From positions 1 through 38,463 of the forward strand of contig WFOA01000145.1 of assembly GCA_015488325.1 (NCBI GenBank): a DNA stretch of 38,463 nt, given 5' to 3'. The position numbers and the translations under genes are program-made. The notes under the pieces are model-generated. The model was not told the DNA's origin, did not search any database, and saw nothing but the letters and a program-made list of their open reading frames with translations. The stretch is from Acidimicrobiia bacterium (GTDB lineage Bacteria; Actinomycetota; Acidimicrobiia; Spongiisociales; ZC4RG35). Below are positions 1 through 38,463 of the stretch, piece by piece; the first letter of the stretch is position 1; the number at the start of each line of letters is the position of its first letter.

Positions 1-459
1 CTCCCATTCCACCCGGAGACTTCGGAGCCGCAGATGGGCCAAACCTCCGGGCAGTGGGTCACCGAGGGGGCGGAGCAGCATTCGGGTTCGCCGGGCCCGA
101 ACCAGAGCCCCCAACCGTCGAAGGTCCCGCTCCCCCGCCCCGGAAGGAACCTCGGCGTAGATCCCCGGCACACCTTCGGCGAGAGCAGCCACCACCCGGG
201 ACCAGAGGGTCCGGTCGTCGCAGCGCACCACCACCAGGCGGTCCCGGTCGATCCCCACCTCCCAGGCCACCAGAGGGCAAAACCACCCCTGGACGTCGCA
301 GACCGCCACCGGTCCGGGAACGGAGACGAGGAGGCTCAACCCGAGCCGGGTCATCCCCGTTCCCGCTGGGCCCACCAGCTCGACGACTTTGCCCGGCGCC
401 GCCTCCAGCACCGGCATCGCCGCCATGGACTCTGTTCCCGGGACGTGGACCGTCGACAC
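1..459 (-). CDS. RecA-fold ImuA-like protein, partial (3' end outside window)
   Basis: The minus-strand frame is open from the window edge to a GTG at 459, preceded by a GGGAGAGG ribosome-binding site about 5 nt upstream; 153 codons are visible. Residues 30-37 read GPAGTGMT, a Walker A-like loop with the usual lysine replaced by methionine. An alternating hydrophobic alpha/beta pattern follows, as in RecA-fold proteins. Actinobacteria often carry a small divergent RecA-like protein (ImuA or ImuA') ahead of imuB and dnaE2, and together these form the SOS-induced mutagenic translesion-synthesis complex. The LexA-box promoter just upstream supports that role. The identity is inferred from fold-like features and regulation. 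The next gene, predicted to be imuB, would lie left of the window. Nearby plus-strand frames over this stretch are shadows. Confidence 0.7.
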   Translation of the reverse strand, partial: MSTVHVPGTESMAAMPVLEAAPGKVVELVGPAGTGMTRLGLSLLVSVPGPVAVCDVQGWFCPLVAWEVGIDRDRLVVVRCDDRTLWSRVVAALAEGVPGIYAEVPSGAGERDLRRLGALVRARRTRMLLRPLGDPLPGGLAHLRLRSLRVEWE

Positions 460-501
460 TCCGCCTCTCCCTCGGTCTCCCGGGAGGACCCCCGGGAGGA
501 C

Positions 502-529
502 AGCATATCGAACACCTGTTCGATGTCAA
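502..529 (-). promoter_or_regulatory. SOS promoter with LexA box in the spacer
   Basis: On the minus strand a perfect -35 TTGACA (529-524) and a -10 TATGCT (507-502) are separated by 16 nt. The spacer is filled by the palindrome CGAACAGGTGTTCG (522-509). This matches every position of the Gram-positive and mycobacterial SOS box CGAACRNRYGTTYG. A LexA dimer bound there would block RNA polymerase directly. The promoter points into the ImuA-like gene, whose GTG lies 43 nt beyond the -10. No equally good promoter was seen for the divergent gene at 574. Confidence 0.85.
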
Positions 530-573
530 ACGAGGGGGTTCCATCCCTTCCACCGGTACGGCAGGATGTCTCC

Positions 574-927
574 ATGGCGATCTCGGAGGCAGCCCGCGCC
601 GACCTCTACACTGGCCTCCGCGAGGTCCTCGGACGTGACCGAGCGGAGACACTGATGGCCTACCTGCCGACCTTCGAACCCACCGATGTCGCCACCAAGG
701 CGGACGTAGAGAACCTCCGCCAGGAGATGGACCGCCGGTTCGACGAGATGGACCGCCGGTTCGACGAGATGGACCAACGATTCGCCCAGATCGACCAGCG
801 GTTCGAACAGGTCGACCAGCGGTTCGCCGACGTCAACGGTCGCCTGGACCGTCTCTTCCAGACCCTGGTGGCGGGACTGTTCGTCATCATCGCGGCGATG
901 GTGGGACTCGTCGTCCTCGCCCCCTGA
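574..927 (+). CDS. Small coiled-coil protein with a C-terminal membrane anchor
   Basis: A 117-residue protein. The ATG at 574 is chosen because AGGA lies 7 nt upstream; a longer start at 523 has no such site and would overlap the SOS promoter. The N-terminal 45 residues look globular (ending PTFEPTDVATKADV). Residues 51-92 form a heptad-type coiled coil of the repeating kind MDxRFxx. One hydrophobic helix near the C-terminus (about 93-116) should anchor it in the membrane. Proteins of this architecture are common as uncharacterised genes in actinobacteria; no function can be assigned. The gene ends 8 bp from the convergent fpg stop. It is divergent from the SOS-controlled gene and might be affected by that promoter region. 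Confidence 0.8.
   Translation: MAISEAARADLYTGLREVLGRDRAETLMAYLPTFEPTDVATKADVENLRQEMDRRFDEMDRRFDEMDQRFAQIDQRFEQVDQRFADVNGRLDRLFQTLVAGLFVIIAAMVGLVVLAP
724..849 (+). repeat. Six in-frame 21-bp repeats encoding coiled-coil heptads
   Basis: Six consecutive 21-bp units encode E/Q-M/I/V-D-x-R-F-x. Units 1 and 2 (724-744 and 745-765) are identical at the DNA level, and units 3-6 are diverged. The pattern suggests growth by slippage or unequal recombination in whole heptads, so the coiled-coil length can change without frameshift. Confidence 0.85.
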
Positions 928-935
928 ATCTCCCC

Positions 936-1829
936 CTATCCCTCGTCCAGCTCGTCGATGCTGTGAGGCCAGTCGTCTTTGAGGATGCGGGAGAGGGACC
1001 GGTCGGCCAGCAATCTGCCACCGGTCTGGCATCGGGCGCAGTAGTTGGTCTCGTGGTCGGCGTAGACGATCCGCTGCACCGGCGTCCCGCAGCGGGGACA
1101 GGGTTCCCCGTACTTGCCGTGCACCGCCATGTCGGGACGGAACGCCGTCACCTTGGTCGGCCATCCCTCCCCCACCTCGGTGCGAAGTCGGTCGGTCCAT
1201 TCGGTGAGGGTCTCCACCGTCGCCCGATACAGCCGTTCGACCTCCTCGACGGTGAGGGACCGCGTGCGGGCGACCGGCGACAGGCCCGCCCGCCAGAGGA
1301 TCTCATCGGAGTAGGCGTTGCCGATTCCCGAGAACGACCGGGGGTCGGTGAGCGCCCGTTTCAAGGTTCGGTTCTCCCGGGTAAGGGCAGCGGAGAACTC
1401 TTCGACGGTGACTTCGAGCGGCTCCACCCCACCGCGGTTCTCCGCCTCCACCGCCTCCCGACCGGCCAACACCCACACCCCGGCCCGCCTCTTCGTCCCC
1501 TGTTCGGTGAGGATCAGGGTGCCGCCGGGAAGATCCCAGGCGGCGAGGCCCACCTTCTTCGGAACCGCCGCCCCCGGTGTGTCCTTCCAGTGGAGTCGCC
1601 CCGCCACCATGAGATGGATCACGACGAACAGGTCGCCTTCCAGCTCCCAGACGATCCGTTTGCTGAGCCGTTCCACACCGACGACCTGCTTTCCGACCAC
1701 GGCCGTGTACGGCGGGTCGTAGCTCCGTAACACCGACGGTGACGCCACGCGGAACCCTTGGATCGTCTCCCCCACGACACGCCGTTGCAGCGCTTCGAGG
1801 TAGACGACGACGTCGGGGAGCTCGGGCAC
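936..1829 (-). CDS. mutM: Fpg/Nei-family DNA glycosylase (formamidopyrimidine-DNA glycosylase)
   Basis: A 297-residue base-excision repair glycosylase/AP lyase that removes oxidised purines such as 8-oxoguanine. The start is the GTG at 1829 because the protein must begin with the catalytic Pro-Glu: it reads (M)PELPDVVVYLEAL, and Pro becomes N-terminal after Met removal. Lys57 matches the conserved phosphate-binding lysine. The helix-two-turns-helix motif reads FSGIGNAYSDEIL. The C-terminal zinc finger has C244, C247, C264 and C267, with the conserved Arg in the hairpin after it. A C-terminal acidic tail ends ELDEG. TACCCT lies 7 nt upstream of the GTG and no ribosome-binding site is present, which suggests a leaderless mRNA. 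Fpg versus Nei specificity cannot be settled from sequence alone. It converges with the coiled-coil gene. Confidence 0.92.
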   Translation of the reverse strand: MPELPDVVVYLEALQRRVVGETIQGFRVASPSVLRSYDPPYTAVVGKQVVGVERLSKRIVWELEGDLFVVIHLMVAGRLHWKDTPGAAVPKKVGLAAWDLPGGTLILTEQGTKRRAGVWVLAGREAVEAENRGGVEPLEVTVEEFSAALTRENRTLKRALTDPRSFSGIGNAYSDEILWRAGLSPVARTRSLTVEEVERLYRATVETLTEWTDRLRTEVGEGWPTKVTAFRPDMAVHGKYGEPCPRCGTPVQRIVYADHETNYCARCQTGGRLLADRSLSRILKDDWPHSIDELDEG

Positions 1830-1836
1830 GGGATCC

Positions 1837-1842
1837 AGGGTA
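1837..1842 (-). promoter_or_regulatory. Leaderless -10 element for mutM
   Basis: TACCCT ends 7 nt before the GTG start, with no Shine-Dalgarno between. Transcription from this -10 would begin at or next to the start codon. Confidence 0.5.
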
Positions 1843-1893
1843 CGGCCGGCCGACAGACACGTGCACCCCCGTGTGCAAAAGATGACGGGAACC

Positions 1894-1926
1894 GCCGGCT
1901 CATGCACACGGACGCGTGCGGCCGGC
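1894..1926 (-). terminator. Imperfect hairpin downstream of the ABC permease
   Basis: GCCGGC arms (1894-1899 and 1921-1926) enclose a second GCAC/GTGC stem. The hairpin lies about 30 nt after the permease stop and upstream of mutM. No U-tract follows, so termination is only plausible. Confidence 0.4.
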
Positions 1927-1955
1927 GCCACAATCAGATCTGTGTGCAGTGGTCT

Positions 1956-4235
1956 TCAGTCCTCCCCCTCAAAGACCGAATCACCGGCCTGCGTGACCCG
2001 GCGTGCCCCGAGTGCGGCGAGCAGACCCGACGCGCCCAAGGCGACGACGTAGACCACCAGGGGGCGACCCAGGGAAGCCTTCACTCCGAGCGTCTTTCCG
2101 GCGGCCAAGCTCATGGCGAACCCACCGCCGATCGCAATCGTCAACCCCACGACCGCCGGAAACATCAAGATCAGCATCTCGACCCTCCGCAGCACCCGTG
2201 TGGGCGCGCCGATCGCCACAAGCGCCCGTGTAGGACGGCCAACGGTGAGCTGGAGACCCACGACGGCCACCGACACGAACACCAACACCGCACCGAGGGC
2301 AAGCAGGATGCCGAGGTAGCGGGAGACCCAGCTCAACTCGCGACTTCCCGAGATGCCCGCCTCACCCGGAACGAACAACCGGGAACCAGGAGCAGCCCCG
2401 AGGAGCCGAAGAGCGAAACGCTCCGCCGCCTCCGGGCTGGGATCGAGGGCAGCAATGTATTCGACGGCATCCACGTCTCCAGGGTCGATCCCTACCGCAC
2501 GCGGGTCGACGGCCACCATGCCGCCCGCAACGTCGATGGGCTCCAGACCCAGGTCGAGGAATCCGGTCGGTATGACCGTCACCTCCTCGCCACCGGCGCC
2601 CTGGAACGTGACCGACATGCCGGGATCCGGTTCGGGAAGGTCGGGGCCGACGAAACCTCCGAACTCTGGCTCGGGGATGAGAACCGGCCCTTCCGGACAT
2701 GCCGCTATGTCGATTCGCGCGAGCTCTCGCAACGATGGACAATCGGCCAGAAGCACAGGCGAACGCTCCTCGCCTGAGGCGGCGTCGTATCCGTCCACGA
2801 CCGGAAGGACCGCTCGTACGACGTCAGCACTCCCGAGTGCCTCCCGAAGGTCCCGTCCGGGCGGCACATGCTCCACTCGGACGAGCTGTTTGCCGCCGGC
2901 GTACTGCTGGGCCCTTACTTCGGCCTCGAACTGGGGTGCTCCCGACAGACCATCGAGGAACGCCCCCACGGCGATCACGGCGAACAACATCACCGCCAAT
3001 CCCAGCAGGTACCGTGTCGCCGAGCCTGGATCCACCTCCAGGCGCCTGGCTGCGAGCAGGGTCTCCACCCGGGTGGCCCGACGCGCCGTCTTCGACGCGA
3101 CCCACCCGACCAGAGATGAGAGACCGCCGACGAGACCCACCACGAAACCAAGCTGGATCAAATAGAGGCCGCCAGCCTGGGCCGCCACAGCCCAATCCTC
3201 GGGCAGGGCGGCGAGCAACGTCAACAGCAACAGGGTCGCCACCAGGATCACCATGGGCCAGCGGCGCGCCCTTCGTACCGCCAAAGAAGGTCTGGTCGTG
3301 GTTGGCGTGGCCACCGCCCGCAGGGTTGGCAGAAACCCGACGGCGACCGTGTACAGGCTGACGAACGCGACCACGGATCCAACCGTCGACACGGTGAGGC
3401 GGGCGTCTTCGGGGAAGAAAGACACCCCGAAGACCGGGCCGTCACCAATGACGCCGGATGCCAACCCGAACACGACGGCCCCCGCGGACGCGCCGACGAA
3501 AGCGAGGATACTCAGTTCGGTCAAGGGGATCAGTGCCGCCCGAAAACGAGAAAGCCCAAGAACACGAAGAGCCGCCAACCGTCGTTCCCGCAGACTCGCA
3601 TTGACCCTGCCGGCCGCGCCCGCGATGAGGGCTAACGGCACCAACAAGACCGCCGCCGCCGATGCACCCAGGAAAACCATCCATCCCGTCTCCCGCAGAT
3701 ACGGCGGCAAAGCATCGGAGGTACCGAAACCCCTCAATCCCGAGGGGTTCACCAGTTCGCCCCTGTCTACTCCCACCCATGCCAGCAGCTCACCCGGGTC
3801 TGTCAGACCGATGGGTCCGATCTGCCGTACGTCGCGGCCGGTCAGGAGCTCGGCAAGGTCGGGGTTGCGGGTGGCCTCGTCGACCAGGGCCGGCGAAGCG
3901 TAGATCTGGCCTGGTCGCGGGAACTCGTCGAGGCCCGGAGGTGGATCGGTATCGCCGGCCACCGCGAACACCGTCAGCATCTGCTGCCCGACCTTCGCCA
4001 CGGTTCTCGTGAACACGGCATCGGCAACCGACGTGGACTCGACAGGCGACCGAGCAGTGATCCGGTCTCGATAACCGTCGGCCACGTTCCGGGCCGACAA
4101 CAATGCCAGCACGACGAACGTCGCCAACGCGATGCCCGTGATTGCCGCCAGCGCCGGCCCTAGTGAACCGGCCCTGCCACGGATCGTCCGCAGCCCGAGG
4201 CCGACGACACCCCGAAGGCGCCGTACGGTTCTCAT
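1956..4235 (-). CDS. ABC transporter permease, FtsX-like (MacB/LolC type superfamily)
   Basis: A 759-residue membrane protein with about ten hydrophobic segments. TM1 is at about residues 26-47, followed by an extracytoplasmic domain of roughly 130 residues. A central cluster of helices follows. After it come a second large extracytoplasmic region (about 430-620) and three final helices. Two copies of the FtsX-type 'helix - large loop - three helices' plan in one chain are typical of actinobacterial exporters of lipids, peptides or lipoproteins, or of transporters acting in envelope stress; the substrate is unknown. The ATG at 4235 overlaps the ATPase stop by 4 nt (ATGA), so the two are co-translated. 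There is no accessory (MacA-like) gene next to it. Confidence 0.85.
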   Translation of the reverse strand: MRTVRRLRGVVGLGLRTIRGRAGSLGPALAAITGIALATFVVLALLSARNVADGYRDRITARSPVESTSVADAVFTRTVAKVGQQMLTVFAVAGDTDPPPGLDEFPRPGQIYASPALVDEATRNPDLAELLTGRDVRQIGPIGLTDPGELLAWVGVDRGELVNPSGLRGFGTSDALPPYLRETGWMVFLGASAAAVLLVPLALIAGAAGRVNASLRERRLAALRVLGLSRFRAALIPLTELSILAFVGASAGAVVFGLASGVIGDGPVFGVSFFPEDARLTVSTVGSVVAFVSLYTVAVGFLPTLRAVATPTTTRPSLAVRRARRWPMVILVATLLLLTLLAALPEDWAVAAQAGGLYLIQLGFVVGLVGGLSSLVGWVASKTARRATRVETLLAARRLEVDPGSATRYLLGLAVMLFAVIAVGAFLDGLSGAPQFEAEVRAQQYAGGKQLVRVEHVPPGRDLREALGSADVVRAVLPVVDGYDAASGEERSPVLLADCPSLRELARIDIAACPEGPVLIPEPEFGGFVGPDLPEPDPGMSVTFQGAGGEEVTVIPTGFLDLGLEPIDVAGGMVAVDPRAVGIDPGDVDAVEYIAALDPSPEAAERFALRLLGAAPGSRLFVPGEAGISGSRELSWVSRYLGILLALGAVLVFVSVAVVGLQLTVGRPTRALVAIGAPTRVLRRVEMLILMFPAVVGLTIAIGGGFAMSLAAGKTLGVKASLGRPLVVYVVALGASGLLAALGARRVTQAGDSVFEGED

Positions 4236-4894
4236 CGCTCCTTCAACATCCCGTCGACGAGAACGAGGACCCGGTCCATGGCTTCGGCCACAAGCGAATC
4301 GTGGGTGGCGACGACCAGGGCCGTGTTCCCCCGTACCGTCGGATCGACCAGGGACTCGATCACCCTCTCGGATGTAGCCTCGTCGAGTGCACCTGTGGGT
4401 TCGTCGGCGAGAACGACGTCGGGGTCGTGCACGAGTGCCCGTGCGATCGCCACCCGCTGGGCCTCCCCGCCGGAGATCTCAGCCACCCGCCGGCTCCCGT
4501 ACCGACCCACCCCCAAAGCATCGAGTTGGTCCCGGGCACGTCGCTCGGCCTCCCGGCGCGGACGTCCAGCGAGCATCAACGGCAACGCGACGTTCTCCAG
4601 CACCGTGAGTTCAGGTACGAGTTCGCCGAACTGGAAGACGAATCCGAAACGCTCGAGGCGGATCCGGCTTCGGGCTCGGTCGGAGAAGGCACTGAGCTGC
4701 GCTCCTTGGAGCCAGACCTCGCCCTCGACCGGGAGAAAGAGGCCGCAGAGGAGATGGAGCAGGGTGGTCTTGCCTGTGCCGCTCGGCCCCATGATGGCCA
4801 CGGCTTCGCCGGGCTTGACGGCCAGGCTGGCCCCATCGACGACCCACAGGCCGTCGTCGCGGTACCGAAAACGCAGGTCGAGCGCCCTCAGCAT
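4232..4894 (-). CDS. ABC transporter ATP-binding protein (LolD/MacB family)
   Basis: A 220-residue cytoplasmic ATPase that powers the FtsX-like permease encoded immediately downstream. Walker A is GPSGTGKTT (about residues 36-44). The Q-loop lies in FVFQFGELVPELTV. The signature reads ISGGEAQR, a variant of LSGGQ common in the LolD/FtsE/MacB class. Walker B is VVLADEP with the catalytic Glu, followed by the D-loop and the H-loop THDS. The size is usual for the family. The start ATG at 4894 has no Shine-Dalgarno; TAGCTT sits 6 nt upstream, indicating a leaderless mRNA starting right after the terminator hairpin of the neighbouring small gene. Confidence 0.93.
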   Translation of the reverse strand: MLRALDLRFRYRDDGLWVVDGASLAVKPGEAVAIMGPSGTGKTTLLHLLCGLFLPVEGEVWLQGAQLSAFSDRARSRIRLERFGFVFQFGELVPELTVLENVALPLMLAGRPRREAERRARDQLDALGVGRYGSRRVAEISGGEAQRVAIARALVHDPDVVLADEPTGALDEATSERVIESLVDPTVRGNTALVVATHDSLVAEAMDRVLVLVDGMLKER

Positions 4895-4900
4895 GGGGTC

Positions 4901-4906
4901 AAGCTA
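4901..4906 (-). promoter_or_regulatory. Leaderless -10 element for the ABC operon
   Basis: TAGCTT lies exactly 6 nt upstream of the ATPase ATG. Its first base is also the last base of the 17-bp hairpin at 4906-4943, so the promoter and the upstream gene's terminator abut. Confidence 0.5.
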
Positions 4907-4943
4907 GCCGGGTGGGCTCCAGAATGCTGGAGCCCACCCGGCT
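4906..4943 (-). terminator. Strong rho-independent-like hairpin after the small secreted-protein gene
   Basis: A perfect 17-bp GC-rich stem (4906-4922 with 4927-4943) and an AATG loop, starting 14 nt after the stop codon of the gene at 4958-5317. A long U-tract is absent, as is common in high-GC actinobacteria. It insulates the ABC operon from the upstream gene. Confidence 0.8.
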
Positions 4944-4957
4944 GCTCGGGTTGGTCG

Positions 4958-5317
4958 CTACGCATCGGTAGTGACCCAGCTGCTGCAGTTGTTGGGATAC
5001 AACGGCACGTCCCGACACACGCGGAAGGTGATCTTCGGATTCGTCGGAGCGAGAACGAACCGCTTGACGGTGCCGCTTCCCTGCCGGTTATACAGCCTCG
5101 TGCCGGAGCCGCACGGGCCGGACCCCCAGCAGTACTCGGCGTACACAGCCATGCCATCGGCCAATGTGTCGTACACGTACATGTAGTTCGGGCTGCTGTA
5201 CCACGAGGCCTTCGCCCCCGTCGTGGTCACCGACGTGCCTGATGCCAACGCAGCTCCCGATAAGAGAGCCACCAAAGCCAGCACCGCCAGTGTTGCGAGG
5301 CCAGCGCGTCTCGCCAT
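4958..5317 (-). CDS. Small secreted protein of unknown function
   Basis: A 119-residue protein. The ATG at 5317 is preceded by a strong AAAGGAGG site. Residues 1-25 are a Sec signal peptide: a positive MARR start, a long hydrophobic core and a probable cut after ALA. The mature part is about 94 residues, rich in Tyr, Ser, Thr and Gly, with four cysteines in two CX5-8C-like pairs (CWGSGPC and CRDVPLYPNNC) that probably form disulphides. It looks like a compact beta-rich exported protein. I recognise no family. It is monocistronic: a promoter upstream with a (CA)8 spacer and a perfect hairpin terminator downstream. Expression may be phase variable through the spacer repeat (see findings). Confidence 0.8.
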   Translation of the reverse strand: MARRAGLATLAVLALVALLSGAALASGTSVTTTGAKASWYSSPNYMYVYDTLADGMAVYAEYCWGSGPCGSGTRLYNRQGSGTVKRFVLAPTNPKITFRVCRDVPLYPNNCSSWVTTDA

Positions 5318-5357
5318 GAGGCGCCCTCCTTTCTCCTCACAGCCCGCCGGCGCGCCC

Positions 5358-5386
5358 ACCATGCCACACACACACACACATGTCAA
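5358..5386 (-). promoter_or_regulatory. Promoter whose 17-nt spacer is a dinucleotide repeat
   Basis: On the minus strand a perfect TTGACA (5386-5381) is followed after exactly 17 nt by CATGGT (5363-5358), a weak -10. The spacer is (TG)8 plus one G. Transcription would start near 5350, about 20-25 nt upstream of the AAAGGAGG site of the small secreted-protein gene. Gain or loss of TG units would change the spacer by 2 nt steps. Confidence 0.6.
5365..5380. repeat. (CA)8 dinucleotide repeat
   Basis: Eight uninterrupted CA units (TG on the minus strand), the only clear dinucleotide microsatellite I noticed in the window. It sits precisely between the -35 and -10 of the small secreted-protein promoter. 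Confidence 0.95.
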
Positions 5387-5444
5387 CCCCTTGCTCTCGG
5401 GTACCGGATCGCGGAACCCGCCAGCTACTGCACACGGATACGTC

Positions 5445-5470
5445 GGGGGGCGGCCATCGGGCCGCCCCCC
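5445..5470 (-). terminator. GC-rich hairpin terminator after pnp
   Basis: A perfect 11-bp stem of GGGGGGCGGCC (5445-5455) with its complement at 5460-5470 and a 4-nt loop, 21 nt after the pnp stop codon. It closes the rpsO-pnp unit. No U-tract. Confidence 0.75.
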
Positions 5471-5491
5471 TTGGTCGTGGGTTCGTGACGT

Positions 5492-7852
5492 TCAGCCTCG
5501 GGTGAGGTCCTCGAAGGTCTCCTCGAAGGACGGCGCCACCCGGCGGCGCTCGGAACGCTGCTGCGGCTTCTGTTCGGCACGGGATTCGGAGCGGCGCTCG
5601 CCTCGCTCACGACCTCCCCGGTCGCCGCCCCGGCCACGGTCGCGGTCACGCCGCTCCCGACCGCCGTCGCCCGAACGGCGCCCTTCGGAGCCGCCGCCTG
5701 ACGGACCTTCCACGGGTTCGGCCAGGTCGAGGCTCAGCTTGCCGTTGCGGTCGACCTCCCGGAGCACCACCTTGACCCGATCGCCCAACTTCAGGTAGTC
5801 CTCCACCCGTTCGACCCGGCGGGACGGGTCGATCTTCGAGATGTGCAGCAGGCCATCCCGACCGGGGAGGATGTTGATGAACGCACCGAACTTGGTGATG
5901 TTCACCACCTCGCCCTCGTACGTCTTCCCGATCTCCGGTTCCGGCGGGTAGACGATCTGCATGATCCGCTGCTTGGCATCCTCCAACACCCCGCCGTCGT
6001 TGGAGGCGATCCGGACGATGCCGTAGCCGTCCTCCTCGTCGATCTCGATGGTGGCGCCGGTGAGCTCCTCCAGCTCCCGAACCACCTTGCCCTTCGGCCC
6101 GATGACCTCGCCGATCTTGTCCTTGGGGATCTGAAGCGACTCGATCCGCGGTGCCCACCGGTTCAGCTCGGGACGCGGGGCGGGGATCACCGCCTTCATC
6201 GCGTCGAGGATCTTCAGCCTCGCCCGTTTCGCCTGGTCGAGGGCTCTCGTCAGCACCTCGGACGGAAGCCCTTGGATCTTCGTGTCGAGCTGCAGGGCCG
6301 TGATCACGTTCTCGGTCCCCGCCACCTTGAAGTCCATGTCGCCGAGGGCGTCTTCCGCACCGAGGATGTCGGTGAGGGTGACGAACTCGCCGTCCTGGTG
6401 GATCAGCCCCATGGCGATCCCGGCCACCGGCTCGGAGATCGGCACCCCGGCGTCCATGAGGGACAGCGACGACGCGCACACCGACGCCATCGACGTCGAC
6501 CCGTTCGACGACAGCACCTCCGAGACGAGACGGAGCGCGTAGGGGAACTCGTCCTCGGTGGGTACCACCGGGAGCACCGCCTTCTCGGCGAGGGCGCCGT
6601 GTCCGATCTCGCGTCGCTTCGGACCCCGCATGAAGCCGGCCTCACCGACCGAGAACGGCGGGAAGTTGTAGTGGTGCATGTAGCGCTTCGACTCCTCGAT
6701 CCCGAGGTTGTCGAGCATCTGCTCCATCTTCAGCATCCCCAACGTGGTGATGTTGAGCACCTGGGTCTCGCCCCGCTGGAACAGACCCGAGCCGTGGGTG
6801 CGCTCCACCACACCGACTTCGACGGTGAGGGGCCGCAGATCCTCGGGTCCCCGACCGTCGAGCCGCACCCCCTCTTTCACCACCCGGTCGCGCATCATGT
6901 CCTTCAGCAGCGCCTTGAAGGCCTTCTTGACGTCGGCCTCCTGGTCTTCGTCGACACCGAGTTCGGCGATCACCTCGGCGAGGGCGGCCTCTTCTGCCTC
7001 TTGGCGCTCGTGTTTGCCGGCGATGGTGATCACGTCACGTAGCTTCGGCGCGGCCACATCCCTGACCCGGTCGACGAGCGACTCGTCGAGGGGTTCGACC
7101 CGAGGCCACTCCACCTCGACCTTCTCCACCTGGGAGAGGAGCTCGAGCTGAAGGTCGAGCGCCTGGGCGATGTAGTCCTTCGCCTCCTCCAGGCCGCGGG
7201 CGACGGTCTCCTCGTCGCTGGGGGTGTCGCCTTCGGCTACGAGGCGGAGCCCGTCGGGAGTGGCCCCGGCCTCCACCATCATGATGTCGATCACCCCGTC
7301 GGGATTCCTCCTGCCGGCTACCACCAGTTCGAACACCGACTGTTCGAGATCCTCGTGGGTGGGGAACGGCACCCAGATCCCCTTCTTCAATCCCAGCCTG
7401 ACGGCCCCGATGGGCCCTTGGAACGGAATCGGGCTCACCATGAGAGCCGCCGAGGCGCCGTTGAGGGCGACCACGTCGAAGGGATTCTCGGTGTCGACCG
7501 CCAGGGTGGTGACGACCACCTGGGTCTCACACCGGAACCAGTCCTCGAAGGAGGGACGGAGGGGACGGTCGATGAGCCGGGCGGCGAGGATCGCCTGCTC
7601 GGTGGGACGCCCCTCCCGACGGAAGAACGAGCCGGGGATCCTCCCGGCGGCGTACATCCGCTCCTCGAAGTCAACGGTGAGGGGGAAGAAGTCGATCCCC
7701 TCCCGGAGACGTTTGTTGGCGGTGGCGGTGACGAGCATCTCGGTCCCGCCGAGTTTCGCCACCACCGCGCCGTCGGCTTGGGGGGCGAGTTTGCCGGTGC
7801 TGAAGACGAACTCTTTGTCGCCAATCGCACCACGTACGGTGATTTCGGGCAC
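5492..7852 (-). CDS. pnp: Polyribonucleotide nucleotidyltransferase (PNPase)
   Basis: A 786-residue phosphorolytic 3'-5' exoribonuclease of RNA decay, acting as a cytoplasmic trimer. Two RNase PH-like domains are joined by the helical linker; the first carries FFRREGRPTEQ and DRPLRPSF, and the second contains the active core. A KH domain (about 575-640, GPKGK loop) and an S1 domain (about 640-714, KFGAFINILPGRDGLLHIS) follow. Residues 715-786 are an unusually long Arg/Gly/Glu-rich disordered tail ending FEETFEDLTRG. The start is GTG at 7852 with AAAAGGAG about 8 nt upstream. The gene follows rpsO, the universal order. Two hairpins in the intergenic region probably act in termination or mRNA processing. 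Confidence 0.98.
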   Translation of the reverse strand: MPEITVRGAIGDKEFVFSTGKLAPQADGAVVAKLGGTEMLVTATANKRLREGIDFFPLTVDFEERMYAAGRIPGSFFRREGRPTEQAILAARLIDRPLRPSFEDWFRCETQVVVTTLAVDTENPFDVVALNGASAALMVSPIPFQGPIGAVRLGLKKGIWVPFPTHEDLEQSVFELVVAGRRNPDGVIDIMMVEAGATPDGLRLVAEGDTPSDEETVARGLEEAKDYIAQALDLQLELLSQVEKVEVEWPRVEPLDESLVDRVRDVAAPKLRDVITIAGKHERQEAEEAALAEVIAELGVDEDQEADVKKAFKALLKDMMRDRVVKEGVRLDGRGPEDLRPLTVEVGVVERTHGSGLFQRGETQVLNITTLGMLKMEQMLDNLGIEESKRYMHHYNFPPFSVGEAGFMRGPKRREIGHGALAEKAVLPVVPTEDEFPYALRLVSEVLSSNGSTSMASVCASSLSLMDAGVPISEPVAGIAMGLIHQDGEFVTLTDILGAEDALGDMDFKVAGTENVITALQLDTKIQGLPSEVLTRALDQAKRARLKILDAMKAVIPAPRPELNRWAPRIESLQIPKDKIGEVIGPKGKVVRELEELTGATIEIDEEDGYGIVRIASNDGGVLEDAKQRIMQIVYPPEPEIGKTYEGEVVNITKFGAFINILPGRDGLLHISKIDPSRRVERVEDYLKLGDRVKVVLREVDRNGKLSLDLAEPVEGPSGGGSEGRRSGDGGRERRDRDRGRGGDRGGRERGERRSESRAEQKPQQRSERRRVAPSFEETFEDLTRG

Positions 7853-7994
7853 GGTCGTGCTCCTTTTCGTGTCGGGGAGCCCGGCCCGTTACCAGTGGTC
7901 GCCGCTCCCGCAGAGAAGCGGTGGCAACTGACAACCGGCCGGCTGCTCCGTCGTCTTGCCTTGTGGTGATCCCGACCACGAGGGTCGGAGCTCT

Positions 7995-8015
7995 CGTTTG
8001 GGAGGCTCCCAAACG
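7995..8015 (-). other. Second rpsO-pnp intergenic hairpin
   Basis: A 9-bp stem, CGTTTGGGA (7995-8003) with TCCCAAACG (8007-8015), loop of 3. It lies between the rpsO terminator-like hairpin and the pnp start. In Escherichia coli the equivalent interval carries RNase III processing hairpins that control pnp; a like role here is inference. Confidence 0.55.
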
Positions 8016-8018
8016 TAG

Positions 8019-8043
8019 GGAGGAGCGGCGATGCCGCTCCTCC
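8019..8043 (-). terminator. Hairpin just after rpsO
   Basis: A perfect 11-bp stem GGAGGAGCGGC (8019-8029) pairing with 8033-8043, GAT loop, 6 nt downstream of the rpsO stop codon. Position and strength suggest an rpsO terminator or attenuator that sets the amount of read-through into pnp. Confidence 0.7.
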
Positions 8044-8049
8044 GAGAAT

Positions 8050-8307
8050 TCAGCGCCGCAAGCCCAGCGCCGAGATCAACCTCCGGTATCGCTCGACGTC
8101 CTGACGCTTCAGGTAGTTGAGCATTCGGCGACGCTTGCCGACCAGCAGCAGCAGGCCACGCCGGCTGTGGTGGTCGTGCTTGTGCACCCGGAGGTGCTCG
8201 GTCAGGTGGTTGATGCGCTGCGTCATCAACGCCACCTGGACCTCGGGCGAACCGGTGTCGCCCTCGTGGGTGCCGAACTCGGAGATGATCTCTTGGGTGG
8301 ACTTCAT
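8050..8307 (-). CDS. rpsO: 30S ribosomal protein S15
   Basis: An 85-residue primary 16S rRNA-binding protein of the 30S platform. It contains the family signatures [32 protein letters not shown] and [10 protein letters not shown], and covers the whole S15 length. The ATG at 8307 has no strong Shine-Dalgarno; TAGGTT lies 8 nt upstream, so a leaderless or short-leader transcript is possible, and another -10-like TACACT is at 8350-8345. It is separated from the ridA-like gene by 66 bp, so it probably has its own promoter in addition to read-through from the translation operon. Confidence 0.97.
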
Positions 8308-8373
8308 ACGCGGAAAACCTATACGACTGCGGGGGACCGCCGCCAGTGTAGCACCCCCACCGGCCGCCCGATC

Positions 8374-8763
8374 TCACCCACCTCCCGGCGCCACCGCCTC
8401 CACCTCGAGCTCGACCTTCCATGCCGGGTCGAGGAGGGCGGCGACCACCACCATCGTCGCGACCGGTGCGGCCGTCCCGAACAGCTCGGCGTGGGCCCGG
8501 CCGACCTCGTCGGCGTCGGCAGGGTCGATGATGAACATCCTCGTCCGTACGACGTCCTGCGGCGCCGCCCCCAGTTCGGCCAGCGCTTCGATGGCGATCC
8601 GACCGCAGCGGATCATCTGGTCGTAGGCGGACGGGGCGACCTCCTGGCCGGACGGGGGGATGGGAGCCGTGCCCGCGACCAAGACGCGGTCTCCGACTCG
8701 TCTCGCCCGCACGAACCCGTACCGTTGCTCGTAGGGCGACCCGGACGTGACGGCGTCGCTCAT
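8374..8763 (-). CDS. RidA/YjgF-family protein lacking the catalytic arginine
   Basis: A 129-residue trimer-forming Rid-superfamily protein. Typical RidA hydrolyses reactive enamine/imine intermediates from PLP enzymes. Family features are VLVAGTAPI, the helix YDQMIRCGRIAIEALAELG, the strand VVRTRMFIID and the C-terminal KVELEVEAVA. The Arg of the PARS motif, essential for deaminase activity in RidA, is Ala102 here (PVATMVVVA). It therefore belongs with Rid subgroups whose reaction is unknown. The start ATG at 8763 overlaps the ribF stop (ATGA), so it is coupled to ribF as the last gene of the operon. Confidence 0.85.
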   Translation of the reverse strand: MSDAVTSGSPYEQRYGFVRARRVGDRVLVAGTAPIPPSGQEVAPSAYDQMIRCGRIAIEALAELGAAPQDVVRTRMFIIDPADADEVGRAHAELFGTAAPVATMVVVAALLDPAWKVELEVEAVAPGGG

Positions 8764-9716
8764 CGACGATCCCCGTCGATCTCCGGTACCACACCCGACA
8801 GCACCTCCCGAGCCGTCTCGGTGTCCGCTCGGATCTGGTCGACCAGGTCGTCGACCGAGCGGAAGCGGCGCTCACCCCGCAGCCGCGACACGAACCGCAA
8901 CCTCATCTCCTGGCCGTAGAGGTCACCGTCGAAGCCGATCAGATGGGCCTCGACGACCCGCCGGTCTCCGTCGAAGGTGGGACGCACACCGATGTTGACG
9001 ACGGCGGGGTGGACGCTCCCCGCAACCACCGCCCAGGCGGCGTAGACACCGTCGCCGGGGACGGCGACGACCGGATCGATATCCAGGTTGGCGGTCGGGA
9101 TCCCGATGGTCCGGCCCCGGCCGTCACCGGCGACGACCCGACCTCGGATCTCATAGGGACGCTCCAGGATGTCGGCGGCCTCCCCCACCTTTCCTTCGGC
9201 GATGAGCCTGCGGATCCGTGTCGACGAGATGGGATGGTCGTTCTCATTGAGCAGCTCGACGGCGACGACTTCGTATCCGCACCGTTGGCCGACACGGCGT
9301 AACGTGTCGACATCTCCGGCACGGTCGTGGCCGAAACGGAAGTCGGTCCCGACGGCGACGAGACGTGCGTCGAGACGCTCGGAGAGGACACCTTGGGCGA
9401 AGGTCTCGGGTTCCATGTCCCGGATCCGGTCGAAGGGCAGCACGCCGACCATCTGGACGCCGAGACCTTCCAGCAGTTCGATCCGCTGTTCGACGGTGGT
9501 CAACAGGGCGGGAGCGCGTCCCGGGTCGACCACCGCCAGTGGATGCGGGTGGAAGGTGAGGACGGTAGCAACCAGCCCGTCACGCCTGGACCTTCTCAGC
9601 AGCCGTTCGATGACCGACCGATGGCCCCGGTGGACCCCGTCGAACACCCCGATCGAGATCGCCGTGGGACCCGGCACCGACCACGCGAGAGGATCACCCT
9701 CCAGGACCTGTGTCAT
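8760..9716 (-). CDS. ribF: Bifunctional riboflavin kinase / FAD synthetase
   Basis: A 318-residue enzyme that phosphorylates riboflavin to FMN and adenylates FMN to FAD. The N-terminal nucleotidyltransferase domain has the GVFDGVHRGH motif (residues 23-32) and SSTRIR, which holds the second conserved site. The C-terminal kinase domain starts at about 180 with GRTIGIPTANL and continues through GVYAAWAVV, NIGVRPTF and VEAHLI. Full length for the prokaryotic type. It overlaps truB by 4 nt and the ridA-like gene by 4 nt, the usual truB-ribF order. Confidence 0.97.
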   Translation of the reverse strand: MTQVLEGDPLAWSVPGPTAISIGVFDGVHRGHRSVIERLLRRSRRDGLVATVLTFHPHPLAVVDPGRAPALLTTVEQRIELLEGLGVQMVGVLPFDRIRDMEPETFAQGVLSERLDARLVAVGTDFRFGHDRAGDVDTLRRVGQRCGYEVVAVELLNENDHPISSTRIRRLIAEGKVGEAADILERPYEIRGRVVAGDGRGRTIGIPTANLDIDPVVAVPGDGVYAAWAVVAGSVHPAVVNIGVRPTFDGDRRVVEAHLIGFDGDLYGQEMRLRFVSRLRGERRFRSVDDLVDQIRADTETAREVLSGVVPEIDGDRR

Positions 9717-10588
9717 GCCAAGACCACCTCGGGGACCGCCTTCTCACCGGCTGCACGGTAGACGGCCAGCAGCCGCCCCTGTCCGTCGAGCACCCGAAAG
9801 GGGACACCGTCGGGGACTTCGGGGGCGGGACTCCGGGCGAACTTGATGCCGTGGGAGACGGCCTTCGCCGTGTCGGGACCCACCGTGACGGCAGGGAGAT
9901 CCCGCAGCCCCGACGCCGGAGAGACCAGCATCTGTTCCCACCGTCCTTCGAGATCGGAGAGGGGGTGGGCCTCCTCGACGGTGATACTGCCCACCCGGGT
10001 CCGGCGCAGCGAGGTGAGATGGGCCCGCCCACCCAGGGCCGCGGCGATGTCGTCCGCCAACGTGCGGACGTAGGTGCCTTTGCCGCACACCACCCGGAAG
10101 CGAACTTCGGGGTACGGACCGGGGGCGACGTCGAGCAGCTCCAACTCGTAGATGTCGACCGGTCGGGCCTGGCGTTCCACCTCCACACCTTCCCGGGCCA
10201 GCTCGTAGAGCCTCCGGCCGTTCACCTTGAGCGCCGAGACCATCGGAGGCACCTGGAGGATCCTGCCCCGGAACCGTTCCAACACCCGTTCCACGTCGTC
10301 GGCGGTGACGTCCATCGGCTCTCGGGACACGATGGCACCGTCGGCGTCGAGGGTGTCGGTGGCGATCCCGAAGGCGGCTTCCGCGACGTACTCTTTGGGG
10401 AGGTCCTGCAGGAAGCGGATCAACCTGGTCGCCCGCCCGACCGCGACGATCACGATACCCGTCGCCATCGGGTCGAGGGTGCCCGCATGTCCCGCTTTGC
10501 GGATACCGGTGATCCGCCGTATCCCCGCCACCACGTCGTGGGAGGTGGGGCCGCGTTCTTTGTCGACGACGAAGAACCCACTAGTCAC
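9713..10588 (-). CDS. truB: tRNA pseudouridine(55) synthase
   Basis: A 291-residue enzyme that makes pseudouridine 55 in the T-loop of tRNAs. The catalytic motif GHAGTLDPMATG places the nucleophile at Asp39. KVNGRRLYELAREG and GKGTYVRTLADDIA are the other family motifs. A C-terminal PUA-like segment (about 215-291) contains LLAVYR. The start overlaps the nrnA end by 8 nt, and the end overlaps ribF by 4 nt. Confidence 0.97.
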   Translation of the reverse strand: MTSGFFVVDKERGPTSHDVVAGIRRITGIRKAGHAGTLDPMATGIVIVAVGRATRLIRFLQDLPKEYVAEAAFGIATDTLDADGAIVSREPMDVTADDVERVLERFRGRILQVPPMVSALKVNGRRLYELAREGVEVERQARPVDIYELELLDVAPGPYPEVRFRVVCGKGTYVRTLADDIAAALGGRAHLTSLRRTRVGSITVEEAHPLSDLEGRWEQMLVSPASGLRDLPAVTVGPDTAKAVSHGIKFARSPAPEVPDGVPFRVLDGQGRLLAVYRAAGEKAVPEVVLA

Positions 10589-11552
10589 GGGGGAGCCTCA
10601 CTCGGACTTCGGCGATGGCGTCCCGCGCCGTCCCCTCCCAGGTGAACCCGGCCGCGTTGTGGTGGCCTCCGCCGCCGAGGGCGACCGCCACCGCCCCCAC
10701 GTCGACCCGGCCCCGGGACCGCAGACTCACCTTCACCCGGCCCCGATCGAGCTCCTTCACCAGCACCGCCACGTCCGACTCTTCGGCGATCCGGATCAGG
10801 TCGATGAGGTCGTCGGTGTCTTCCAGGCCGATCCCCCCGGCGGCGAGATCGTCGCCGGTGAGCACCGACCAGACCAACCGGTACTCGGGTTCGAGCACCG
10901 CCCGCCCGAGAACCGCCCCGGCGACGCGGAGGTACCCGAAGGGGACCTCCTCGTACACGTGACGACCGACCACCTCGGGTCGAGCACCCGCCTCCACCAG
11001 GGCGGCGGCGACCCGCAACGTCTCCGGTTTCGTGTTCGAGTACTGGAAACGGCCCGTGTCGGTGACGATCCCGGTGTACAGGGCCGTCGCCGCCTCCTCG
11101 TCGAGGGGCCACCCCAGCGCGGAGACCAGGTGGTAGACGATCTCGGCGGTTGCGGCCGCGTCGGGGACGATCAGGTCGACCGTGCCGAACCCGGTGTTGG
11201 AGACGTGGTGGTCGATGACGAGCACCGTCTCGGCGGTCGCCACCCGCGACGCCAGCACGCCCAGCCGGTCGGCCGATCCGGCGTCGAAGGTGACGAACAG
11301 CTCCGGAGCCTCGGTGACCTCGCCGGGCGGCACCAGGAGGTCGAGGGGGAGGAACCGGTAGGTACGGGGCAGGTCGAAGGGTTCGCCGAAGGAGGCTTCG
11401 ACCTTCTTCCCGGCGGCACGTGCCGCGGCACCGAGGCCCAGCATCGAACCGAGGGCGTCGCCGTCGGGTCCGACGTGGCATGCGAGGGTCAGTGAGGTCG
11501 CCGAGGTCAGCAGCTCGACGGCCTGGCGGAAGGCCGGGAGGTCACGAATCAT
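10581..11552 (-). CDS. nrnA: DHH/DHHA1 phosphoesterase, NrnA-type nanoRNase/pAp phosphatase
   Basis: A 323-residue enzyme degrading 2-5-mer RNAs and/or 3'-phosphoadenosine 5'-phosphate; some homologues act on cyclic dinucleotides. The DHH domain has HVGPDGDALGS (26-36), FVTFD with the metal-binding Asp90, and the DHH triad at 114-116. The DHHA1 domain ends with the GGGGHHNAAGF motif (about 292-302). The gene stands between rbfA and truB, its usual place in Gram-positive nusA-infB operons. Start and end overlap its neighbours by 11 and 8 nt. Confidence 0.93.
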   Translation of the reverse strand: MIRDLPAFRQAVELLTSATSLTLACHVGPDGDALGSMLGLGAAARAAGKKVEASFGEPFDLPRTYRFLPLDLLVPPGEVTEAPELFVTFDAGSADRLGVLASRVATAETVLVIDHHVSNTGFGTVDLIVPDAAATAEIVYHLVSALGWPLDEEAATALYTGIVTDTGRFQYSNTKPETLRVAAALVEAGARPEVVGRHVYEEVPFGYLRVAGAVLGRAVLEPEYRLVWSVLTGDDLAAGGIGLEDTDDLIDLIRIAEESDVAVLVKELDRGRVKVSLRSRGRVDVGAVAVALGGGGHHNAAGFTWEGTARDAIAEVRVRLPRD

Positions 11553-11901
11553 CGTCGCCTGCCCGGAGATGCCGGAGGACCGCCTCGATCCGTTCCGCCC
11601 CGACGACCGCCGGGTCAGGTCGGAACTCGAGCTCGGGGATCCGTTTCATCCGCACCTCCGATCCGACCCGGCGCCGGATCCGAGGGGTCGCCGCCGCCAG
11701 GGCGGCGCCGGCGTCCTCCAGGTCGTCGAGGTCCACCGTCGAGTAGTAGACGACGGCCCGGCGGAGGTCGGGTTTGGCGTCGACCCCGGTGATGGTGACC
11801 AGGGCGAGGCGGGGGTCTTTCATCTCCTCCACCAGCTCGGCGATGACTTCCCGCAGGATGGCGTTCAACCGGCGGACTCGAGGGTAGGGATGTTCGCTCA
11901 T
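11542..11901 (-). CDS. rbfA: Ribosome-binding factor A
   Basis: A 119-residue KH-fold factor for late 30S maturation and cold adaptation. ATG at 11901 is chosen: it overlaps the ylxP stop as ATGA and begins directly with the family N-terminus (YPRVRRLNAILREVIAELV). An upstream in-frame extension would run into ylxP. DPRLALVTITGVD and AAATPRIRRRVGSEVRMKRIPELEF are typical. The protein then ends in a short acidic tail. Confidence 0.95.
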   Translation of the reverse strand: MSEHPYPRVRRLNAILREVIAELVEEMKDPRLALVTITGVDAKPDLRRAVVYYSTVDLDDLEDAGAALAAATPRIRRRVGSEVRMKRIPELEFRPDPAVVGAERIEAVLRHLRAGDDDS

Positions 11902-12185
11902 TGCTCCAGGTAGCCCACGCTCATCTCCAACACCTCGACCTCCAGCTGCTCGTCCAGGTAGCGCCGCACCGATTCCAGCAGACGTTCGAGCTGGGCGGCG
12001 TCGGGAGCGACCACGGCCACCCCCAACGATGCCCGCTGCCACGAGTCGTGACGTCCGACCTCGGCGACCGACAGGGACGCCATCCTCCGCATCCCCTCCA
12101 CCACGGGACGGAGGACCGACCGCTTCGCCTTGAGGGAGCGGACGTCGCGTAGTCGAAGCTCGATCCGCAACGCCGCAGCATGCAT
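11898..12185 (-). CDS. ylxP: DUF503 / YlxP-like protein
   Basis: A 95-residue protein of the small DUF503 family. The N-terminus reads LRIELRLRDVRSLKAKRSV, with the conserved SLKxKR motif; the centre contains VAEVGRHDSWQRASLGVAVV, and the C-terminus a predicted helix-strand ending VGYLEQ. ATG at 12185 is used; its A is shared with the infB stop (TGATG). Genes of this family almost always lie between infB and rbfA. The function is unknown, although its place suggests ribosome assembly or translation. Confidence 0.93.
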   Translation of the reverse strand: MHAAALRIELRLRDVRSLKAKRSVLRPVVEGMRRMASLSVAEVGRHDSWQRASLGVAVVAPDAAQLERLLESVRRYLDEQLEVEVLEMSVGYLEQ

Positions 12186-14248
12186 CAGGTGCGTGGCACC
12201 TCGCGAATCTCGTACACCTCGATCACGTCGCCCTCCTTGACGTCGTTGAAGTTCTCGAAGCCGATCCCGCATTCGTAGCCGGAGGCGACTTCGCGAACGT
12301 CCTCTTTGAAGCGTCGGAGCGAGCCGATCTTCCCGTCGTGGATGACCACGCCGTCGCGGACGATCCGGGCCCGGGCACCGCGCTGCACCACCCCTTCGGT
12401 GACGTAGCATCCGGCCACGGTGCCGACCCGGGGGACCTTGAAGGTCGCCCGTACCTCGGCCGAGCCGAGGACGACCTCGTGTTCTTCGGGGGCGAGCTCT
12501 CCGACGAGGAGTTTCTCGATGTCGTCGAGCAGCTCGTAGATGATGCCGTAGGTGCGGATCTGGATGCCTTTCGACTCGGCTGCCCGCCGGGCCTTGCCTT
12601 CCGGACGCACGTTGAAGCCGATGATGATGGCGTCGGTGACCTCGGCGAGGGTGACGTCGTTCTCGTTGATCCCGCCGACGGCGCCGTGGACGACCTCGAT
12701 GTGGCCACCTTCCCTGGTGATCTTGGCGATCGAGTCGCGCAGCGCCTCGAGGGAGCCGTGTGCGTCGGCTTTGAGGATCACCCGCAGCTCCGCCTCTTCG
12801 GTCCGGAGCTGGTCGAGGAGGTTCTGCAGCCGCTCCTGGGCGGTGGGGATCCGCTGTTTCGACGCCTTGAGCGACTCGGCCCGTTCGGCTGCGATCTTGC
12901 GGGCGATGCGGTCGTTCGGCACCACTTCGAAGTGGTCACCGGCGGTGGGGACTTCCGACCAGCCCATGATGAGCACCGGTGTCGCCGGCGGTGCCTCCTT
13001 CAGACGTTGGCCGGCGTCGTCCAACATCGACCGGACGCGACCGGCGACCGCGCCGGCGACGAAGGAATCTCCTTGGCGAAGGGTGCCACGCTGCACGATC
13101 ACCGTCGCCACCGGGCCCATGCCCTGGTCGAGGCGGGATTCGATCACCACCCCCGAGGCGGGGGCCTTCGGGTTGGCCCGGAAATCCTCGAGCTGGGCGA
13201 TCAGATCGATCACCTCGAGGAGCTGGCCGATGCCGTCGCCGGTCACCGCCGAGACCTCGACGGAGGGGATGTCGCCGCCGAGCTCTTCGACGATCACCCC
13301 GTGTTCGGTGAGCTGGGTCCGGATCCGGAACGGGTCGGCGCCGGGAAGGTCGACTTTGTTGATCGCCACCACCATCGGCACCCCCGCCGCCTTGGTGTGG
13401 CTGATCGCTTCGATGGTCTGGGGCATGACACCGTCGTCGGCGGCGACGACCAGGACGACGATGTCGGTGACGTCGGCTCCTCGGGCTCGCAGCGCGGTGA
13501 ATGCTTCGTGTCCCGGCGTGTCGATGAACGTGATCTTGTGGTCACCGACCTGCACCTGATAGGCGCCGATGTGCTGGGTGATCCCACCTTTCTCGGTGGC
13601 GACCACGTTGGTCTTGCGGATCGCATCGAGGAGGGTGGTCTTCCCGTGGTCGACGTGGCCCATCACCGTCACCACCGGCGGTCTGGGTACCAGATCCTCG
13701 GCGGCGTCGTCGTAGACGGGGACGTCTCTGCGGGGTTTGGGTTCTTCCGCCGGTTCGGTGATGTCGACGATCACCCCGAAGGCTTCGGCGATCTCCTCCA
13801 TCGCCTCGGTGGGCATCGGGTCACCTGCGCCGGCCGCCTGTCCACGCACGAGGAGGGCACGCACGACGTCGGCGGTCGGCCTACCGATGGTGTCGGCGAA
13901 CTCTGCGACCGTTACCCCTCGGGACACTTCGACGATGGTGATCTCGTCGGCCTCGTCGGGTTGTTCGCGTTCTTCGGGTTCTTCGGGGGTCGGCTCTGCG
14001 GCGACCGCTCCCCCTTTCGGCTCGGCGGCTTCGACCTCGAGGGATGTCTCCTCTTGCGCTGCGGCGGTCGCAGGGGCGGTGTCCCCGGCTTCCTCGGCGA
14101 ACGACATCCGGACGAGCTCGGCCGCCTCGTCGTCCACCCCCGAAGAGGCGGTCTTCACCTCGATCCCCAGGTCCCGGGCACGTTCCAGGACCTCTTTCGA
14201 TTCCACTCCGAGCTCACGTGCCAGCTCGTAGACCCTCAGTTTCGCCAC
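12185..14248 (-). CDS. infB: Translation initiation factor IF-2
   Basis: A 687-residue GTPase that brings initiator tRNA to the 30S subunit and promotes subunit joining. An IF2_N motif is at 1-50 and an acidic, Glu/Pro/Ala-rich linker at about 52-103. A second IF2_N-like segment (104-160) precedes the G domain, with G1 GHVDHGKT (197-204), then DTPGHE and NKVD. Domains II, III and IV follow, ending [14 protein letters not shown]. The linker is much shorter than in Streptomyces, whose IF-2 exceeds 1000 residues. Start GTG at 14248 with GGAG 6 nt upstream. ylxR, usual upstream of infB, is absent: only 34 nt separate it from nusA. Confidence 0.98.
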
Positions 14249-14282
14249 CTGACGCTCCGTTCTTCCCCTGCCCGCGTTCGTG

Positions 14283-15482
14283 TCATTCCTCGGCGCTGAC
14301 CGCCTGGGGCGTCTCCTCCGGCTCGCTGTCCGCCGCTGCAGCTTCGATGGACTCGACGGCTTCGGCCGCGGCGACGGTGGGCGGTTCGCCCTCTTCCGCC
14401 GCCACCTGCGGTTCCTCCGCCGCCTCTGGCACCTCCACCGCCTCCGGGGCCTCCACTGCTTCCGACTCCTCCACCGGCTCCTCCACCGCCTCCGGCTCCT
14501 CCACCGGCTCGGCGGGAGGCGCGTCCGAGCGGATGTCGATCTTGTACCCGGAGAGGCGCGCCGCCAAACGAGCGTTCTGGCCTTCCTTTCCGATCGCGAG
14601 GGAGAGCTGATGTTCGGAGACGATCACCTCTGCGGTCTTCGTCTCCTCGTCGATCCTCACCTCTTTCACCTTCGCCGGGCCCAAAGCCTCGGCGATGAAC
14701 TGTGCGGGATCTTCCCGCCACTGGACCACGTCGACCTTCTCGCCCCGCAGTTCGTTCACCACCTGACGGACCCGCGAACCACGTGCACCCACACAGGCGC
14801 CCTTCGGGTCGACGTTCGGGTCGTGGCTCACCACGGCGATCTTCGTACGATGGCCAGGCTCCCGAGCGATCCCCACGATCTCCACGGTGCCGTCGACCAG
14901 CTCGGGCACCTCGAGCTCCAGCAGACGCCGGACCAGGTCCGGGTGGCTGCGACTCACGATGATCTGGGGGCCCTTCGCCTCGTTCCGCACTTCGAGGATG
15001 AGCGCCTTGACCCGATTGCCCCGTTCCAGGCGCTCGTAGGGGATCCGTTCGGATCCCGGCATCAGAGCTTCGGCGTCACCGAGGTCGAGGATCGTGTAAC
15101 GCCCGTCGACCTGCTGCACGATGCCAGTCACCAGATCACCCTCCCGGCCCTCGTACAGGTCGTAGACCTGATCGCGTTTGGCTTCCCGGAGGCGCTGGGC
15201 GATCACCTGTTTGGCGGTCTGGGCGGCGATCCGACCGAAGTCGCTGGGCGTGTCCTCCCACTCGCGTACGACGTTGCCCTCCTCGTCGAGTTCCTGGGCG
15301 TAGACGATGATCTCTCCCGAGTCGGGATCGATCGTCACCCTGGCCTCCTCGGCGGCGCCGGGACTTCGCTTGTAGGCCGACACCAGCGCGTTCGCCAGGG
15401 CGTCGAGGATGGTGTCCACGGGGACGCCACGCTCGCGCTCGAGCATCTCGAGCGCCTCCATCACCTGTGCGTCGATCCGCAT
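14283..15482 (-). CDS. nusA: Transcription termination/antitermination factor NusA
   Basis: A 399-residue RNA polymerase-binding protein acting in pausing, termination and antitermination. The N-terminal domain (1-125), S1 domain (about 130-200, GIVQQVDGRYTILDLGDAEALMP), KH1 (DPNVDPKGACVGARGSRV) and KH2 (LSLAIGKEGQNARLAARLSG) are all present. Residues 320-399 are a low-complexity acidic tail of repeated EEPEAVEEP/EAVE units, replacing the acidic repeat domains found in proteobacteria. The ATG at 15482 has AGGCAGGA just upstream. It lies between rimP (8 nt away) and infB. Confidence 0.97.
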   Translation of the reverse strand: MRIDAQVMEALEMLERERGVPVDTILDALANALVSAYKRSPGAAEEARVTIDPDSGEIIVYAQELDEEGNVVREWEDTPSDFGRIAAQTAKQVIAQRLREAKRDQVYDLYEGREGDLVTGIVQQVDGRYTILDLGDAEALMPGSERIPYERLERGNRVKALILEVRNEAKGPQIIVSRSHPDLVRRLLELEVPELVDGTVEIVGIAREPGHRTKIAVVSHDPNVDPKGACVGARGSRVRQVVNELRGEKVDVVQWREDPAQFIAEALGPAKVKEVRIDEETKTAEVIVSEHQLSLAIGKEGQNARLAARLSGYKIDIRSDAPPAEPVEEPEAVEEPVEESEAVEAPEAVEVPEAAEEPQVAAEEGEPPTVAAAEAVESIEAAAADSEPEETPQAVSAEE

Positions 15483-15489
15483 TCCTGCC

Positions 15490-15957
15490 TCACTTCCCCG
15501 GTTTCGGCGCGCGCTCCCACCGGAACACCGTACGCGCCGACTCGATCTCTTCGTATCCCACCCGCCAAACCGTGCCTTCGACGTCGACGGCGATCCCGAC
15601 CTCGTCGGCCTCGATCAGGACCCCCCTCAGGGTCTCGGCCCCGGGACGCTTCACGACCACCTCCCGGCCGACGGACTTCTCGTAATGGCGGGGACGGCGA
15701 AGCTTCCGTTCGAGGCCGGGAGACGACACCTCCAGGCGGTACGGACCTTCGATGTCCCCTTCGTCGTCGAGCAGACGAGACAGATCCTGGGAGACGGCGG
15801 CGAGGCGATCCACGTCGATCCCCCCTTCGGCATCGACGACCACCCGCAGCGTTCGGCCTTTCCCGCGCCCGGTCAGCTCGAGGTCGTCCAACTCCAGGCG
15901 CTCGGCGGCCAGGTGACGCTCGATCGTCTTCCACAGGTCTTTCGTCTTCGTCGTCAT
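15490..15957 (-). CDS. rimP: Ribosome maturation factor RimP
   Basis: A 155-residue 30S assembly factor, first gene of the rimP-nusA-infB operon. ATG at 15957 follows GGGGAGAG about 6 nt upstream. The N-terminal domain has LEVSSPGLERKLRRPRHYEKSVG, the most conserved RimP motif, and the C-terminal SH3-like domain contains VGYEEIESARTVFRWE. Usual length. The operon promoter should lie in 15958-16080; I saw no clear -35/-10 pair there. Confidence 0.95.
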   Translation of the reverse strand: MTTKTKDLWKTIERHLAAERLELDDLELTGRGKGRTLRVVVDAEGGIDVDRLAAVSQDLSRLLDDEGDIEGPYRLEVSSPGLERKLRRPRHYEKSVGREVVVKRPGAETLRGVLIEADEVGIAVDVEGTVWRVGYEEIESARTVFRWERAPKPGK

Positions 15958-16081
15958 CGTGCTCTCCCCGGACGCTCGTACCATCGCGCCACACGGACCG
16001 CAGGCGGTCCAGGGTCGACGGTCCTGGTGCCCGCGGCCGCCGATGCGGTGGTCGGTGACCCCCAGCGGAGCCCACCACACA

Positions 16082-16108
16082 TGAAGGTGGGCAGGGCGCC
16101 CACCTTCA
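16082..16108 (-). terminator. Hairpin between serC and rimP
   Basis: A perfect 11-bp stem TGAAGGTGGGC (16082-16092) pairing with 16098-16108, 5-nt loop, about 57 nt after the serC stop. It is likely the serC terminator, separating it from the rimP operon. If the operon promoter lies upstream (TATACT at 16141-16136 is a candidate -10), it would instead be part of the rimP leader. Confidence 0.6.
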
Positions 16109-16124
16109 CCGTCAGCGTCCTTCG

Positions 16125-16136
16125 TTGTCGCGACAA
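16125..16136. promoter_or_regulatory. 12-bp perfect palindrome upstream of the rimP operon
   Basis: TTGTCGCGACAA is a perfect palindrome in the serC-rimP gap, touching the possible minus-strand -10 TATACT. It could be an operator; no regulator can be named. Confidence 0.3.
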
Positions 16137-16164
16137 GTATAACGAACGTCCCGACGACGACGGT

Positions 16165-17241
16165 TCACCTCGACGCCGCCGCGAACTCCTCCATGAAGCC
16201 GGCCAACACCTCGACGCTCTCGGCGTCGACCCCGGCGTACAGCGACGCTCGGCATCCACCGACACTGCGATGTCCCCGAAGCCCCACCAGGCCCGCCTCG
16301 GCGGCCTCGGCGAGGAACCGTTCCTCCGCCTCCTCGTCGGCCAACCTGAACACGACGTTGGTGTGGGACCGGTAGGCAGGCTCCACCGGGGACCGGTAGA
16401 ACCCGCCGGAGGCATCGATCACCCCGTAGATGCGTTCCGCCTTGCGTCGGATCTCCTCGGCGAGGGCCCCGACCCCCCCTCGTGCTTCGATCCGCGCCAG
16501 GACCTTTCCCATCAGGTAGATGGTGAACATCGGCGGCGTGTTCCCCAGGGAACGGTTCTCGGTGTGCCAGCGGTACGAAAGGTAGTTGGGGAGCTCGCCT
16601 GCCGCCTCGACGAGGTCCCGACGGACGAACACCAACGCGGCACCAGCAGGCCCCAGGTTCTTCTGCACTCCACCGTAGACGAGGGCCGCCCGGTCCCAGT
16701 CGACGGGCCGAACCATGAAATCGGAGCTCATGTCGGCGACCACCGGCACCGTCACCTCCGGCCATTCCGGGTAGCGGATCCCGCCGATCGTCTCGTTGGT
16801 GGTGATGTGCACGTATCTGGTGCCGGCGTGGATCACGAACTCGTCGTCGGCCGGTGTGCGGCGAAAACCCTCCGCCGACCCGTCCCACGCTGCGTACACC
16901 GAACCGACACGCGCCGCGTCGGCCATCGCCTTCGCCGCCCACGCGCCGGTCACCGCGTATCCGGCGGTCAGCTCCGGCTCCAACAGGTTGAGCGCCACCA
17001 TGGCGAACTGGAGGCTCGCTCCGCCCTGGATGATCGCCACGTCGACGTCGGGCGGAGCGGCGAGGAGTCTGCGTGCGGTCACGAGCACCTCGTCGTGGAG
17101 AGCCTGGTATTCCCGGCTGCGGTGGCTCATCTCGACCACCGACATGCCGGTACCGGCGTAGTCGAGAAACTCGCTGCGGACTTCCTCCAGCACGTCGTGC
17201 GGGAGGGCGGCGGGCCCAGCCCCGAAATTGTGAACCCTCAT
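16165..17241 (-). CDS. serC: Phosphoserine aminotransferase
   Basis: A 358-residue PLP enzyme converting 3-phosphohydroxypyruvate and glutamate to phosphoserine (serine biosynthesis; also used for pyridoxine in some bacteria). The N-terminus NFGAGPAALP is the family start. MSHRSREY, GGASLQFAM and VADMSSDF are conserved. The Schiff-base lysine is Lys194 in YGGVQKNLGPAG, and HTENRSLGNTPPMFTIYLMG follows. Length matches the Escherichia coli-type enzyme. The ATG at 17241 is 82 bp from the divergent fdhD start. No Shine-Dalgarno is seen, so a leaderless start is possible. Confidence 0.96.
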   Translation of the reverse strand: MRVHNFGAGPAALPHDVLEEVRSEFLDYAGTGMSVVEMSHRSREYQALHDEVLVTARRLLAAPPDVDVAIIQGGASLQFAMVALNLLEPELTAGYAVTGAWAAKAMADAARVGSVYAAWDGSAEGFRRTPADDEFVIHAGTRYVHITTNETIGGIRYPEWPEVTVPVVADMSSDFMVRPVDWDRAALVYGGVQKNLGPAGAALVFVRRDLVEAAGELPNYLSYRWHTENRSLGNTPPMFTIYLMGKVLARIEARGGVGALAEEIRRKAERIYGVIDASGGFYRSPVEPAYRSHTNVVFRLADEEAEERFLAEAAEAGLVGLRGHRSVGGCRASLYAGVDAESVEVLAGFMEEFAAASR

Positions 17242-17310
17242 GGCGATATCGTTGCATCGTCCGTCGTCGGGACGAAACCCGGAGCCGCCGTCTCACCTCG
17301 ACCGCCCGGG

Positions 17311-17316
17311 TAGGGT
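17311..17316 (+). promoter_or_regulatory. Leaderless -10 element for fdhD
   Basis: TAGGGT lies 7 nt before the fdhD ATG, with no separate Shine-Dalgarno. This supports the ATG at 17324 over the longer in-frame start, which overlaps serC. Confidence 0.5.
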
Positions 17317-17323
17317 CGCGTCC

Positions 17324-18097
17324 ATGGAGACGGCCGAGCGACGGGTGATCCGGCTGCGGAACGGCACCGCCCATCAGGTCGACGACCGCGTGGCGACGGA
17401 GGAACCCCTCGAGATCCGGCTCGCGGGTGTCCCCATCGCCGTGCTGATGAGAACGCCCGGTGCCGATCCGGATCTCATCCGCGGCTTCCTGCTCACCGAA
17501 GGAATCCTCTTGGATCCCGGTGAGGTCGGGACGCTCACCCGCCTCGACGAACACCGCTGGAACGTCGAGCCCACCGCCGACATCGACCCCGAGCGTTTCC
17601 GGCGCACCATGTTCGCCTCGTCCTCATGCGGCGTCTGCGGCAAAGCGTCGATCGACGCGGTTCGTATCGCCGCCCGGACCCTGCCCGCCGGCCCGACGGT
17701 GGACGTCGGCCGGATCGACCGGGTGATGGAGCGGCTCTCCCTCGGCCAGCCCGCCTTCTCCCTCACCGGAGGTCTCCATGCCGCCGGGGTGTTCACCGAC
17801 GACGACGTCCTCGCCGTATGCGAAGACGTCGGGCGACACAACGCGGTCGACAAGGCGATCGGGGCGGCGGCGGCGCGCCGGTGGCCGGTGAGCCCCGCGA
17901 TCTTGGCGGTATCGGGTCGGCTCTCCTTCGAGATCACCCAGAAGGCCGCCGTCGCCGGCGTGTCCGTCGTCGCGGGGATCTCGGCGCCGTCGTCCCTGGC
18001 GGTCGACCTGGCCCGGGACCTGGGGATGACCCTCATCGGCTTCGCCCGCCGCGGCTCGATGGTGGTGTACGCCGACGCCGACCGGGTGACCTTCTAG
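17324..18097 (+). CDS. fdhD: Formate dehydrogenase accessory sulfurtransferase FdhD
   Basis: A 257-residue protein that passes sulfur from a cysteine desulfurase to the Mo/W-bis-MGD cofactor to activate formate dehydrogenases. The CxxC pair is C102/C105 in SSCGVCGKASID, after VATEEPLEIRL and the TPGADPDLIRGFLLTEG motif. CEDVGRHNAVDKAIG, the typical FdhD cofactor-binding motif, is present, and the C-terminus ends GSMVVYADADRV. It is the only gene on the plus strand between about 5 and 33 kb, and no formate dehydrogenase or molybdopterin genes are near. Its stop and that of the next gene share CTAG. Confidence 0.95.
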   Translation: METAERRVIRLRNGTAHQVDDRVATEEPLEIRLAGVPIAVLMRTPGADPDLIRGFLLTEGILLDPGEVGTLTRLDEHRWNVEPTADIDPERFRRTMFASSSCGVCGKASIDAVRIAARTLPAGPTVDVGRIDRVMERLSLGQPAFSLTGGLHAAGVFTDDDVLAVCEDVGRHNAVDKAIGAAAARRWPVSPAILAVSGRLSFEITQKAAVAGVSVVAGISAPSSLAVDLARDLGMTLIGFARRGSMVVYADADRVTF

Positions 18098-19233
18098 CGT
18101 CGCCCGAGGAGGCGGTCGAGGACGGAGAAGAACCGTTCTACGTCCCCGACGTCGTTGTAGAGGTGGGGTGACACCCGGATCGAATCCCCCCGGACGCTGA
18201 CGTACACCTTCTCCGACGCCAGCTCGCCGGCGAGGCCGTCGGGTGGGCCGCCGGGGACACGCAGACCCAACATGTGGCAGGCCCGTCGGTCCGCCGGTGT
18301 CGGCTGCAATCCCCGTTCGGCGGCGAGGCGCGCGATGTGGGCGGTCGTCCCCTCGAGGGTCGCGGCGACGTAGTCGACCCCCCACTCGAGGAGCTGTTCC
18401 AGCGCGGCGATCGCCATCGGAACGAGCACGAAGTTGCTCCGTTCGCCGACGTCGAACCGGCGGGCGCCCGGCTGGAACCGGTCGGTGTATTCGACCAGGC
18501 GGGAGAAGTCCTCGGCGCCTTCCCGCACGATCCAGCCGTGTTCGATCGGGGTTCCGGCCCGACGGTGGGGGGCGGCCCACAAGAACGCGAGGCTGTAGGG
18601 GCCGAGCAGCCACTTGTACGCGGCGGCGACGAGGAAATCGGGTTCGAGCCCGGCGATGGGGAACGGCATCGCCCCGAGCGACTGGGTGGCATCCACCACG
18701 ACCGCCGCCCCCGCCTGGCGGGCGGCCTCACCCACCTCCACCAGGTCGACCACCGACCCGTCCGTCCAGTGGACGTGGGGGACGGCGACCACGGCGGTGC
18801 GAGGTCCGATCGCCTCCACCACCCCCTCCGCCCAGGTCCGGTCGTCACGGCGAGGAACGGTGACGACCCGGCCGCCGGCAGCCTTCGCCGCTTCCCTCCA
18901 CGCATAGACGTGGGAGGGAAACTGGTCGGCGAGCACGATGATCTCGTCTCCCGCCGACAGCTCCACGTTGGCGACGGCGACGGCGACGCCGTAGCTGACG
19001 GCGGGGATGATGGCGACACCGTCGGCGTCGTCGGGACGCCCCAAGAGCGTGGCGAAGAGACCCCGGAGACGTTCCGCGGGGACGAAGAAGTCCTCGACAT
19101 CCAGCTCCCAGGGGTGTTGTAGCCGGTCCACCGCCGCACGGCCCGCTTCGGTGACCTGCCGAAGCTGGGGGGACATGTAGGCGCAGTTGAGGTAGGTGAC
19201 GTCGGCGGGGATGTCGAAGAGCTCCGAGTTCAT
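18094..19233 (-). CDS. Class-V PLP aminotransferase (cysteine desulfurase/epimerase-like)
   Basis: A 379-residue fold-type I PLP enzyme. ATG at 19233 is used because it overlaps the proS stop (ATGA). PLP residues are Asp181 in VVVDATQSLGAMPF and Lys207 in FLVAAAYKWLLGPY; the cofactor-phosphate loop is near 78-82 (PAVSYG). Class-V members include cysteine desulfurases, kynureninase and isopenicillin-epimerase-like proteins; the substrate cannot be told. The active-site cysteine loop of SufS is not apparent, so desulfurase activity is unlikely. It is co-translated with proS and convergent with fdhD. Confidence 0.85.
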   Translation of the reverse strand: MNSELFDIPADVTYLNCAYMSPQLRQVTEAGRAAVDRLQHPWELDVEDFFVPAERLRGLFATLLGRPDDADGVAIIPAVSYGVAVAVANVELSAGDEIIVLADQFPSHVYAWREAAKAAGGRVVTVPRRDDRTWAEGVVEAIGPRTAVVAVPHVHWTDGSVVDLVEVGEAARQAGAAVVVDATQSLGAMPFPIAGLEPDFLVAAAYKWLLGPYSLAFLWAAPHRRAGTPIEHGWIVREGAEDFSRLVEYTDRFQPGARRFDVGERSNFVLVPMAIAALEQLLEWGVDYVAATLEGTTAHIARLAAERGLQPTPADRRACHMLGLRVPGGPPDGLAGELASEKVYVSVRGDSIRVSPHLYNDVGDVERFFSVLDRLLGRR

Positions 19234-20954
19234 CGGATGATGTCGGCGCGGGCGGCTTCGACGAGCGCCGACACCCGCTCGACCACGTCCCCGACCTCGA
19301 CCTCCTCGGTGCTCATGTCGCGGCGTACCGTCACCTCCACGGCTCCCCGTTCGAGCCCCCGGGGACCCACCGTCACCCGGAAGGGGATCCCCACCAACTC
19401 GGCGTCGGCGAACTTCACGCCGGGACGTTCGGGGCGGTCGTCGAGGATCACCTCCAGTCCGGCCTCCCGCAGCCGCCGGTCGAGGTCCTCGGCGGCCGCC
19501 ATCGTCTCGGCGTCGTCGACCCGCAGGACGGTGACCACCACTTCGAACGGTGCCACCGTGACCGGCCAGACGATGCCCCGCTCGTCGTGGGAGGTCTCGA
19601 CGATCGCCGCCATGGCGCGTTCCACACCGATGCCGTACGAGCCCATGATGATCGGCCGGTTCTCCCCGTCTTCGTCCTGCACGTACGCCCCGAAGGCCTC
19701 GGAGAACTTCGTGCCGAGCTTGAAGATGTGGCCCACCTCGATCCCCTTCCACAACTCCAGCGGGCTTGCGCATTCGACGCAGGGTTCCCCGCTCGAGACG
19801 GCCCGCAGGTCGGCCCAGGTGCCGACGTCGATGTCCCGTTCGACGTCGACCCCGCGGTAGTGCCAGTCGTCTTCGTTGGCGCCGGTCGTCATGTTCACCC
19901 GACCTTCGAGGGCGACGTCGGCGATGACGGGGATCCCGGTGACGCCGACGGCACCGAGGCTGCCGGGGTCGGCCCCCAACAGCTCCCGGATCTCTTCGGG
20001 GTGGGCGGGGCGCACCGACGCCGCACCGGTGGCGTCCAGCAGCTTCTGTTCCTGCAGTTCGTGGTCACCGCGAAGCAGGACGAGGGTCGGGGTCCCGTCG
20101 ACGAAATAGACGAGGGTTTTGATCTGGCGTTCGGGGGCGGCGACGTCCGGATGCGCCTCGGCCAGCGCGGCGATGGTGCGCAGCCCCGGCGTGGGGAAAC
20201 GTTCCAGGTCTTCGGAGTCGCCGTCGTCGACCGGGGCGAGGGCCGACACCGCCTTCTCGACGTTGGCCCGGTAGTCGCATGCGGTGCAGGTGACGATCCA
20301 GTCCTCCCCCGCCTCGCTGCGGACGATGAACTCCACCGATTCGGTCCCACCCATCGCACCCGACGAAGCCTGCACGTCGGTGGTGTCGAGCCCCATCCGG
20401 GCGAAGATGCGCCGATAGGCAGCGTGGTGGAGGTCGAACCCGACGTCGAGCCCGGAACGGTCGACGTCGAGGGTGTAGGAGTCCTTCATCGTGAACTCCC
20501 GCACCCGCAGGAGACCCGACTTGGGACGGGGTTCGTCACGGAACTTGGTGTGGATCTGGTACCAGATCTGGGGGAGGTCACGGTACGAGGACAGCTCGGC
20601 GGCGAGGATGGCGAAGATCTCCTCTTCGGTCATCCCCAACACCAGCTCCACCCCTTTGCGGTCCTCCAGCTTGAACAGGTTGTCGCCCATCAGGTCGTAC
20701 CGGTCGGACTTCTTCCAGATCTCCGCCGGATGGAGGGTGGGGAGGACCACCTCTTGACCGCCGATGGCGTCCATCTCGTGGCGGATGATGTCGATGATCT
20801 TCAGCCGCACCCTCTGGCCGAGAGGCAGCATCGAATAGGAGCCGGCGGCGAGCTGGCGGATGAAGCCGCCGCGGACGAGCAGACGATGGCTGACGGCCTC
20901 GGCGTCCGCCGGGTCGTCCCGGAGCGTGGGGATGAAGGCGTGGGACCAGCGCAT
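19230..20954 (-). CDS. proS: Prolyl-tRNA synthetase, bacterial type
   Basis: A 574-residue class-II synthetase charging tRNA-Pro. The catalytic core carries motif 1 (GSYSMLPLGQRV), motif 2 (FRDEPRPKSGLLRVREFTMKD) and motif 3 (IIMGSYGIGVERAMAAIVE). Between motifs 2 and 3 lies the YbaK-like insertion (about 220-400) that clears misacylated Ala-tRNA. A C-terminal anticodon-binding domain begins near 465. GGAG precedes the ATG by about 9 nt. Confidence 0.97.
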   Translation of the reverse strand: MRWSHAFIPTLRDDPADAEAVSHRLLVRGGFIRQLAAGSYSMLPLGQRVRLKIIDIIRHEMDAIGGQEVVLPTLHPAEIWKKSDRYDLMGDNLFKLEDRKGVELVLGMTEEEIFAILAAELSSYRDLPQIWYQIHTKFRDEPRPKSGLLRVREFTMKDSYTLDVDRSGLDVGFDLHHAAYRRIFARMGLDTTDVQASSGAMGGTESVEFIVRSEAGEDWIVTCTACDYRANVEKAVSALAPVDDGDSEDLERFPTPGLRTIAALAEAHPDVAAPERQIKTLVYFVDGTPTLVLLRGDHELQEQKLLDATGAASVRPAHPEEIRELLGADPGSLGAVGVTGIPVIADVALEGRVNMTTGANEDDWHYRGVDVERDIDVGTWADLRAVSSGEPCVECASPLELWKGIEVGHIFKLGTKFSEAFGAYVQDEDGENRPIIMGSYGIGVERAMAAIVETSHDERGIVWPVTVAPFEVVVTVLRVDDAETMAAAEDLDRRLREAGLEVILDDRPERPGVKFADAELVGIPFRVTVGPRGLERGAVEVTVRRDMSTEEVEVGDVVERVSALVEAARADIIR

Positions 20955-21011
20955 ACCTCGACTCCGTGTTCGGTGCGGACCGCGACGGTAGCGGCCCGAC
21001 GGGCTCCTGAC

Positions 21012-22220
21012 CTAACCGTTCTCGGCGACTTCGGCGACCCGCGCCCGCCGTTCGGCCGCCCGGTTGGCGTCACCTTGGATCTCGACGAGCTGACGGCTGG
21101 TGGCGGCGGCGATCTCGGCCGCCTCCGCGTCGGCGGCGGCCAGCCGTGCCTCGACCCCTTCCGCCACGAGCCGGCGGGCTTCGTCGACCAGGGCTTCCAC
21201 CATCTCGTCTTCGGAGACGACCCGCACCACCTGGCCTTTGATGAACAGGTGACCTTTGCCGCGGCCGGCGGCGATGCCGATGTCGGCTTCGCGCGCCTCA
21301 CCCGGACCGTTCACGACGCAGCCCATCACCGCCACCTGGATCGGGAGTCCTTCCCGTTCCAGCGCGGCCTGGGCCTGGGAGGCGACTTCGATGACGTCGA
21401 CCTCGGCCCGTCCGCAGGAAGGGCAGGCGATCAGGTCGAGGCCTTTGCGTTCTCGCAGGCCCAGGTATTCGAGGAGACTCCTCCCTGCCCTGGCCTCCTC
21501 CACCGGGTCGGCGGTGAGCGAGAACCGGATCGTGTCCCCGATGCCCTCGAGGAGGAGGGTGGCGATCCCCGCCACCGACTTGATGAGGCCTCCCGGTGGG
21601 GGACCCGCCTCGGTGACGCCGAGGTGAAGCGGGTAGTCCACCTTCTCGGAAAGGAGCCGGTATGACTCCACCATGGCCGGCACGTTCGAATGCTTGACGG
21701 AGATCTTGATGTCGCCGAAGCCCACGTCCTCCAGGTAGCCGACCTCGATGAGGGCCGACTCGACGAGGGCGTCGGGGCTGGCCGAACCGTGCTTCGCCAG
21801 GAGGTCCCTGTCCAAGGAGCCGGCGTTCACCCCGACACGGATGGGAACGCCCCGATCCTTCGCTTCACGGGCCACCGTCTTGATGTGGGATTCGTTGCGG
21901 ATGTTCCCCGGGTTGAGCCGAAGGCCGTGCACCCCCGCCTCCAGGGCGGCGAGGGCGAGGCGATACTGGAAGTGGATGTCGGCGATGATGGGCACCGGCG
22001 ACCGGGGGACGATCTCCGCCAACGCCTGGGCGGCCTCGGTGTCGTTGCAGGTGATGCGCACGATGTCGGCTCCGGCGCCGGCGAGGGCATAGACCTGGGC
22101 GAGGGTGGCGTCCACGTCGGCGGTTTTCGTGGTGGTCATCGACTGGACGCTGACGGGCGCGCCGCCGCCGACGGGCACGTCGCCCACCATGAGGGACCGG
22201 GTGGCCTTTCGGGGAATCAT
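21012..22220 (-). CDS. ispG: 4-hydroxy-3-methylbut-2-en-1-yl diphosphate synthase (GcpE)
   Basis: A 402-residue [4Fe-4S] enzyme of the MEP pathway, making HMBPP from MEcPP. The TIM-barrel half carries SVQSMTTTKTADV, IIADIHFQ, LRLNPGNIRN and IRVGVNAGSL. The cluster ligands are C266, C269 and C301 (CPSCGR and MGCVVNGPGEA, with Glu308 completing the motif). The ATG at 22220 is the natural start (PRKATRSLMVGDVPVGGG). About 50 extra residues follow the usual end, Ala/Glu/Arg-rich and helical. TACCAT lies 8 nt upstream and there is no Shine-Dalgarno. Confidence 0.96.
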   Translation of the reverse strand: MIPRKATRSLMVGDVPVGGGAPVSVQSMTTTKTADVDATLAQVYALAGAGADIVRITCNDTEAAQALAEIVPRSPVPIIADIHFQYRLALAALEAGVHGLRLNPGNIRNESHIKTVAREAKDRGVPIRVGVNAGSLDRDLLAKHGSASPDALVESALIEVGYLEDVGFGDIKISVKHSNVPAMVESYRLLSEKVDYPLHLGVTEAGPPPGGLIKSVAGIATLLLEGIGDTIRFSLTADPVEEARAGRSLLEYLGLRERKGLDLIACPSCGRAEVDVIEVASQAQAALEREGLPIQVAVMGCVVNGPGEAREADIGIAAGRGKGHLFIKGQVVRVVSEDEMVEALVDEARRLVAEGVEARLAAADAEAAEIAAATSRQLVEIQGDANRAAERRARVAEVAENG

Positions 22221-22231
22221 CGGTACGAATG

Positions 22232-22250
22232 GTAGGCCGGTTCGGCCTAC
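22232..22250 (-). other. Hairpin across the rseP stop codon
   Basis: GTAGGCCG (22232-22239) pairs with CGGCCTAC (22243-22250) around a GTT loop; the rseP stop lies inside it, 12 nt upstream of the ispG ATG. It may attenuate read-through or impede ribosomes near ispG. Confidence 0.4.
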
Positions 22251-23356
22251 AGGCGGATCGGGTTGACGATGTCCAAGACGATCGCCACGAGCCCGAGGAA
22301 CGCGACGAAGGCGATCACCATCGCCGCGATGGGTGCCAGCTTGCGGATGTCGACCCGCCGGCCCGTCAGCTTCTCGTAGAGGGCAACGGCGAAATGCCCT
22401 CCGTCGAGGGGGTAGAGGGGGAGGACGTTCAACGTTCCGAGGATGATGTTCACCGAGGCGAGCAGCCCGATGAAGTTGGCGACGCCGATCTGGTCGGTCT
22501 GGGCTCCGATCTGGGCGATCCCGATCGGGCTCACCGGTCGGATCTCGTCGGGGACGTCCTGCCCGACGAGACCGCCGGCGAGGGTGGTGAGGTTCTCGGG
22601 CCGGATGAGGTTCCCGAGGGCCTGGAAGGTGAAACCGACCGACGCCCACACCTGCCGCCCGGCGATCCCGGCGGCGGTGCCCACCCCGATCGGCTCCCGC
22701 ACCTGGGTGGGGCCGACCCCCAGGAAGCCCCGCACCGTGCCCGTCTCCGGGTCGCGACGTTCGGCGAGGGTGGCGCTGAGCTCCACGGTGGAGGCGTCCC
22801 GGCGGACCGTCAGGGTGATCGTCTCCCCGGGCCGCGCGGCGAGGGTGGACGCCACCTCGTCCCACGTCTCGGTGGGGACGCCGTCGACGGCGACGATGAC
22901 GTCGCCGGGCCGGAGTCCCGCCAACGCGGCGGGGCTGGGCCGTGCGTCGTCGAGGGCCTCCACCACCACGGCGACCTCGTTGGTGGGAACCGGCATCCCC
23001 TGGGAGAGGTTGAGCCCGAAGAACATCACGTAGGCGATGAGGAAGTTCATGGCGACGCCCGAGAGCACCACCACCGACTTCTTCCAGAACTCCTTCTCCC
23101 GGTAGGTGCGCCCGATGTCCTCGGGCGGGACCTCTTCGAGCTGGCTCATCCCCACGATCTTCACGTAGCCCCCCAAGGGGATCACCTTGAACCCGTATTC
23201 GGTCTCGCCCCGGCGGAACGACCAGATCCTCGGACCGAACCCGAAGAAGAACTCGGTCACTTTCATTCCGGTGGCTTTCGCCGCGACGAAGTGGCCCGCC
23301 TCGTGGGCGAGGACGAAAAGGACGATGGCAGCGACGGAGAAGAAGGCGCCGAGCAT
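22247..23356 (-). CDS. rseP: M50 site-2 metalloprotease (RseP family)
   Basis: A 369-residue intramembrane zinc protease that cleaves anti-sigma factors and remnant signal peptides. TM1 carries HEAGH (18-22) with the two His ligands and the catalytic Glu. One PDZ domain lies at about 130-200 (GLRPGDVIVAVDGVPTETWDEV). The third ligand is in NVLPLYPLDGGH near the end, followed by two TM helices. Four TM segments fit the family. It stands between dxr and ispG, the usual actinobacterial order. The start ATG at 23356 has no clear Shine-Dalgarno. Confidence 0.94.
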   Translation of the reverse strand: MLGAFFSVAAIVLFVLAHEAGHFVAAKATGMKVTEFFFGFGPRIWSFRRGETEYGFKVIPLGGYVKIVGMSQLEEVPPEDIGRTYREKEFWKKSVVVLSGVAMNFLIAYVMFFGLNLSQGMPVPTNEVAVVVEALDDARPSPAALAGLRPGDVIVAVDGVPTETWDEVASTLAARPGETITLTVRRDASTVELSATLAERRDPETGTVRGFLGVGPTQVREPIGVGTAAGIAGRQVWASVGFTFQALGNLIRPENLTTLAGGLVGQDVPDEIRPVSPIGIAQIGAQTDQIGVANFIGLLASVNIILGTLNVLPLYPLDGGHFAVALYEKLTGRRVDIRKLAPIAAMVIAFVAFLGLVAIVLDIVNPIRL

Positions 23357-23416
23357 GATCCGAACCCAAGCTAGCCGACGTCCGACCCTACCGACACCTC
23401 TCCCCCGGCCAACACC

Positions 23417-24559
23417 TCACGACATCCGCTCGACCGTCGCCGACGCCCGCCGGCGGGCGTCCCGGTCGACTTCGACGACGTCATCGACCGTGGCGATCGG
23501 CCGGATATCGACTTCGGCCAGGGTGGCTTCCACCACGAACGGGATCTCCAAGAACCCGATCTTGGCGCCGAGGAACGCTTCGACGGCGACTTCGTCGGCG
23601 GCGTTGAACACCGCCGGCGCCGAACCTCCCCGCCTCCCCGCCGCATACGCCAGGTCGAGCATGGGGAAGGCCTCCCGGTCCACCGCCTCGAACGTGAACG
23701 ACCGCCCGACCAGGTCGAAGGGTTCCGCCGCCGGGCAGGGAGCCCGTTCGGGATGGGTGAGGGCATATTGGATGGGGATCCGCATGTCGGCGGCGCCCAC
23801 GTGGGCCAGAAGGGCACCGTCGACGAGTTCTACGAAGGAATGTACCGCCGACTGGGGGTGGACGACGACGGCGATCCGTTCGTACGGCACGTCGAAGAGG
23901 AAACGGGCTTCGATGACCTCGAGGCCTTTGTTGGCGAGGGTGGCCGAGTCGACGGTGATGCGAGCCCCCATCCTCCAGGTCGGGTGGGCGAGCGCCTCCT
24001 CTGGGGTGACCTTTGCCAGCTCTTCGACGCTTCGGCCCCGGAACGGCCCCCCCGAGGCGGTGAGGACGAGACGTGCCACCTCCGTCGGGTCCACACCCGC
24101 CAGGAGCTGGAACAGCGCCGAATGCTCCGAATCCACCGGTACCAGCTCCCCGCCGCCGCGCCGGGACGCGTCCATCAGCACCGGACCGCCGGCGACCAGG
24201 CTCTCCTTGTTGGCGAGGGCGAGCCGGTTCCCGGCTTCGAGGGCCTGCACCGACGCCCGGAGACCCGCCGCACCGACGATCCCGTTGACGACGACCGCCC
24301 CCGGCGTCGCGGCGAGGGCGACGACTTCGTCGATCCCCCACCTCACCGGCCGACCCACCGCCCGTGAGAATTCGGCGTCGGGTGGGCCCTCGGCGACGGC
24401 GACCGTCGCCGCTGGGAACCGGGCAGCGATCTCGGCGAGCGCCGGCCGGGCTCGACGTGCCGCCACGGCGACGACCGGCCATCCCAAGGCTTCGGTGACC
24501 TCCAAGGTCTGGCGGCCGATGGATCCGGTGGCGCCGAGGACGACGACGGGACGGGTCAC
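23417..24559 (-). CDS. dxr: 1-deoxy-D-xylulose 5-phosphate reductoisomerase
   Basis: A 380-residue NADPH-dependent enzyme committing DXP to the MEP isoprenoid pathway. The N-terminal NADPH-binding motif is GATGSIGRQTL. ALANKESLVAGG, PVDSEHSALFQLL, TASGGPFRG and MGARITVDSATLANKGLEVIEA are the classic signatures, with the metal and substrate residues in the last three. GTG at 24559 overlaps the cdsA stop (GTGA). It ends 60 bp before rseP, and ispG lies just after that, so two MEP enzymes flank the protease. Confidence 0.97.
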   Translation of the reverse strand: MTRPVVVLGATGSIGRQTLEVTEALGWPVVAVAARRARPALAEIAARFPAATVAVAEGPPDAEFSRAVGRPVRWGIDEVVALAATPGAVVVNGIVGAAGLRASVQALEAGNRLALANKESLVAGGPVLMDASRRGGGELVPVDSEHSALFQLLAGVDPTEVARLVLTASGGPFRGRSVEELAKVTPEEALAHPTWRMGARITVDSATLANKGLEVIEARFLFDVPYERIAVVVHPQSAVHSFVELVDGALLAHVGAADMRIPIQYALTHPERAPCPAAEPFDLVGRSFTFEAVDREAFPMLDLAYAAGRRGGSAPAVFNAADEVAVEAFLGAKIGFLEIPFVVEATLAEVDIRPIATVDDVVEVDRDARRRASATVERMS

Positions 24560-25812
24560 AGCCAGCCGAGGACCTGGAACAGGACGTAGGCGGCGGGCAC
24601 CACGAACAGGAAGGCGTCGATCCGGTCGAGGATGCCTCCGTGACCGGGGAGGATCGTCCCCATGTCTTTGACGCCGAGGGAACGTTTCACCACCGACTCG
24701 GCGGCGTCGCCGAGGGGTCCGAAGACCGACACCACCGCACCCAGGACCATCGCCGACGTCAGGTCGATCGGTTCGAAGAGGGGAACGGTGGAGAGGAAGG
24801 CGGCGAGGGCGAGGGTGAGGATCACTGCGCCCACCAGCCCTTCGACGGTCTTCCGGGGCGACACCTTCGGCGCCAGCTGATGGCGTCCGAATCCCCGGCC
24901 GACGAAGTAGGCGGCGATGTCGAAAAAGGCGGTGAGGACGACCACCAGGAGCACCAGCGCCACTGCCCGTTCGGACCGTCCGATCACCACCGCGAAGGCG
25001 AGCAGGCCGGTCCACAACATCCCGAGGATGGTGAGCCCGGCGTTCTCCAGCGGTCGTTTTCTCCGTACCGCCGCGTAGAAGAGCATGATCAGGAAGACCC
25101 CGATCGCCTGAAGCCCGCCGATACCGACCGGTCCCGACACGTGAGCGGCGATGGCCGATCCCGCCACCCCGACGAACCCGAACAGGGCGACCGGCGAGTA
25201 GCCACGGGAGCGGAGGGTCCCGTAGAACTCCCCTGCTGCCACCACCATGAGGATCGTCACGAAACCGGTGAACCACGCTCCCCCAGCCAACAGACTGCCG
25301 AGGAAGAGGCCGACGAGCACCACGGCGCTGCCGACCCGCAACGCCAGATCGGAGCTTCGGGCCTGTTCGACCGCCTCCACCTCCTCTTCGCTGACGCCGG
25401 GACGTCCGGTGACGTCCTCGAAGCCGACCAACCCGGTACCCACCCCGGGGATGGGCGCTGCCACCGCCTGGGTCTCGAACTCTTCGGTGTTGGCCCGGGC
25501 GATGTCTTCGGCCAGGTCCCGATACTCCCGTGTCGTCGCTGCCAGATAGTCCTCGTGGGTGAAGTCGTCGAGACCTCCGGGTGCTGGGACCTCCCCGAGC
25601 TCGGACGGCGCCGCCCCTTCGTGGTCGCCGGAGTCGGGTTCCTCCTCGGGCCGCCGGTGGGACGTGGCGTCGGCCTCCGACACCGACGGGATGTCGTCGT
25701 CCCCTTGCATGCCGACGTCGTCGACGTCGCCGTCCTGTTCCCATGGTCGGACGAAACGCCGACGACCGCCACCTTCGTTCGGTGTCGTCGTGTGCTGGTC
25801 GTCGTCGCCCAT
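24556..25812 (-). CDS. cdsA: Phosphatidate cytidylyltransferase with long disordered N-terminus
   Basis: A 418-residue enzyme making CDP-diacylglycerol for phospholipid synthesis at the inner membrane. The C-terminal signature SVVKRSLGVKDMGTILPGHG (then GILDRID) fits the CdsA consensus exactly. About eight TM helices follow residue 160. The first ~160 residues are acidic, Glu/Asp/Pro-rich and probably unstructured, unlike the compact bacterial enzymes. ATG at 25812 gives a TGATG junction with frr; a GTG at 25815 is an alternative start. Confidence 0.95.
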   Translation of the reverse strand: MGDDDQHTTTPNEGGGRRRFVRPWEQDGDVDDVGMQGDDDIPSVSEADATSHRRPEEEPDSGDHEGAAPSELGEVPAPGGLDDFTHEDYLAATTREYRDLAEDIARANTEEFETQAVAAPIPGVGTGLVGFEDVTGRPGVSEEEVEAVEQARSSDLALRVGSAVVLVGLFLGSLLAGGAWFTGFVTILMVVAAGEFYGTLRSRGYSPVALFGFVGVAGSAIAAHVSGPVGIGGLQAIGVFLIMLFYAAVRRKRPLENAGLTILGMLWTGLLAFAVVIGRSERAVALVLLVVVLTAFFDIAAYFVGRGFGRHQLAPKVSPRKTVEGLVGAVILTLALAAFLSTVPLFEPIDLTSAMVLGAVVSVFGPLGDAAESVVKRSLGVKDMGTILPGHGGILDRIDAFLFVVPAAYVLFQVLGWL

Positions 25813-26363
25813 CACACCTCGCGCAGTTCGGTTTCCTTGCGTTCCAGGAGCTCGTCGATCTGGGCGACGTAGGTGTCGGTGAGGTCCTGCAGCTCTTTCT
25901 CCGCCCGGCGGATGTCGTCGTCGGAGACCTCCCCGTGCAGGGCCTCGAGGTCGGATTTGATGTGGCGACGGACGTTACGGATCGCCACCCTGCCCTCTTC
26001 CGCCATGTGGCGGACCAGTCGGATCAGCTCGTTGCGCCGTTCCTCGGTGAGGGGCGGGAAGGCGATGCGGATGACGGTGCCGTCGTTCGACGGATTGAGG
26101 CCGAGGTCCGAGGACTGGATCGCCTTCTCGATCGCCCCCATCGACCCCTTGTCGTAGGGTTGGACGACGAGGAGCCGAGGCTCGGGCACCGAGAAGGTGG
26201 CGAGCTGTTGGAGGGGGGTGGGCTGACCGTAGTAGTCGACCATGACCCGATGGAGGATCTGAGGGTTGGCCCGTCCGGTCCTCACCGTCGTGAACTCGCC
26301 GACGACGTGCTCGACGGCCATCTCCATCTTGTGTTCGGCCTCGTCGAGCAGTTCCTCGATCAT
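25812..26363 (-). CDS. frr: Ribosome recycling factor
   Basis: A 183-residue factor that, with EF-G, splits post-termination ribosomes. TVRTGRANPQILHRVMVDYYG, the tip-domain border, and VIRIAFPPLTEERRNELIRLV are family motifs. Normal length. GGAG lies 7 nt before the ATG. It is 10 nt downstream of pyrH and overlaps cdsA by about 1 nt. Confidence 0.98.
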   Translation of the reverse strand: MIEELLDEAEHKMEMAVEHVVGEFTTVRTGRANPQILHRVMVDYYGQPTPLQQLATFSVPEPRLLVVQPYDKGSMGAIEKAIQSSDLGLNPSNDGTVIRIAFPPLTEERRNELIRLVRHMAEEGRVAIRNVRRHIKSDLEALHGEVSDDDIRRAEKELQDLTDTYVAQIDELLERKETELREV

Positions 26364-26373
26364 CTTCGTCTCC

Positions 26374-27707
<1,334 letters not shown>

Positions 27708-27724
27708 CGACTGCTCCTCTCTCT

Positions 27725-28486
27725 TCAGGCCTCTACTTCGGCTTCGGCGGCGGCGTCGGCGTTCGCCTTCTCCTCCGCTTCGGCGGCGACCTTGCCTTTG
27801 GTGGCGATCTCGCGCCCTTCGCGGCAGGCCTCCGCCATCACCGACGCCACCAGGTCGATGGACCGGATGGCGTCGTCGTTGCCGGGGATGACGAAGTCGA
27901 TCGGATCGGGATCCGAGTTGGAGTCGACCAGGGCGATGATGGGGATGCCGAGCCGTTTGGCTTCCTTCACGGCGGTGGCTTCGGTGAGCACGTCGACGAT
28001 GAACACCGCCTCGGGGAGCCGCTGCAGGTCGCGGACGCCGCCCAGGGTCCTCTCCAGCTTCCCCAGCTCTCGACGAAGCCGGAGACGTTCCTTCTTGGGC
28101 AGACCCTCCATCTCGCCGCTGGAGTCCATACGCTCCAACTCCTTCATGTAGAAGATCCGCTTCTGGATCGTCTGGAAGTTGGTGAGCATGCCGCCCAGCC
28201 AGCGGAAGTTCACATATGGCATCTGAGCCTCTTCGGCTCGCTCGGCGATGGCCGCCTGCGCCTGCTTCTTCGTTCCGACGAACAGCAGCACCCCACCTTC
28301 GGCGACGAGGTCCCGCACGAAATCGGCGGTCGCCTGCAGCCGCTCCAGCGTCTGGCGCAGGTCGATGATGTGGATGCCGTTGCGGTCGCCGTAGATGTAC
28401 GGCGCCATCTTGGGATTCCAGCGCCTGGTCTGATGGCCGAAATGAACTCCGGCCTCCAGGAGCTGTTTCATCGTGACGCTCGCCAC
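27725..28486 (-). CDS. rpsB: 30S ribosomal protein S2
   Basis: A 253-residue small-subunit protein. GTG at 28486 has AAAGGAG 5 nt upstream, which is why it is chosen over longer in-frame starts in the leader; the protein begins [53 protein letters not shown] and [15 protein letters not shown] are family motifs. The C-terminal 40 residues are an Ala/Glu-rich tail. First gene of the rpsB-tsf-pyrH-frr-cdsA-dxr row. Confidence 0.97.
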
Positions 28487-28604
28487 GATCACTCCTTTCC
28501 GGTTGCTACCTCCGTCCGTCCGGGCATCCCCATCCGGCCCCGTGGCCGGACACCCCGCATCGAGCCGGCGGCTCCACCGTGGGGGTGAGACGAACGTGCG
28601 TGAT
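28487..28604 (-). promoter_or_regulatory. Structured rpsB 5' leader
   Basis: The predicted leader of about 118 nt from the rpsB promoter contains a hairpin TCCGGCC/GGCCGGA with a 4-nt loop (28533-28550) and a smaller GAGCC/GGCTC stem (28562-28574). Ribosomal-protein leaders often carry autoregulatory binding sites; a role for S2 binding here is inference. Confidence 0.45.
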
Positions 28605-28610
28605 CGGACC

Positions 28611-28640
28611 ATTGTAAGGAGGCGGCCGATCTGGGGGCAA
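28611..28640 (-). promoter_or_regulatory. rpsB promoter
   Basis: On the minus strand -35 TTGCCC (28640-28635), an 18-nt spacer and -10 TACAAT (28616-28611). It is placed after the sigma-factor stop and transcribes rpsB through a leader of about 118 nt. Confidence 0.7.
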
Positions 28641-28654
28641 CGCCGCCCCCGACG

Positions 28655-29443
28655 TCAGCCGTGGCTCCGCTCCCCGATCCGGTTGCGGAGACTCATCACC
28701 GACTTGGCGTGGATCTGGCACACCCGGGATTCGGTGACGCCGAGGACCTCCCCGATCTCGGCCAGGGTGAGTCCTTCGTAGTAGTAGAGGGTGAGGACGA
28801 GACGTTCACGGTCGGGGAGCCGGTTGATGGCGTCGGCGAGGATCCGGCGGGTCTCTTCGGCCTGGAAGGCGGCTTCGGGGTTGGTTCCCCGCGGATCGGG
28901 GACGAGGTCCACCATGGCGGCGCCCCCTTCGGGGGACAGCATCTCGTCGAGGGCGACCAGACCCAACGTCGAGATCTCGGCGAGGGCGTCCTGGAGGTCC
29001 TCGAGGGGGATGCCCATGTGGTCGGCGAGCTCTTCGTCGGTGGGGGTGCGTTGCAGACGGTGCTCCAACTCCGCCATCGACCGCTCGATCTCCCGCGCCC
29101 GAGCCCGCACCGACCGGGGCACCCAGTCCAGGGCGCGGAGCTCGTCGAGGATCGCCCCTTTGATCCGGTTGATGGCGTACGTCTCGAACTTGAATCCGCG
29201 TTCGGGCTCGAACTTGTCGATGGCGTCGATGAGCCCGAAGATCCCGTAGGAGACGAGGTCGGCCTGGTCGACGTTGCGGGGAAGACCCACCCCGACCCGC
29301 CCGGCCACGAACTTCACCAGGGGCGAGTAGTGGAGGATCAACCCTTCCCGGGCTCGTTCGTCTCCGGTCGCCTTGAACCGCTCCCACAGGCCGGCGACCT
29401 CGTCGGGAGCGGTCCGGTCAGGCCCGGGGATGCGTGCGGTCAT
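28655..29443 (-). CDS. whiG: FliA/WhiG-family RNA polymerase sigma factor
   Basis: A 262-residue sigma-28-type factor. Region 2 has [20 protein letters not shown] and [20 protein letters not shown], the helix that melts the -10. Region 3 follows ([14 protein letters not shown]), and region 4 is a helix-turn-helix with [21 protein letters not shown] that binds the -35. In Streptomyces WhiG commits aerial hyphae to sporulation; elsewhere FliA drives flagellar genes. Which applies here is unknown, and no flagellar gene or anti-sigma factor is nearby. The ATG at 29443 lies 26 nt inside xerC. The xerC-whiG-rpsB-tsf order matches Streptomyces. Symbol by family only. Confidence 0.9.
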
Positions 29444-30308
29444 AGGTGGCTCGCAGGTGCTGGCGGGAGACGGCAGTGTATGTCTGGGTGGTGGTCAGAT
29501 CAACGTGACCGAGCAGCTCCTGGACGCTGCGGAGGTCGGCACCGCCTTCGAGGAGATGGGTGGCGAAGGAGTGGCGGAGGGCATGGGGGAAGGTCCCGAG
29601 GCGGGCACGGACCACCCGTCGGATCCCCCGGGCGTCGAGACGTCCACCCTTCGCCCCGACCCACAGGGCGTCCCCCGCGTCGGGGCCGGCCAGTATCGGC
29701 CGCCCGCGAGCCTCCCAGCGGGCGACCGCCTGTCGGGCCGGTCGACCGACGGGCACGACCCGCTCCCGACCGCCCTTGCCCCGGACGTGGAGGAACTCCC
29801 CGGTGCCTTCACCGACCCGGAGTGCAGCCATCTCCGACACCCGCAGCCCGGTCGAGTACAGCAGCTCCAGCATCGCCCGGTCCCGGAGGGTGATCGGATC
29901 GTCTTCGACGAGGGCATCGAGGACGCCGATGACCCCTCGACGGGGGAGAGCCCGGGGGACCCGTTCCTCCGGCTTCGGACGGTCCACCGCCGCCGCCGGG
30001 TTGGCGACGACCAGCCCACGACGCGCCATCCATTCGTAGAAGGCCCGAACCGCCGAGGATTTCCGGGCGATCGACCGTCGGGCGTAGCCGCGTGTGTCGA
30101 GGTACGCCAGGTATCGACGGACCAGGCGACGGTCGACGGCGTCGACGTCGGTCACACCGGCCCGGCCGCAGAAGTCGAAGAACTGGCAGAGGTCTCGACG
30201 GTATGCGTCGACGGTGTGGGCCGACAGGTTGCGAACACCGCCCTGGTAGTCGAGGTACTCGTCGATGGCGGCGGTCGCCCAACCCGGTGCCGTGGGGATC
30301 GAGGTCAC
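29418..30308 (-). CDS. xerC: Tyrosine recombinase XerC
   Basis: A 296-residue site-specific recombinase; with a XerD it resolves chromosome dimers at dif. The catalytic set is complete: R156 (STGLRVSEM), K178 (GKGGRER), H242 and R245 ([10 protein letters not shown]), H268 (LLGH) and nucleophile Y277 (TQTYT). An N-terminal SAM-like domain (12-95) binds DNA. The location next to whiG and dprA is the conserved chromosomal one, so a housekeeping rather than phage integrase role is likely. GTG start at 30308 follows TAGCAT by 6 nt, suggesting leaderless mRNA. Confidence 0.93.
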
Positions 30309-30314
30309 GCCCCG

Positions 30315-30320
30315 ATGCTA
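30315..30320 (-). promoter_or_regulatory. Leaderless -10 element for xerC
   Basis: TAGCAT ends 6 nt before the xerC GTG, with no Shine-Dalgarno between. Confidence 0.5.
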
Positions 30321-30392
30321 CGACGGCGGAGGGTGATGTCCGCGCATTCCGGGGGTCGCTTCGAATCGTCGGTGCCGTCCGGGCATCCGAGT

Positions 30393-31391
30393 TCATTCGA
30401 GCCCGTAGACGATCCCCTCTTCGATCCGCACCTTCCCCGCCGCCTCCAGACGTCCGAGCTCCACCAACCGTGCCCGGGGATCTTCGGCTTCGGCCAGAAG
30501 ATCCTCCACCGGCCGACCCACCGGACCAACCTGGGTCGACAGGTCCCGGCCTGCGGGACCCAGCCTGAGGTCCAGCAGCTCGTCGAGATCGTCGAGACCG
30601 CAGATGGGATGGGCGCCGTCCTGGATGAGGCGGTTGCAGCCCTCCGAGGTGGGCCGGTCGATGTCGCCGGGGACGACGTAGACGTCCCTTCCCCGTTCCA
30701 GGGCTTCCCGGGCGGTGATGAGCGCCCCGCTCTTCGCCGCCGCCTCGACCACGATCACCGCCGCCGAGAGGCCGACGATGAGCCGGTTGCGGCAGGGGAA
30801 CCTCCACGGGGCAGGGGGCGTCCCCGGCGGGTATTCAGACACCACTGCGCCGCCGCCCGCCACCAGCTCTTCGCCGAGCGTTCGGTGCTCCGCCGGGTAC
30901 CAGACGTCGATGCCCAACCCCAAGACCGCCACCCCTACACCACCCGCCGCCACGCAGCCACGATGGGCGGCCCCGTCGATGCCGCGGGCCAGGCCCGACA
31001 CCACCACCCTGCCCGCCGCGGCCAACCGGCGGCCGATGGCCTCGGCCACCCCCAGCCCGTAGCGGGTCGCTCGCCGGGAACCGACGACGGCGACCCCAGG
31101 CACTGGCGGCAGCGACCCTCGAACGAACAGGCCGAGGAGGGGATCTTCGGGCGGAGTCAGGTCGGCGAAGAGCTCGATGCGGGGCACGAAACGGGCACCG
31201 ACGGCCTGGAGGCGAGCCGCCAGGGCGGCGGTCGAGCATTTCAACGCCTCCACGGCGTCGTCGCCCAGCCGGTACCTTCCCGCCACCAACGCCCGGACCG
31301 CGGCCGCCGCCGACCCGGTCTCGCCGAGGAGGCGACCGAGCCGGGCCGGGTCGAGCCCGGCATGGGCGAGACGCAGATGCGCCTCGTTCAC
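30393..31391 (-). CDS. dprA: DNA-processing protein DprA
   Basis: A 332-residue protein that loads RecA onto incoming single strands during natural transformation. The Rossmann-like core has VVGSRRATRYGLGVAEAIG and VVVSGLARGIDGAAHRG. SEYPPGTPPAPWRFPCRNR, SGALITAREALERGRDVYVVPGD and a C-terminal winged-helix domain (last ~45 residues, with VRIEEGIVYGLE) follow. GTG at 31391 overlaps the comM stop (GTGA); an adjacent GTG three bases earlier is equally possible. In many actinobacteria the dprA-comM pair is kept without evidence of transformation. Confidence 0.95.
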   Translation of the reverse strand: MNEAHLRLAHAGLDPARLGRLLGETGSAAAAVRALVAGRYRLGDDAVEALKCSTAALAARLQAVGARFVPRIELFADLTPPEDPLLGLFVRGSLPPVPGVAVVGSRRATRYGLGVAEAIGRRLAAAGRVVVSGLARGIDGAAHRGCVAAGGVGVAVLGLGIDVWYPAEHRTLGEELVAGGGAVVSEYPPGTPPAPWRFPCRNRLIVGLSAAVIVVEAAAKSGALITAREALERGRDVYVVPGDIDRPTSEGCNRLIQDGAHPICGLDDLDELLDLRLGPAGRDLSTQVGPVGRPVEDLLAEAEDPRARLVELGRLEAAGKVRIEEGIVYGLE

Positions 31392-32860
31392 CACTGCCCC
31401 CGGAAGGTCAGTGCCTCGGCGACGTGTTCGACGCCCACCGCGTCCGATCCGGCCAGGTCGGCGATCGTCCGGGCGACCCGCCGGACCCGATCGAACCCGC
31501 GGGCCGTCACCTTCCCCGCCGCCAGCGCCTCGCCGAGGAGCTTCGACGCGTCCCCTTCGATCTCCAGCGCGTCCAGCGCCGCCCTCGTCAACCGCCCGTT
31601 GGCGACGCCACGGAGCCGTTGGCGCCGTCGGGCGTCGACGACCCTGGCCCGTACGACCGCCGACGGTTCCCCGGGACGGGCGAGGAACTCGTCGGCGTCG
31701 GGCCGCCACACCTGCACCCGCAGGTCGAACCGGTCGAGCAGCGGTCCGGAGAGGCGCCGACGGTAGCGGCCCACCGCCGCCGAGGTGCACCGGCAGGACC
31801 GTTTGCGGTCCCCCCGGTATCCGCAGGGACACGGGTTGGTGGCGGCGACGAGCTGGCACACCGCCGGGAAGGTGACGGTGATGCCTTTGCGGGCGATGGT
31901 GATCGTGCCGTCTTCGATCGGCTGGCGCAGCGCGTCGAGGATCGACGGGGGGAACTCGGCGAGCTCGTCCAAGAAGAGGACCCCGCGATGGGCGAGCGAC
32001 ACCTCCCCCGGCACCGGCATCCCGCTGCCGCCGCCTACCAGCGCCACCAGCGAGGCCGAATGGTGCGGTGCCCGGAACGGACGGGTGCGGCTGAGCCGGG
32101 TCCGGCGGCCGGCGGCGTGGACGCAGGCGACCTCCAGCACCTCGTCCTCGTCGAGGGGTGGGAGGATGCCGGGCAGCCGCCTGGCCAGCATCGTCTTGCC
32201 CGCACCCGGCGGCCCCGACAGGAGCAGATGGTGGCCTCCGGCCGCGGCGATCTCCAGGGCCCGCCGGGCCTGGAACTGGCCGCGTACGTCGGCCAAGTCG
32301 GGGACGTCGCCGTCGGGGTCGGCGACGACCGGGGGCGGCGCCGGAGCCTGGGTCCGTCCCGTGGCCACCTCCACCGCCTCGGTGAGGGTGGTGACGACCC
32401 GCACGTCGGCGCCGGGGACCGCACCCGCCTCCCGAGCCGTCTCGGATGCGGCGATGCACGGGAGGCCCCGTTCGGCGGCGACCAGTCCGGCGGCGAGCCC
32501 GCCGGACACCGACCGCACCGAGCCGTCGAGGGCCAGTTCCCCGACGGCCACCACCCGGGCGGCCTGAGGTGGGACGATCCCGGCCGCCGAGAGGATGCCG
32601 AGGGCGATGGGCAGGTCGTAGGCGGAACCCCCTTTGGGGAGGTCGGCGGGGGCCAGGTTGACGGTGACCCGCCGGGTGGGGAACCCGTAGCCGGACGCCT
32701 GGATCGCCGAGCGGACCCGGTCGCGGGCTTCCCGCACCGCGGTGTCGGGGAGGCCCACCAGGGTGAAGGTGTTCTTGGGCTCGCCGATGAACGCCTCCAC
32801 CCGGACCGGATGGGGCCGGACGCCGACGAGGGCGGCGGACGTGGTCGATGCGAAGAACAT
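31388..32860 (-). CDS. comM: Mg-chelatase-like AAA+ ATPase ComM
   Basis: A 490-residue helicase-like protein that helps strand integration in transformation, or more generally branch migration. An N-terminal Lon-like fold (1-170, VRVEAFIGEPKNTFTLVGLPD) is followed by the AAA+ ATPase: Walker A GPPGAGKT (216-223), Walker B VLFLDELAEF and the Mg-chelatase motif RQPIEDGTITIAR. A four-Cys cluster NPCPCGYRGDRKRSCRC probably binds zinc, and arginine-finger and sensor regions follow. ATG at 32860 has no Shine-Dalgarno; TACGTT lies 7 nt upstream. It is divergent from the hemerythrin gene. Confidence 0.95.
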   Translation of the reverse strand: MFFASTTSAALVGVRPHPVRVEAFIGEPKNTFTLVGLPDTAVREARDRVRSAIQASGYGFPTRRVTVNLAPADLPKGGSAYDLPIALGILSAAGIVPPQAARVVAVGELALDGSVRSVSGGLAAGLVAAERGLPCIAASETAREAGAVPGADVRVVTTLTEAVEVATGRTQAPAPPPVVADPDGDVPDLADVRGQFQARRALEIAAAGGHHLLLSGPPGAGKTMLARRLPGILPPLDEDEVLEVACVHAAGRRTRLSRTRPFRAPHHSASLVALVGGGSGMPVPGEVSLAHRGVLFLDELAEFPPSILDALRQPIEDGTITIARKGITVTFPAVCQLVAATNPCPCGYRGDRKRSCRCTSAAVGRYRRRLSGPLLDRFDLRVQVWRPDADEFLARPGEPSAVVRARVVDARRRQRLRGVANGRLTRAALDALEIEGDASKLLGEALAAGKVTARGFDRVRRVARTIADLAGSDAVGVEHVAEALTFRGQW

Positions 32861-32867
32861 GCCACCG

Positions 32868-32873
32868 AACGTA
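32868..32873 (-). promoter_or_regulatory. Leaderless -10 element for comM
   Basis: TACGTT ends 7 nt before the comM ATG. The 97-bp gap with the hemerythrin gene therefore carries a divergent promoter. Confidence 0.5.
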
Positions 32874-32957
32874 CGAGGTGGGTGTGACAGGACTTTCGGC
32901 CCGACCCGGGAGCCTCGACGCTGTGCTTCCATGGGAGTTCCCACACCAGGAGGACCC

Positions 32958-33392
32958 GTGTCCGACATCTCCGAGTTCATGACCGCCGAACACCGTGAAT
33001 GCGACCGGCTGTTCGCCGAGGCAGAAGCCGCCGTCGCCGCCGGCGACTGGGAGGAGGCAACCAGCCGTTTCGACGCCTTCGCCGACCTGACGCTGCTCCA
33101 CCTCCGCCGGGAAGAAGAGATCCTGTTCCCCGAGTTCGAAGCCCGCACCGGGATCACCGAGGGACCCACCGCGGTGATGCGGATGGAGCACGACCAGATG
33201 CGAATCCTCCTCGACCAGATGCGCCAGGCCCTCGTCGACCGTGACGCCGACGCCTTCCTCGGTGATGCCGAGACGTTCATGATCCTCACCCAGCAGCACG
33301 ACATGAAAGAAGAACAGGTCCTGTACCCGATGAGCGACCAGGCACTGTCGGTGGACCGGGGGACGGTGTTGGGGAGGATGAAGGAGATCTGA
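32958..33392 (+). CDS. Hemerythrin HHE-domain protein
   Basis: A 144-residue four-helix-bundle protein with a predicted non-haem di-iron site. Metal-binding residues fit H12, H48 and E52 (HLRREEEILFPEFE), H78 (MEHDQM), and H114 and E118 (HDMKEEQVLYP). Such proteins sense or bind O2 or NO, or repair iron-sulphur proteins under nitrosative stress (YtfE/RIC-like). The GTG start at 32958 has AGGAGG 4 nt upstream. It leads a three-gene row with DUF2249 and a 12-TM protein, spaced 1 nt and -4 nt. Confidence 0.92.
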   Translation: MSDISEFMTAEHRECDRLFAEAEAAVAAGDWEEATSRFDAFADLTLLHLRREEEILFPEFEARTGITEGPTAVMRMEHDQMRILLDQMRQALVDRDADAFLGDAETFMILTQQHDMKEEQVLYPMSDQALSVDRGTVLGRMKEI

Positions 33393-33393
33393 G

Positions 33394-33654
33394 GTGGAGC
33401 GGCTCGTCGACGTCAGCGAACTGGAGCCGTGCGAACCCCTGGAACGGGCGCTCGCCGCCGCCGATTCGCTGCGCCCCGGCGAGTACCTGAGGCTGTTGCA
33501 CCGGCGGGAACCGTTCCCCCTGTATCGGATCCTGGCCGACCGGGGGTTCACCCACCGGACGGTGCCCGGTGAACGGACCGCCTTCGAGATCTTCATCTGG
33601 CGCCGCGGCGACACCGAGGCCCGCCGGGCCGTGGACGAGGCCCTCGCCCGATGA
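33394..33654 (+). CDS. DUF2249 protein
   Basis: An 86-residue SirA/TusA-like fold domain of the DUF2249 family: DVSELEPCEPLERALAAAD with the Pro-Cys core near the N-terminus, LRPGEYLRLLHRREPFPL and a C-terminal TAFEIFIWRR strand. TusA-like proteins move sulfur through the conserved Cys (Cys13 here), though DUF2249 has no proven reaction. GTG start with AAGGAG before it. It often accompanies hemerythrin and nitrite/NO-related genes. Confidence 0.88.
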   Translation: MERLVDVSELEPCEPLERALAAADSLRPGEYLRLLHRREPFPLYRILADRGFTHRTVPGERTAFEIFIWRRGDTEARRAVDEALAR

Positions 33655-34952
33655 TCCCCGGCGCCGGGGACCTGCGATTCGACCGGATGCCTCCCCTCTG
33701 GGTGCCGTTACGTGCCTTCCTCGCCGCCCCCTTCCTCGGGGCGGCCGCCGGGGTGATGCTGGCCGTGGCCGGCCCGGCGGTCTTCGTCGACCGTTGGAAC
33801 CGGGAGCTGATCGCCGCCGCCCACCTCGTCACCGTCGGGTTCCTGACCCTCGTCATGGTGGGGGCGATCCTCCAGGTCCTGCCCGTCGTCACCGGGGTGC
33901 CCGTCCCCGGGACCCGGTGGGTGGGGCCTCTGACCGAGGCGACGGTGGCGACGGGGGCGGTCCTCTTCGCTATTGGAGTCGGATACGGGGTGCCGGGCGC
34001 CGCCGGAGTCGGGGCGGTGCTCCTCGGGCTCGGCATCGGCGTCTTCGTCGCCGTCGCCCTCGCCGCCACCTGGCTGACCCGCCGGAACCCGACGGGCCGG
34101 GCGATGGGACTGTCGGTGCTGTCCCTGGTGGCGGTGGCCGGTCTGGGCGTCTTCCTCCTCGCCGGTCACGCCGGCTGGGTGCCCCTCCGCCGGGACCTCA
34201 CCGAGGTCCACCTGGCCTGGGCGCTGGCCGGCTGGGTGGGTCTGCTGGTGATGGGGGTGTCGTTCCAGGTGGTGCCGTTGTTCCAGGTGACCCCCAACTA
34301 TCCGCGGTGGCTCGAACACGCTCTCCCCGCCGTCGCCTTCACTGGCCTGGTGGTGTGGACGGCGGGACGGCTGGCGTCGGTGGGTGGGCTCGCCGCGGCC
34401 GGGAGCCTCACCGTCGTCGCCGCCTTCGTCGTCTACGCCGGAGTCACGCTGACCCTCCAGGCACGGCGGCGGCGCACACTCCGTGACCCCACCACCGACG
34501 CCTGGCGGGTGGGGATGGCCTCGTTGGCGGTGGCGGCGCTGCTGATGGGAGCCCAGAGCGCCGGGGTGATCACCCTGGGTGACACCCGCATCGGTTTCCT
34601 GTTCGGGGTGGTGGCCGTCTACGGGTTCGCCGTGTCGGTGGTGGAGGGGATGCTCTACAAGATCGTCCCCTTCCTCTCCTGGCTGCACCTCCAGAACATC
34701 GTCACCGCCGAGGGCCTGGTGGGGAAGGTGAAGATTCGGAACATGCGCCAGCTCCTGCCCCCACCGACCCGCCAGTTCGCCGCCCACCTCGCCGCCTACG
34801 GCCTGCTGTCGGTCGCGGCTGTGTTCGGCGGAGCGTGGGTGTGGCCGGCCGGGGTCGCCGTCGTCACCGACTTCGGCTGGTTGGGCGTGGCCCTCGTCGG
34901 TGTCGTCGGCCGCCATCGGGAGGATCGGGAACGGGTCCTGGCCGAGACCTGA
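33651..34952 (+). CDS. 12-TM membrane protein, NnrS or haem-copper-oxidase-subunit-I-like
   Basis: A 433-residue protein with about 12 transmembrane helices. Helix 2 reads AAAHLVTVGFLTLVMVGAIL (His59), helix 6 EVHLAWALAGWVGLLVMGV (His about 204), and helix 10 ends in FLSWLHLQN, giving intramembrane His residues suited to haem or metal binding. Related membrane proteins in NnrS and subunit-I-like families sit with NO and nitrite genes. The assignment to NnrS itself is not certain. ATG overlaps the DUF2249 stop (ATGA), so the three genes are one operon, probably handling NO or O2. Confidence 0.7.
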   Translation: MIPGAGDLRFDRMPPLWVPLRAFLAAPFLGAAAGVMLAVAGPAVFVDRWNRELIAAAHLVTVGFLTLVMVGAILQVLPVVTGVPVPGTRWVGPLTEATVATGAVLFAIGVGYGVPGAAGVGAVLLGLGIGVFVAVALAATWLTRRNPTGRAMGLSVLSLVAVAGLGVFLLAGHAGWVPLRRDLTEVHLAWALAGWVGLLVMGVSFQVVPLFQVTPNYPRWLEHALPAVAFTGLVVWTAGRLASVGGLAAAGSLTVVAAFVVYAGVTLTLQARRRRTLRDPTTDAWRVGMASLAVAALLMGAQSAGVITLGDTRIGFLFGVVAVYGFAVSVVEGMLYKIVPFLSWLHLQNIVTAEGLVGKVKIRNMRQLLPPPTRQFAAHLAAYGLLSVAAVFGGAWVWPAGVAVVTDFGWLGVALVGVVGRHREDRERVLAET

Positions 34953-34966
34953 AGCCGGGACGCCGG

Positions 34967-34972
34967 TAGCCT
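34967..34972 (+). promoter_or_regulatory. Candidate -10 element for sppA
   Basis: TAGCCT at 34967-34972 lies in the 48-bp gap before sppA, overlapping the palindrome GCCTCCGGAGGC (34969-34980). Predicted transcription would start near 34979, just before GAGGAGGG. No -35 is evident. Confidence 0.4.
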
Positions 34973-35000
34973 CCGGAGGCCACGACGAGGAGGGTCGGCG

Positions 35001-36761
35001 ATGAGGTCGAGGGTTCGGAATCTGCTGGTGACGGCCGCCGCGCTGGCCGCCCTCGTCATCGTCGTCGTCGCCGTCCGCATCCTCGCCCGTCCCGTCGCCG
35101 GGTTGGTGCTCGCCGCCATCATCGTCGTCCTCGCCGTCGTCTACCGGCTGGTGCGGCGTCGGGTTCCGAAGGGCACGGTGCTGGAGCTCGACCTGGAAGG
35201 CGGCGTCGCGGAGCGGATGCCGCCGGAGCCGGTTGGTCGGGCCCTGGCCGCCGGCGCCGCCGTGATGCGGGACGTCGTCGACGCCCTCGGCGGGGCATCG
35301 GACGACCCTCGGGTCACCGCCCTCGTCGTCCGGCTCGGCAATGCCAGATTCGGGGTCGCCCAGGCCCAGGAGCTGCGAGAGGCGGTGAAGGGTTTCCGGG
35401 CGGCCGGGAAGAAGGCCTACGCCTTCGCCGAGACCTTCGGGGAGGGCCGGTCGGCCACCGTCTCCTACTACCTGGCCGCCGCCTTCGACGAGATCCACCT
35501 CCAACCCCTCGGGGAGGTGAACGTCACCGGCCTGGTCGCCCGCACCCCGTTCCTCCGGCGTCTCTTCGACCGCCTGGGGGTGATCCCCGACATGGATCAC
35601 CGGCGGGAATACAAGGCGGCGATGTATCTCCTCACCGAAGACCACTACACCGCCCCCCACCGGGAAGCGACCCTGGCCATCCTCGACTCCCAGCTCTCCC
35701 AGATCGTCGCCGGCATCGCCTCGGACCGCGGACTCGACCCCGACACGGTCCACCGGCTCGTCGATGAGGCTCCCCTCCTCCCCGACCGGGCGGTCGAGTC
35801 CGGCCTGGTGGACGCCCTCTCCTACCGGGACGAGGTCTACGAACGGGCGAAGGGCGACGACGGCCATCTGCTCACCGTCGCCGCCTACCTGCGGCGGGCG
35901 GGACGGCCCCACCGGCGCGGCGCCAAGGTGGCTCTCATCTACGGCACGGGCAGCATCCACCGGGGCAGCCCCCGTTTCGACCCCCTGGGCAGGGCCAGCT
36001 CGCTGGGCGCCGACGCCGTCGCCCGGGCGTTCCGGGAGGCGGTGGACGACGACAAGGTGAAGGCGATCGTGTTCCGGGTGGACTCCCCCGGTGGCTCGGC
36101 GGTGGCCTCCGAGGTGGTACGACGGGAGGCGGTCCGGGCCCGGGAGGCGGGAAAGCCGGTCGTGGTGTCGATGGGCGACGTCGCCGGGTCGGGAGGCTAT
36201 TGGATCTCCGTCGACGCCGACCGGATCGTCGCCCAGCCGGGAACGATCACCGGGTCGATCGGGGTGGTGTCCGGCAAGCTGGTCACCCATGACGCGTGGG
36301 CGAAGGCGGGGGTCGATGTCGACGAGCTCCACCTGGGCCGCAACGCCACCATGTTCACCCCCGACCGGCCGTTCTCCGACACCGAACGTGCCCGCCTCGA
36401 GGCGTCCCTCGACTTCATCTACGACGAGTTCAAGACCCGGGTGGCGTCGGGTCGTGGCCTCGACCTCGACCGGGTGGAGGAGATCGCCAAAGGCAGGGTG
36501 TGGACCGGTGAGGAGGCGCACCGGATCGGCCTCGTCGACGAACTGGGTGGTATGGAGACCGCCCTCGCCGCCGCCCGGGAACTGGCCGGGATCGAACCCG
36601 ACGCGCCGGTGAAACTGGTGGAGTTCCCCAAACCCCGCAAGCTGCCCTTCCGGCCCCGCCGGGAGAACACCGAACCGGTATCCGTCCTCCTCCGCACCCT
36701 GGTCGACCTGGCCGAGGTGCCGGCGGTCGGCGCGGTGAGGATGCCGCCCCCCTTCGGCTGA
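35001..36761 (+). CDS. sppA: Signal peptide peptidase SppA, 67-kDa type
   Basis: A 586-residue membrane serine protease degrading cleaved signal peptides. Two hydrophobic N-terminal helices (10-26 and 31-48) anchor it. The two tandem protease-like domains supply the catalytic Lys205 (HRREYKAAMYLL) and nucleophile Ser397 (MGDVAGSGGYWIS), equivalent to K209 and S409 of Escherichia coli SppA. SPGGSAVASE and GSIGVVSGKLV are conserved. Full-length two-domain type rather than the shorter SppA36K. ATG at 35001 with GAGGAGGG 7 nt upstream. Confidence 0.95.
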   Translation: MRSRVRNLLVTAAALAALVIVVVAVRILARPVAGLVLAAIIVVLAVVYRLVRRRVPKGTVLELDLEGGVAERMPPEPVGRALAAGAAVMRDVVDALGGASDDPRVTALVVRLGNARFGVAQAQELREAVKGFRAAGKKAYAFAETFGEGRSATVSYYLAAAFDEIHLQPLGEVNVTGLVARTPFLRRLFDRLGVIPDMDHRREYKAAMYLLTEDHYTAPHREATLAILDSQLSQIVAGIASDRGLDPDTVHRLVDEAPLLPDRAVESGLVDALSYRDEVYERAKGDDGHLLTVAAYLRRAGRPHRRGAKVALIYGTGSIHRGSPRFDPLGRASSLGADAVARAFREAVDDDKVKAIVFRVDSPGGSAVASEVVRREAVRAREAGKPVVVSMGDVAGSGGYWISVDADRIVAQPGTITGSIGVVSGKLVTHDAWAKAGVDVDELHLGRNATMFTPDRPFSDTERARLEASLDFIYDEFKTRVASGRGLDLDRVEEIAKGRVWTGEEAHRIGLVDELGGMETALAAARELAGIEPDAPVKLVEFPKPRKLPFRPRRENTEPVSVLLRTLVDLAEVPAVGAVRMPPPFG

Positions 36762-36798
36762 CCCCCGACACGGGCAGGGCCGCGGCAGCGCGAGGGTC

Positions 36799-37434
36799 TC
36801 ATCCGGTGAGCGTGCGGATCTCCGATGCGAGCTCGTCGACGGTCAGGCCGACGAGCTGGTGGGCGGCCCGACCGGAACCTTCGAGGGGAGTCGCCAGCTT
36901 CCCGTCCGCTCCCACCCAGAGGATCCCGTCGAAGCTGACCAGGCTGTGGGTCACCCCGGTCGCTTCGACGGAGCGCTTCGACGCCGGCTGGAGGAACAGC
37001 ACGAGCTCGTCGCCGACGTCGGGGGCCTGCAATCCGTTGAGTATCATCGGGGTCTCTTCACCCGTTCCGAGGTCGACGCTGGGGCCCAGGAATTCGAACG
37101 AGATCGTCCGGCCCGGCGACGCCCCTCGGAGGACGTCTTCGAGGGTCACATCCACCCGGTAGACGGTCAACGCCAGCCCTTCGAGCTCGTTCGGGTCCGT
37201 GCGTGCCACTTCCACCGATTGCACACGCCCGCTCACCACCAGAGGCGTCGCCGCCACCAGATCGGCCACCGCCGCGAACGTCTGGTCCTCGGTGGCGAAT
37301 GCGGAGACCACTGCTTCACCCTCGTCCACGTCCGGACGCTCATCAACGGTGCCACTCGGCGCGCACGCAGCAGAACTCAGGCCGAGCACCACGAACAAAC
37401 CCAGACAAACGGTGTTACGAAACATCTCGATCAT
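36799..37434 (-). CDS. Probable lipoprotein of unknown function
   Basis: A 211-residue exported protein. The N-terminal hydrophobic stretch LGLFVVLGLSSAAC suggests a lipoprotein signal peptide with Cys24 as the lipidated residue, though the position before it (SSAA) is a weak lipobox. A Glu/Asp-rich linker follows, then a beta-rich domain (about 50-211): alternating strands such as VVSGRVQSVEVART, LTVYRVDVTLEDVL and DELVLFLQPA. I recognise no family. GGAGGG lies just upstream; ATG at 37425 is an equally good start. It follows the protease-like gene on the same strand and converges with sppA. Confidence 0.75.
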   Translation of the reverse strand: MIEMFRNTVCLGLFVVLGLSSAACAPSGTVDERPDVDEGEAVVSAFATEDQTFAAVADLVAATPLVVSGRVQSVEVARTDPNELEGLALTVYRVDVTLEDVLRGASPGRTISFEFLGPSVDLGTGEETPMILNGLQAPDVGDELVLFLQPASKRSVEATGVTHSLVSFDGILWVGADGKLATPLEGSGRAAHQLVGLTVDELASEIRTLTG

Positions 37435-37442
37435 CTCCCTCC

Positions 37443-37462
37443 AGGTCCCTCATCGGGGACCT
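37443..37462 (-). other. Hairpin between the protease-like gene and the lipoprotein gene
   Basis: AGGTCCC (37443-37449) pairs with GGGACCT (37456-37462) around a 6-nt loop, just upstream of the lipoprotein gene's GGAGGG site. It may terminate the protease-like transcript or shield the ribosome site. Confidence 0.4.
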
Positions 37463-37520
37463 CCGTCGTCTCCATGCTCATCCCCGTCTTCGGAACCGAA
37501 GAGGTCAGTATCGGGGAAGG

Positions 37521-38105
37521 TCAGTATCGGGCATTGATATGGCTCTGCTCATGCCACACCGTATCGAGGACACCGTTGTTGATGTCGCCGCCTCCGAGGC
37601 ACCCGTAGGGGGCTAGGGTGATCCCTGAATCCTTGAACCCCACGGTGTGGACCAGTTCATGGCACACCTTCTGTCGAAGAGAGTTGGATGACTGTCCAGG
37701 ATCGTTGTCGAACACTACCTGCCAGTGATCGCACCGAAACGTGTCACCAGCAACGTAGATATTGCAGGTAGCAAGACCTCCCAGCGGAGCGGGGAGATCC
37801 GACGCCCACCATGACAAGTCCACATGGGGCGTCGAGCTGTTGCAGCAGTTCAAATGGCAAGAATCCTCCGACAGCGAGAGATCCGTCTTCGCATCAAGTT
37901 CGTTCTCGGTGACGTCCTGCATCCTCCAATAGAACACCAACAGGTCCGCTGTGTCGCTCTCCGCGGTCCACCAGGTATGAGACCTGGTATCGGCATACGG
38001 TGCCCCAAACCCATGGGCCAAAGCTACAGCAGCCGGAATCATGAGTACCAGCGTGAATGTGACGAACAGCGCTCCCCGGGTCTGCCTCGTCTCGGTCACC
38101 TCCAC
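37521..38105 (-). CDS. Secreted zinc metalloprotease-like protein, HExxHxxGxxD
   Basis: A 194-residue protein. Residues 11-30 are a signal peptide or membrane segment. The core VCHELVHTVGFKD fits HExxHxxGxxD, H149-E150-H153-D159, the metzincin-like motif with Asp as third ligand found in snapalysin-type (M7) and some matrixin-like proteases; a second HEQSH motif lies near the C-terminus. Seven Cys suggest disulphides (including CHLNCC, about 83-88). Overall similarity is unclear, so activity is inference. Start GTG at 38105; an in-frame GTG at 38099 is possible. It is divergent from the gene at the right edge. Confidence 0.65.
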   Translation of the reverse strand: MEVTETRQTRGALFVTFTLVLMIPAAVALAHGFGAPYADTRSHTWWTAESDTADLLVFYWRMQDVTENELDAKTDLSLSEDSCHLNCCNSSTPHVDLSWWASDLPAPLGGLATCNIYVAGDTFRCDHWQVVFDNDPGQSSNSLRQKVCHELVHTVGFKDSGITLAPYGCLGGGDINNGVLDTVWHEQSHINARY

Positions 38106-38166
38106 CTGTCGGGTGAAGATGACAACCTACGGGTCGTCTCCGGTGTTCGTCTAGACCGAAACCGCC

Positions 38167-38208
38167 ATTTGGCACTGCCGGTGCCAGATTTGGCAGTGCC
38201 AGTGCCAC
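38167..38208. repeat. Tandem 21-bp operator-like repeat
   Basis: Two adjacent 21-bp units (38167-38187, 38188-38208) differ at three positions. Each carries the dyad TGGCA-N7-TGCCA. In addition TGGCACTGCC (38170-38179) is the exact complement of GGCAGTGCCA (38192-38201). Two-helical-turn spacing puts both dyads on one DNA face, typical of cooperative regulator binding. It lies between divergent genes, about 15 bp upstream of the -35 of the right-edge promoter. Confidence 0.8.
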
Positions 38209-38223
38209 CCTGCCGATCGGCAT

Positions 38224-38252
38224 CCGACACAGCGTCGAACCGCTGGTAGCCT
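38224..38252 (+). promoter_or_regulatory. Promoter of the right-edge gene
   Basis: CCGACA (38224-38229), a 17-nt spacer and TAGCCT (38247-38252). With the tandem dyads just upstream, activation rather than repression fits. Confidence 0.5.
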
Positions 38253-38286
38253 CTTCTGGAGGAGACGACCTCAACGGGGGGGCATC

Positions 38287-38463
38287 GTGCGCCAGGTCAA
38301 CCTCACCATCGGGAACGACCCCTACTTGCTCGAACACGTCACTCAACTCGTCACCCACACCGGCCGATCCTTTCGGCTCGACGACACCGACCACGGCTGG
38401 CGCTACCACATCGCCTACCCCGACCACCCGCCCGGACCGAACGTCGACGTGGTCCTCCTCACC
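38287..38463 (+). CDS. Unknown protein, partial at right edge
   Basis: A GTG-initiated frame stays open for 59 codons to the window end. It has a proper promoter and repeat operator upstream; a G-run sits before the start instead of a normal ribosome site. The visible part (with FRLDDTDHGWRYHIAYPDH) is polar, with no signal peptide or TM. I recognise no family. Confidence 0.55.
   Translation, partial: MRQVNLTIGNDPYLLEHVTQLVTHTGRSFRLDDTDHGWRYHIAYPDHPPGPNVDVVLLT

What the first reader, a model, noticed from the sequence alone, without database searches (positions are those of the whole stretch)
5358..5386. Possible phase-variable promoter: (TG)8 as the exact -35/-10 spacer
A perfect TTGACA is separated from the -10 by exactly 17 nt, all but one of which is a TG repeat. 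Slippage by one unit would make spacers of 15 or 19 nt and lower activity. Spacer-repeat switching is known from fimbrial genes such as Haemophilus hif; it would be unusual in an actinobacterium. The controlled gene encodes a small secreted protein.
Basis: partly seen in the sequence, partly recalled or inferred. Interest (0 to 1): 0.75.

Follow-up and report, generated by a model that had tools for sequence, protein, structure and literature searches.

The report
TG-repeat promoter switches, secreted proteins
In this uncultured actinobacterium several genes for small secreted proteins share a promoter whose two RNA-polymerase contact sites are separated by a slippery TG repeat of varying length, a layout that should let single cells switch these genes up or down at random; the switching itself has not been seen.

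Summary
In detail: on the minus strand TTGACA (5386-5381), (TG)8 (5380-5365), one G, then CATGGT (5363-5358), spacer exactly 17. It is not a lone curiosity. All three arrays of six or more TG/CA units in this 2.89-Mb genome start directly at TTGACA and precede a gene for a small, apparently secreted protein, and shorter ones do the same: at least 6 loci here, 10 in the one relative of the genus, 2-3 in another genus of the family. The reversed control pattern gives no hit. Array length differs between the orthologous promoters of the window gene (17-nt versus 11-nt spacer, upstream DNA unalignable) and among near-identical paralogues (5, 6 and 8 units). The genomes lack MutS and carry NucS, which is reported not to repair indels. 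Outside the family, 14 of 26 TTGACA-(TG)n hits end at a TANNNT -10 (background 3.5%), so the layout recurs across phyla. Best reading: a multigene set of slippage-tuned (phase-variable) promoters, a new variant of the hif-type spacer switch. Unshown: transcription start, effect of repeat number on expression, and switching within one population. Many copies have spacers (9-13 or 21-29) predicted to be off.

The parts
5381..5386 (-). -35 hexamer TTGACA
   Evidence: sequence; TTGAC kept in the G001 orthologue although DNA upstream of it cannot be aligned; same hexamer abuts the other arrays
5365..5380 (-). (TG)8 dinucleotide array, bulk of the 17-nt promoter spacer
   Evidence: TRF; 4 units in the G001 orthologue
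5358..5363 (-). putative -10 CATGGT, with TG-G in front as extended -10
   Evidence: sequence; orthologue has CAGGAT and paralogues CATGTT at the equivalent place; not found by plain consensus scan
5325..5329 (-). Shine-Dalgarno GGAGG
   Evidence: sequence
4958..5317 (-). gene for a 119-aa, probably secreted protein, family unknown
   Evidence: ORF and translation; 66-67% identical orthologue in G001; no significant Pfam match; low-confidence AlphaFold2 model suggests beta strands
5445..5470 (-). strong hairpin between pnp and the TG promoter, probable end of the pnp transcript
   Evidence: sequence GGGGGGCGGCC-CGAT-GGCCGCCCCCC; inference
4907..4942 (-). strong hairpin after the secreted-protein gene, so it is probably a single-gene transcript
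   Evidence: sequence GCCGGGTGGGCTCCAG-CATT-CTGGAGCCCACCCGGC; inference

Best explanation
Window 5386-5358 (minus) is a promoter in which a (TG)8 array forms the spacer between a consensus -35 (TTGACA) and a weak extended -10 (TGG-CATGGT). Replication slippage adds or removes 2-bp units; the genome has no detectable MutS to repair such loops. This moves the spacer between about 17 nt (active; the state in this assembly) and 15 or less, or 19 or more (weak or off), so cells of one clone would differ in expression of a small secreted protein. It is one of a set of at least 6 such promoters in this genome and 10 in its sister species, nearly all in front of small secreted-protein genes and each with its own repeat count, giving combinatorial phase variation. 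Shown: anatomy, recurrence, association with these genes, length differences between orthologues and paralogues, MutS not found and NucS present. Inferred: promoter activity, its dependence on spacer length, switching within a population.
For: All 3 TG/CA arrays >=6 units in the genome abut TTGACA and precede small secreted-protein genes. TTGACAN{0,8}TGTGTGTG: 8 hits in G000, 18 in G001, 4 in G005 (overlapping counts), reversed control 0 in all 34 family genomes. The orthologous promoter (pnp upstream, ABC transporter downstream in both) keeps TTGAC, the TG array and CANNNT with a 6-nt (3-unit) gap, while DNA further upstream does not align. Paralogous G001 promoters C30c, C30a, C248 have 5, 6, 8 units; C30a and C30c differ by 1 of 56 nt downstream of the array. 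MutS_V not found in G000, G001 and G005 but found in 11 of 14 controls; NucS present in all three; NucS is reported unable to correct indels (PMC8228993). Outside the family 14 of 26 independent TTGACA-(TG)>=6 hits have TANNNT starting within 1 nt of the array end, background 3.5%, p 3e-14, with 17-nt and 19-nt spacers frequent.
Against: CATGGT is a poor -10 and a simple scan misses the site. Many members have spacers far from 17 (9, 11, 13, 21, 23, 25, 29), and short arrays of 4 units slip rarely, yet their genes stay intact; some could run from the extended -10 alone or be regulated otherwise. Locus B has 11 units in both species, which shows no change. No reads, RNA data or second genome of the same species were available. 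The G000 and G001 arrays come from consensus assemblies.
Confidence: 0.66

Rival explanations
1. The arrays sit in promoter spacers and drift in length over evolutionary time, tuning expression between species and paralogues, but do not switch within a population.
For: Many arrays are short (4-6 units), below the length at which fast slippage is usual; the B locus has 11 units in both species; only between-species and between-paralogue differences are documented.
Against: Arrays of 8-13 units at about half the loci, no MutS found, and near-identical paralogues that already differ in unit number. Contig ends crowd near the arrays in G001 (5 of 11 within 400 nt, base rate 9%, p 0.002), which may reflect population heterogeneity but also repeats.
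Confidence: 0.22
2. The TG/CA array is a structural or protein-binding element (for example Z-DNA-prone, supercoiling-sensitive) of these promoters; length matters little.
For: Alternating purine-pyrimidine arrays can adopt Z-DNA (general knowledge); both TG and CA versions occur, and the downstream -10 lies at very different distances.
Against: Recurrent placement exactly between -35 and -10 in other phyla with spacers often 17-19; no partner protein or conserved site found.
Confidence: 0.08
3. Chance or inherited by-product: one ancestral TG-containing promoter was copied with a gene family and the repeats have no function.
For: Several G001 and G000 members are clear paralogues with a shared leader.
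Against: The proteins of loci A, B, C, C8 and C331 show no evident sequence relationship, upstream flanks are not alignable while TTGAC is kept, and the same layout arises in other phyla.
Confidence: 0.04

Closest known systems
Haemophilus influenzae hifA/hifB promoter, (TA)9-11 in the -35/-10 spacer (PMC2651432)
   Same: dinucleotide array between -35 and -10; length changes proposed to alter spacing and expression; extracellular products
   Different: TG/CA instead of TA; one intergenic region with two divergent promoters versus a multigene set; Gram-negative pathogen versus an uncultured actinobacterium without detectable MutS; switching documented only in hif
Mycoplasma gallisepticum vlhA genes with GAA repeats (PMC6258824, title and abstract seen only)
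   Same: gene family, each member with its own repeat-containing promoter of variable length
   Different: GAA trinucleotides upstream of the promoter, not a -35/-10 spacer
Neisseria nadA (PMC2791445, title and abstract seen only)
   Same: repeat number changes the spacing of promoter elements
   Different: repeats lie between distal operators and act through the NadR repressor, not as -35/-10 spacer
Phase variation reported in Mycobacterium tuberculosis, e.g. glpK and other homopolymer loci (cited in PMC11868660)
   Same: actinobacterium, indels in simple repeats
   Different: homopolymer indels; no TG spacer promoter family

Membership tests
spacer-repeat phase-variable promoter (hif type) | simple repeat lies between -35 and -10 | tested here: met
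   TTGACA-(TG)8-G-CATGGT, spacer 17
spacer-repeat phase-variable promoter (hif type) | recognisable -10 at functional distance | tested here: inconclusive
   CATGGT is 3/6 and not reported by the plain scan; CANNNT with TGN is kept in orthologue and paralogues
spacer-repeat phase-variable promoter (hif type) | repeat number varies between related loci or strains | tested here: met
   8 vs 4 units in orthologues; 5, 6, 8 in near-identical paralogues; but 11 vs 11 at locus B
spacer-repeat phase-variable promoter (hif type) | unit number changes transcription | not testable with these tools
   needs reporters or RNA data
spacer-repeat phase-variable promoter (hif type) | reversible, high-frequency change within a clone | not testable with these tools
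   needs reads or culture; only the permissive background was tested: MutS not found, NucS present
spacer-repeat phase-variable promoter (hif type) | controls surface or secreted product | tested here: inconclusive
   signal-peptide-like N termini by inspection of the G000/G001 genes downstream; no dedicated signal-peptide predictor was available

The most novel reading that the evidence does not exclude
Uncultured, probably thermophilic Acidimicrobiia run a whole set of secreted proteins through independently slipping TG-spacer promoters, favoured by NucS-only mismatch repair that ignores indels; the same promoter layout has arisen independently in Rhodothermus, Planctomycetota, Bacilli, Saccharibacteria and others.
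Probability: 0.42. Interest if true: 0.85.

Novelty: new variant of a known kind. Interest (0 to 1): 0.68.

Why it matters
Promoter phase variation by repeat slippage is known mainly from host-associated Gram-negative bacteria and mycoplasmas. A multigene set of it in an uncultured actinobacterium whose only detected mismatch repair does not fix indels would give a testable link between repair type and contingency loci, and a simple DNA signature, TTGACA-(TG)n-[CT]ANNNT, for finding such switches in uncultured bacteria.

Tried and rejected
Array as part of the coding sequence: the TTG of TTGACA is in frame, but the SD-preceded ATG at 5317, the conserved leader and the orthologue (GTG at the same place) make it promoter DNA. 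Leader hairpins with the SD in the loop recur, but folding energies are mostly no better than shuffled, so not used. AlphaFold2 models of the window protein and of a paralogous family were low confidence (mean pLDDT 57 and 51), so no fold search was run. Viral contigs: 13 TTGACA hits versus 7 for a scrambled control, both with redundancy: no strong enrichment, only two with an adjacent TANNNT. Spacer parity (nearly all odd) was noted but not used, since 16 and 18 nt also work in general and paralogues are not independent. Literature searches found no report of a TG-spacer phase-variable promoter or of phase variation studied in Acidimicrobiia; the library is only part of the literature.

Full report
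OBSERVATION. On the minus strand the sequence is TTGACA (5386-5381), (TG)8 (5380-5365), G (5364), CATGGT (5363-5358), so the spacer is exactly 17 nt. An SD (GGAGG, 5329-5325) and ATG (5317) follow, and the gene codes for 119 aa with a signal-peptide-like start. The gene lies between a hairpin after pnp (5445-5470) and a second strong hairpin (4907-4942), so this promoter is the only evident one for the gene; a plain sigma-70 scan found no other, nor this one, because CATGGT matches TATAAT at only 3 of 6 positions. The last TG of the array supplies an extended -10 (TGG-CATGGT).

NOT AN ISOLATED CASE. In the whole genome (G000, 2.89 Mb) only three TG/CA arrays of six or more units exist: this one, C101 with (TG)11, and C59, which read on its minus strand is TTGACA followed by (CA)10. 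All three start directly at TTGACA and lie just upstream of a small secreted-protein gene. With TTGAC[AG] and shorter arrays three more appear (C8, C69 twice). The one other genome of the genus, G001 (JALSJV01, MAG Acidimicrobiia 354-166 scaf2bin.111; identified through), has ten: C30 (three paralogues on one contig), C76, C90, C138, C234, C248 (TCGACA), C329, C331. Nine of them precede small secreted-type genes, and C76 a 400-aa protein with a weak matrixin-like stretch. G005 (BPGJ01, KatS3mg011) has two, plus a degenerate third (TTGCGG). The reversed control pattern gave zero hits in all family genomes; 138 genomes of the order gave no further genome and 396 of the phylum only one, G447.

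LENGTH VARIATION. The G001 orthologue of the window gene (66-67% identical protein, pnp upstream and the ABC transporter downstream) has TTGACG-CG(TG)4-T-CAGGAT, spacer 11 instead of 17; TTGAC, array, CANNNT and leader align with one 6-nt gap, whereas the DNA upstream of TTGAC does not. The C30 and C248 paralogues share TTGACAACGG/TCGACAACGG...GCATGTTCGG with 5, 6 and 8 units, spacers 15, 17 and 21; C30a and C30c differ by one base in the 56 nt after the array. Other spacers, taking the first plausible [CT]ANNNT, are 9, 9, 11, 13, 13, 23, 25, 29. By contrast locus B has 11 units in both species. So unit number changes faster than the flanks at some loci, and only part of the set (window gene, C30a, perhaps C76) is now at the optimum.

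WHY SLIPPAGE IS PLAUSIBLE. MutS_V is not found in G000, G001 or G005 although the same search finds it in 11 of 14 control genomes; NucS is present in all three. NucS-type mismatch repair is described as unable to correct indels (PMC8228993). Slippage loops in (TG)n would therefore go unrepaired, apart from polymerase proofreading.

RECURRENCE ELSEWHERE. A scan of about 85,000 genomes for TTGACA-N0-4-(TG)6 gave 45 stretches. After removing this family and redundant copies, 14 of 26 have TANNNT starting within 1 nt of the array end, against 3.5% in nearby DNA (p 3e-14). Examples with a 17-nt spacer: an Oscillospiraceae MAG (TATAAT), Phycisphaera, Saccharibacteria, and another Acidimicrobiaceae MAG, NAT239, before a secreted-type gene. 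Two Rhodothermus genomes have TTGACA-AGA-(TG)7-TTAATT (17) and TTGACA-A-(TG)10-TTAATT (21), also before small proteins with signal-like starts.

MECHANISM. Best-supported: replication slippage in the spacer changes the -35/-10 distance and hence transcription of each secreted-protein gene, independently at each locus. Shown: anatomy, association, between-species and between-paralogue length change, permissive repair background. Inferred: promoter activity, dependence on spacer length, and frequency of switching. The main weakness is the number of members with spacers that should be off and arrays too short to switch back quickly.

COMPARISON. The closest known case is hifA/hifB of Haemophilus, where (TA)n length was proposed to alter the -35/-10 spacing (PMC2651432). 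The present set shares the layout but uses TG/CA, serves many genes, and occurs in an actinobacterium. It works like that kind of switch on paper; membership in the strict sense (shown reversible switching) could not be tested. Novelty: new variant of a known kind.

Noticed in passing
L116 (G001:C329) 5658-7100: In G001 an insertion sequence with a DDE-type (IS481-like by eye) transposase sits between the (TG)11 array and the secreted-protein gene of locus B, flanked by what looks like a target duplication (GGTTCGGACTGAGGG). It would cut the promoter off from its gene.
   Followed up: partly
L040 (G001:C29:6054-6071): A (CA)9 array lies inside the start of an ECF-like sigma factor frame (Sigma70_r2 E 6e-4). 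With 9 units the upstream ATG reads out of frame; 7 or 10 units would read into the sigma frame, so this may be a phase-variable coding locus, next to an Inhibitor_I36-like secreted protein (E 3e-7).
   Followed up: partly
L086, L093, L095, L097, L117, L119, L126, L129: Many uncultured Bacilli MAGs carry TTGACA-ACG/GG-(TG)7-10 promoters with GATAAT/TATAAT before a short gene of about 135 aa that looks like MutS domain I alone (MutS_I E 3e-4 in L119). A repeat-tuned promoter on a MutS-like fragment is odd and unexplained.
   Followed up: partly
L092, L120, L121, L090 (Rhodothermus MAGs): Rhodothermus, including a MAG of the same sample series (354-166) as G001, has the same TTGACA-(TG)n layout before small secreted-type genes with a shared GC-rich leader.
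   Followed up: partly
L131 end versus L133 start (G001:C234 and C145): The G001 orthologue of the window gene is split over two contigs whose overlap differs by two SNPs, so the MAG seems to mix at least two strains at this locus.
   Followed up: no
window 5318-5355 (-), and leaders in L043, L137, L136, L050, L048: Leaders of these genes tend to form a hairpin with the Shine-Dalgarno in the loop (GGGACC..GGTCCC and similar with different sequences); energies alone are not significant.
   Followed up: partly
L002 1984-2925, L050, L019: Several of the secreted-protein genes are followed by a gene for a cysteine-containing lipoprotein-like protein, suggesting a two-gene unit.
   Followed up: no
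L143, L147, L152: Related viral contigs share TTGACA-(TG)n-GATTAT with 6 versus 7 units and otherwise identical nearby flanks.
   Followed up: no

Follow-up and report, generated by a model that had tools for sequence, protein, structure and literature searches.

Two TGGCA-N7-TGCCA dyads at the right end of the 38,463-nucleotide stretch analysed here (the window) probably, on balance, form the shared operator of an autoregulated divergent switch, whose binder would be the protein encoded at the right edge and which would govern a small secreted-protease regulon. Contig C145, from an incomplete genome (G000; 2.89 Mb, 162 contigs, 98% complete), makes up the entire window, so the rightward gene is truncated by the end of the assembly. 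The dyads sit between this gene and a leftward pair of genes for a secreted metalloprotease-like protein and a lipoprotein-like protein. According to our model, a single DNA-binding protein would bind as two neighbouring dimers, spaced by two helical turns along one face of the helix, and would control both the leftward pair and the rightward gene from approximately 60 bp upstream of both predicted transcript starts. The rightward gene most likely encodes the binder, predicted to have an orphan N-terminal domain and a C-terminal LuxR/NarL-like helix-turn-helix; the circuit would then regulate itself. Cassette copies ahead of other secreted-protein operons would bring a small regulon under the same control. 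Protein-DNA binding, the identity of the binder, cooperativity, activation and the signal belong to the predicted part of this model.

The dyads are real and occupy positions 38170-38186 and 38191-38207, 21 bp apart, where the original prediction had placed them. The two occurrences of TGGCA-N7-TGCCA in the window compare with an expectation of 0.02, and none of 100 dinucleotide shuffles contained two. The repeated unit is ATTTGGCASTGCCRGTGCCA, a 20-nt sequence whose copies are 90% identical at a spacing of 21. Candidate operator unit 1 spans 38167-38186 of the forward strand (dyad core 38170-38186), with its centre at -61 from the predicted protease transcript start, and candidate unit 2 spans 38188-38207 of the same strand (core 38191-38207), with its centre at -60 from the predicted right-edge transcript start. 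The sites are pseudo-palindromic beyond the TGGCA/TGCCA arms. When 13 sites from 7 loci are aligned, positions 2-5 and 15-17 are invariant and the arms are nearly invariant overall, while the centre carries G at position 8 and C at position 10, each in 12 of 13 sites. The proposal that these repeats are operators is backed both by this conservation and by their recurrence at promoters.

The leftward operon begins with the metalloprotease-like gene (37521-38105, reverse strand), recognised by the motif HELVHTVGFKD in its translation. The protein has no Pfam or NCBIfam match and its structure model is poor (pLDDT 38.8). The second gene of the pair, lipoprotein-like by its translation, spans 36799-37434 on the reverse strand. 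A short contig of the same genome, C80, is 100% identical over positions 1-131 to window positions 37482-37612, which are part of the protease gene, and past this match continues into a transposase-bearing element; this suggests that the population holds a strain with an interrupted protease gene. The predicted promoter of the protease operon consists of a -35 element, TAGACG (38148-38153, reverse strand), found at the same position and with the same sequence in two further cassettes of the genome on contig C86, and a -10 element, TAGGTT (38124-38129, reverse strand), across an 18-nt spacer. Counterparts of the -35 element are TTGACG in a congener, G001, and TCGACG in G041 (record DRQR01000117.1, Actinomycetota MAG HyVt-587), which belongs to another family of the same order. 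On the right, CCGACA at 38224-38229 is followed after 17 nt by TAGCCT at 38247-38252, downstream of the dyads as had been claimed; this predicted promoter (38224-38252, forward strand) recurs with identical hexamers and spacer length at one G001 locus, C222. Promoters were picked by eye from conserved hexamers and the transcript starts are predictions; a stricter generic sigma-70 scan of the region found no promoter.

Distances were computed with the -10 hexamer taken to end at -7. The dyad centres of the window lie at -61/-82 from the protease promoter and at -60/-81 from the right-edge promoter. Both C86 cassettes place them at -61/-82, and in G041 they are found at -60/-81 and -59/-80. The G001 centres are at -59/-80 on the right side and at -54/-75 on the protease side (the -54 site only at cassette C289B), the latter spacing being 7 bp shorter than in the window, which is not a whole helical turn and counts against the model. 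Positions near -61 are typical of activators that contact RNA polymerase from upstream, and the cooperative activation envisaged in the original prediction is compatible with the predicted geometry.

The special feature is the tandem 21-bp form, not the single dyad. Single dyads are not enriched across the 2.89 Mb genome, where the true pattern occurs at 5 places and a reversed control at 15. A zero-mismatch scan with the 20-bp motif ATTTGGCANTGNCNNTNCCA returned six sites, all of them in three tandem pairs at three loci: the window and the two C86 cassettes, C86A and C86B (C86:30726-30766 and C86:32658-32698). All three loci are upstream of secreted-protein operons and have the same promoter, TAGACG-N18-TAGGTT; both C86 pairs precede leftward genes for exported proteins. 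C86A is followed by a matrixin-like protease (PF00413, 26.6 bits, cut-off 24) and then a lipoprotein-like gene, and C86B by a small secreted protein and then another exported protein. Identity is 89% over 310 bp between the two C86 cassettes, and 75% over 145 bp between C86A and the window cassette. The window and C86A proteases are not alignable, so the promoter module is common to unrelated genes; the lipoprotein-like partners are not alignable either (E 0.23). The genome scan, proposed originally as a route to co-regulated genes, yields as candidates the window protease, the C86 matrixin-like protease and lipoprotein, and the C86 small secreted protein. It also found no interspersed copies outside promoters, the observation that had been named in advance as contrary to an operator. 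A further pair of genes for a matrixin-like protease and a lipoprotein, on contig C58 (197-886), has no dyads upstream, so not every paralogue belongs to the putative regulon.

A 31-base tandem pattern, allowing up to three mismatches, is present in 2 of 99 genomes, the source genome and G001. The congener carries three cassettes, with 2, 2 and 1 full dyads, and a TTTGGCG half-site against the -35 element. C289A precedes a matrixin-like protease (PF00413, 36.5 bits) and then a lipoprotein homologous to that of C86A (34%, E 2e-16), C289B lies ahead of a small secreted protein, and C222 keeps the promoter and has no protease gene. The small secreted proteins of C86B and C289B have no detectable homology (E 0.14), and the genes following them match only at E 0.001. 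All three G001 cassettes retain, beside the dyads, the right-edge promoter and the first part of the right-edge gene; the gene is a relic at C222 and C289B, and the C289A copy runs off its contig. A transposase-bearing insertion at approximately 150-1690 of C289, with GGTTG at both edges, separates the right-edge promoter from the C289A dyads and would sever the regulator gene from its operator. After the cassette pair, C289 encodes a predicted secreted protein of 968 aa, with repeats rich in glycine and aspartate (4433-7339).

G041 keeps the whole divergent locus in the same order: lipoprotein, protease, tandem dyads and a complete right-edge gene of 181 codons. The protease and lipoprotein-like genes of the window have homologues at the same place there, with 32% identity (E 2e-21) and 31% identity over 162 columns (E 2e-9), respectively. 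Both G041 dyads are present at the 21-bp spacing, and such a pair arose in none of 200,000 shuffles of the 205-bp intergenic region. When the window is compared with G041, the half-sites match at 17 of 20 positions; the figure is 6 of 14 for the centres and 21 of 46 for the remainder of the 80-nt region upstream of the -35 element, an excess of half-site conservation with a random-position P of 0.0017. At this one gene pair, different species have kept both the place and the sequence of the sites. The exact tandem pattern occurs in 8 of 138 genomes of the order, and was seen at this kind of locus in G000, G001 and G041; the remaining five genomes (G006, G071, G078, G079 and G303) equal in number those with the reversed control (5). 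The original prediction had offered the right-edge gene or the divergent protease as the target. The secreted-protein side is constant at all three G000 loci and at the two gene-bearing G001 cassettes, and relatives conserve the right-edge promoter as well.

The strongest candidate for the missing regulator is the right-edge gene (38287-38463, forward strand). Codons 1-59, which precede the contig end, are 57% identical to the N-terminus of the 181-aa G041 protein. A stretch 67% identical to residues 132-167 of that protein (36 aa) stands exactly at the end of another contig, C14, followed by a small P-loop gene and then two genes, presumably boxB and boxC, that are also found after the regulator relic at C222. 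From this tail and these shared neighbours, C145 and C14 probably adjoin with approximately 215 bases missing; the middle of the window copy (approximately codons 60-131) is absent from the assembly. The C-terminus of the G041 protein has matches in 25 of 395 genomes of the class at E <= 1e-4, including G000, G001 and G041. Read in the right frame, these matches include LuxR-type regulators of other class members, with E down to about 1e-6, and all eight relatives scanned carry Pfam GerE. A profile built from 12 of these relatives scores the G041 protein at 43.9 bits, whereas none of 500 shuffles exceeds 4.1; the profile score is partly circular because the 12 sequences were found with the G041 protein itself.

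A C-terminal motif, LWRLVATGTPNPRIARLLGYSPRTLQRRLPGFYRLLGAS, aligns with the LuxR/NarL (GerE) proteins, and the likeness may extend to four predicted C-terminal helices (residues 113-121, 126-131, 136-150 and 155-166 in a poor model of the G041 protein, pLDDT 51.6). Compared with the PDB, this model gives NarL (1je8) a probability of 0.89 and DosR (1zlk) one of 0.72, with no match at E <= 0.001. The protein differs in scoring below the Pfam GerE (PF00196) cut-off (11.1 bits against 23.5), and no receiver or autoinducer domain was detected; with this score and the weak fold model, we do not file it as a proven family member. The N-terminal domain of the G041 protein matched no Pfam family and no plasmid, and among 396 sampled genomes of the phylum it was found in one, the window's own; its other occurrences are at the G041 and G001 loci. 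A possible further homologue in G075 was dropped (E 0.009, with a stop inside). The C-terminal half of the regulator also has a diverged paralogue in G001, at the start of contig C9 (6-299; 36% identity; 12.8 bits to PF00196, also below the cut-off of 23.5); this paralogue might be that species' active regulator. The original prediction had left the regulator unnamed, and the predicted C-terminal helix-turn-helix of the G041 homologue, which resembles the LuxR/NarL type, now makes the right-edge gene a concrete candidate for encoding the binder.

Other readings of the dyads place the binder elsewhere or reverse its effect. They could be the operator of an unlinked regulator for which the right-edge gene is merely another target, as both C86 cassettes and C289B have dyads without an intact adjacent regulator gene and the helix-turn-helix assignment falls under the Pfam cut-off. 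We consider this unlikely, since the right-edge gene is the divergent neighbour in both the window and G041, which come from different families, and the exact tandem pattern was seen at such a locus only in genomes that have the right-edge gene or relics of it (G000, G001 and G041). It is rather unlikely that the sites serve a repressor, acting by looping or by blocking polymerase, instead of an activator. Autorepression is common among divergent regulators, and protein bound at the G001 half-site TTTGGCG, which abuts the -35 element, could block polymerase; the full dyads of the window and G041, however, stop 13-16 bp short of both -35 elements on the upstream side, which would leave both promoters free.

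Readings that dispense with a dedicated binder fare far worse. The dyad arms could pair as hairpins, and transposases occur in the vicinity of some cassettes of relatives, as well as on C80, but it is very improbable that the repeat is an interspersed element, the end of a mobile element or a structured RNA. An interspersed element was rejected on the restriction to three promoter-associated loci in this genome, and an RNA element or terminator was rejected because there is no Rfam match and no terminator-like site; the dyads also lie upstream of both predicted starts. The least credible reading is a sigma-54 (-24/-12) promoter, whose consensus TGGCAC-N5-TTGCA is approached by TGGCAC-N5-GTGCC, with GG and GC ten bases apart in each unit. 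It is disfavoured because no RpoN was found in the 98%-complete genome in a search for Sigma54_DBD (PF04552), the control search being positive in 4 of 14 known genomes. Moreover, the sites are palindromic and in tandem, with sigma-70-like hexamers at a fixed distance.

As an autoregulated divergent switch, the locus would turn an anonymous repeat into a testable system for which a candidate binder can be named, and this in an uncultured group of actinobacteria that has received little study. One operator-promoter module is common to a small secreted protein and to two protease families with no relation to each other, with scars of the regulator gene beside copies in the congener, and the whole may be a compact example of a regulon that has grown as a divergent control cassette was duplicated. 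A bolder version is possible, although we lean against it: a new lineage-restricted regulator family, with an orphan N-terminal domain and a LuxR-like helix-turn-helix, would run a regulon of secreted proteases whose growth comes from copying of its own divergent control cassette, the extra cassettes carrying broken regulator 5' ends as scars and being captured by unrelated secreted-protein genes. No description of the dyad motif or the locus was found in the open-access literature searched; the kind of system is familiar, and what appears new is the sequence of the operator together with the N-terminal domain.

By analogy, the nearest described case in working principle is DevR/DosR of M. tuberculosis at the divergent tgs1-Rv3131 genes, where a regulator with a NarL-type helix-turn-helix binds two adjacent sites cooperatively and is autoregulated (PMC3029386). 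Both systems have two adjacent sites between divergent genes, the LuxR/NarL-like helix-turn-helix, binding and autoregulation being predicted here. Promoter-proximal DevR sites commonly overlap the -35 element (PMC3029386), whereas the dyads here end 16 bp upstream. DevR also has a phosphorylated receiver domain, in contrast to the unmatched N-terminal domain of the candidate regulator. The DosR box has a sequence other than that of the dyads. A second parallel is snapalysin (snpA) of Streptomyces, a secreted HExxHxxGxxD metalloprotease with a divergent LysR-type activator, which shares with the window a protease of this kind adjoining a divergent gene, in the window a candidate regulator gene. 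LysR regulators have an N-terminal helix-turn-helix and another type of site, whereas here a C-terminal helix-turn-helix is predicted, and its putative sites are 17-bp palindromes in tandem.
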